Shown here: piece after piece, positions 1-34,835 of the stretch
Numbering within the stretch: position 1 is the first letter of the stretch
Layout: each line of letters opens with the position of its first letter
Source of the DNA: Algibacter sp.
GTDB taxonomy: Bacteria; Bacteroidota; Bacteroidia; Flavobacteriales; Flavobacteriaceae
DNA: 34,835 nt
Assembly (NCBI RefSeq): GCF_029245835.1
Contig: NZ_JAQWOO010000071.1
Coordinates: forward strand, 1-34,835
Direction of reading: 5' to 3'
Notes under the pieces: generated by a model
Told to the model about the DNA's origin: nothing
The model's input: the letters and a program-made list of their open reading frames with translations, nothing else
Database searches by the model: none
Position numbers and translations under genes: made by a program

Positions 1-36
1 CAAAATAAATCTGTAATTTTAGAGTAACAAAACATA

Positions 37-100
37 GATAGGTTTTTAGATTAATAAATTGAATTTCAGTACTTTAATTTACTAAAAATCTATCTTTTTT
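37..100 (+). terminator. Possible terminator of an upstream gene outside the window
   Basis: Arms at 37-48 and 83-94 pair over 12 positions with one G-U pair and are followed by a T-run at 95-100. The 34-base loop is long, so this is weak. It could end a plus-strand gene lying before the window. I see no coding sequence in 1-262. Confidence 0.25.
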
Positions 101-194
101 ACTATTAAAACTTATCTAAATATTAATCGAACTCAGGTTAAAAAGTAAATGAAGTGTTGTGTTTTTAGAAGCCTTTTAATGACCAAATAGATTT

Positions 195-234
195 AAAAAA
201 AAGACCTGTTAGGTTTTTTAAATCTGACAGGTCT
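195..234 (-). terminator. Rho-independent terminator of the aminotransferase gene
   Basis: Perfect 8-bp arms agacctgt (202-209) and acaggtct (227-234) enclose a 17-base loop. On the minus strand the hairpin is followed by a U-run, seen as A residues at 195-202 on the plus strand. It lies about 30 bases past the stop of the minus-strand aminotransferase gene. Confidence 0.75.
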
Positions 235-262
235 GAATATATATTATTTAAGTTCGCGAGTT

Positions 263-1447
263 TTAACTAACAACTTCCTTAATACGCTTAATAGCTTCAA
301 TAATTTGTTCTTGAGAAGCAGCATAAGAAATTCTAATACAATCAGGATTTCCAAAAGCTTCACCAGTTACAGTGGCAACAAGCGCTTCTTCTAATAAATA
401 CAAGGAAAAATCAGTAGCATTATTTATGGTTTTACCACGTAATGTTTTTCCAAAGTAATGCGAAACATCTGGAAATATATAAAATGCACCATCAGGGGTA
501 TTAGATTTAAAACCTTCAATATCACTAACTAATTTAAGTATTAAATCACGACGCTCTTTAAATTCGTCAATCATGTATTGAACTCGAGAAGGTGATTCAT
601 TTAAAGCTGTTATTACAGCACGTTGAGCAATACAATTAGCACCACTAGTCATTTGCCCTTGCATTTTGTTACAAGCTCTAGCAATTTTTTCTGGAGCACC
701 AATATATCCAATACGCCATCCCGTCATTGCAAATGCTTTTGAAACGCCGTTAACTGTAATACTGTTGTTGTACATGTCGTCAAATTCAGCGATACTTGAA
801 TGACCTTCGCCATAATTTATATGCTCGTAGATTTCATCTGAAACCACATAGATATTTGGGTGCTTCACCAATACATCAGCCAATCCTCTTAATTCAGATT
901 TACTGTAAACAGAACCACTTGGGTTACATGGCGAGCTAAACCAAATCATTTTTGTGTTTGGTGTTATAGCTGCTTCAAGTTGACTAGGAGTCATTTTAAA
1001 ATCTGTATCAATAGATGTTTTAACCTCTACAGGAACACCATCATATAATTTTACAATATCAGAATAGCTTACCCAGTAAGGGCATGGTAAAATAACTTCG
1101 TCACCTTTATTAAGCATAACACCAGCAATATTAGCTAAAGATTGTTTTGCACCAGTAGACACAACAATTTGTGACGGATTATAGGTTAAATTATTATCGC
1201 GTTTAAATTTGGTAATTATAGCATCTTTTAATTCACCATAACCATCAACAGGGGTATACGAGTTATAATTGTCATTAACGGCCTGAATAGCGGCATCTTT
1301 AATGAAATCAGGTGTGTTAAAATCAGGTTCTCCTAAACTTAAGCCAATAATGTCTTTTCCTTCGCTTCTAAGTTCTCTTGCTTTTGCTGCCATTGCTAAA
1401 GTAGCAGACGTAGACATGTTTAAAATTCTATCAGATAGTAATTGCAT
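263..1447 (-). CDS. aspC: Pyridoxal phosphate-dependent aminotransferase, aspartate type (class I)
   Basis: A 394-residue fold-type I aminotransferase that should transfer the amino group between aspartate (or a related amino acid) and 2-oxoglutarate in the cytoplasm. The hallmarks are intact: NPSG at 175-178, the cofactor-binding D204 within SDEIY, the Schiff-base lysine K237 in the VSKAFAMTGWRIGY stretch, and the substrate-carboxylate arginine R372 near the C-terminus. The N-terminus (LSDRILNMSTSATLAMAAKA) is typical of the AspC-Ib subgroup, which supports the ATG start. The gene lies 35 bases downstream of the desaturase on the same strand, so co-transcription is plausible, and a terminator follows it. 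The exact substrate (aspartate versus a broader range) cannot be decided from sequence. Confidence 0.93.
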   Translation of the reverse strand: MQLLSDRILNMSTSATLAMAAKARELRSEGKDIIGLSLGEPDFNTPDFIKDAAIQAVNDNYNSYTPVDGYGELKDAIITKFKRDNNLTYNPSQIVVSTGAKQSLANIAGVMLNKGDEVILPCPYWVSYSDIVKLYDGVPVEVKTSIDTDFKMTPSQLEAAITPNTKMIWFSSPCNPSGSVYSKSELRGLADVLVKHPNIYVVSDEIYEHINYGEGHSSIAEFDDMYNNSITVNGVSKAFAMTGWRIGYIGAPEKIARACNKMQGQMTSGANCIAQRAVITALNESPSRVQYMIDEFKERRDLILKLVSDIEGFKSNTPDGAFYIFPDVSHYFGKTLRGKTINNATDFSLYLLEEALVATVTGEAFGNPDCIRISYAASQEQIIEAIKRIKEVVS

Positions 1448-1482
1448 TTTAGTTTTTTTATTTTATCGGTAAGTGTGAATTT

Positions 1483-2577
1483 TTAGGCTAAACTAGGTTT
1501 TTGTCCTAGCGCTTTTAATTGATTGTAGTGTTCGGCAACAGCTTGCCAAAAAGTTTGGTATTCGTTGTATGGTAAGCTAAATTCTTGTGCCGTTTCTTTA
1601 ACTATTTTAGCTATTTTGCTATAATGGACATGACTAATATTAGCAAATAAATGATGTTCTACTTGCCTGTTTAATCCGCCAGTATAAAACTCTGCTAGCC
1701 AGCTTTTTGGTGAAAAATTTGATGTTGTAAATAATTGGTGAATAGCCCAAGTATTTTTCATGTTTCCTGCTTCGTCTGGTAACGGCATTTCTGTATTAGG
1801 CATAACGTGTGCTAATTGAAACACAACACTTAAGATAATTCCAGCGGTGTAATGCATAATAATAAACCCTATTAAAACTTCCCACCAAGAAAAACCTAAA
1901 GATATTGGTAAAATAACCCATAAAGAATAATATACAATTTTACCAATAATAAGTTTGGTCCATTGTGTAGCAGGGTGTGGTAATTTGCCATAAGCTAATT
2001 TTCTTTTAAGATATTTGTACGTTTGTATAAAATCAGTAGTAATGGCCCAATTTGCTGTTAATAAACCGTACAAAAAGAAAGCATAGTATTTTTGGTATTG
2101 ATGGAACTTAAACCATTTAGAGTGTTTAGAAAATCTAATGATTCTACCAGCATCAATATCTTCATCGTGTCCTTGAATGTTTGTGTAAGTGTGGTGTAAT
2201 ACATTGTGCTGTACTTTCCAATTATAATCGTTTCCAGCTAAGATATATATACTACTCCCCATTAATTTATTAACCCATTTTTTACTAGAAAAAGAGCCGT
2301 GGTTTGCATCATGCATAACATTCATGCCAACACCCGCCATACCAATTCCAACTATTACCATACCTAATATTTGTGTCCAAGCTGGTAAATCTATAGCTAA
2401 AATTAAAACAACAGGAACTATCAGTAAAGAGAACATTACAATAGCTTTAATATATAACTTCCAGTTTCCTGTACGTTTTAGATTGTTTTCTTTAAAATAG
2501 TCGTTAACACGTTTATTTAATGTTTTAAAAAACTTGGCAGAGTCTTTTCTCGAAAACGAAAGTGCTTGTTTAGTCAT
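1483..2577 (-). CDS. Membrane fatty acid desaturase (acyl-lipid/acyl-CoA type)
   Basis: A 364-residue integral-membrane di-iron desaturase that introduces double bonds into acyl chains. The three histidine boxes are HDANH (89-93), HNVLHH (124-129) and QVEHH (305-309). The Q in box 3 (QxxHH) is typical of the front-end (delta-5/delta-6-like) branch, but there is no fused cytochrome b5 domain, so electrons must come from a separate donor. Hydrophobic segments lie around residues 44-62, 68-88, 165-182 and 215-255. It is probably involved in adapting membrane fluidity. A minus-strand TAnnTTTG element lies about 50 bases upstream. Regiospecificity cannot be read from the sequence. Confidence 0.9.
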   Translation of the reverse strand: MTKQALSFSRKDSAKFFKTLNKRVNDYFKENNLKRTGNWKLYIKAIVMFSLLIVPVVLILAIDLPAWTQILGMVIVGIGMAGVGMNVMHDANHGSFSSKKWVNKLMGSSIYILAGNDYNWKVQHNVLHHTYTNIQGHDEDIDAGRIIRFSKHSKWFKFHQYQKYYAFFLYGLLTANWAITTDFIQTYKYLKRKLAYGKLPHPATQWTKLIIGKIVYYSLWVILPISLGFSWWEVLIGFIIMHYTAGIILSVVFQLAHVMPNTEMPLPDEAGNMKNTWAIHQLFTTSNFSPKSWLAEFYTGGLNRQVEHHLFANISHVHYSKIAKIVKETAQEFSLPYNEYQTFWQAVAEHYNQLKALGQKPSLA

Positions 2578-2629
2578 GCTTAATTATTTTAATATGATAA
2601 ATAATAAAAATTGTTTGTCATATCTCTGG

Positions 2630-2637
2630 CAAAGATA
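2630..2637 (-). promoter_or_regulatory. Putative -7 element (TATCTTTG) of the desaturase promoter
   Basis: The minus-strand octamer TATCTTTG matches the Bacteroidota sigma-A -7 consensus TAnnTTTG and lies 53 bases before the desaturase ATG. I found no -33 TTTG at the right distance, so this rests on the -7 element and its position. Confidence 0.45.
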
Positions 2638-2667
2638 AGTATAAACCAATTGAAGTAATAACGTTTT

Positions 2668-2702
2668 TTTGTAAAAATATGTATGTAAAAAGCATATTTT
2701 TG
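2668..2702 (+). promoter_or_regulatory. Putative rsmG promoter (TTTG, 23 nt, TATTTTTG)
   Basis: TTTG at 2668-2671 and TATTTTTG at 2695-2702 match the Bacteroidota -33 and -7 consensus with 23 bases between them. The -7 box lies 17 bases before the rsmG ATG. It is the best two-part match in the window and is divergent from the desaturase promoter. Confidence 0.55.
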
Positions 2703-2719
2703 TTCAAAATTTAACACAA

Positions 2720-3349
2720 ATGAAGCTAATTTTAAAGTACTTTCCTGACCTTACGGAAGACCAAATACAAAAATTTGAGAAGCTTGAATCCCTTTATCAA
2801 GATTGGAATTTGAAGATTAATGTCGTGTCTAGAAAAGATATTGATGAGTTGTATTTGCGCCATGTTTTGCATGCTTTAGGAATAGCAAAGGTTATAAGCT
2901 TTAAATCGGGTAGTAAGATTTTAGATGTTGGAACAGGAGGAGGGTTTCCAGGAATCCCTTTAGCAATTTTATTTCCAGAATGTTCATTTCATTTGGTTGA
3001 TAGTATAGCTAAAAAAATAAAGGTAGTTGATGAGGTTGCTGCTGGTTTAGGTTTAACTAATGTTAAAACTACACATGGTAGAGTCGAAGATGTTAAGGGT
3101 CAGTATGATTTTATTGTTAGTAGAGCAGTGGCTGCAATGCCAACTTTTGTACATTGGGTAAAAGGCAAAATAACCAAAGAGCAAAAGCATGAACTTAAAA
3201 ACGGTATTTTGTATTTAAAAGGCGGGGATCTATCAGAAGAACTTCAAGGTTATAAAACCATAACCATTTATAGTTTAAGTGATTATTTTCAAGAAGACTT
3301 TTATGAAACTAAAAAGTTGGTGCATCTTCCAATGAAATTTAAAGGGTAG
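2720..3349 (+). CDS. rsmG: 16S rRNA (guanine-527-N7)-methyltransferase RsmG
   Basis: A 209-residue SAM-dependent methyltransferase that modifies G527 of 16S rRNA in the 530 loop; loss in other bacteria gives low-level streptomycin resistance. The family signatures are NVVSRKD (34-40), RHVLHALG (47-54), the SAM-binding loop LDVGTGGGFPGIPLA (68-82), VDS (93-95) and VSRAVA (133-138). Length is normal. It is divergent from the desaturase and has its own promoter-like element. Its TAG is immediately followed by the stop codon of the convergent TPR gene, so no terminator fits between them. Confidence 0.95.
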   Translation: MKLILKYFPDLTEDQIQKFEKLESLYQDWNLKINVVSRKDIDELYLRHVLHALGIAKVISFKSGSKILDVGTGGGFPGIPLAILFPECSFHLVDSIAKKIKVVDEVAAGLGLTNVKTTHGRVEDVKGQYDFIVSRAVAAMPTFVHWVKGKITKEQKHELKNGILYLKGGDLSEELQGYKTITIYSLSDYFQEDFYETKKLVHLPMKFKG

Positions 3350-4309
3350 TTATTCTAATTTTGCTAATGCAGTTATCGCATTATTAAAATAGAAATATTG
3401 ATTATTAAACCAATACGTATTATTGTATTGTTGAATTGATGATACTTTGCTGTTAGGAATAATTATAGAATTGGCACGGTTAAAATTTGTTTTGGCATTA
3501 GCTGTATCTTCAATTTTAAGTTGCGCCATAGCAAGCCCTAAATAAGCATCAAAATCCATAGCATCAAATTTTATAGCTTCAGAAAAATCAGAAATAGCAT
3601 CATTAAATTTACCTAAAAGTAAATTGGAAGAGCCTCTGTAAAAATAAGCAAAGGCATTATTTCTATTAAGTCTTAACGATCTTGTTAAATCTTCATTAGC
3701 TTCTTTATAGTAATTAATATCCATAAAAAAAACACCCCGATTGTAGTAATTATTGGCATTTGGTTCAATAAAAATAGCTGTAGAATAATCTTCTAGGGCG
3801 TTCGTGTATTTCTCAATGGCCTTATATGCAGAAGCTCTTAGTATATAAGTGTTTGGGTTATTTGGGACTTGTTTAATGACCTCTGTAAAATTTTTAATGG
3901 CACTCTCATATTCCTTCAAATCAAATTGTACACAAGCTAAACTATAAAGGGCATCAATAAAATTTTCGTCAAGCATAAGTGCTTTAGCATAGTCTTCTTT
4001 TGCACCAATAAAATCATTTAAACTATATCTTGAATTACCTCGGTTAAAGTAGGTGTCTGCATCAGGTTCATCAACAATAATTTTTGAGTAATCTACAATA
4101 GCTCCACGATAATCGCCCAAATCATTTTTAGTAATAGCTCTATAAAAATAAGCGTCTAGGTTTTTAGGCTCCTGATCAATAACTTGATTTAGAAGTTTTA
4201 TTTTTTCATTTAGGTCTTCAGTCCTAAGTGCTTTTCTGTATACTTTTTTTACCTGCCCAAAACTTATTAGTGGCAATATGATGAGTAATAGAATAATTCT
4301 TTTTTTCAT
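3350..4309 (-). CDS. Exported tetratricopeptide-repeat protein
   Basis: A 319-residue protein with a signal peptide (MKKRIILLLIILPLISFGQ; SFGQ is a typical flavobacterial cleavage context). About seven TPR units of 34 residues follow, from about residue 52 to 290, with the usual G/A and Y/F positions (for example AYFYRGSSNLLLGKFNDAI). It is probably a periplasmic or surface protein-interaction scaffold. No catalytic domain is visible. The gene stands alone and is convergent with rsmG at zero spacing. Function unknown. Confidence 0.85.
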   Translation of the reverse strand: MKKRIILLLIILPLISFGQVKKVYRKALRTEDLNEKIKLLNQVIDQEPKNLDAYFYRAITKNDLGDYRGAIVDYSKIIVDEPDADTYFNRGNSRYSLNDFIGAKEDYAKALMLDENFIDALYSLACVQFDLKEYESAIKNFTEVIKQVPNNPNTYILRASAYKAIEKYTNALEDYSTAIFIEPNANNYYNRGVFFMDINYYKEANEDLTRSLRLNRNNAFAYFYRGSSNLLLGKFNDAISDFSEAIKFDAMDFDAYLGLAMAQLKIEDTANAKTNFNRANSIIIPNSKVSSIQQYNNTYWFNNQYFYFNNAITALAKLE

Positions 4310-4388
4310 AGTTATAGTGCAACAAATAATATGCCGTTTTATAAAACCTTAAAGTTAGTGTAATTTTTTAATATCTATAATTTTTTAA

Positions 4389-4655
4389 AATAGTACTCTT
4401 ATCATAAAAAAATATTCAAATGGGGTGCTTACTAGGGTTTGGAAATCATTTTATGAAAACGGGAATATAAATCAAACAGGTTACCATCAAAAATGGAAAA
4501 TGCTTGGTGAAATAAAATCGTATTATGAGAATGGTGAAATTTTTAAAGTTGAAAGCTTGAGTTAAGGCTTAATGCATGGTGAATGCAAATATTATAGGGA
4601 AGCAGGGAAATGTGCAAAATCTGTTCATTTTGTTAATGGAAAAGAAATAGATTAA
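4389..4655 (+). pseudogene. Decayed MORN-repeat (YwqK-like) protein gene
   Basis: Plus-strand translation of this otherwise empty stretch gives MORN/YwqK-type repeats: WKSFYENGNINQTGYH (4440-4487), GEIKSYYENGEIFKVESL (4506-4559), then after an in-frame TAA (4563-4565) HGECKYYREAGK and HFVNGKEID, ending at TAA 4653-4655. The spacing of W/Y-YENG and G-HG motifs is that of 'toxin-antitoxin system YwqK family antitoxin' proteins. No ATG is present before the first repeat; the frame opens after a TAA at 4386-4388. The 5' part is therefore lost and there is an internal stop. A well-formed terminator follows at 4719-4752. Probably a dead remnant of a longer gene. Confidence 0.6.
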
Positions 4656-4718
4656 AATTAAAATGTCAAGGCTTAAATAAATTATACAGATTATTTTAGA
4701 TTAAAATATGTAGATTAA

Positions 4719-4752
4719 AGCTGAACTATGTTAAGATAGTTCAGCTTTTTTT
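4719..4752 (+). terminator. Strong Rho-independent terminator behind the MORN pseudogene
   Basis: Perfect 11-bp arms agctgaactat (4719-4729) and atagttcagct (4736-4746) enclose a 6-base loop, with a T-run at 4746-4752. The orientation is plus-strand, matching the decayed gene upstream rather than the minus-strand hydrolase. Confidence 0.8.
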
Positions 4753-4803
4753 GATCTAACAAATTCCTTTAAATACTTATATTAAGCAAGTATGCATTAT
4801 ATC

Positions 4804-6399
4804 TTATTTCACCACTAACTTTGTTTTTAATAAAGATGTGTTTTTAGTTTTTACATCCAGGATATACATTCCAGAAGATAAACTTAAAGGAATAGTGGTT
4901 TGCTCTTGAAGCATTTCAAGCTTTTGAAAAACTAATTTTCCAGTCATATCTAAAATAGAAATTCGAGCTTGTGATTCAGACGATTTATTCAACAAAACAA
5001 GTGAGTTACTAATAGGATTTAAAATGAGTTTAATCCTTTGTTCCGCTAAGAACTCAGTACTACTTAAGTTTTCTTCTCTTATTTCAGATAAAAGAAAAGC
5101 CACGTTACCATTGTTAACATCAACATGTCCTTCATTTACATCAGGAATATATGTATTTGCAAAAGGGGTAGTGTTATCAGGTAATGTGTACCAATTGTTA
5201 GTTGAGGACATTGCTAAACCGCTAACAGTGGGGATAAAACAATAGGCTGTTTCATTTAAATTAGCAACAAATTCATTTAGTGTAGGGTCACTACTACCGT
5301 CGCTAAGTGAATTTAAATCTGTTGTTCCGCCTGGTGCGCTATCTACACCATCTGTAAAAGACGGAGATTCAGCACCTGCACTAAAAAGACCAGTAACATT
5401 GGTAACCGTATTAGATACTGATGCAGCTGGGGCAAAGTTAAGATTTATAGGAATTGATAAAGGTGGTATTGTAAATATATGGTTAATGATATTGGCTCCT
5501 GGAGTCCCAGAAGTAGCTCCTGAACCACTACCATTAATTATATCGACATTACGAATTGTTTGAGGAAGCCCCATGGTGTTTAATTCTCCTTGGAATGCGT
5601 CTCTAAAATTTGGTGCTCCTTTTGGGAGATTAGAGCCAGTTTGTGTTATACCATCACCTGTTAAATCGACATGAGCTAGATAATGATCAACCAACATTTG
5701 CTTTGCAGCAGCGCTATTTAAATCGTTTAATCCTGGCTGTAAAGCAGTTTGAGGTAGAAAAGAGTTATTTACAAAATAATTAAACAAATACTGTATGCTA
5801 ATAGGGATATTGGCACCAAGATGTGGTGAATCAAAAGAAATGTATAATCTCGTTTCATGAGTGATGTTATTTTGTTCCATATACCGTAATGCATAACGAG
5901 CAATAAGGCCACCCATGCTTGCTCCTACAACAACATTCTCATCTGTTGTAGTGGTCATTCCATTTATTAATTCTAACAATGCAATTACCGAATAAGCATT
6001 TCGCTGTATAAAATCGGCTCCTCCATCAATTTGAGTTGTACCATCCGTAGAACTTGTGTAAGATGGGAAATTAACCAAAATCAAATCGTAACCGTCATCC
6101 CTAATTTCTGTAACAAGATTTTCTGTTGTAGGCGCATTGTTAAATGAATTGAATAGAGAAGTAATACCTCTCGAGTCTCCGGGGTCAAAACCGTCCAAAA
6201 TAAAAATGGGTTTGTCTAAAACGCCATTAATATTATCATAATAGATTTTATATTCTGCTGTGCCAGCATGAGCCATGGCCTCACCAAAGCCTTGGTAAGT
6301 AAGTGTCGAATTTATTGTAAGTACAGAACTTTCAAAACCAGCTTGCGCATAAGCGATAATTGGAAAAAATAGCAATCCTAAAATGTAATTTTTTATCAT
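4804..6399 (-). CDS. Secreted alpha/beta-hydrolase with type IX sorting domain
   Basis: A 531-residue exported protein. The signal peptide is MIKNYILGLLFFPIIAYAQ. An alpha/beta-hydrolase domain follows with nucleophile elbow GASMGG (Ser about 161) and a following SPHLGANIP motif as in lipases and esterases. The C-terminal ~75 residues form a type A T9SS sorting domain (LDMTGKLVF, SSGMYILDVKT, TKLVVK end). It should be secreted and surface-attached and may hydrolyse lipids or esters; the substrate is unknown. The frame extends to a TTG at 6444, but that codon lies inside the pruA terminator hairpin and would bury the signal peptide, so I chose the ATG at 6399. Confidence 0.82.
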   Translation of the reverse strand: MIKNYILGLLFFPIIAYAQAGFESSVLTINSTLTYQGFGEAMAHAGTAEYKIYYDNINGVLDKPIFILDGFDPGDSRGITSLFNSFNNAPTTENLVTEIRDDGYDLILVNFPSYTSSTDGTTQIDGGADFIQRNAYSVIALLELINGMTTTTDENVVVGASMGGLIARYALRYMEQNNITHETRLYISFDSPHLGANIPISIQYLFNYFVNNSFLPQTALQPGLNDLNSAAAKQMLVDHYLAHVDLTGDGITQTGSNLPKGAPNFRDAFQGELNTMGLPQTIRNVDIINGSGSGATSGTPGANIINHIFTIPPLSIPINLNFAPAASVSNTVTNVTGLFSAGAESPSFTDGVDSAPGGTTDLNSLSDGSSDPTLNEFVANLNETAYCFIPTVSGLAMSSTNNWYTLPDNTTPFANTYIPDVNEGHVDVNNGNVAFLLSEIREENLSSTEFLAEQRIKLILNPISNSLVLLNKSSESQARISILDMTGKLVFQKLEMLQEQTTIPLSLSSGMYILDVKTKNTSLLKTKLVVK

Positions 6400-6428
6400 A
6401 TTTTTTTTATTTAAAAAATTAATATATG

Positions 6429-6476
6429 AAAAAAAGTCCTTCAAATAAAATTAATTCGAAGGACCGCTTTTTTTTT
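6429..6476. terminator. Bidirectional terminator after pruA
   Basis: Arms gtccttc (6436-6442) and gaaggac (6458-6464) are flanked by A residues at 6429-6435, which give a U-run on the minus strand. A T-run at 6468-6476 serves the plus strand. In position it ends the minus-strand pruA transcript, which separates pruA from the hydrolase gene. Confidence 0.7.
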
Positions 6477-6518
6477 AGTTGTTTTACACTTAGTCGCTTT
6501 ATAAATAGTTTAGGAGGC

Positions 6519-8147
6519 TTACTTCTCCAAAAACGGATACCTATAATCTTTAGGTGTTACAAATGTTTCTTTTATCATTCTAGGCGACACCCAACGTAAT
6601 AAGTTTTGAGCACTACCTGCCTTATCATTAGTTCCTGATGCTCTAGCACCACCAAATGGTTGTTGTCCTACAACAGCGCCAGTTGGTTTGTCATTAATAT
6701 AAAAGTTTCCAGCAGCGTTTTGTAAGGCTTCAGTGGCTTGTGTTATGGCGTATCTATCCTTAGAAATAATAGCACCTGTTAAAGCATATTCGCTCGTTTC
6801 ATCAACAAGTTTTAAAGTTTCCGCATAAGCCTCATCTTCATATACATAAATAGTAATTACTGGCCCAAAAAGCTCTGTACACATGGTGGTGTATTTTGGA
6901 TCTTTAGCAACTATAACCGTAGGCTCTATGAAATAACCTTTACTCTTATCATAATTCCCGCCAACTATTATATCTGCATCAGCATCAGCTTTAGCACCAT
7001 CAATATACTTTGCAAGTTTATCAAAAGAGCCTTCATGTATTACAGCAGTAATGAAATTACTCATATCTTCTGGAGATCCCATTTTAAAGGATTTCACATC
7101 TTCAATAACATATTTTTTAACATCTGCCCAAAGACTTTTTGGAATATAAGTTCTTGAAGCGGCACTACATTTTTGTCCTTGGAATTCAAAAGCACCACGA
7201 ACAATAGCTGTAGCAACTTGTTTAGCATCAGCTGATTTGTGAGCTACAATAAAATCTTTTCCACCTGTTTCGCCAACAATTCTTGGGTAGGTTTTATAAT
7301 TATGGATGTTGTTTCCTATTTGTTTCCAAAGTTCTTTGAATATAAATGTAGAACCCGTAAAGTGTAATCCTGAAAAATTTGGACTTGCCATCACCGTATT
7401 CGTAATCATCACAGGGTCTCCAAAAACAACGTTTATTACGCCCGGAGGCACACCAGCTTCTTCAAACACATCCATAATCACTTTAGCAGAATACACTTGG
7501 CTATCACTAGGTTTCCAAACCACAACATTCCCCATTAACGCCATACATGCAGGTAAATTTCCAGCAATAGCAGTAAAGTTAAATGGTGTTACTGCATAGG
7601 TAAAGCCTTCTAACGGTCGGTACTCAATACGGTTCCAAGCATCACTCGTGCTTTCTGGCTGTTCCATGTAAATGTCTGTCATAAATTGAACATTAAAACG
7701 CAAGAAATCTATAAACTCACAAGCCGCATCAATTTCTGCTTGATGAATGGTTTTAGATTGCGCAATCATGGTAGCAGCATTAATCTTTGCTCTATATGGG
7801 CCAGCAATTAATTCGGCAGCTTTTAAGAAGATACCCGCACGTTGTTCCCATGGTATTTGAGACCAAGTTTTTCTTGCTTCTAAAGCTGTAAAAATAGCAT
7901 CGTTAATATGCTTTTGCTCAGCTACATGATAGGTTCCAACTATGTGTTGGTGGTCATGTGGTGGGGACATGGTTCTGGTATTCCCAGTTTTTACATCTTC
8001 ACCATTTATATATAAAGGCACATCGATTTTGTTGTTAAACATCTTCTTGTAAGTCTTAAGTACAGCATCCCGTTCTGGTGATCCTGTAGTGTAAGATTTT
8101 ACGGGTTCATTAACTGCAATTGGTACATTAAAAAAGCCTTTTCCCAT
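6519..8147 (-). CDS. pruA: L-glutamate gamma-semialdehyde (1-pyrroline-5-carboxylate) dehydrogenase
   Basis: A 542-residue NAD-dependent aldehyde dehydrogenase that oxidises glutamate semialdehyde to glutamate, the second step of proline breakdown. It is the monofunctional form, of the length usual in Bacteroidota and eukaryotes. Visible residues are the oxyanion-hole Asn in TPFNF (N190), the general base in VGETGGK (E293) and the catalytic nucleophile in GQKCSAASR (C327). The N-terminus (MGKGFFNVPIAVNEPVKSY) is characteristic of the family and fixes the start. There is no proline dehydrogenase in the window. A TAAATTTG promoter element lies about 40 bases upstream and a terminator follows. 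Confidence 0.96.
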   Translation of the reverse strand: MGKGFFNVPIAVNEPVKSYTTGSPERDAVLKTYKKMFNNKIDVPLYINGEDVKTGNTRTMSPPHDHQHIVGTYHVAEQKHINDAIFTALEARKTWSQIPWEQRAGIFLKAAELIAGPYRAKINAATMIAQSKTIHQAEIDAACEFIDFLRFNVQFMTDIYMEQPESTSDAWNRIEYRPLEGFTYAVTPFNFTAIAGNLPACMALMGNVVVWKPSDSQVYSAKVIMDVFEEAGVPPGVINVVFGDPVMITNTVMASPNFSGLHFTGSTFIFKELWKQIGNNIHNYKTYPRIVGETGGKDFIVAHKSADAKQVATAIVRGAFEFQGQKCSAASRTYIPKSLWADVKKYVIEDVKSFKMGSPEDMSNFITAVIHEGSFDKLAKYIDGAKADADADIIVGGNYDKSKGYFIEPTVIVAKDPKYTTMCTELFGPVITIYVYEDEAYAETLKLVDETSEYALTGAIISKDRYAITQATEALQNAAGNFYINDKPTGAVVGQQPFGGARASGTNDKAGSAQNLLRWVSPRMIKETFVTPKDYRYPFLEK

Positions 8148-8189
8148 GATTTTCGATTTTTCGTTATTGAATTTTCAGTAAATGTCCCG

Positions 8190-8197
8190 CAAATTTA
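8190..8197 (-). promoter_or_regulatory. Putative -7 element (TAAATTTG) of the pruA promoter
   Basis: A minus-strand TAAATTTG, a perfect TAnnTTTG match, lies 42 bases before the pruA ATG. No clear -33 TTTG is seen. Confidence 0.45.
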
Positions 8198-8298
8198 CGA
8201 ATTATTAAATTATTATTTGAGATAAGAGGTTCTTAAAAGTGCGTTAAATTTTATTTATTTTTTGTAAGTTGCCTAAGTGTTTTAAGACTACAAGTTTT

Positions 8299-9021
8299 AT
8301 GTGTACAGTTACAATAATTCCAATTGGTGAAAATGATTTTGTTTTAACCTCAAATCGAGACGAAGCTCCCGATAGAGTGTCTTTAGTTCCAGATTTTTAT
8401 ACTATTGCTGATACTAAATTATTGTTTCCAAAAGATAAAATGGGGGGGACTTGGATTGGCGTTAGTGAAAACAACCGAGTGGTTTGTGTGTTAAATGGTA
8501 GTTTTGTAAAACACAAAAGGCAATCAAGTTATAGAAAAAGTAGAGGAATAGTGGCTAATGATTTTATGGTTTCTAAAAACATTATTGAAACTGTTGAAGG
8601 TTATAATTTTAATGATATTGAACCGTTTACCATTGTGATTGCAGATTGGAATTCGAATTTAAAATTCTATGAACTCGTTTGGGATGGTAAATACAAACAT
8701 TTTACAGCATTACCTTTTGATTCTCGAATTTGGTCCTCTTCCACATTGTACTCTGAAGGGATGCAAAGAGAGCGTCAGCAATGGTTTGAAAACTTTGAAG
8801 TTGTTTATGATTTGAATGCGGATTCTGTATTGGGTTTTCATAAAAACACAGATATTAAAAATATGGATTATGGTGTGATTATGGATCGTGGTTTTGTAAA
8901 AACAACTAGTGTTACACAAGTTGAAAAAAAAGGAAATATGGTTAGTATGCGTTATGAAAATCTTGAAAATAAAAAAGTGACTATTAAAACCTTCAGCCTT
9001 CCAGAAGTAGTCAATGGATAA
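8299..9021 (+). CDS. NRDE (TANGO2-like) family protein
   Basis: A 240-residue NRDE-domain protein. It begins MCTVTIIPIG and has TSNRDEAPDR near residue 20, the motif that names the family. In this family Cys2 becomes the N-terminal residue after Met removal and resembles an Ntn-hydrolase nucleophile. The frame is open from a TTG at 8269, but only the ATG at 8299 places Cys at position 2, so I use that start. Eukaryotic TANGO2 is linked to heme and lipid handling; the bacterial role is not established. It overlaps the next gene by 8 bases, which indicates translational coupling. Confidence 0.85.
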   Translation: MCTVTIIPIGENDFVLTSNRDEAPDRVSLVPDFYTIADTKLLFPKDKMGGTWIGVSENNRVVCVLNGSFVKHKRQSSYRKSRGIVANDFMVSKNIIETVEGYNFNDIEPFTIVIADWNSNLKFYELVWDGKYKHFTALPFDSRIWSSSTLYSEGMQRERQQWFENFEVVYDLNADSVLGFHKNTDIKNMDYGVIMDRGFVKTTSVTQVEKKGNMVSMRYENLENKKVTIKTFSLPEVVNG

Positions 9022-10009
9022 TACAGGTATTATTTTAACCTTGGCGTATCCAGATACTATTGTTATGGTTTCTGAAGAATGGTTTTCTCCTTTTTTAAAA
9101 TTTGTTGGTGTTGGTAAGAAGGATTATTTACGAGCAGGTCATGCCGCTTTGGTTTTAATTGATAAACAAACTGGCGTTTTAGAATATCATGATTTTGGAC
9201 GTTACATAACGCCTGAGCCAAACGGAAGAGTTCGCGGTAGCGATACCGATAACGAGTTGCATTTTCCAATAAAGGCTGACGTACAAAACGATAAAATAAC
9301 AAATTTAGACACTATTTTAGAGTTTTTAGGGACACACCCAAAATTAACGCATGGTGATGGTAAATTGATAGCTTCGGTTTGTAATTCTGTTAATTATAAT
9401 AAAGCACGCAAGCACATTACCAAAATGCAAAACAAACATTTTATTAGATATGCAGCCTTTATTAAAGATGCTTGTAACTGTGCGCGTTTTGTAACCGATA
9501 CATTAATTGCTTCATTAACAGATTCTACAGTAAAAAAGAATCTTGAAAACTCAAAATGGTTTACACCAAGTACGGTTGGAAACGTTCTGATTGCTGATAC
9601 TGAAAATCATCCTTTTGAGGTTTCTGAAACTGGTGTAATTTCAAAATTTGAAGGTTCTCAAAGAAGTGAAAATATACGTTGTTTTTTAGATAAATTAAAA
9701 GACCATGAAGTTAATTTAGTAGGAACTCAAAAGCCAAAACCTATTGATGGGTTGCATGAAAATGCACAATGGCTTTCTGGTATTGCAGCGGGTGCCTGGT
9801 TTGAGTTACATAAAGTAGGGCATGATGTGGAGTATCATTTTAAGCGTATTTCTCCATATGGAAATATTGATGTACACGAACGATATGTTGTTGATGACGA
9901 TTCGTTTGATTATGATTTAGAATTTGAATTTGTGCACTACTCAAATTGCAAATTTTTTCATGTAAAACAGAGCGGTACTGTATTTAGGTTTCAAAGAGTT
10001 ACACAATAA
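9014..10009 (+). CDS. DUF6695-like protein, possible papain-like cysteine hydrolase
   Basis: A 331-residue protein without signal peptide. The first ~180 residues contain a His in RAGHAALVLID (about 43), a YHDFGRY strand, and a Cys in DACNCARFVTD (about 155). The order His-then-Cys is that of permuted papain-like (NlpC/P60, LRAT, DUF4105-like) hydrolases. The C-terminal half, from about 240, is beta-rich and may form a small lipocalin- or SH3-like domain. I recall this family in Bacteroidota as DUF6695, but cannot confirm that here. The 8-base overlap with the NRDE gene suggests a shared pathway. The catalytic assignment is inference. Confidence 0.7.
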   Translation: MDNTGIILTLAYPDTIVMVSEEWFSPFLKFVGVGKKDYLRAGHAALVLIDKQTGVLEYHDFGRYITPEPNGRVRGSDTDNELHFPIKADVQNDKITNLDTILEFLGTHPKLTHGDGKLIASVCNSVNYNKARKHITKMQNKHFIRYAAFIKDACNCARFVTDTLIASLTDSTVKKNLENSKWFTPSTVGNVLIADTENHPFEVSETGVISKFEGSQRSENIRCFLDKLKDHEVNLVGTQKPKPIDGLHENAQWLSGIAAGAWFELHKVGHDVEYHFKRISPYGNIDVHERYVVDDDSFDYDLEFEFVHYSNCKFFHVKQSGTVFRFQRVTQ

Positions 10010-10066
10010 TATTTGAGAAATTATTAAAATATAGTGTATTGTTGGCTCTAGTTTAAAGTGAAAAAA

Positions 10067-10238
10067 TAGAAAGACCTATGAAACCTGTGTTTTATATGAG
10101 TTTTTGTAGTCCTTTATTTTTTTATTCAAAACCTTTGATTTGGCTCAAAGCTAATAAACATAAGTGATAAGGAAATATTAACCAACCATTTTGTCTATTA
10201 CATCTAAAATTCATTCACAGGTTTTATAGACTTATCTA
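10067..10238. repeat. Imperfect inverted repeat inside a 330-bp non-coding gap
   Basis: The gap 10010-10339 holds no convincing gene. Within it, 10067-10089 and the reverse complement of 10216-10238 match at about 18 of 23 positions, with a core of atgaaacctgtg against ataaaacctgtg. The arms enclose about 126 AT-rich bases, which resembles a small non-autonomous element or a degenerate insertion end. A 48-codon minus-strand frame without an ATG at its start (10204-10347) ends in the same gap and overlaps the methyltransferase 3' end; I do not recognise it. Confidence 0.3.
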
Positions 10239-10339
10239 AAATATTCATTGAAGCCATATTTGTAATATTTACATTTGTTGTAACTTTTCTTGCTTTGAAT
10301 TGTTGAAAATAATAATCCAACACGGCTTTAATTAATGTA

Positions 10340-10885
10340 TTAGGTAATTACTAAATATTCGAGTCTTTGTGAAACTCTATTTTTAATTGTACAGTTTTTA
10401 AAGTCTTCTTCGGTGTAACCAAGATTATAAAATACGCTTCTGAAATCTCTAAAGTCGCGGCCAATTATGAGGCCTCCTTTTTTAATTTTAGGAATCCATT
10501 TGGATAGCATGTCTTGATGAATATCTAGCATTGCTTTACATTGTAGATCGTAATAGAGAAAATCAAATTCTGCGTCAGGAAAAGTGTCTGCAATTTCTTT
10601 GGCGTCGCCTTTTATCAAAGATGTTCTATTCTTAAATTTTTTAAGTTTACGCTTGCATTTTATTTCATTTTTATTGTTGTTCTTGTATGCTCCACCTTCA
10701 ATAACTTCCCATAAATCAATACCTGTTAAATGTAATTGTTTGTTTGTCCTCAGCATGAAATACATGCTCCGTCCTGCTTTAGCTCCAAGTTCTACGCCTT
10801 TTTGTAAATTGTTTTCTTTTATGAAATAAGGCAAGTCAAAAATAAACCAGCCTTTAAATTTAATCCATGTAATTAAATTTCGCAT
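10340..10885 (-). CDS. Class I SAM-dependent methyltransferase (Methyltransf_24-like)
   Basis: A 181-residue protein with SAM-binding motif I, KGVELGAKAGRSMYFML (29-45), an acidic residue ending beta-2 in GIDLWE (D57), a motif-IV-like DFLYYDLQ (about 109-116) and a GGLIIGRDF strand. It resembles short class I methyltransferases found with surface-polysaccharide genes; the substrate is unknown. The gene is isolated, with more than 300 bases of AT-rich non-coding DNA on each side, and its neighbours are functionally unrelated, which may reflect acquisition. Confidence 0.72.
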   Translation of the reverse strand: MRNLITWIKFKGWFIFDLPYFIKENNLQKGVELGAKAGRSMYFMLRTNKQLHLTGIDLWEVIEGGAYKNNNKNEIKCKRKLKKFKNRTSLIKGDAKEIADTFPDAEFDFLYYDLQCKAMLDIHQDMLSKWIPKIKKGGLIIGRDFRDFRSVFYNLGYTEEDFKNCTIKNRVSQRLEYLVIT

Positions 10886-11190
10886 TTATATATGTTGTTA
10901 TTTTAAATAATTTGAAAACTTCTGAAAAGCTTTCGTTTAAGGATATTATGTTTTTTGTAGTTATTTTAGATTTGGATAACTAACACAAATTGCTAATTTA
11001 ATACTAAACTACAACTTATTTGTCTACATTTTTACTTGTTTAAAGCAAAGCTTGAAAAGGATCGTTTTATAAAAGTAAAAACTAATTTTTTGTTTAGGAC
11101 AAAGAGTTGTTTGCTTTGGAGCGTATTTATTATTTATGTTCTTTAAAGCTTTATGTTTTAAATACGAAAATATATGAGAGTTACCCTATT
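10886..11190. other. AT-rich intergenic spacer
   Basis: These 305 bases separate the methyltransferase from apaG. I see no reading frame with coding character, no strong hairpin and no clear promoter element. Confidence 0.5.
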
Positions 11191-11577
11191 TTAATTTATG
11201 GCAAAAGGAGCACTTAGCTTAAAAGTTGGGATGGTGACTTTAAATTTTTTGGTAGTGGTAAAGTTAACCATACTGTAATGCCCTTGCATAGCGCCAAAAG
11301 GCGAGGTAAGTAAACAACCTGAAGTGTAGGTGTGAGATTCGCCAGGGTTAAGGACGGGTTTTTTGCCAATAACACCTTCTCCAGAAACGGTTTCAATGTT
11401 ATTTAAAGCATCTAGAATTTCCCAGTGGCGTGCGTTTAACTGTACAGAATCTTTGCTTTGGTTTTCTATAGTTATGGTATATCCAAAGGCGTATTGTATT
11501 TTATAATTTTTATAAAACGAGCCTTCGAAGGTAGTTTCTACCGAAATTTTTATGCCTTTTGTAACTTGTTGAACCAT
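11191..11577 (-). CDS. apaG: ApaG domain protein
   Basis: A 128-residue ApaG protein, normal length, with the immunoglobulin-like beta fold of the family. Conserved stretches are YTITIENQS, LNARHWEI, GEGVIGKKPVLNPGE and YTSGCLLTSPFGAMQGHYSM. In enterobacteria apaG is tied to cobalt/magnesium resistance and sits with ksgA-apaH; here it precedes nothing of that operon and lies downstream of the plug-family gene on the same strand, 168 bases away. Its biochemical role is not settled in any organism. Confidence 0.93.
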   Translation of the reverse strand: MVQQVTKGIKISVETTFEGSFYKNYKIQYAFGYTITIENQSKDSVQLNARHWEILDALNNIETVSGEGVIGKKPVLNPGESHTYTSGCLLTSPFGAMQGHYSMVNFTTTKKFKVTIPTFKLSAPFAIN

Positions 11578-11745
11578 TGGTGTGCAAAATATTAGCGCAA
11601 GCTAAAATAATAAATATTAAGTGGTTAACGTAAATTTTAACGTCTTTGATGGAAAAATTAGATGAAATGCATTTTTAGCCTACAATATTTATTGAATGTC
11701 TATTCTAACCCTATTGAGAAGCATTTTTTTGATGTTTTATGCGGC

Positions 11746-12996
11746 TTAGTTTGAAATATTTATTGATGAAACTTCATTAAACCCGATAATTCTGTCGTAA
11801 CGTGTTCCTAAATCTCTATAGTAAACAAGAACTTTATAGTTGTTTTCGGTTTGCCAAAAGTTACCGCTTATTGCGCCTTCATTTAAAGTTTTGTCTTTAT
11901 TAACAACTACATATTTGTAATTATAAAATCCTTGCTTTAATCTGAAATTGGTTTCGTAAAGTCCGTTTTTAGGATTAAATGTCATTTTGTTAAGATTGTT
12001 TAGATCGTAATTATTATAGTTGCCATAGACATAAATATGCTCTCCGTTGGTTAACTCAGGGTACTTTAACGAAAAATGAACTTGTACGTAATCTGCCTCA
12101 ACACTAACATCGTCTCTATCTATGGCTACAATTTTAAATTGGCCATTAATATCTGGGTTATAGGTATATGGTAAGTTTTTTCTTGAAATATCGGTAAACA
12201 AATACGAGTGGTAGATATCCTCTAAAGAGATGGATTGAACACGCATGGTAGCTGCTCTAACGTCTTTGGTTTCAAAAAACAAATACTCATTTCCTCCAGG
12301 GAAAGCGGTTTCTTTTACATATCTGTAAATGAGTTTATTTCCTATCGTGTATTGTGGTTTTAAATTTGAAATAGCAGTGTTAAGATTTCTATTTTGAATA
12401 ATTAATGTTTTTACAGTTTGCAGCGGATTGTTAATTTCAGGCCTAGTTGTAATTTCTATATCCACAGTTTGAGTGGTTTCTATGTTGCTCACATCTCGTG
12501 ATCTTTTTATGGTTATTCCTGGTGTCGCTATGTCTTCGTAAATCATAAATTTTCTAGAGAATACTAAGTCGCCATCAGTGTTGTAAATCAGGATTTTATA
12601 ATTGCCAGAGACTTTTAATGCTTTGGTTTGCTGATTTGGGATGGATAACTTATAATGCGAATACATTTGAAAGGTGTTGAATGAATTTGTATAGTCTTGA
12701 ATTCTAAAATTGTCTACACCTAAAAGGAATTCTGGTTTTACGAGAATAGATTCTTTCCAATCATAATCATAATGTTCAATTTTATAATAAAAATCGGGTT
12801 CGTCTGAAACTAATACATCAAATTCTAAATAAAACGTTTCTCCTAATTTAATAATTGGGAGCTCTCCTAAATCGCTGCTATTGCTTTTAAACGTTATAGA
12901 TTTTATATAATCTGGTGGATTTACTTCTTCAACTTGACCAAAAATAAATCCAGTAACTGCAAAACAAAACCATAATAGTGAAAATTTAAAAGACAT
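11746..12996 (-). CDS. Type IX secretion system plug-family protein (DUF5103)
   Basis: A 416-residue exported protein with signal peptide MSFKFSLLWFCFAVTGFIFGQ, matching the length and sequence style of DUF5103. Recognisable features are KSITFKSNSSDLGELPIIKLGE near the N-terminus, FYYKIEHYDYDW in the middle and, near the C-terminus, VYGNYNNYDLNNLNKM followed by GFYNYKYVV. Members of this family plug the periplasmic side of the SprA translocon in the type IX system. It is divergent from nqrA. The presence of T9SS-sorted proteins in the same window fits. No other T9SS core gene is here. Confidence 0.8.
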   Translation of the reverse strand: MSFKFSLLWFCFAVTGFIFGQVEEVNPPDYIKSITFKSNSSDLGELPIIKLGETFYLEFDVLVSDEPDFYYKIEHYDYDWKESILVKPEFLLGVDNFRIQDYTNSFNTFQMYSHYKLSIPNQQTKALKVSGNYKILIYNTDGDLVFSRKFMIYEDIATPGITIKRSRDVSNIETTQTVDIEITTRPEINNPLQTVKTLIIQNRNLNTAISNLKPQYTIGNKLIYRYVKETAFPGGNEYLFFETKDVRAATMRVQSISLEDIYHSYLFTDISRKNLPYTYNPDINGQFKIVAIDRDDVSVEADYVQVHFSLKYPELTNGEHIYVYGNYNNYDLNNLNKMTFNPKNGLYETNFRLKQGFYNYKYVVVNKDKTLNEGAISGNFWQTENNYKVLVYYRDLGTRYDRIIGFNEVSSINISN

Positions 12997-13112
12997 TTTA
13001 CTTTTTTTTTGTAAATATAAACAAATTCTATGCCTAAGTCGAATCTTTTATTTAGAATGAGTATAAATAATAAGCTAACTATATTTTCACTACTATTTAA
13101 TCTATTTATTCG

Positions 13113-13120
13113 TATTTTTG
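13113..13120 (+). promoter_or_regulatory. Putative -7 element (TATTTTTG) of the nqr operon promoter
   Basis: TATTTTTG followed by CAC lies 39 bases before the nqrA ATG and matches the TAnnTTTG consensus. No proper -33 TTTG is present at the expected distance. A long frame reaches upstream through this element but is not coding. Confidence 0.5.
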
Positions 13121-13158
13121 CACCGATTTTTAGACAACTAATTTCAATAAAAATAAAT

Positions 13159-14514
13159 ATGTCAAACGACATTCGTATTAAAAAAGGTCTGGACATTAAA
13201 CTTATTGGTGAAGCTGAAAAAACCGTTGAACAAGCGACTATCAGTAACTACTGTACCATAAGACCAGAAGATTTTCACGGCGTAATACCAAAACTTGTTG
13301 CAAAAGAAGGAACCTCAGTTAAGGCTGGAAGCACTTTATTTTATGACAAATCTCAAGAAGCGATTAAATTTTTGTCACCAGTTTCAGGGAAAATAGTTGA
13401 GGTGGTTAGAGGCCCAAAAAGACGCATTGATGCCATTAAAATTGAAGCTGATAAAACTCAAACTTTTGAAGATTTTGGAAAGTTTGATGTTGCTGCTTCA
13501 AAACCAGAAGATGTAAAAGCACATTTATTAGCTTCGGGATGTTGGCCATTTGTTAAACAACGTCCTTATGATGTGATTGCAAATCCTGAAAAGCCGCCAA
13601 AAGCGATATTTATTTCAGGATATGCTAGTGCACCATTAGCCGCCGATTTAGATTTTACCTTACAGGGAAAAGAAGCAGAATTACAAGCAGCCGTTTTAGC
13701 TTTAGGAAAGTTAACTGAAGGCGAGGTACATGTTTCTGTTGGTAAAAAATCAAATTCGCCATTATCTGGAGTGACTGGAGTAAATCTACATAAAGTTTCT
13801 GGACCACATCCATCAGGAAACGTTGGGACTCAAATAAATAAAATTAATCCAGTAAACAAAGGTGAAGTAGTTTGGACAGTTAGTCCTCAAGACTTAGTTG
13901 TTATTGGGGAATTACTTTTAACTGGAAAGTTTAATGCAGAGCGTATAGTTGCTTTAGTTGGGTCTTCTGTTGAAAAACCAAGGTATTTTAAAACACTTGC
14001 TGGTAGTGAAATAGCTACTATTGTTTTTGATAAAGGTGTTACAAAAGGTGATAAAAATCGTATCATTTCCGGTAATGTATTATCAGGAAAACAAATAGAA
14101 CCAGACGGAAGTTTAGATTACTACAGCAATGTGGTTTCTGTTATTCCAGAAGGTGATGATTATGAATTTTTTGGTTGGACTAAGCCAGTCTTTAATAAAA
14201 TATCGACTTCTAGAGCTTTAACGTTTTCATGGTTAACCCCTAAAAAAGCATTCGATTTAAATACCAATACAAACGGTGAACATCGTGCTTTTGTAACTAC
14301 AGGTACTTATGAAGAAGTCTTTCCATTAGATATTTTTCCAATGCAAATCTTAAAAGCTTGTATGTATCAAGATTTAGACGAGATGGAAGCTTTAGGAATG
14401 TACGAAGTTGCACCCGAAGATTTTGCATTAACAGAATTTGTATGCGTGTCTAAGCAACCACATCAAAAAATAATTAGAGCAGGTTTAGACTTAATGCTAA
14501 AAGAGATAGGATAA
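13159..14514 (+). CDS. nqrA: Na+-translocating NADH:quinone reductase subunit A
   Basis: A 451-residue cytoplasmic-side subunit of the six-subunit sodium pump, implicated in quinone interaction. It starts MSNDIRIKKGLDIKLIGEAE, the normal N-terminus. The frame is open 43 codons further upstream, but that extension covers the promoter and lacks family similarity, so I use the ATG at 13159. A biotinyl-lipoyl-like domain (about 30-110) and a later GPHPSGNVGTQINKI stretch are typical of the family. TAA and the nqrB ATG share one base, giving tight coupling. Confidence 0.96.
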   Translation: MSNDIRIKKGLDIKLIGEAEKTVEQATISNYCTIRPEDFHGVIPKLVAKEGTSVKAGSTLFYDKSQEAIKFLSPVSGKIVEVVRGPKRRIDAIKIEADKTQTFEDFGKFDVAASKPEDVKAHLLASGCWPFVKQRPYDVIANPEKPPKAIFISGYASAPLAADLDFTLQGKEAELQAAVLALGKLTEGEVHVSVGKKSNSPLSGVTGVNLHKVSGPHPSGNVGTQINKINPVNKGEVVWTVSPQDLVVIGELLLTGKFNAERIVALVGSSVEKPRYFKTLAGSEIATIVFDKGVTKGDKNRIISGNVLSGKQIEPDGSLDYYSNVVSVIPEGDDYEFFGWTKPVFNKISTSRALTFSWLTPKKAFDLNTNTNGEHRAFVTTGTYEEVFPLDIFPMQILKACMYQDLDEMEALGMYEVAPEDFALTEFVCVSKQPHQKIIRAGLDLMLKEIG

Positions 14515-15719
14515 TGGGTTTAAAAGAAAAATTACATAGTTTTAAGGAGAAGAATAAAAGTAAAAAATGGATACCAGCATTTAATGCACTCCATACTTTT
14601 TTATATCTACCTAATGAAACCACTCACGGTGGAACACATATAAAAGTAGCCGATGATTTAAAACGTACCATGAATACTGTAATAATGGCGTTGGTGCCTT
14701 GTTTAATATTTGGTATGTACAATGCAGGTTATCAGCATTATTTAGCATTAGGCGAAATTGAATCTGCTAATGGGTTTTTAGGAGCTTCATTTTGGACTCT
14801 AGATAATCTAATTGTAGGTTTATGGCAAGTATTGCCGCTAGTTGTTGTGTCTTATGGTGTTGGACTAGCAGTAGAATTTATATTTGCTATAATAAAAGGT
14901 CATGAAGTTGAAGAAGGGTACTTAGTTACAGGAATGTTAGTACCACTTATTGTACCTGTTGATATTCCTTTATGGATGTTAGCTGTTGCAGTAATTTTTG
15001 GTGTTGTAATTGGTAAGGAAGTTTTTGGTGGTACAGGAATGAATATTTTAAATCCAGCATTAACGATTAGAGCTTTTTTATTCTTTGCATACCCTACATG
15101 GATGTCTGGAGATAAAGTTTGGGTACATGGTGCGGTTGAACGTGCTGGTACACCAGATGCTATTTCAGGTGAAACGATATTAGGGTCTTACGCTCAAAAT
15201 AATTCTGTTGTTTACGATTATTGGGATATGTTTTGGGGATTAATTCCTGGTTCAGTTGGAGAAACTTCAAAATTCTTAATTATTATTGGTGCGCTATTTT
15301 TAATTTTTACCAAAATTGGAAGTTGGAGAATTATAGTGTCCACTTTAATAGGAGCTTTGGTAATGGGAATCATATTCAATGGTGTTGTTGATGCAGGTTG
15401 GATAGGAGAATCAAGCAAGTTTTATGGTTTAATGAATGTTCCTTTTTGGCAGCATCTTATTATTGGTAGTATCTTATTTGGAGCAGTTTATATGGCAACA
15501 GACCCTGTAACAGCTTCTCAAACAAATAAAGGAAAATGGATTTACGGATTCTTAATTGGATTTTTATCAATTATGATTCGTGTATTCAATCCAGCTTACC
15601 CCGAGGGAGTTTTCCTAGCAATACTTCTTATGAATGTATTTGCTCCAACTATTGATCATTACGTTATACAAGGTAATGTAAAGAAAAGAATGAAACGTTT
15701 AAAAGCTAAAGTTGCATAA
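14514..15719 (+). CDS. nqrB: Na+-NQR subunit B (FMN-carrying membrane subunit)
   Basis: A 401-residue polytopic membrane subunit with about ten hydrophobic segments; it carries riboflavin and a covalently bound FMN and forms part of the sodium path. The flavinylation motif is SGET at 218-221, so Thr221 is the expected FMN attachment site for ApbE. The more usual form is SGAT, so the third residue differs, but Ser and Thr are kept. Other conserved stretches are GGTGMNILNPALTIRAF (172-188) and YMATDPVTAS. It starts on the last base of the nqrA stop codon. Confidence 0.96.
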   Translation: MGLKEKLHSFKEKNKSKKWIPAFNALHTFLYLPNETTHGGTHIKVADDLKRTMNTVIMALVPCLIFGMYNAGYQHYLALGEIESANGFLGASFWTLDNLIVGLWQVLPLVVVSYGVGLAVEFIFAIIKGHEVEEGYLVTGMLVPLIVPVDIPLWMLAVAVIFGVVIGKEVFGGTGMNILNPALTIRAFLFFAYPTWMSGDKVWVHGAVERAGTPDAISGETILGSYAQNNSVVYDYWDMFWGLIPGSVGETSKFLIIIGALFLIFTKIGSWRIIVSTLIGALVMGIIFNGVVDAGWIGESSKFYGLMNVPFWQHLIIGSILFGAVYMATDPVTASQTNKGKWIYGFLIGFLSIMIRVFNPAYPEGVFLAILLMNVFAPTIDHYVIQGNVKKRMKRLKAKVA

Positions 15720-15721
15720 CG

Positions 15722-16468
15722 ATGGAAAATAAAACTGATAAAAATTCATATACCATACTATTTGCTATAGCAATGGTAGTCGTTGTAGGTTCATTATTAG
15801 CCTTTACGGCATCGTCATTAAAACCTAGAATTACAGAAAACAAACGTATGGAAAAGCAGCAGAATATCCTGTATGCTATGGGCGTAAATGAAAACGAAGG
15901 TTCAAGTAGGGAGTTTATTTCTACGGATAAAGTAGCTGGCGAATTTTCAAAATATATCAAAACACAATTAGTTGTTGATGCAAATGGCAATTCAACAGAA
16001 GATGATGAAGCTTACTTAATAGATGTTAAGAAAGAACAAGCAAAAGCAAAAAACGGAGGCACAAGACGTTTACCGTTATTTGTTGGAGAGAAAGATGGTA
16101 AGACATTTTACATAGCTCCAATTAGAGGAAAGGGACTTTGGGATGCTATTTGGGCTTATGTAGCTTTAGATAAGGATATGGTAGTGCAAGGGACATTTTT
16201 TGATCATGCAGGAGAAACACCTGGTTTAGGTGCAAACATCAACCAACGTTTCTTTATGGATGATTTTACTGGAGAACATTTATTGAGTGATACAGGAGTT
16301 TTTAAAGGTATTGCTGTTACAAAAGGTAACAATGATCCTAAAAACTTAGATAAAGTTGATCATGAAGTGGATGCTATTGCAGGTTCAACCATTACTGGAG
16401 ACGGAGTCTCAGCAATGCTTAAAGCCGATTTAAAATTGTATTTACCTTACTTTAAAAACTTAAAATAA
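15722..16468 (+). CDS. nqrC: Na+-NQR subunit C (FMN-carrying periplasmic subunit)
   Basis: A 248-residue subunit with one N-terminal transmembrane helix (about 11-31) and an FMN-binding domain on the periplasmic side. The flavinylation site is in DAIAGSTITGDGV, with Thr223 as the likely attachment point. Conserved GKGLWDAIWAYVALD (137-150) and HAGETPGLGANI (162-173) precede it. It receives an electron from the Fe-S centre of NqrD/NqrE and passes it to NqrB FMN. Only two bases separate it from nqrB. Confidence 0.96.
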   Translation: MENKTDKNSYTILFAIAMVVVVGSLLAFTASSLKPRITENKRMEKQQNILYAMGVNENEGSSREFISTDKVAGEFSKYIKTQLVVDANGNSTEDDEAYLIDVKKEQAKAKNGGTRRLPLFVGEKDGKTFYIAPIRGKGLWDAIWAYVALDKDMVVQGTFFDHAGETPGLGANINQRFFMDDFTGEHLLSDTGVFKGIAVTKGNNDPKNLDKVDHEVDAIAGSTITGDGVSAMLKADLKLYLPYFKNLK

Positions 16469-16469
16469 T

Positions 16470-17114
16470 ATGGGACTACTTTCAAAAAAAGATGCTAAGT
16501 TAATAACAGACCCGTTAACAGACAACAACCCAATTACAATTCAAGTTTTAGGTATTTGTTCCGCTTTAGCAATTACAGCAGAACTTAAAGCGTCGCTAGT
16601 AATGGGCGTTGCAGTATTGTTTGTACTAGGAATTGGTAATGTTGTAATCTCTTTAATGAGAAATATCATTCCTTCAAAAATTAGAATTATTGTACAACTC
16701 ATTGTAGTTGCTGCTTTGGTAATTATAGTAGATCAAGTATTAAAAGCTTATCAATATGAATTAAGTAAAACATTAGCAGTATTTGTAGGTTTAATTATTA
16801 CAAATTGTATCATTATGGGGCGTTTTGAAGCTTTCGCTTTAGCTAACGGTCCTTGGAAATCTTTTCTTGATGGTATTGGTAATGCTTTAGGATATGCCGT
16901 TATTCTTTTAATAGTTGGTTTTTTTAGAGAACTTTTAGGTTCGGGAACTTTATTTGGTATTCCTGTACTAGGAGATGCTATCGAGAAAACTGGTGTATAC
17001 GCTATAGGTTACGAAAATAATGGATTTATGTTAATGCCTCCAATGGCATTAATAGTTGTAGGTTTAATTATTTGGGTACAACGTAGTAGAAATAAAGCAC
17101 TAATCGAAGATTAA
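16470..17114 (+). CDS. nqrD: Na+-NQR subunit D
   Basis: A 214-residue six-helix membrane subunit homologous to NqrE and RnfE. Conserved cysteines in GICSALAIT (C30) and ITNCIIMGRFEAFA (C113) match those that, with two in NqrE, hold the intramembrane Fe-S centre between the half-channels. FFRELLGSGTLFG near 155 is a family signature. It begins one base after nqrC stops. Confidence 0.96.
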   Translation: MGLLSKKDAKLITDPLTDNNPITIQVLGICSALAITAELKASLVMGVAVLFVLGIGNVVISLMRNIIPSKIRIIVQLIVVAALVIIVDQVLKAYQYELSKTLAVFVGLIITNCIIMGRFEAFALANGPWKSFLDGIGNALGYAVILLIVGFFRELLGSGTLFGIPVLGDAIEKTGVYAIGYENNGFMLMPPMALIVVGLIIWVQRSRNKALIED

Positions 17115-17138
17115 TTAGTAAACAGTATTTAGTCTTCG

Positions 17139-17154
17139 GTAAGCAATTGCTTAC
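17139..17154. repeat. Perfect 16-bp palindrome between nqrD and nqrE
   Basis: gtaagcaattgcttac is a perfect palindrome in the 69-base nqrD-nqrE spacer, the only sizeable gap in the operon. In RNA it could fold as a 6-bp stem with an AATT loop. No T-run follows directly, so it is not a normal terminator. Confidence 0.5.
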
Positions 17155-17183
17155 TTAAGATAAAACTAAAAAAATATAAAACA

Positions 17184-17903
17184 ATGGAGCACATCGAATT
17201 ATTTTTCAAGTCAATTTTTATTGATAATATGGTGTTTTCGGTATTCTTAGGTATGTGTTCATACTTAGCCGTTTCAAAAAAAGTAGCAACAGCAGTTGGT
17301 CTTGGTGCAGCAGTAATATTTGTATTGGCAATTACAGTACCTTTAAACTGGTTGTTAGATCAGTATTTATTACAACCAGGAGCACTGTCTTGGTTAGGAG
17401 CCGAATATGCAGATTACGATTTAAGTTTTCTTTCTTTTATCATGTTTATTGCAACTATTGCAACCATGGTTCAATTAGTTGAAATAGTGGTTGAGAAATT
17501 TTCACCATCACTTTACAACTCACTTGGTATTTTCTTACCTCTTATTGCTGTAAACTGTGCTATTTTAGGAGGATCTTTATTTATGCAATCTCGTGAAATT
17601 GAAACTTTAGGTTTAGCTTTTAACTACGGAGTTTCTTCAGGAATAGGATGGTTTTTAGCCATTTTAGCTATTGCTGCTATTCGTGAAAAAATAAGATACA
17701 GTAATGTGCCGGCACCTTTAAGAGGTTTAGGTATTACGTTTATCATTACAGGATTAATGGGCATTGGTTTTTTAAGCTTTGGTGGTATGTTAACAGGTGG
17801 TGACGAAGAAGCTGAACCAACTACAGAAACAGCTATTGATGTTGAAGATTTAAAAACTGAAGAAGCTAAAGATTTAGCTAATAACACTAAAATAATTGAG
17901 TAG
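17184..17903 (+). CDS. nqrE: Na+-NQR subunit E
   Basis: A 239-residue membrane subunit paired with NqrD. Conserved cysteines are in LGMCSYLAV (C25) and IAVNCAILGG (C125), the other two ligands of the intramembrane Fe-S centre. It is about 40 residues longer than the proteobacterial protein because of an insert (about 58-80) and an acidic, Thr/Glu-rich cytoplasmic tail after residue 205 (GGDEEAEPTTETAIDVEDL). The tail function is unknown. nqrF follows one base after the stop. Confidence 0.95.
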   Translation: MEHIELFFKSIFIDNMVFSVFLGMCSYLAVSKKVATAVGLGAAVIFVLAITVPLNWLLDQYLLQPGALSWLGAEYADYDLSFLSFIMFIATIATMVQLVEIVVEKFSPSLYNSLGIFLPLIAVNCAILGGSLFMQSREIETLGLAFNYGVSSGIGWFLAILAIAAIREKIRYSNVPAPLRGLGITFIITGLMGIGFLSFGGMLTGGDEEAEPTTETAIDVEDLKTEEAKDLANNTKIIE

Positions 17904-17904
17904 T

Positions 17905-19212
17905 ATGATTTTAGCAGCAGGAACAACAGGAACAGTTATAGCAACAGTTGCAGCGTTTTTATTAATTACGCTGATACTTGTTAGCTTATTACTTTTTGTA
18001 AAACAAAAATTATCACCATCTGGTCCAGTAAAAATTACCATAAATGGTGAACGTGAAATAGAGGTAGCTTCAGGTGGTAGTTTATTATCTACTTTAGGTG
18101 CTCAAAAAATATTCTTGCCATCGGCATGTGGTGGTGGAGGAACATGTATTCAATGTGAATGTCATGTATTATCTGGTGGAGGTGAAGCTTTGCCAACTGA
18201 AACTCCACACTTTTCAAGAAAAGAATTACAACACGGAGCGCGTTTATCATGTCAAGTTAAAGTAAAGCAAGACATGGATATTACCATCCCAGAAGAAGTG
18301 TTTGGTATTAAAAAATGGGAAGCTACAGTTGTTCGTAATTATAACGTGGCATCATTTATTAAGGAGTTTGTTGTTGAAATACCAGAAGATATGGGTTACA
18401 AAGCTGGTGGATATATTCAAATTGAAATTCCACCATGTGAAGTTAAATATTCAGATATGGATATTACAGCGCATCCAGAAGAACATGATACCCCAGATAA
18501 ATTTCAAACAGAATGGGATAAATTTGGTTTATGGCCTTTAGTGATGAAGAATCCAGAAACTATAGAGCGCGCTTATTCTATGGCCTCTTATCCTGCTGAA
18601 GGACGAGAGATTATGTTAAATGTTCGTGTGGCTTGTCCACCATGGGATCGCGCTAAAAACGGTTGGATGGATGTTAATCCTGGTATTGCATCGTCTTATA
18701 TCTTTAATCAAAAACCAGGAGATAAAGTAACGATTTCAGGACCTTACGGTGAATTCTTTATAAATGAATCTGAATCTGAAATGTTGTATGTTGGTGGTGG
18801 TGCTGGTATGGCTCCAATGCGTTCACATTTATATCACTTATTTAGAACTTTAAAAACGGGTAGAAAAGTTACTTATTGGTATGGAGGACGTTCTAAACGT
18901 GAGTTATTCTACTTAGATCATTTTTATAAATTAGAAAAAGATTTCCCTAATTTTAAGTTCTACTTAGCATTATCTGAACCAATGGAAGAAGATAATTGGA
19001 AAGTAAAAGAAGATATTGATGCTCCTGGAGATGGATTTGTTGGTTTTATTCACAACTGTGTTATAGATAATTATTTAAGCAAGCACGAATCACCTGAAGA
19101 TATAGAATTATATTTCTGTGGACCACCATTAATGAATCAAGCGGTTCAAAAAATGGGTGAAGATTTTGGGATTCCAGATGAGCACATCAGATTTGATGAC
19201 TTTGGAGGATAG
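17905..19212 (+). CDS. nqrF: Na+-NQR subunit F (NADH-oxidising flavoprotein)
   Basis: A 435-residue electron-entry subunit. It has one N-terminal transmembrane helix (about 8-32), a 2Fe-2S ferredoxin domain with C75, C81, C84 and C116 (CGGGGTCIQC...SC), then an FAD domain with the RAYSMASYP motif (222-230) and an NADH domain with YVGGGAGMAPMRSH and a C-terminal YFCGPPLMNQAV. I chose the ATG at 17905; the frame also has a TTG at 17896, inside nqrE. It is the last gene of the operon, followed by a strong bidirectional terminator. Confidence 0.96.
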   Translation: MILAAGTTGTVIATVAAFLLITLILVSLLLFVKQKLSPSGPVKITINGEREIEVASGGSLLSTLGAQKIFLPSACGGGGTCIQCECHVLSGGGEALPTETPHFSRKELQHGARLSCQVKVKQDMDITIPEEVFGIKKWEATVVRNYNVASFIKEFVVEIPEDMGYKAGGYIQIEIPPCEVKYSDMDITAHPEEHDTPDKFQTEWDKFGLWPLVMKNPETIERAYSMASYPAEGREIMLNVRVACPPWDRAKNGWMDVNPGIASSYIFNQKPGDKVTISGPYGEFFINESESEMLYVGGGAGMAPMRSHLYHLFRTLKTGRKVTYWYGGRSKRELFYLDHFYKLEKDFPNFKFYLALSEPMEEDNWKVKEDIDAPGDGFVGFIHNCVIDNYLSKHESPEDIELYFCGPPLMNQAVQKMGEDFGIPDEHIRFDDFGG

Positions 19213-19271
19213 TCAATGTTCATTATTAATTAAGTCATCATGCTGAATTCTATTCAGTATATTACTATAAA

Positions 19272-19311
19272 AAAACAAAGCCCAACATGTAATAATGTTG
19301 GGCTTTGTTTT
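19272..19311. terminator. Bidirectional terminator between nqrF and the convergent gene
   Basis: Perfect 17-base arms (19272-19288 and 19295-19311; core caaagcccaacat) with a 6-base loop. T-rich on the plus side and A-rich (U-run for minus) at 19270-19275. It can end both the nqr transcript and the minus-strand gene at 19332. Confidence 0.9.
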
Positions 19312-19331
19312 AAAACACTTTTTAGATTGTG

Positions 19332-19787
19332 TTAATAAGTTTCTAATTTATGTCGTGGTTTATTATCTTCAAATTCAAATAACCTTTTGTAATCCATAAC
19401 GTTAGAAATACCATCCAATTCACATAAATATGATATAACTTCTGAAAGGCCATTAAATAAAATAGCTTTATCTGTTGGGTTTTTTGGTTTTTCATTTTTG
19501 TAATGCAGTGGTAATTGATAACCACAAGCGTTTAGAAAAAGATGTTCAATCTTCAATAATTCTAACGGCGTATAACCATTAAATTTTCGTCCTAAACCTT
19601 GATGTACTTTTCCAAGATAATTTAATTCCAAATCACCATGAGAATCTGATAAATGTTTCCAACTATCTTTTCGGTCTAAAATATTACCAACAGCGCATTG
19701 TTTACAGCATTCTGGGTTAAGTGTATTATTGTGAAAAGCGGTATAGAGCTTTTTTAAGGCTGATTCTAAACGAGGAGTTGTTTTCAT
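19332..19787 (-). CDS. Conserved Bacteroidota Cys-rich protein of unknown function
   Basis: A 151-residue soluble protein without signal peptide. Cysteines lie at 27, 28 and 31 (NPECCKQCAVGN), 88 and 122, and could bind a metal or Fe-S cluster. Conserved-looking stretches are KKLYTAFHNNTLNPECC, GLGRKFNGYTPLELLKIE, PKNPTDKAILFNGLSEV and NVMDYKRLFEFE. I recall close relatives across Flavobacteriaceae, some carrying an apparently transferred label as a NADH-quinone reductase subunit, but it has no ferredoxin or reductase domain. It is convergent with nqrF. Function unknown. Confidence 0.75.
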   Translation of the reverse strand: MKTTPRLESALKKLYTAFHNNTLNPECCKQCAVGNILDRKDSWKHLSDSHGDLELNYLGKVHQGLGRKFNGYTPLELLKIEHLFLNACGYQLPLHYKNEKPKNPTDKAILFNGLSEVISYLCELDGISNVMDYKRLFEFEDNKPRHKLETY

Positions 19788-20030
19788 AAGACAAAAATTT
19801 TATCTCAAATTACTAAAAAAATTTTTTTAAACTAAGAAATTAATCTTAAATTTTTATAATACGTTGCTTGTAATTCCATAAAAATGTATGTTCTAAAGCC
19901 AGTTTCTATTCATGAATTGACGAATTCTAACTTGTAAGATTCAAATAATTTCATTTTTTTCAAAAAATCATGCTCACATTTTTGAAGTTTTTTGATGTTA
20001 TAGTATATATAAACATAAAAGCTATTAATT

Positions 20031-21974
20031 ATGAAACGAATTTTATTATTTACAATGTGTTTTACATTCACATTTGCAACTCTCAATGCTCAAGAAGAGA
20101 TTGATTATAACCAAGTTGTGTTTACTGGACAAGCGGGAGATTTTGGTGGGGATCCAAGTGCTTGGGAAGATCCTGAAAACTGGCGAAGAGGAGGAGATCC
20201 ATCATTGCCAGGAATTCCTGAAGAAGGTGATGATATATTAATTGAGGGGTTTTACGTTTATTTTAATGGTCTTGGAGGAGTTCCTCCGCAAGACTATGGA
20301 AGTTTAGAGTTGAGATTTGGAGCTCAATTAACTACTCAAGGAGACTTCTATCTTTATGGAGATTTTACTGTAGATTCATCAAGTACTTTTGAAGTTATTG
20401 TTCAAGATTATGATTTATTTAATAAAGTAACTTGCGAAGGGAATTTTTATTTTACAGGTAATGTGCAGCTGTCTTTCTCAGGTTATGCACCTCAAATTGG
20501 AGATGCTTTTCAAGTAATTGAAGGCTACCAAGGCGCTTGTCCTTCTCCTGCATCTTTCCTGAATTCTAGTTTTGACTTTGATACTATATTAACCGCTCAA
20601 TGCGAAGCTGACGGTTTATACTATGAAGTATTGGATATCAATTACTCTTCATCCATTGCATGGGATGGTGAGGGTAATGATGGTATGTGGGATAATCCAG
20701 CTAACTGGGATCCTAATGGTATTCCATCTGCAGATTCAAGAGTTGTTATTAACATGCCTGGAGGAGATTTTGTTTCTACCAACGGTGCAGGCGTAACTGC
20801 TGTTGCAAATATTATTTTAGGAGTCGATAGTACTTTAGAAATAAATGGTGATTTACTAATTGATAAATATATTTATGTAAAGAAAGGCGCAACATTATCA
20901 TGGAGAAATGGAAAAATATATAGTAACGATACTAACGATCAATCTGGAATATCAAGTTATGGGTATATAAATCTTGATGGACCCGGAACTAAAACATTGG
21001 ATACAGATATGTATTTATGGACATTTTTTGAAGACATCAATCATAATCAAGGTGATTTAAACATAAATAATGGCATAGTTAGAGTATTTAATTTTAATAG
21101 TTATAATATTAACGGCGATAATATTACTATTGGATATAATAGTGGTGACCTTCACGAGATGACAATTAGCGTTATTAGTGGGCTTAAAAAAACAATAGGA
21201 AGTGGTACATCTTCTATTAACCTGACAACATTTATAAATTATGGAGATGTCATTAGTGAATCAGGAACCTTAGCATTTAATGAAGATTTAACTACGGGAG
21301 CATTTTTAGATTGGATTGGGACTTACAGGGGTAGTGGAAGTATTCAGTTTCCTAGTAATTTTGTTTTAGATGGTGTAATTGCTCCGGGTAGTTCTCCTGG
21401 TATTTTAACTGTTGTGGGAGATTTTGTAGCATCTGCTTCTGCTACTTTTGATATCGAGATTGATGGTCCAAATTTAGGAACTCAATACGACCACGTTTTG
21501 GTTACAGAAAATGCCACCCTAGAAGGTGAGATTAATGTTACTTTGGGTTACCTGCCAGCAAACGACGCTAGTTTTGAAATTATAACATCTACTGAAATTT
21601 TTACTTGTGATCTTCCTTCACAAGTCACTGCAATTTATAATGGTACACCTTATACATTTGATGTTGTTTGCGCCGGTAATTCGGTGTTTTTAAACGGACC
21701 AGGTTTTGCGCTTTCTAACACTGATAAAATTTTGGATGACATGGCCATTTTTCCAAACCCAGTAAAAAATATTTTAAATGTAAAATCTAGTTTAATAACA
21801 CAAGGGCATTGGCAAATATTAAATCCATTAGGACAAGTTGTTAAAGCATCTGAATTTAAAGGTGATGAATTAAAGATTATGGTTAATGAAATACCAACAG
21901 GTCTTTATTTTTTAAAGTTAAAAGATGATAATTTAAATGCTACAACAACCAAAAGAATAGTTATTTCAAATTAG
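20031..21974 (+). CDS. Large secreted beta-rich surface protein with type IX sorting domain
   Basis: A 647-residue exported protein: signal peptide MKRILLFTMCFTFTFATLNAQ, a long beta-strand-rich body, and a type A T9SS sorting domain in the last ~80 residues (MAIFPNPVKNILNVKSS, ILNPLGQVVK, IPTGLYFLKL). The body contains two units of the pattern W-x(4-5)-NW...P...D-x-V/I-x-I: AWEDPENWRRG...GDDILIEG near 43 and MWDNPANWDPNGIPSADSRVVI near 220. These precede a region resembling passenger/beta-helix domains, ending in IAPGSSPGILTVVGDF. It is probably an adhesin or cell-surface structural protein. No catalytic motif is visible. Confidence 0.8.
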   Translation: MKRILLFTMCFTFTFATLNAQEEIDYNQVVFTGQAGDFGGDPSAWEDPENWRRGGDPSLPGIPEEGDDILIEGFYVYFNGLGGVPPQDYGSLELRFGAQLTTQGDFYLYGDFTVDSSSTFEVIVQDYDLFNKVTCEGNFYFTGNVQLSFSGYAPQIGDAFQVIEGYQGACPSPASFLNSSFDFDTILTAQCEADGLYYEVLDINYSSSIAWDGEGNDGMWDNPANWDPNGIPSADSRVVINMPGGDFVSTNGAGVTAVANIILGVDSTLEINGDLLIDKYIYVKKGATLSWRNGKIYSNDTNDQSGISSYGYINLDGPGTKTLDTDMYLWTFFEDINHNQGDLNINNGIVRVFNFNSYNINGDNITIGYNSGDLHEMTISVISGLKKTIGSGTSSINLTTFINYGDVISESGTLAFNEDLTTGAFLDWIGTYRGSGSIQFPSNFVLDGVIAPGSSPGILTVVGDFVASASATFDIEIDGPNLGTQYDHVLVTENATLEGEINVTLGYLPANDASFEIITSTEIFTCDLPSQVTAIYNGTPYTFDVVCAGNSVFLNGPGFALSNTDKILDDMAIFPNPVKNILNVKSSLITQGHWQILNPLGQVVKASEFKGDELKIMVNEIPTGLYFLKLKDDNLNATTTKRIVISN

Positions 21975-21995
21975 AATTTAGTTAATTAAAAGGGG

Positions 21996-22025
21996 AGAGC
22001 TGCTAGAAATAGTAGCTCTTTTTTT
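21996..22025 (+). terminator. Terminator of the surface protein gene
   Basis: Arms agagctgct (21996-22004) and agtagctct (22011-22019) pair with one G-U, followed by a T-run at 22019-22025. It lies 22 bases after the stop and touches the end of the convergent CHAT reading frame. Confidence 0.75.
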
Positions 22026-22305
22026 AATTTCGGCGCGTTTTAACAATAAATACTGTTGCAAGTATAACTACTATAGCACTTAATAAATACCATAGAAAGT
22101 TTGATGGTGTTTTTAAATCAATTGATGTAGTGTCTCCTATAAGTACTAAACCAGCCCAATAGTGAGGTGCAATTGTTCTACCTTCTGCATTAGATAGATA
22201 TTTTAGTTTAGCTTGTTTTAATGCTTCGTTTTTTGGGAGCCCTTTTTTTATATTATCATAAAATAGTTTGATTATTTTAGAACTTGACTGTTCATCAATT
22301 TTTCA
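22024..22305 (-). pseudogene. Detached 3' end of the CHAT gene after an in-frame TGA
   Basis: The minus-strand frame of the CHAT gene continues after TGA at 22303-22305 for 92 more sense codons, to TAA at 22024-22026, with no other lesion. It encodes KIDEQSSSKIIKLFYDNIKK, GLPKNEALKQAKLKYLSN, PHYWAGLVLIGDT and a terminal hydrophobic helix (FLWYLLSAIVVILATVFIV) followed by KTRRN. Family members read SLW-K-x-D here, so the TGA replaces a conserved TGG Trp by one base change. The restored protein would be 1076 residues with a C-terminal membrane anchor. Confidence 0.85.
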
Positions 22306-25254
22306 AAGACTCGTTAAAATGCTCTCACTTCCAGCATAATTAAAAGCGTGTGCTAAAGAGATCATACCTTCTCCTGATTGGTAAGTAGGTTTTCCAGTTT
22401 CGCAGGCAGTTAATATAGCTAAATTAGAATTTAAACTCTGGTTGTAAATTTCATAAGTGTATAATGAATTGTCTTCATCTGAGTTATTTTTAGCAAAAAT
22501 TAAACGCGATAATTCTGGTGTGATGTTGTTAGATTCTGCGTGTGTTCCAATATGTATAATTTTATGCTCATTAGCTTCATTTGTAAATATTTGTTTGGAA
22601 GCTTTTTCATTTATAAAGAAAGAACCGTTAAACAACCTAGAGTATTCCTTTGCTAAATCTACACTAAACGGTTGTGGAAGTAGACTTAGGTAGGTCTTAT
22701 CAATGGAAAGAGAATCTTTTATTGCAACACTGTAATCCTGTTTCATTTTATCGTTAAACTCTGGTGCAAAGGCTATGAAGTCTTTTTGATAATTTATGAT
22801 TTTCTCCGATTTATCTAATAATAGTAAACTGTAATTGTATGAAATAGTATGTTTTGAGAGTAGACTATTAGTCGCTAAGGTTGTAAATGAATTTATTTTT
22901 GAAGGCGTTAAACTTTCAAAACTTAAATTAAATAATACGCCATCAGGTATAATAATGACCTGATCTGTATTGACTGCTTTTTCAAAAGGTTGCCATAATA
23001 CTTGGTATAGCTCGTGCAATCTATTGCTTGTAGATTTTAAGTCCGATTGATTTTCTAATAGTTGAGAAATAGTTTCTTTAATATGGCCGCTATTTAATTT
23101 AAACAGTTGCTTTTTATTTTTGTTTATTAGGGTAGCATAAAGTATATCATCAATAAATACATAACGAATTAGTGTGGTGTTTTTAGGTGTTTTTTTATGA
23201 ATACTATCCAAAGGAACTTCAATAGTTGCATATCTCATTTTATAATACTTTGGATATATTTGTTTTATAGAATCTATAAAAAAATTCCAATTAGAACTCG
23301 CTTGAGAGAATGATTTTAAGCCATCGGTTATATTATTTATAGAAGCATTAAGATTGTTTTTTAAAGTATTCTCTCTTTTTAAAATAGTTTTTGGAATGCC
23401 TGAAAAACCAATACTATTTTTTAAATTAAAACGTGAACGAATACGATTATAAATGCTCGATTCATGAATGCTTAATAATTTATTTAAGTACAATTCATTA
23501 TTTGTTTTGTGATATAAATCTAAAAGTAATTGCTTTGAGAAACTAAATAATTCGCTGTTTTCAGTTATTAGTAAGTTTAAATCTTCGTAGGAATTTACAA
23601 TAGCTTTACGTTGCTCTAGTATATCAAGACTTGTTTTTGTTTGGTCTAGTAAATTAACTAAAAATGCTTCAGATTTATCGGTATGTAATTCATATTTAGA
23701 CTTTGCGTTAATTAATAATACTTTAGGTTTTCTGTATTGAATTTGTATAGAATCTTTAAAATTTTCTGTTTTTTTACCTATATTATCTGAAAAACGAATA
23801 GCTTCTTTACTATATAGTATAGCCTGTTCATAATCCTTTAATTTGTAGTGTACTTCGCTTAAATTAACAACATGATGGAACTCTTGAATGGTAGATTTAA
23901 AGTCACTACTTTTTATGAAATCATAAGATTCTTCTGCTAAAGAAACGGCTTTTGGTGCAATATTATGTGATGCATAAAATTGCGACATATTTATAATAAC
24001 ATCTAACAAATCTCTATCGTAGTTATTATTTCCTAAAGATTTTTTAAATAGGGAGTAAGCTTTATCATAATTAATACTAGCACTTTCAATTTGTCCTAAT
24101 TCATTACTAATAATTGCTTTTGTAGATAAAGCACTTGCATGCCAATAAAGTTGTGTGTTTTTACTATTATTAATTCTTTCTAGAGCATGATCTATAAGTT
24201 TTTTAGCAGCTTTAAAATCTCTAAGACCAATTTTTGCTTGTGCACAAATAATAGGTGATATGGTTAAGTTAATATCTTCTGGAGCTAAATTTTGAATTTT
24301 TTTGTTGTAAGCGTAAGTAACTAGTTTATCTGCTCTTTCGAATTCTCCAACAGAGTGATAAAAGACTCCCAGATTATCTATAGCAGCTAGTTGATGTTTT
24401 AGCGCTCTTAGTTTTCTAGATTCATCTTTTGAATGATCTAAGTATTTTTGAAAACCCTCGATAACTTCTTTCGAAGATTCAATAGCTAAGTCTATTTTTC
24501 CTAAACTTTGATTTAGTACAGCAATATTAAGATTAACTAAAGCTTTTCTATAATATTTATTAATAGGAGTTTGCTCAGTACTGTCTAATATTTTTAAAGC
24601 TTTGTTGAAGTAGAATACACTACTGTCTAAATGTGAGGTATGCCACATCATGCCACCTAATGCATTGTAAGTTTGGTGTAAAGATTCATAATCTTCTTCA
24701 TTTGCACCTTCCATGATTGTTGTGGCTTTTAAATAATTTTTTTTTGCAGAAGCATAATTACCAAGGTTTGCAGACAAATAGCCCAGGTTATGATAGATAG
24801 TATTAAAACCAGCTTTTTTAGAGTCTTTAATTGTTTTAGCAACTTCAAGAGCTTTTTCTACAATTTCGTGAGATTTTTTAGTATAACCTGCATCATCATA
24901 AATCCAAGATAGTTCTAATAATGCTTCTTTATTTACAAAAGGGTCTTTGTAGAGCTCTAATTCTTTACTAAAAGCTTCTGCTTTTTTTATTGCCAAATCA
25001 TGATTGTTATTGGCTAGTTTTAAACTGCCTACCAGGAAGATATATTTTATTAAGCTATCTGTGTTTTTTTGATTACGGTAAAAATCTAAATGTGTTTTTA
25101 ATTCTTTTTTAGCTTTTTTTAAAGAGTCATTTTTTACTAAATTTTGAATATAAGAAATACTAGAAATAGAATCATTCTGCGCTTGAAATTCAAATCCAAA
25201 AAACAACACAAAGATTAAAATTGTTTTTTTTATAAATGATGAATTCTTAATCAT
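22303..25254 (-). CDS. TPR-CHAT caspase-like protein, truncated by a nonsense codon
   Basis: A 983-residue product as read. It has a signal peptide (to about residue 25, ending FEFQAQ), many TPR units from about 40 to 520, a helical linker and a C-terminal CHAT domain, the clan CD caspase/separase-like protease fold. The catalytic dyad is present: His905 in IIHIGTHAES and Cys951 in ILTACETGKP. The chain stops at SILTSL, inside the CHAT domain, at TGA; the remaining frame is intact (see 22024-22305). The CHAT domain would therefore lie outside the cytoplasm, and the full form would be tethered by a C-terminal helix. It is 12 bases downstream of the membrane TPR gene and in one operon with the sigma factor. 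Whether the truncated form is active is unknown. Confidence 0.85.
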   Translation of the reverse strand: MIKNSSFIKKTILIFVLFFGFEFQAQNDSISSISYIQNLVKNDSLKKAKKELKTHLDFYRNQKNTDSLIKYIFLVGSLKLANNNHDLAIKKAEAFSKELELYKDPFVNKEALLELSWIYDDAGYTKKSHEIVEKALEVAKTIKDSKKAGFNTIYHNLGYLSANLGNYASAKKNYLKATTIMEGANEEDYESLHQTYNALGGMMWHTSHLDSSVFYFNKALKILDSTEQTPINKYYRKALVNLNIAVLNQSLGKIDLAIESSKEVIEGFQKYLDHSKDESRKLRALKHQLAAIDNLGVFYHSVGEFERADKLVTYAYNKKIQNLAPEDINLTISPIICAQAKIGLRDFKAAKKLIDHALERINNSKNTQLYWHASALSTKAIISNELGQIESASINYDKAYSLFKKSLGNNNYDRDLLDVIINMSQFYASHNIAPKAVSLAEESYDFIKSSDFKSTIQEFHHVVNLSEVHYKLKDYEQAILYSKEAIRFSDNIGKKTENFKDSIQIQYRKPKVLLINAKSKYELHTDKSEAFLVNLLDQTKTSLDILEQRKAIVNSYEDLNLLITENSELFSFSKQLLLDLYHKTNNELYLNKLLSIHESSIYNRIRSRFNLKNSIGFSGIPKTILKRENTLKNNLNASINNITDGLKSFSQASSNWNFFIDSIKQIYPKYYKMRYATIEVPLDSIHKKTPKNTTLIRYVFIDDILYATLINKNKKQLFKLNSGHIKETISQLLENQSDLKSTSNRLHELYQVLWQPFEKAVNTDQVIIIPDGVLFNLSFESLTPSKINSFTTLATNSLLSKHTISYNYSLLLLDKSEKIINYQKDFIAFAPEFNDKMKQDYSVAIKDSLSIDKTYLSLLPQPFSVDLAKEYSRLFNGSFFINEKASKQIFTNEANEHKIIHIGTHAESNNITPELSRLIFAKNNSDEDNSLYTYEIYNQSLNSNLAILTACETGKPTYQSGEGMISLAHAFNYAGSESILTSL

Positions 25255-25266
25255 TCAATTAAAGAT

Positions 25267-26007
25267 TTATTTTGTCAGTTTAGAAATAAGAGCTTTACTA
25301 GTCTCAGTATTACTAATATCTAGATTTTTTTTAGCAAGTTCTGTATTACCTTCCTTCAAATAGGCTAAGCCTAAGTATAAATAAGCATCATCTAAAAAGG
25401 TGAAATTGTCTTCTGCTTCAATAGAGCGTTCTAAATAAGGGATTGCATCACTTACATTTTTATTGGCTAAATGAGCCACACCTAAAAAATAATTTAGGGT
25501 ATCATTATTAGGTTTTTTTTCTTGTAGCACTTTCCATTTATCAATAGCCATTTGATAGTCGCCATGCTTGTAATTCACCATAGCATCATAAAAGTCAAAA
25601 TTATCTGTACGACTCATGGTTGTTGGTAATCCTGGGTCTAGTTTAAAATATTCCGTATAAAGTTTCTCGTTTTTGGGTATACTAAAAAACCAGATACTGC
25701 CAAAAGCAATAATAATAGCTGCCGCTACTGCTATTTTATTCCAATTTAAATATCTAACTTTTATGTCAGTAGATTTTGAAACTATTGTTTTAGGAATATC
25801 TGTATGAAATTCATTTAACTGTTCTTTTAAGGATTGTGCTTCAATACCTATAAGCATCGTTTTTATATCTTCAACTTTAAGTTTAAAATCATCATCAAGT
25901 TCAAGAAGTTGATTGAAATCTTTCAATTCTTGAGAGGTCATAGAACCATTTATATAACGTTCTATAATTTCTAATAATTCTTCTGATATGTCACTATTAT
26001 CTTTCAA
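25267..26007 (-). CDS. Single-pass membrane TPR protein, anti-sigma-like
   Basis: A 246-residue protein. A cytoplasmic N-terminal helical region (1-85) has the pattern IERYINGSMTSQELKDF...LLELDDDF, which resembles the N-terminus of Bacteroidota anti-sigma/FecR-type regulators. One transmembrane helix follows (about 90-109, KIAVAAAIIIAFGSIWFFSI), then periplasmic TPR-like helices (about 140-240, for example YLYLGLAYLKEGNTELAKKN). It sits between the ECF sigma factor (7 bases upstream) and the CHAT gene (12 bases downstream), so an anti-sigma or signal-relay role is a reasonable inference. There is no zinc-finger motif. Confidence 0.75.
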   Translation of the reverse strand: MKDNSDISEELLEIIERYINGSMTSQELKDFNQLLELDDDFKLKVEDIKTMLIGIEAQSLKEQLNEFHTDIPKTIVSKSTDIKVRYLNWNKIAVAAAIIIAFGSIWFFSIPKNEKLYTEYFKLDPGLPTTMSRTDNFDFYDAMVNYKHGDYQMAIDKWKVLQEKKPNNDTLNYFLGVAHLANKNVSDAIPYLERSIEAEDNFTFLDDAYLYLGLAYLKEGNTELAKKNLDISNTETSKALISKLTK

Positions 26008-26014
26008 TCTTTAA

Positions 26015-26587
26015 TCATTTTGAGGCTAAAACCATAGCGCGTAATTTTTTCATACATCTGTACTTTTTATTGCGGGCTGTAGATTCTTCTATGTTTAATT
26101 CTGATGCAATGTCTTTTAAAGATTTTTTATCAAAATAAAAGGTGCTTAATAATTGTTTGCATGGTTGTCCTAAATGTTTAAAAACATCCATTACTTTTTT
26201 TAATTTATTGTTGGTTAAATTTTCGTCTTCATTTTGCTCTTCATTTTTAAAGAACATTAAGGATTCATAATTTAATGTTTTGGTTTTTTTGAAGTTGTTA
26301 GATCTTAATACATCAAGCCATTTGTTTTTTGCTATTTTATACAAATATCCTTGTAAAGCGGTATTGTTTTTTGGCGTGAATTTATCATTTTTTATATGTC
26401 TCCAAACCGTAATAAACGCCTCTTGATAGATATCTTTTGCATGCTCTACAGAACCACTATTTTTAAGAACTAAAACTTCTATTTTTTTATAATTTGTTGT
26501 GTAAAAATGTTTTAAAACATCTGATTCGTTAGATTTTATAGCATAAACGAGTTCTGACTGACTTAATAAATGTAATTGCTTCCCCAT
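26015..26587 (-). CDS. ECF-type RNA polymerase sigma-70 factor
   Basis: A 190-residue sigma factor with only regions 2 and 4. Region 2 includes AKDIYQEAFITVWRHI (50-65) and YLYKIAKNKWLDVLRS (81-96). Region 4 has the helix-turn-helix KSLKDIASELNIEESTARNK (155-174), followed by KYRCMKKLR. It is the first gene of a three-gene minus-strand operon with the membrane TPR and CHAT proteins, and probably controls that operon and further targets. It ends with TGA, which shows TGA is a normal stop in this genome. The upstream spacer has near matches but no exact TAnnTTTG box. Confidence 0.9.
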   Translation of the reverse strand: MGKQLHLLSQSELVYAIKSNESDVLKHFYTTNYKKIEVLVLKNSGSVEHAKDIYQEAFITVWRHIKNDKFTPKNNTALQGYLYKIAKNKWLDVLRSNNFKKTKTLNYESLMFFKNEEQNEDENLTNNKLKKVMDVFKHLGQPCKQLLSTFYFDKKSLKDIASELNIEESTARNKKYRCMKKLRAMVLASK

Positions 26588-27263
26588 AAATTAATAGCTA
26601 AAGGGAAGATACAATTATTTCATTTTTTTACAAATACTACGCTATCAAATGGTTTATTAATCGTTTATTGGTTTTTTATTATTTTTAGAAAAGGTTAAAT
26701 TTCATTTTGATGAAAACAATAGAATCTTTTTAACTTACCTCAAATATTTTTGGTTTTAATAGATATTGGTTAATTGAATATTTCGTTTTAGTTAAAAATG
26801 CAATACCTGTTATGACTTCATAAAATACACTTAACTGAGCAATGCCAGCAGAATTATTTATATGCGCATTTGAAACGTTTGTGTTTGCATAATAAATACT
26901 AGGACTACGCTCAATCAATTTACTTGCAACTGAGCAACACTGTTATTTTTGGGTAAATTACTTTCAAATTTCTATGGATAATTGCATCTTTCTCTTCTAA
27001 TACTTCAAAAAAAGTAGCTATTAAAAACTTTTGTTTCAAGACAACTACTTATAAAATAGTATCCGATATTTATTCAAATGCGACAAATTCCATGTTTTCT
27101 TTTTGTTTTATGCATTAAAAAACAAAATTGTTAGTAAGGAATAATTATGAGATTTAAGTTTCATCATTAAACGGTTTTTACAGGTTATGTGATTATTATA
27201 CCATCTCATCGAAACATTTTTAAAATGTCATCATCAATTCTACTTTTATAGTATTTTTGCAAC
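26588..27263. other. 676-bp intergenic region with possible reading-frame remnants
   Basis: This spacer separates the sigma operon (minus) from the apbE operon (plus) and must hold both promoters. Minus-strand frames of modest length occur at 26730-26918 (62 codons) and, in a different frame just upstream (about 26920-27040), with stops between them. Their translations look partly protein-like but I recognise no family. They may be relics of one decayed gene or chance frames. No strong hairpin was seen. Confidence 0.4.
27252..27259 (+). promoter_or_regulatory. Putative -7 element (TATTTTTG) of the apbE operon
   Basis: TATTTTTGCA is nearly identical to the element before nqrA. It lies only four bases before the ATG at 27264, so the transcript would be leaderless or nearly so if this is the promoter. 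Confidence 0.4.
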
Positions 27264-27641
27264 ATGGGTAAACCTTTAACACAACAAGAATTACATAACC
27301 TAGCAATGAATCATGTCGGTAAAGATTTGGAGCAACGAGGGTTCGAATTTATTGCAGTAAATAGTAAGCTTAAAAAGCATCCGCAGTTTGTGTGTATAGA
27401 TAAAAACAAACAATATTTTTTTGTTATTGTACGCGCTGTTATTTTACCAGAAAATCCAAATAATTATGATGTGGTGTGGATGGAATCCTTTAAAAAACAT
27501 GCTAGAGAAAAAGATGCAAAGGTTTTATACGCAGGCGTTGGGATTGGTAGTACAGAAGGAGAAAAGCAACCTATTTATTTAAATAAAGATTATTTATTAG
27601 AATATAATGGTATTCAAGTTTTAGAGACAAATTTGAATTAA
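27264..27641 (+). CDS. Conserved small protein upstream of apbE, function unknown
   Basis: A 125-residue soluble protein without signal peptide or cysteine cluster. Conserved-looking stretches are HVGKDLEQRGFEFIAVNS, HPQFVCIDKNKQYFFVIVRA and GVGIGSTEGEKQPIYLNKD. The alternation of helix and strands around FVCI...YFFVIVRA is reminiscent of a degenerate PD-(D/E)XK nuclease core, but the catalytic residues are not evident. It is 15 bases before apbE on the same strand, so an accessory role in flavin insertion or Nqr assembly is possible. That is inference from position only. Confidence 0.7.
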   Translation: MGKPLTQQELHNLAMNHVGKDLEQRGFEFIAVNSKLKKHPQFVCIDKNKQYFFVIVRAVILPENPNNYDVVWMESFKKHAREKDAKVLYAGVGIGSTEGEKQPIYLNKDYLLEYNGIQVLETNLN

Positions 27642-27656
27642 ATTTTTAAATTATTT

Positions 27657-28631
27657 ATGCGAAATTTATTAGTTATATATATAATTTGTGTTTTTTTTTC
27701 TTGTAAAGAAGAACAAAAAAACACAAAACTTACTGGAACTGCTTTTGGTACCAGTTATTCTATTATTTACGATTCTGATGTTAATTACGAAACTCAGTTT
27801 GATAGTTTATTTTATGTGATTAATAAATCCATGTCCACCTATCAAATAAATTCTGATATTTCAAAATTGAATAGAAATGAATCTTTTGAAATTGATGAAC
27901 ATTTTATAAAAGTTTATGATGCATCTAAAGAAGTTTTCGGAAAAACAGAAGGTGCTTTTGATCCATCAATTGGAAATGTAGTTAATGCATGGAAATTTGG
28001 TGCAGAAAACACTATTGAGGTTATTGATAGTTTAAAAATTGATAGTCTAATGCAATATGTTGGTTATGATAAAACCTATAGACTTAATAACACTATAATA
28101 AAATCTAACCCTAATGTTTATATAGAGTTTAATGCTATAGCTAAAGGTTATGGTGTAGATGTCGTTGGAGAATTTCTTGAATCTCAAAATATAAATAATT
28201 ATTTAGTTGAAATTGGAGGAGAAATACGAGTAAAGGGTATCAATTTTGAAAAACAAAGCCAATGGAAAGTAGGTTTAGAGGAACCAAACTTTGACGGCGG
28301 ACAATCAATTTTAAAGGCTATTGTTTTGAATGATGAAGCTATGGCAACTTCAGGCACTTATAGAAAATTTAAAATTGACGAAAACGGAAATAGATATGCG
28401 CATATCATTGATACAGAAACAGGATATCCAAGTAAAACCAATTTGTTAAGTATATCAGTAATTGCTGAAGATTGTATGACTGCCGATGCATATGCTACAG
28501 CTTTCAAAGCTATGGGTATTGAGAAAGTTAAAAAATTTTTGGAGTTGCACCCAGAACTAAAGGTTTTTTTGATTTTTGAAAATCAAGATAAAGAAATCCA
28601 AACCTTAGCATTAAATGGATTTCCAGAATAA
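27657..28631 (+). CDS. apbE: FAD:protein FMN transferase, lipoprotein
   Basis: A 324-residue Mg-dependent flavin transferase that attaches FMN from FAD to Thr in S-G-x-T-like sites, here presumably Thr221 of NqrB and Thr223 of NqrC encoded 11-13 kb upstream. It has a lipoprotein signal (lipid Cys16 in VFFSC), MSTY (59-62), GAFDPSIGNVVNAW (99-112), IAKGYGVDVV (161-170), EIGGEIRVKG (185-194), ATSGTYR (230-236), the HIIDTETGYP motif (249-258) and MTADAYATAF (274-283) containing metal-binding residues. Length is normal. It is coupled to the small gene upstream. Confidence 0.95.
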   Translation: MRNLLVIYIICVFFSCKEEQKNTKLTGTAFGTSYSIIYDSDVNYETQFDSLFYVINKSMSTYQINSDISKLNRNESFEIDEHFIKVYDASKEVFGKTEGAFDPSIGNVVNAWKFGAENTIEVIDSLKIDSLMQYVGYDKTYRLNNTIIKSNPNVYIEFNAIAKGYGVDVVGEFLESQNINNYLVEIGGEIRVKGINFEKQSQWKVGLEEPNFDGGQSILKAIVLNDEAMATSGTYRKFKIDENGNRYAHIIDTETGYPSKTNLLSISVIAEDCMTADAYATAFKAMGIEKVKKFLELHPELKVFLIFENQDKEIQTLALNGFPE

Positions 28632-28640
28632 CTTATTACT

Positions 28641-28666
28641 TAATAAAGAGTTATTATAGTTTTTTT
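28641..28666 (+). terminator. Weak AT-only terminator after apbE
   Basis: taataa (28641-28646), loop agag, ttatta (28651-28656), then a T-run to about 28666. The stem is only 6 A-T pairs, so efficiency is uncertain. It overlaps the end of the convergent DUF423 gene. Confidence 0.4.
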
Positions 28667-29033
28667 ATAAATAATTAATTAGTAGTAACCCCCAGCCACT
28701 AGCCAAAAGTAAACCGCCAATGGGTGTTATTGGTCCTAAGAAACTTAGTTTTTTTCCTTTCGAATCTGATAAAACTAACCCGTAAATACTAAAAGAGAAT
28801 AATAGTATTCCAAGAGTAAAACACCAGTAAATAGATTGCTTTACTTCATTGGGATTTAAACCTAATACCAATAAAACAATGGCATGATACATTTGATACT
28901 TTACAGCTACTTCAAAACTTTTTAATTGCTCGTTATTTAAGGTTTTTTTTAAAGCATGTGCTCCAAAAGCTCCAAAAACAACAGATAGCATTCCAAATAA
29001 TACTCCAGTTGTTAACAAAATTTGATTTGCCAT
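28665..29033 (-). CDS. DUF423 (YgdD/TMEM256-like) membrane protein
   Basis: A 122-residue protein with four hydrophobic helices (about 5-27, 46-60, 68-86, 95-118). It carries the family motif FGAFGAHALKK (21-31), VKYQMYHAIVLLVLG (44-58) and the late FLGPITPIGGLLLASGW. DUF423 proteins are inner-membrane proteins of unknown function across bacteria, with eukaryotic TMEM256 relatives. It is the last gene of the minus-strand group and is convergent with apbE. Confidence 0.9.
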   Translation of the reverse strand: MANQILLTTGVLFGMLSVVFGAFGAHALKKTLNNEQLKSFEVAVKYQMYHAIVLLVLGLNPNEVKQSIYWCFTLGILLFSFSIYGLVLSDSKGKKLSFLGPITPIGGLLLASGWGLLLINYL

Positions 29034-29086
29034 AAGATATATTCTTTTATTTGTTTTAGTTTATGATAATTTAGACTAAAATCTAA

Positions 29087-30247
29087 TTAATTGAAGCTTA
29101 TTCCAACCTCACAAGTTTTTCCTTTAATTATATAAGTATTTGTGTCACTTTCAGATTTATAGACTTTTAAATTATCGATGTGTTCTTGATATTTATATGC
29201 CTGATCATAAACTGGTTTTCTTAAAAAAAATGAGTTTTCAGAATTAATATCAATAACATTACTATCGTGTTTATGTGCATTGCAATCAAACTCTACATAT
29301 ACTGATGGTACATATTTTCTGTCAATTTTTTTTATTTTATCAACGGTGTCATGAAACCAGTAATTTACTTTTTTTAAAATAAGGAAATGTATAAGTTTAT
29401 TTTTTGAATCAAGATAAAACGCATATAGTTGCAACAAAAGACTCTTTTTATGTGATATATATACAGTTTCAAAATCATAAATTAAATTCACCCAATTTCG
29501 TTTATAATTATAATCGCCGTAGCCTATATCAAATAGTGCGATGTTATTATGTATACACCACTCAATTAGTTTATAGTTTAAGATATTTCCTAAGCTAAAC
29601 TTTCCATAATCTATATCGTAGGAACAGGTGTAACTAAACATTAAATTGTCGTTATGAAAATTTAATGATATATCTACTGGTAAATCATTATTATAAATCA
29701 CAAAAAGTGATGCTGTTTTATTATTGATTCCCTTATAAGCTAAGTCAGTATAATAATCCCAATGTTTTAGAATAGTATTTCTTCCACTTCTTTGTTTGAA
29801 TCTATTTTCTATGAAAGTATAAAGCTTATTCATTAACAAAATACATTCTGGTTTGCTAATACTGCCATAAAACATTTTATATTTAACATTAAAACATGTT
29901 TCTAGTCTTCTAACTGATCGCGTAACATCTTTTCTAAAACTAGACCTACATTCCGATTTTAAAAAATCTTCAATTCCTTCGAATTTTTTTGATAAGTCTA
30001 CTGCAAGTCCTGGTTTATGAATTGATTTTTTTACATATAAATCATCGTTTAAATCTAATTTTAAGTAATTAGGAAATAATTTTAAAACAACAATTTTTGA
30101 AGTAGAAGAATTTTTTTCAGTTCCTCTTTCATGTTGTAAAGGCTTATTTTTAAACAAAATATTTTTGCAAATTGCTGGAAAATACTGATTTTCAAAAAAG
30201 CTAAAATAAAAAATAGTGTCATTGATAAAATACCGCATAATATTCAT
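29087..30247 (-). CDS. GNAT-fold (FemAB/BcsL-like) acyltransferase
   Basis: A 386-residue protein. The centre (about 90-270) resembles the Acetyltransf_6/FemAB-like GNAT family: CRSSFRKDVTRSVRRLE near 100, ENRFKQRSGRN near 150, then SLFVIYNNDLPVDISLNFHN, SYTCSYDIDYGKFSLGNILN and LFDIGYGDYNYKRNWVN, the acyl-CoA-binding core. Such proteins often modify surface polysaccharides or peptidoglycan precursors; the substrate is unknown. No signal peptide is seen. The C-terminal ~90 residues have no recognisable domain. The coding sequence is notably AT-rich compared with gpmI and map and may be acquired. It is flanked by a 175-base spacer on its 5' side. Confidence 0.7.
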   Translation of the reverse strand: MNIMRYFINDTIFYFSFFENQYFPAICKNILFKNKPLQHERGTEKNSSTSKIVVLKLFPNYLKLDLNDDLYVKKSIHKPGLAVDLSKKFEGIEDFLKSECRSSFRKDVTRSVRRLETCFNVKYKMFYGSISKPECILLMNKLYTFIENRFKQRSGRNTILKHWDYYTDLAYKGINNKTASLFVIYNNDLPVDISLNFHNDNLMFSYTCSYDIDYGKFSLGNILNYKLIEWCIHNNIALFDIGYGDYNYKRNWVNLIYDFETVYISHKKSLLLQLYAFYLDSKNKLIHFLILKKVNYWFHDTVDKIKKIDRKYVPSVYVEFDCNAHKHDSNVIDINSENSFFLRKPVYDQAYKYQEHIDNLKVYKSESDTNTYIIKGKTCEVGISFN

Positions 30248-30422
30248 GGATTTTTAAAAATTGACTTTAGTATCAATACTATTAATTTTATAAAAGAGAG
30301 GTTTGTCTATGAGGCACAATGTATAAAAATAATTATTTTAATGTTGAATGATGTGCTTATTTTAATTAGAAAATACAAATATTTTATGCTGATTAATGGT
30401 CGTCGAGCTAAGTAGTGTTAAA

Positions 30423-31187
30423 TTATTTATAAACTACAGGAATTATTTCTCCTTTAGCTAAACAATATTTAGTTATTTCTTCTTCTGAAAATTTTGAAGT
30501 GTAATCAACTTCTTGCACTTTAAAACCGATATTTCGAAGTTTATCAAAATAATCAAGCCCATAAACTCGAACATGGTCATATTGACCAAATATTTTTGCA
30601 CGCTCTTTTTTGTCTGTTATGTTATCATCTTCAAAAGTTAGGTCTCTATTTAAATCTTGAGGTATTTGAAAAATCCCCATACCATCAACTTTTAAGACGC
30701 GAAATAATTCTTGCATCGCTTTAGTATCATCTGGAATATGCTCTAAAACATGATTGCATAAAATTATATCAAATTCATTCTCATCAAAAGGCAGGTTACA
30801 AATATCAGCTTTCACATCTGCCAAAGGTGAATTTAAATCTGTGGTAACATAATCTAAATTGCTCATTTTTTTAAAACGTTTATAAAATGCTTGCTCAGGT
30901 GCAAAGTGTAATACTTTTAATTCTGCTGAAAAGAAATTCGTTTCATTTTTAAGGTACAACCACAGTAATCTGTGACGCTCTAAACTTAATGTTGAAGGCG
31001 ATAACACATTATTACGTTGGTTACCATATCCATAAGGTAAAAAGGTTTTAAAACGCTTGCCATCAATAGGGTCAGTATATTTATTGCCTTTTAAAAAAAA
31101 TGCTAAAATAGGTCTAATAACATAGCTTAACCTTATTAATAAAGGACGAGGAATTACATTGAGAATGAGTTTAAAAAGGCGTTTCAT
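30423..31187 (-). CDS. Class I SAM-dependent methyltransferase (Methyltransf_11)
   Basis: A 254-residue protein. The Rossmann core starts near 88: KVLHFAPEQAF (motif I, atypical because the usual GxGxG is replaced by APEQA), YVTTDLNSP (D at the end of beta-2), ADICNLPFDENEFDIILCNHVLEHI (a clear motif-IV region) and FRVLKVDGMGIFQIP. The hydrophobic N-terminus could associate with the membrane. The substrate is unknown. It follows map by only two bases on the same strand and is probably co-transcribed with it. Confidence 0.82.
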   Translation of the reverse strand: MKRLFKLILNVIPRPLLIRLSYVIRPILAFFLKGNKYTDPIDGKRFKTFLPYGYGNQRNNVLSPSTLSLERHRLLWLYLKNETNFFSAELKVLHFAPEQAFYKRFKKMSNLDYVTTDLNSPLADVKADICNLPFDENEFDIILCNHVLEHIPDDTKAMQELFRVLKVDGMGIFQIPQDLNRDLTFEDDNITDKKERAKIFGQYDHVRVYGLDYFDKLRNIGFKVQEVDYTSKFSEEEITKYCLAKGEIIPVVYK

Positions 31188-31189
31188 TC

Positions 31190-32008
31190 TTAAAGCACTA
31201 AAGCTTTTTGTCTGAATTCATCTTCTTCAGTAGAGGTAATTCCCAATGCCTCATAAATATAAGCAAAGGTTGAAAGTAATTCGGGTTTGCCGTTGACTAA
31301 TGCTACATCATGCTCGAAATGAGCAGAAGGCTTATTATCTTGAGTAGTAATAGTCCAGCCATCTCTATGTTGTTTTATACGATGTGTACCCATATTTATC
31401 ATAGGTTCAATGGCAACTACCATACCTTCAATAAATTTTTTGCCTCTACCTCGCTTACCGTAATTTGGCATTTCTGGGTCTTCATGCATTTTAGATCCTA
31501 AACCATGTCCAACCAATTCTCTAACTACACCATATCCGTGGTCTTCACAATACTTTTGAATAGCGTAACCCACATCGCCCACACGATTATTTGCTTTAAA
31601 TTCTCTGATGCCAACATACAATGATTCTTTAGTTACTTGAAGTAATTTCTCGGTTTCAGGGTCAATTTCTCCAACAGCAAATGTATACGCATGATCTCCA
31701 TAAAAACCGTTTTTAAGTGCGCCACAATCAATAGAAATAATATCACCTTCAACTAGAGGGTTCCCATTTGGAATGCCATGAACAACCTGAGAATTAGGAC
31801 TCATACAAAGTGTGTTTGGGAAATCATATAATCCTAAAAACCCTGGAATAGCTCCATGGTCTCTAATACACGTTTCAGCTATCTTATCTAATTCAAGTGA
31901 GGTAACCCCTGGTTTTATAGCTTTCGCTAATTCACCTAAAGTTTTAGATACGATTAAAGCACTTTCGCGCATTAATTCAATTTCTTCTTTGGTTTTAATA
32001 ATAATCAT
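31190..32008 (-). CDS. map: Methionine aminopeptidase type I
   Basis: A 272-residue essential-type enzyme that removes the initiator Met from nascent proteins. The two-metal site is complete: D94, D105, H168, E201 and E232. Substrate-side histidines H77 (QVVHGIP) and H175 (MHEDPEMP) are present. Length is slightly above the usual 250-265 because of a C-terminal tail. It is 35 bases downstream of the HAD gene and two bases upstream of the methyltransferase gene. Confidence 0.96.
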   Translation of the reverse strand: MIIIKTKEEIELMRESALIVSKTLGELAKAIKPGVTSLELDKIAETCIRDHGAIPGFLGLYDFPNTLCMSPNSQVVHGIPNGNPLVEGDIISIDCGALKNGFYGDHAYTFAVGEIDPETEKLLQVTKESLYVGIREFKANNRVGDVGYAIQKYCEDHGYGVVRELVGHGLGSKMHEDPEMPNYGKRGRGKKFIEGMVVAIEPMINMGTHRIKQHRDGWTITTQDNKPSAHFEHDVALVNGKPELLSTFAYIYEALGITSTEEDEFRQKALVL

Positions 32009-32043
32009 AAAAATAATATAGAAGTGTAAATTAAAAAGGTATG

Positions 32044-32448
32044 TTATTTAAATAGTCCGAAAAAACCTTTTTTCTTTTCAGGAATTGGAGGTGTAGAGTT
32101 TGTTAACATTTGATAAACTTCTCCCCAACCAGGGAAACCGCCTATGTTTCTATCATCAATAAACAAATCAGCATTAATTTTTCTGCTAATATCATGGGTG
32201 TATTCTTCTTCAGTAAAACTTTTATTTACAGCATAAAAACGAATGCCATGATCTTCACAAAAGGTAACGGCTTCATTTAGTTTATCGCCACATCTATAAG
32301 TCCACAAAATAAGACGATGCCCATCCTCCTGCAACTTCTTTAAAGTCTCAAAAGCAAACAAAACAGGCTTGCCAATTTTTGGGTAGGCATCTTCAACTAT
32401 AGTGCCATCAAAATCAACAGCAATTATAAGTGTATTACTAAAATTCAT
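32044..32448 (-). CDS. HAD-superfamily hydrolase, BT0820-like
   Basis: A 134-residue short HAD hydrolase. Motif I is VDFDGTIV (nucleophile D12, acid D14), motif II is LWTYR (T50), and the late acidic pair is FIDDRN (D98, D99). The small size without a cap domain and the PGWGEVYQML tail fit the BT0820 group known from Bacteroides. It should be a phosphatase for a small phosphorylated metabolite; the substrate is unknown. It lies between gpmI and map in the same orientation. Confidence 0.88.
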   Translation of the reverse strand: MNFSNTLIIAVDFDGTIVEDAYPKIGKPVLFAFETLKKLQEDGHRLILWTYRCGDKLNEAVTFCEDHGIRFYAVNKSFTEEEYTHDISRKINADLFIDDRNIGGFPGWGEVYQMLTNSTPPIPEKKKGFFGLFK

Positions 32449-32501
32449 TCAATTCAGGGCTTTAATAACGGTGTAAAGTTACACTTTTTCTTCTTAATTG
32501 C

Positions 32502-34016
32502 TTAAATTAGTGGGTGTTGAGTCATAGCAGCAGGTTGTTCAACATTCATCAGCTTCAATATAGTTGGTGCCATATCTCCTAAAACACCATCTTTAATTTC
32601 AGTAAGTTCATTATCAATTAAAATAACAGGAACAGGATTTGTTGTGTGTGCCGTATTAGGAGAGCCATCAGGGTTTATCATCGTTTCACAGTTTCCATGG
32701 TCTGCTATAAGAAGTGTTGTGTAGCCATTATTTAAACCAGTTGTTACAACGTCTTTTACACAAGCATCAACAGCTTCACAGGCTTTTATTGCTGCTTCCA
32801 TAACGCCGGTATGGCCTACCATATCGCCATTGGCAAAATTTAAGCAAACAAAATCAACATCACCTTTTTCAAGCTCAGGAATAAGTGCATCTCGTAATTC
32901 ATAGGCACTCATTTCTGGTTGTAAATCGTAAGTAGCAACTTTTGGCGAGTTTTTAAGGATACGAGATTCTCCTTTAAATGGTGCTTCTTGTCCGCCTGAA
33001 AAGAAAAATGTAACATGCGGGTATTTTTCAGTTTCAGCAATTCTAATTTGTTTTTTTCCAGCCTTAGCTAAGACTTCGCCTAATGTTTCAGTAATATTGT
33101 CTTTGTTAAAAATGACTTTTACACCTTTAAAAGCATCACTATAATTTGTTATAGTAACATAATATAAGTCGATTTTTTTAGTATTGTATTCTGGAAAATC
33201 TTTTTGACTTAACATTTCCGTTAATTCACGACCTCTATCTGTTCTGAAATTGAAAAAGATAACAACATCATCTTTTTCAACTTTTGCAACAGGATCATTA
33301 TTCTTATCTGTAATGATTAAAGGTTTAATAAATTCATCTGTAATATCGTTATCATAATTAGTTTGAATTGCCGATGTTAGATTAGTTGTTTTAGTGCCAG
33401 CTCCATTTACAATAGCATCATAGGCTAGTTGTACGCGTTCCCAACGATTATCTCTATCCATGGCATAGTAGCGTCCCGTTACGGTTGCTATTTTTGTGTT
33501 TGTTCCTTTAATATGATGCTCTAAATCCTCAATATAGCTTTTTCCTGATTTAGGATCTACATCTCTTCCATCTGTAAAAGCATGAACAAAAGAATTGACA
33601 CCAGCCTTGTTTGCGGCATCAATAAAACCTTTTAAGTGACTTGTGTGTGAATGAACCCCTCCGTTACTTAATAATCCTAGAAAATGAACATTTTTGTTGT
33701 TGTCTGAAGCATATTTTAAAGCATCAACTAATACCTTCTCATCTTTTAATGTGTCTTTTTCAATAGCTAAATTAATTTTTGCTAAATCTTGATACACAAT
33801 TCTACCAGCACCTAAATTCATGTGGCCTACTTCACTATTTCCCATTTGTCCTTCAGGTAGCCCAACATGTAAACCATCTGTACGAAGCGTAGCATAAGGA
33901 TATTTTTTATATAAAGAATCTATAAATGGTGTATTGGCGTGATCGATAGCTGAAACTTTTGGGTCTGGAGAGTTTCCCCAACCATCAAGAATCATTAAAA
34001 TAACTTTTTTATTCAT
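32502..34016 (-). CDS. gpmI: 2,3-bisphosphoglycerate-independent phosphoglycerate mutase
   Basis: A 504-residue Mn-dependent glycolytic enzyme that interconverts 3- and 2-phosphoglycerate. Metal-binding D11 is in LMILDGWGNS, and the phospho-acceptor Ser61 is in GQMGNSEVGHMNLGAGR. HSHTSHLKG, HAFTDGRDVDP, GRYYAMDRDNRW, FNFRTDRGRE and the late LIADHGNCETM and NTAHTTNPVPVI complete the two domains. Length is normal. It is the first gene of the minus-strand gpmI-HAD-map-methyltransferase group. Confidence 0.97.
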   Translation of the reverse strand: MNKKVILMILDGWGNSPDPKVSAIDHANTPFIDSLYKKYPYATLRTDGLHVGLPEGQMGNSEVGHMNLGAGRIVYQDLAKINLAIEKDTLKDEKVLVDALKYASDNNKNVHFLGLLSNGGVHSHTSHLKGFIDAANKAGVNSFVHAFTDGRDVDPKSGKSYIEDLEHHIKGTNTKIATVTGRYYAMDRDNRWERVQLAYDAIVNGAGTKTTNLTSAIQTNYDNDITDEFIKPLIITDKNNDPVAKVEKDDVVIFFNFRTDRGRELTEMLSQKDFPEYNTKKIDLYYVTITNYSDAFKGVKVIFNKDNITETLGEVLAKAGKKQIRIAETEKYPHVTFFFSGGQEAPFKGESRILKNSPKVATYDLQPEMSAYELRDALIPELEKGDVDFVCLNFANGDMVGHTGVMEAAIKACEAVDACVKDVVTTGLNNGYTTLLIADHGNCETMINPDGSPNTAHTTNPVPVILIDNELTEIKDGVLGDMAPTILKLMNVEQPAAMTQHPLI

Positions 34017-34040
34017 TTTTTGTTAAAATTTAAAACCATA

Positions 34041-34048
34041 CAAAGATA
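34041..34048 (-). promoter_or_regulatory. Putative -7 element (TATCTTTG) of the gpmI promoter
   Basis: A minus-strand TATCTTTG, identical to the element before the desaturase, lies 25 bases before the gpmI ATG. No clear -33 TTTG was found at the expected distance. Confidence 0.5.
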
Positions 34049-34267
34049 CATAAGTTTCTTATAAAAGGGATTAAAAAAGCCTTTGAAATGCCTTGTTTTA
34101 TAGGATTTTTGCATTATTTATTAAAGAAAACGATTTGGTTAATAATCTGTGAAACAAACGTTAAAAATGTGTTATTAAATTCTTTTTGTGTAACAAATTA
34201 AAATTATTGTCGTCTATTTAGTATATCAAGAAACGTAAATCAATAATCAAATTTAAAATCTTTCATC

Positions 34268-34672
34268 ATGAAAAAAACAATCATTATTTCCGCAATCGCA
34301 TTATGCTTTTCAATGGTATCTGTAAATGCAAGTCCTTTAAGTACATCTGTTAATTATGAAGTAGAAACTTTTTTTAAAGTAAATTCGTTTTGTATATCTA
34401 TTGCTAAAGGCGATATAGACACGGTTCAAAAGTTAATTAGTAGAGGTGCAGATATTAACGAAAAATCTAACGGGATGACACCTGTTATGTATGCAGCAAA
34501 ATTTAATAGAACGGATATTCTAGAGCTTCTAATTTCTCATGGAGCAAATTTAAAAGCTAAGTCTGACAAAAAAATGACTGCACTTAAATACGCCAAATTA
34601 CATGGCGCTAAAGATGCTGAGGCTATTATTGTTAAAGCATTAGCAGATTCGAAATCTAAAAAAGGAAAATAA
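34268..34672 (+). CDS. Exported ankyrin-repeat protein
   Basis: A 134-residue protein with signal peptide MKKTIIISAIALCFSMVSVNA and two to three ankyrin units: KGDIDTVQKLISRGADINEK (47-66), MTPVMYAAKFNRTDILELLI (70-89) with HGANLKAKSD, and MTALKYAKLHGAKDAEAIIV (103-122). It is probably a small periplasmic binding protein; partner unknown. It is divergent from gpmI. A hairpin with a T-run follows 28 bases after the stop. Confidence 0.85.
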   Translation: MKKTIIISAIALCFSMVSVNASPLSTSVNYEVETFFKVNSFCISIAKGDIDTVQKLISRGADINEKSNGMTPVMYAAKFNRTDILELLISHGANLKAKSDKKMTALKYAKLHGAKDAEAIIVKALADSKSKKGK

Positions 34673-34699
34673 TTATTTTGAGTTAGTGACTCACAAAAA

Positions 34700-34730
34700 A
34701 GAGGCTGTCTAAAAAGGCAGTCTCTTTTTT
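34700..34730 (+). terminator. Hairpin with T-run; ankyrin terminator or IS left end
   Basis: Arms agaggctgtc (34700-34709) and ggcagtctct (34716-34725) pair with two G-U, followed by a T-run. It works as a terminator for the ankyrin gene. GAGGCTGTCTAAAA also resembles the terminal inverted repeat of IS1182-like elements in Bacteroidota, so the same sequence may be the left end of the insertion sequence whose transposase starts at 34778. Confidence 0.6.
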
Positions 34731-34777
34731 ATTGTTTTAGATTTTAAAAAAAGTATTGGTTTTCGTATCTTAAAGGT

Positions 34778-34835
34778 ATGAAAAGCAACATCGTTTGGAA
34801 GACGAATAGTCAGTCTCAATTAAGTCTTCTCCCAC
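34778..34835 (+). mobile_element. 5' end of an IS1182-like transposase gene (partial)
   Basis: From ATG 34778 an open frame reads MKSNIVWKTNSQSQLSLLP and runs off the window. The stretch ending LSLLP matches the usual start of IS1182-family transposases, where a short leader is followed by LLPPSLDE-like sequence. Only 19 residues are visible, so the family call depends on this start plus the terminal-repeat-like sequence about 70 bases upstream. Confidence 0.5.

Follow-up and report, generated by a model that had tools for sequence, protein, structure and literature searches.

A premature stop codon inside the CHAT domain

Is the TPR-CHAT protease-like gene of this Algibacter strain broken and, if so, what has been lost with it? 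The gene lies on the minus strand of a 34,835-nucleotide stretch of genomic DNA, which was analysed whole and is referred to here as the window. Its open reading frame (22303..25254) encodes 983 residues, with matches to TPR_12 (E=1.4e-21) and to the CHAT family PF12770 (E=4e-24), and ends in a premature TGA at residue 984 (22303..22305). As originally predicted, the ORF and frame read-out place this stop directly after the sequence SILTSL, and 92 further codons on the same strand (22027..22302) remain open up to the original TAA (22024-22026). In a Pfam scan, positions 4-230 of the PF12770 profile match before the TGA and positions 233-289 after it (E=1.7e-8), and the match reaches 142 bits when the frame is scanned across the stop; the whole frame, and not the 983-residue product alone, matches the profile over its length. 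Because the match is split in this way, the TGA cuts inside the CHAT domain and severs its final fifth. In line with the original prediction, the membrane anchor, a C-terminal transmembrane helix (22042..22098, minus strand; 19-residue window, hydropathy 2.68), is lost as well.

The open run that follows the TGA is not a chance occurrence. Across 354,835 bases of the strain's genome, about a tenth of the total, 17 of the 177 ORFs of at least 250 residues are followed in frame by 60 or more open codons; a start codon 0-6 codons past the stop suits the next gene in 16 of them, and the TPR-CHAT gene, which has no such start, is the sole exception. A separate downstream gene in the tail was considered and rejected, as the tail frame contains no ATG, GTG or TTG. 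The TPR-CHAT gene is present in single copy and is the only CHAT gene of the genome, a 100-contig draft that is 97% complete. Around the original gene end, a terminator scan of 21900-22400 yielded only a plus-strand candidate at 22223-22240.

Upstream of the stop, the truncated frame retains His905 (22540..22542) and Cys951 (22402..22404; both minus strand), each invariant in 32/32 orthologues and together predicted to form the catalytic dyad. His905 was preferred to His901 because of the analogy with H615-x-E617 of Csx29, as described in PMC10028731. Only 33 residues are left between Cys951 and the TGA, whereas in Csx29 the substrate-pocket residues Y706, W720 and A723 and the catalytic-loop contact R744 lie 48-86 residues past the catalytic cysteine (PMC10028731). 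For the A. marinivivus protein, the CHAT half was modelled by AlphaFold from three rows, at a pLDDT of 43 that made the model unusable. A role as a defence system was rejected, with only weak PADLOC matches to a TPR model (E=0.0011) and a CARF model (0.0065).

The stop is young and absent from orthologues

We aligned the protein with 32 distinct intact orthologues, which have open frames of 1074-1103 residues. Tryptophan occupies the position of the TGA in 32/32, in line with the expectation that family members carry it there, and none of the 32 ends at this position, so that the alignment proposed as a check came out in favour of a premature stop. The tail itself bears no second lesion, and 0 of its 25 columns with a conservation of 90% or more have changed. 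Since the tail is free of decay, the stop is therefore young, and simulation places its age at no more than about 8% of the branch since A. marinivivus. Tail changes number 12 on the window lineage and 6 on the A. marinivivus lineage, a difference that is not significant (p=0.32). The gene has the hallmark of a pseudogene, a premature stop that orthologues lack in a frame that is otherwise intact, and the very recent inactivation put forward in the original prediction gains support; we consider loss of TPR-CHAT function through one recent nonsense change highly likely.

Decay of the whole operon in the window lineage was also considered and rejected. Relative-rate counts by outgroup, window against A. 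marinivivus, were 22 v 8, 22 v 14, 13 v 11 and 12 v 13 for the neighbouring sigma factor, and 22 v 13, 21 v 23, 19 v 10 and 18 v 23 for the anti-sigma-like protein. Because these counts are mixed, neither gene is firmly accelerated.

Other explanations of the stop codon

An assembly or sequencing error in an intact gene is unlikely, even though a single base accounts for the whole defect, the rest of the gene is undamaged and the genome is a draft in 100 contigs. No other such interruption appeared after the 177 large ORFs surveyed, nor in any of the 22 other genes of the same stretch that were matched to A. marinivivus (G002), three antisense ORFs having been set aside. An error is made less likely still because several relatives have independently had the same gene broken or removed, through different lesions. 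In G007 the CHAT gene is frameshifted at the same chromosomal place, with the sigma and anti-sigma genes still there; G355 holds a CHAT remnant at that place, and G129 and G045 have no CHAT gene there. Two more distant CHAT genes occur elsewhere in the G045 genome.

A switch from an anchored to a functional soluble form, for which the retained His-Cys dyad might speak, is very unlikely. The TGA takes away part of the CHAT fold itself, namely profile positions 233-289 with 16 columns that are invariant in 32/32 orthologues, together with the anchor, and a C-terminal helix is kept in all 32 (hydropathy windows above 1.6). Among 47 family matches of at least 600 bits, 45 have no internal stop, the exceptions being the window copy and the frameshifted copy of G007.

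Programmed readthrough or recoding, with UGA read as tryptophan or selenocysteine to give a minor full-length form, is more improbable again. The intact tail and the normal occurrence of tryptophan at this codon would fit it, as would the adenosine after the UGA, a context misread by tRNA-Trp in Escherichia coli according to PMC5289835. Yet a stop is found at this position in 0/32 aligned orthologues, and TGA is an ordinary stop elsewhere in the genome, ending 9 of the 177 large ORFs, TPR-CHAT included. The 37 tRNA hits correspond to 34 distinct tRNAs, among which none has a UCA anticodon; tRNA-Trp is ordinary, with a 5-bp anticodon stem and a CCA anticodon, and the six tRNA-Sec matches all fall below the cut-off. 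Neither a UGA-reading tRNA among these 34 nor an in-frame UGA common to the 32 orthologues was found. Because the UGA is followed by A, as in the E. coli misreading context, a low-level leak by tRNA-Trp is plausible by analogy. Rescue by a prfB-like frameshift at CUU-UGA was rejected, as the +1 frame closes after 10 codons and the -1 frame after 3.

An operon with an ECF sigma factor and an anti-sigma-like protein

The TPR-CHAT gene is the third of a set that runs from an ECF-type sigma factor (26015..26587; Sigma70_r2 E=4.1e-11, TIGR02937 E=5.7e-22) through a membrane anti-sigma-like protein (25267..26007), all on the minus strand and arranged as an operon at 31/35 loci. This operon, which the original prediction did not mention, is what lends the gene its significance. 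In the window strain, the sigma and anti-sigma frames are both intact. The anti-sigma-like gene directly follows the sigma gene and is predicted to encode a cytoplasmic helical part (residues 10-71), one transmembrane helix (residues 90-109; 25678..25734, minus strand, hydropathy 2.41) and periplasmic TPRs (138-246); its structural model has a mean pLDDT of 66 and is low over 57-111. Anti-sigma models match members of the family at E≤0.01, NF047528 in 16/26 and NF052375 in 9/26, with the window protein itself at 18.2 bits against an NF047528 cut-off of 200. From gene order, topology and these models, we infer that the middle gene encodes the inhibitor of the sigma factor.

Among the literature matches listed for CHAT proteins and sigma factors, in a search that covered few subscription journals, none describes this operon. 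Those listed for CHAT proteins with ECF sigma factors concern Csx29 and CalpL, and neighbourhoods with ECF sigma, TPR and caspase genes are mentioned in PMC8195603.

A juxtamembrane motif that co-occurs with the protease gene

Just outside the membrane, the anti-sigma-like protein of the window carries the motif DPGLPTTM-S (25612..25638, minus strand; Met at 25615-25617), a candidate site for recognition or cleavage by the CHAT protein that emerged from comparison of the anti-sigma proteins. In raw counts uncorrected for phylogeny, Met followed by Ser or Gly is present in 49/49 anti-sigma genes from CHAT-bearing genomes, which include the two broken copies of the window and G007. By the same raw, uncorrected count, it is present in 0/9 from genomes with no CHAT gene or a fragment only, the absence in six of these nine resting on a search at E≤1e-50 and a local search. 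Most TPR columns of the anti-sigma stay in these nine genomes, and no column is lost more strongly than that of Met (1/9). Six genomes keep the anti-sigma with no recognisable sigma or CHAT gene at the locus, a persistence not accounted for by an anti-sigma role alone.

In a second family of modules, Arg followed by Gly or Ser occurs in the same loop in 21/22. Two alignments disagreed, one placing the Arg on the Met column and the other two residues further on, and spacing was therefore taken on ungapped sequences. Met precedes the first TPR tyrosine by 15 residues in 48/49 Met-type genes, and Arg by 14-16 residues in 20 of 22 Arg-type genes, 16 of them at 15, the other two being unmeasurable by the pattern used. 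This spacing supports the equivalence of the two motif positions. On the protease side, CHAT column 867 (window numbering) is Glu in 20/20 Arg-type and Leu, Val or Ile in 32/32 Met-type proteins, which is no more than suggestive of an acid pocket in the Arg-type proteins. Six further CHAT columns differ in other ways between the two types.

Taken from these sequence comparisons, the DPGLPTTM(S/G) site would be the place cut by TPR-CHAT, at or beside Met-Ser/Gly. Csx30 is cleaved after Leu407 and not after Met, as cited in work on the Scalindua system (PMC9729208), which counts against Met as the cut residue here.

A proposed mechanism and its relation to known systems

We propose that, in intact relatives, TPR-CHAT is exported and tethered to the inner membrane through the helix at its C-terminus, although by hydropathy its N-terminal signal peptide is weak (window 1.48; 15/32 orthologues pass 1.6). 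Its target would be the membrane anti-sigma, cut immediately beyond the membrane at Met-Ser/Gly of DPGLPTTM(S/G) or directly beside it, and the ECF sigma factor would be released once the anti-sigma had been processed further. In the window strain, truncation costs the product some 57 residues of the CHAT fold together with the anchor; the anti-sigma should therefore remain uncut and the sigma regulon off, and the switch is probably stuck in that state, although slight UGA leak by tRNA-Trp could supply traces of full-length protein. We lean, with some reserve, towards cleavage of the anti-sigma by TPR-CHAT.

A tentative, less favoured alternative concerns this mechanism and not the loss of function: the operon may be real and the CHAT protein may leave the anti-sigma uncut, DPGLPTTM being a docking site for another partner that is lost together with CHAT. 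Columns outside the motif are indeed also lost in the nine genomes with no CHAT gene or a fragment only, V145 being kept in 2/9 and H69, A96 and K148 in 4/9 each. Against docking stand the position of Met as the column most strongly lost, the exchange of Met-Ser/Gly for Arg-Gly/Ser, with the spacing preserved, between the two families, and the precedent of Csx29 and Csx30.

In that precedent, Csx29, itself a TPR-CHAT protein, cuts Csx30 and so lifts its block on a sigma factor, as reported in PMC10028731 and PMC9729208. As in the Craspase/CASP module (Csx29, Csx30 and the CASP-sigma RpoE), TPR-CHAT is here encoded together with an ECF sigma factor and its putative inhibitor. Unlike Craspase, the present operon is free of type III CRISPR genes and is proposed to act at the envelope; its protease carries a hydrophobic segment at the N-terminus and, in orthologues, a membrane helix at the C-terminus, and its putative inhibitor is a membrane protein whose candidate cut site is extracytoplasmic. 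Pfam scanning of 24 window genes revealed no cas family, and RAMP (PF03787) has 0 matches in the genome, 97% complete, so that no association with Cas7-11 was found. One Cas1 match lies on another contig, C94. No sequence relation to Csx29 was detected: searched against solved-structure sequences, the profiles gave no significant match, and at E≤10 the CHAT profile (21 rows) retrieved two chains, a citrate synthase and 8rot (a CHAT domain-containing protein, E=0.34), with no Csx29 entry.

The arrangement also resembles DegS-RseA and PrsW-RsiW, in which a membrane anti-sigma with a periplasmic part is encoded beside an ECF sigma factor and the first cut falls just outside the membrane, as is proposed here. 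The candidate site-1 protease is here neither PrsW nor the serine protease DegS, but a CHAT protein of caspase-like type whose gene belongs to the operon. In the ECF54 group, by contrast, ECF sigma factors lie near CHAT-domain proteins and are controlled without an anti-sigma factor, according to PMC8999054, whereas an anti-sigma-like membrane protein stands between the sigma and CHAT genes here.

Implications

As a lesion, the stop is unremarkable: like any nonsense pseudogene, the frame has a single premature stop and is otherwise intact. By itself, it is an ordinary young loss of function, and its interest comes from the widespread operon to which it points and from the fact that this locus has lost the gene repeatedly. 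In that operon, a sigma factor is probably activated when a caspase-like protease cuts its membrane inhibitor. More broadly, and with moderate confidence, flavobacteria would carry an envelope counterpart of Craspase that follows the same logic independently of CRISPR, in which an anchored, exported TPR-CHAT protein would act as site-1 protease and cut at a single dipeptide lying some 20 residues beyond the membrane, Met-Ser/Gly or Arg-Gly/Ser by family. The protease arm has been lost repeatedly, and the cut site would then decay with most of the remaining anti-sigma retained; the window genome, its site still intact, would be a natural knock-out at the first step. The comparison also hints at how such a signalling cascade falls apart, the protease apparently being lost early and the cut site and sigma factor after it. 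Substrates are known, as far as we are aware, for few CHAT proteins; here, in a marine bacterium, both a candidate substrate and a candidate bond can be named in advance. If the proposal is true, the operon would likely represent a non-CRISPR setting for the Csx29-Csx30-sigma arrangement.

A stop codon within the CHAT domain

The TPR-CHAT protease-like ORF runs on the minus strand from 25254 to 22303 and, as the original prediction had described, ends with a TGA (22303-22305) directly after SILTSL, with the same frame remaining open for a further 92 codons until it reaches a TAA (22026-22024). In a profile search, positions 4-230 of the Pfam CHAT profile match the ORF and positions 233-289 match the tail, placing the TGA within the CHAT domain. 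The truncated product retains His905 and Cys951 and ends 33 residues past the Cys. The tail closes with a strong membrane helix (19-residue hydropathy of 2.68), and a C-terminal helix is found by the same measure (>1.6) in 32/32 orthologues; by hydropathy, the N-terminal signal of the protein is weak. The interrupted gene is single-copy in the window genome (3.36 Mb in 100 contigs, 97% complete), where no second CHAT gene was found, and its nearest named relative found, from Algibacter marinivivus, is 80% identical. A large T9SS-sorted protein is encoded at 20031-21974, convergent with the CHAT gene, and also adjoins the operon in three other Algibacter genomes (G002, G006 and G009).

The expected Trp at the TGA codon is present in all 32 other distinct orthologues (34 loci aligned, one decayed and two identical in sequence), as well as in the CHAT fragments of G007 and G161. 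A query reading across the TGA gave 47 matches of at least 600 bits in a sample of 397 family genomes, 45 of which lack an internal stop, the exceptions being the window and G007. Across 354,835 bases of the window genome, containing 177 ORFs of at least 250 aa, 17 ORFs are followed by an in-frame open run of at least 60 codons; 16 of these runs have a start codon 0-6 codons past the stop, fitting the next gene, and the run past the CHAT stop alone has none.

Compared with A. marinivivus, the CHAT frame has a dN/dS of 0.11, inside the range of 0.03-0.19 spanned by 16 other genes. All 25 tail columns that reach at least 90% conservation among relatives are unchanged in the window. The tail was simulated under neutrality, with assumed base frequencies and a branch length of 0.55 substitutions per site (taken as half the synonymous distance); the probability that no new stop had appeared and that none of these columns had changed was 5% once 8% of the branch had elapsed. 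The TGA is therefore young, provided that selection has not acted on the tail since the stop arose, in agreement with the very recent inactivation originally put forward as one of several readings. Lineage-specific tail changes number 12 in the window and 6 in A. marinivivus; outside the tail, the corresponding counts are 54 and 48 (p=0.32).

Reading of the UGA codon

TGA closes nine of the 177 large ORFs, the CHAT ORF included. A small leak inserting the normal residue is plausible by analogy, since UGA followed by A is reported as a context in which E. coli tRNA-Trp misreads UGA (PMC5289835). Programmed readthrough, also considered in the original prediction, was not borne out: 0/32 orthologues carry the stop, no UCA anticodon occurs among the 34 distinct tRNAs of the window genome (37 matches), and no tRNA-Sec scores above the cut-off there, with six matches below it. 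The one tRNA-Trp has a CCA anticodon and, in the drawn fold, an anticodon stem of five pairs; the stems reported to favour UGA reading have four (PMC13092985). At the prfB-like CUU-UGA created by the stop (22303-22308), a shift into the +1 frame would meet a stop after 10 codons, which speaks against rescue by frameshifting.

The operon and its repeated loss

Two genes precede the CHAT gene upstream in the same direction, one encoding an anti-sigma-like protein (25267-26007) and the other an ECF sigma factor (26015-26587). Of 35 loci, 31 have all three as a group; the other four comprise a contig end, a remnant and two genomes from a single genus whose anti-sigma lies elsewhere. The anti-sigma-like protein has a single transmembrane helix at about residue 92, with TPRs past it. 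Known anti-sigma models match 16/26 and 9/26 family members at E<=0.01, the window protein's own match falling far under the curated cut-off. In the window and the relatives examined, the operon has nqrF on one side and apbE on the other, the stretches from G009 and G355 stopping short of nqrF and apbE, respectively. In the window, Na+-translocating NADH:quinone reductase (nqr) genes occupy 13030-19212, and apbE lies beyond the operon at 27657-28631. The window genome has no RAMP-family gene, hence no sign of type III CRISPR; a cas1 gene is located on another contig (L200, contig C94, 47873-48562).

Among ten Algibacter genomes, the operon place is intact in three (G002, G006 and G009). In two others the CHAT gene is broken, sigma and anti-sigma being still present (the window and, via two frameshifts, G007); three have the anti-sigma only (G001, G003 and G008), and in the remaining two (G004 and G005) all three genes are missing at this place. 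In other genera, the CHAT gene of G355 is reduced to a remnant and its sigma gene is split; the locus of G129 and of G045 has sigma and anti-sigma but lacks CHAT, G045 having two more distant CHAT genes elsewhere; and G183, G057 and G140 have the anti-sigma alone. G161 retains the last 214 codons of CHAT (L041:8338-8985), frame intact and Trp present, adjoining apbE, with no sigma or anti-sigma within the stretch fetched. A tree of four proteins from 18 genomes groups the window with G004 (support 0.80) and sets broken cases beside intact ones (G007 with G009 and G355 with G346, support 1.0 each), suggesting that the CHAT losses were largely independent, assuming no transfer. The window's loss is the mildest of them.

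A candidate cut site in the anti-sigma-like protein

Just past the transmembrane helix of the anti-sigma-like protein sits the motif DPGLPTTM, followed by Ser or Gly. We compared 49 anti-sigma genes from 47 genomes that have the CHAT gene (34 first and 15 added; the window and G007 included, and G024, whose CHAT gene is truncated at a contig end) with nine from genomes having no CHAT gene or a fragment only. The sets comprise all anti-sigma matches of at least 240 bits plus those of Algibacter, after removal of one sequence that contained a stretch of N; CHAT absence was judged at E<=0.001 for three Algibacter genomes, and for the remaining six a threshold of E<=1e-50 was combined with a local search. 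The Met is present in 49/49 genes with CHAT versus 1/9 without, and Met followed by Ser or Gly in 49/49 versus 0/9, statistics that ignore phylogeny; on the tree, the nine genomes appear to stem from about six losses. In these nine genomes, the seven motif columns are kept on average in 4.7/9, versus 7.7/9 for a further 34 conserved columns (Mann-Whitney p=0.0006; 34-gene set, phylogeny ignored), and the Met is the least kept of all columns compared. Poorly kept positions outside the motif are V145 (2/9) and H69, A96 and K148 (4/9 each). The motif is intact in G262, where sigma and anti-sigma lie at a locus (L137:3561-4869) separate from the CHAT gene, and is lost in G008 and G001 despite their higher anti-sigma profile scores. 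This pattern of conservation points to the motif as the likely cut site.

A second family comprises 22 loci with more distant modules (L164-L183, L138 and L139), in which Arg followed by Gly or Ser occupies the same loop at all but one locus (21/22; exception L179). Where present, the CHAT gene of these Arg-type modules is oriented opposite to sigma and anti-sigma; at L177 it was not found within the stretch fetched. The Arg falls on the Met column in one alignment and two residues further in another, and spacing was measured on ungapped sequences. In 48/49 Met-type genes the first conserved TPR Tyr is 15 residues away, and in one it is 16 away; among the 20 of 22 Arg-type genes that were measurable, 16 share the spacing of 15, three have 16 and one has 14. 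Such matching is as expected of the predicted scissile bond. At the CHAT column of window residue 867, all 20 Arg-type proteins have Glu versus Leu, Val or Ile in 32/32 Met-type proteins, a possible specificity difference.

A proposed activating protease

Csx29 is a TPR-CHAT protease that cuts Csx30, an inhibitor of an ECF sigma factor; cleavage falls between residues 427 and 429 and is prevented by deletion of M427 (PMC10028731). In the Scalindua system the cut is cited after L407 (PMC9729208), so Met would not be a general rule. The reported pocket of Csx29 includes Y706, W720 and A723, and a further residue, R744, makes contact with D661 close to the catalytic Cys; these four are located 48-86 residues past that Cys (PMC10028731), whereas the truncated product ends 33 residues past its own, a correspondence by spacing only; the structure model of CHAT was unusable. 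The general association of CHAT with ECF sigma factors is not new, as CHAT genes are noted near sigma factors of group ECF54 (PMC8999054) and ECF sigma, TPR and caspase genes co-occur in other bacterial systems (PMC8195603). Control in ECF54 is described in that report as operating without an anti-sigma, unlike in the present operon with its anti-sigma-like gene. In the literature searched, we found no description of the anti-sigma, membrane topology or predicted bond of a CHAT-sigma operon.

A full-length anti-sigma persists in six genomes in which neither sigma nor CHAT is recognisable at the locus (L158, L159, L161, L133, L134 and L135); the TPR part of these lone genes remains conserved and the juxtamembrane motif decays. 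Their retention does not fit the mechanism proposed below; either the sigma may be located elsewhere or the protein may have a second role.

By analogy with Csx29, the flavobacterial TPR-CHAT protein would be an exported protease that is anchored in the membrane through its C-terminal helix and cuts the anti-sigma outside the membrane. The window gene would then be a natural knock-out of an activating protease, and in this strain the sigma factor may be held off for good.
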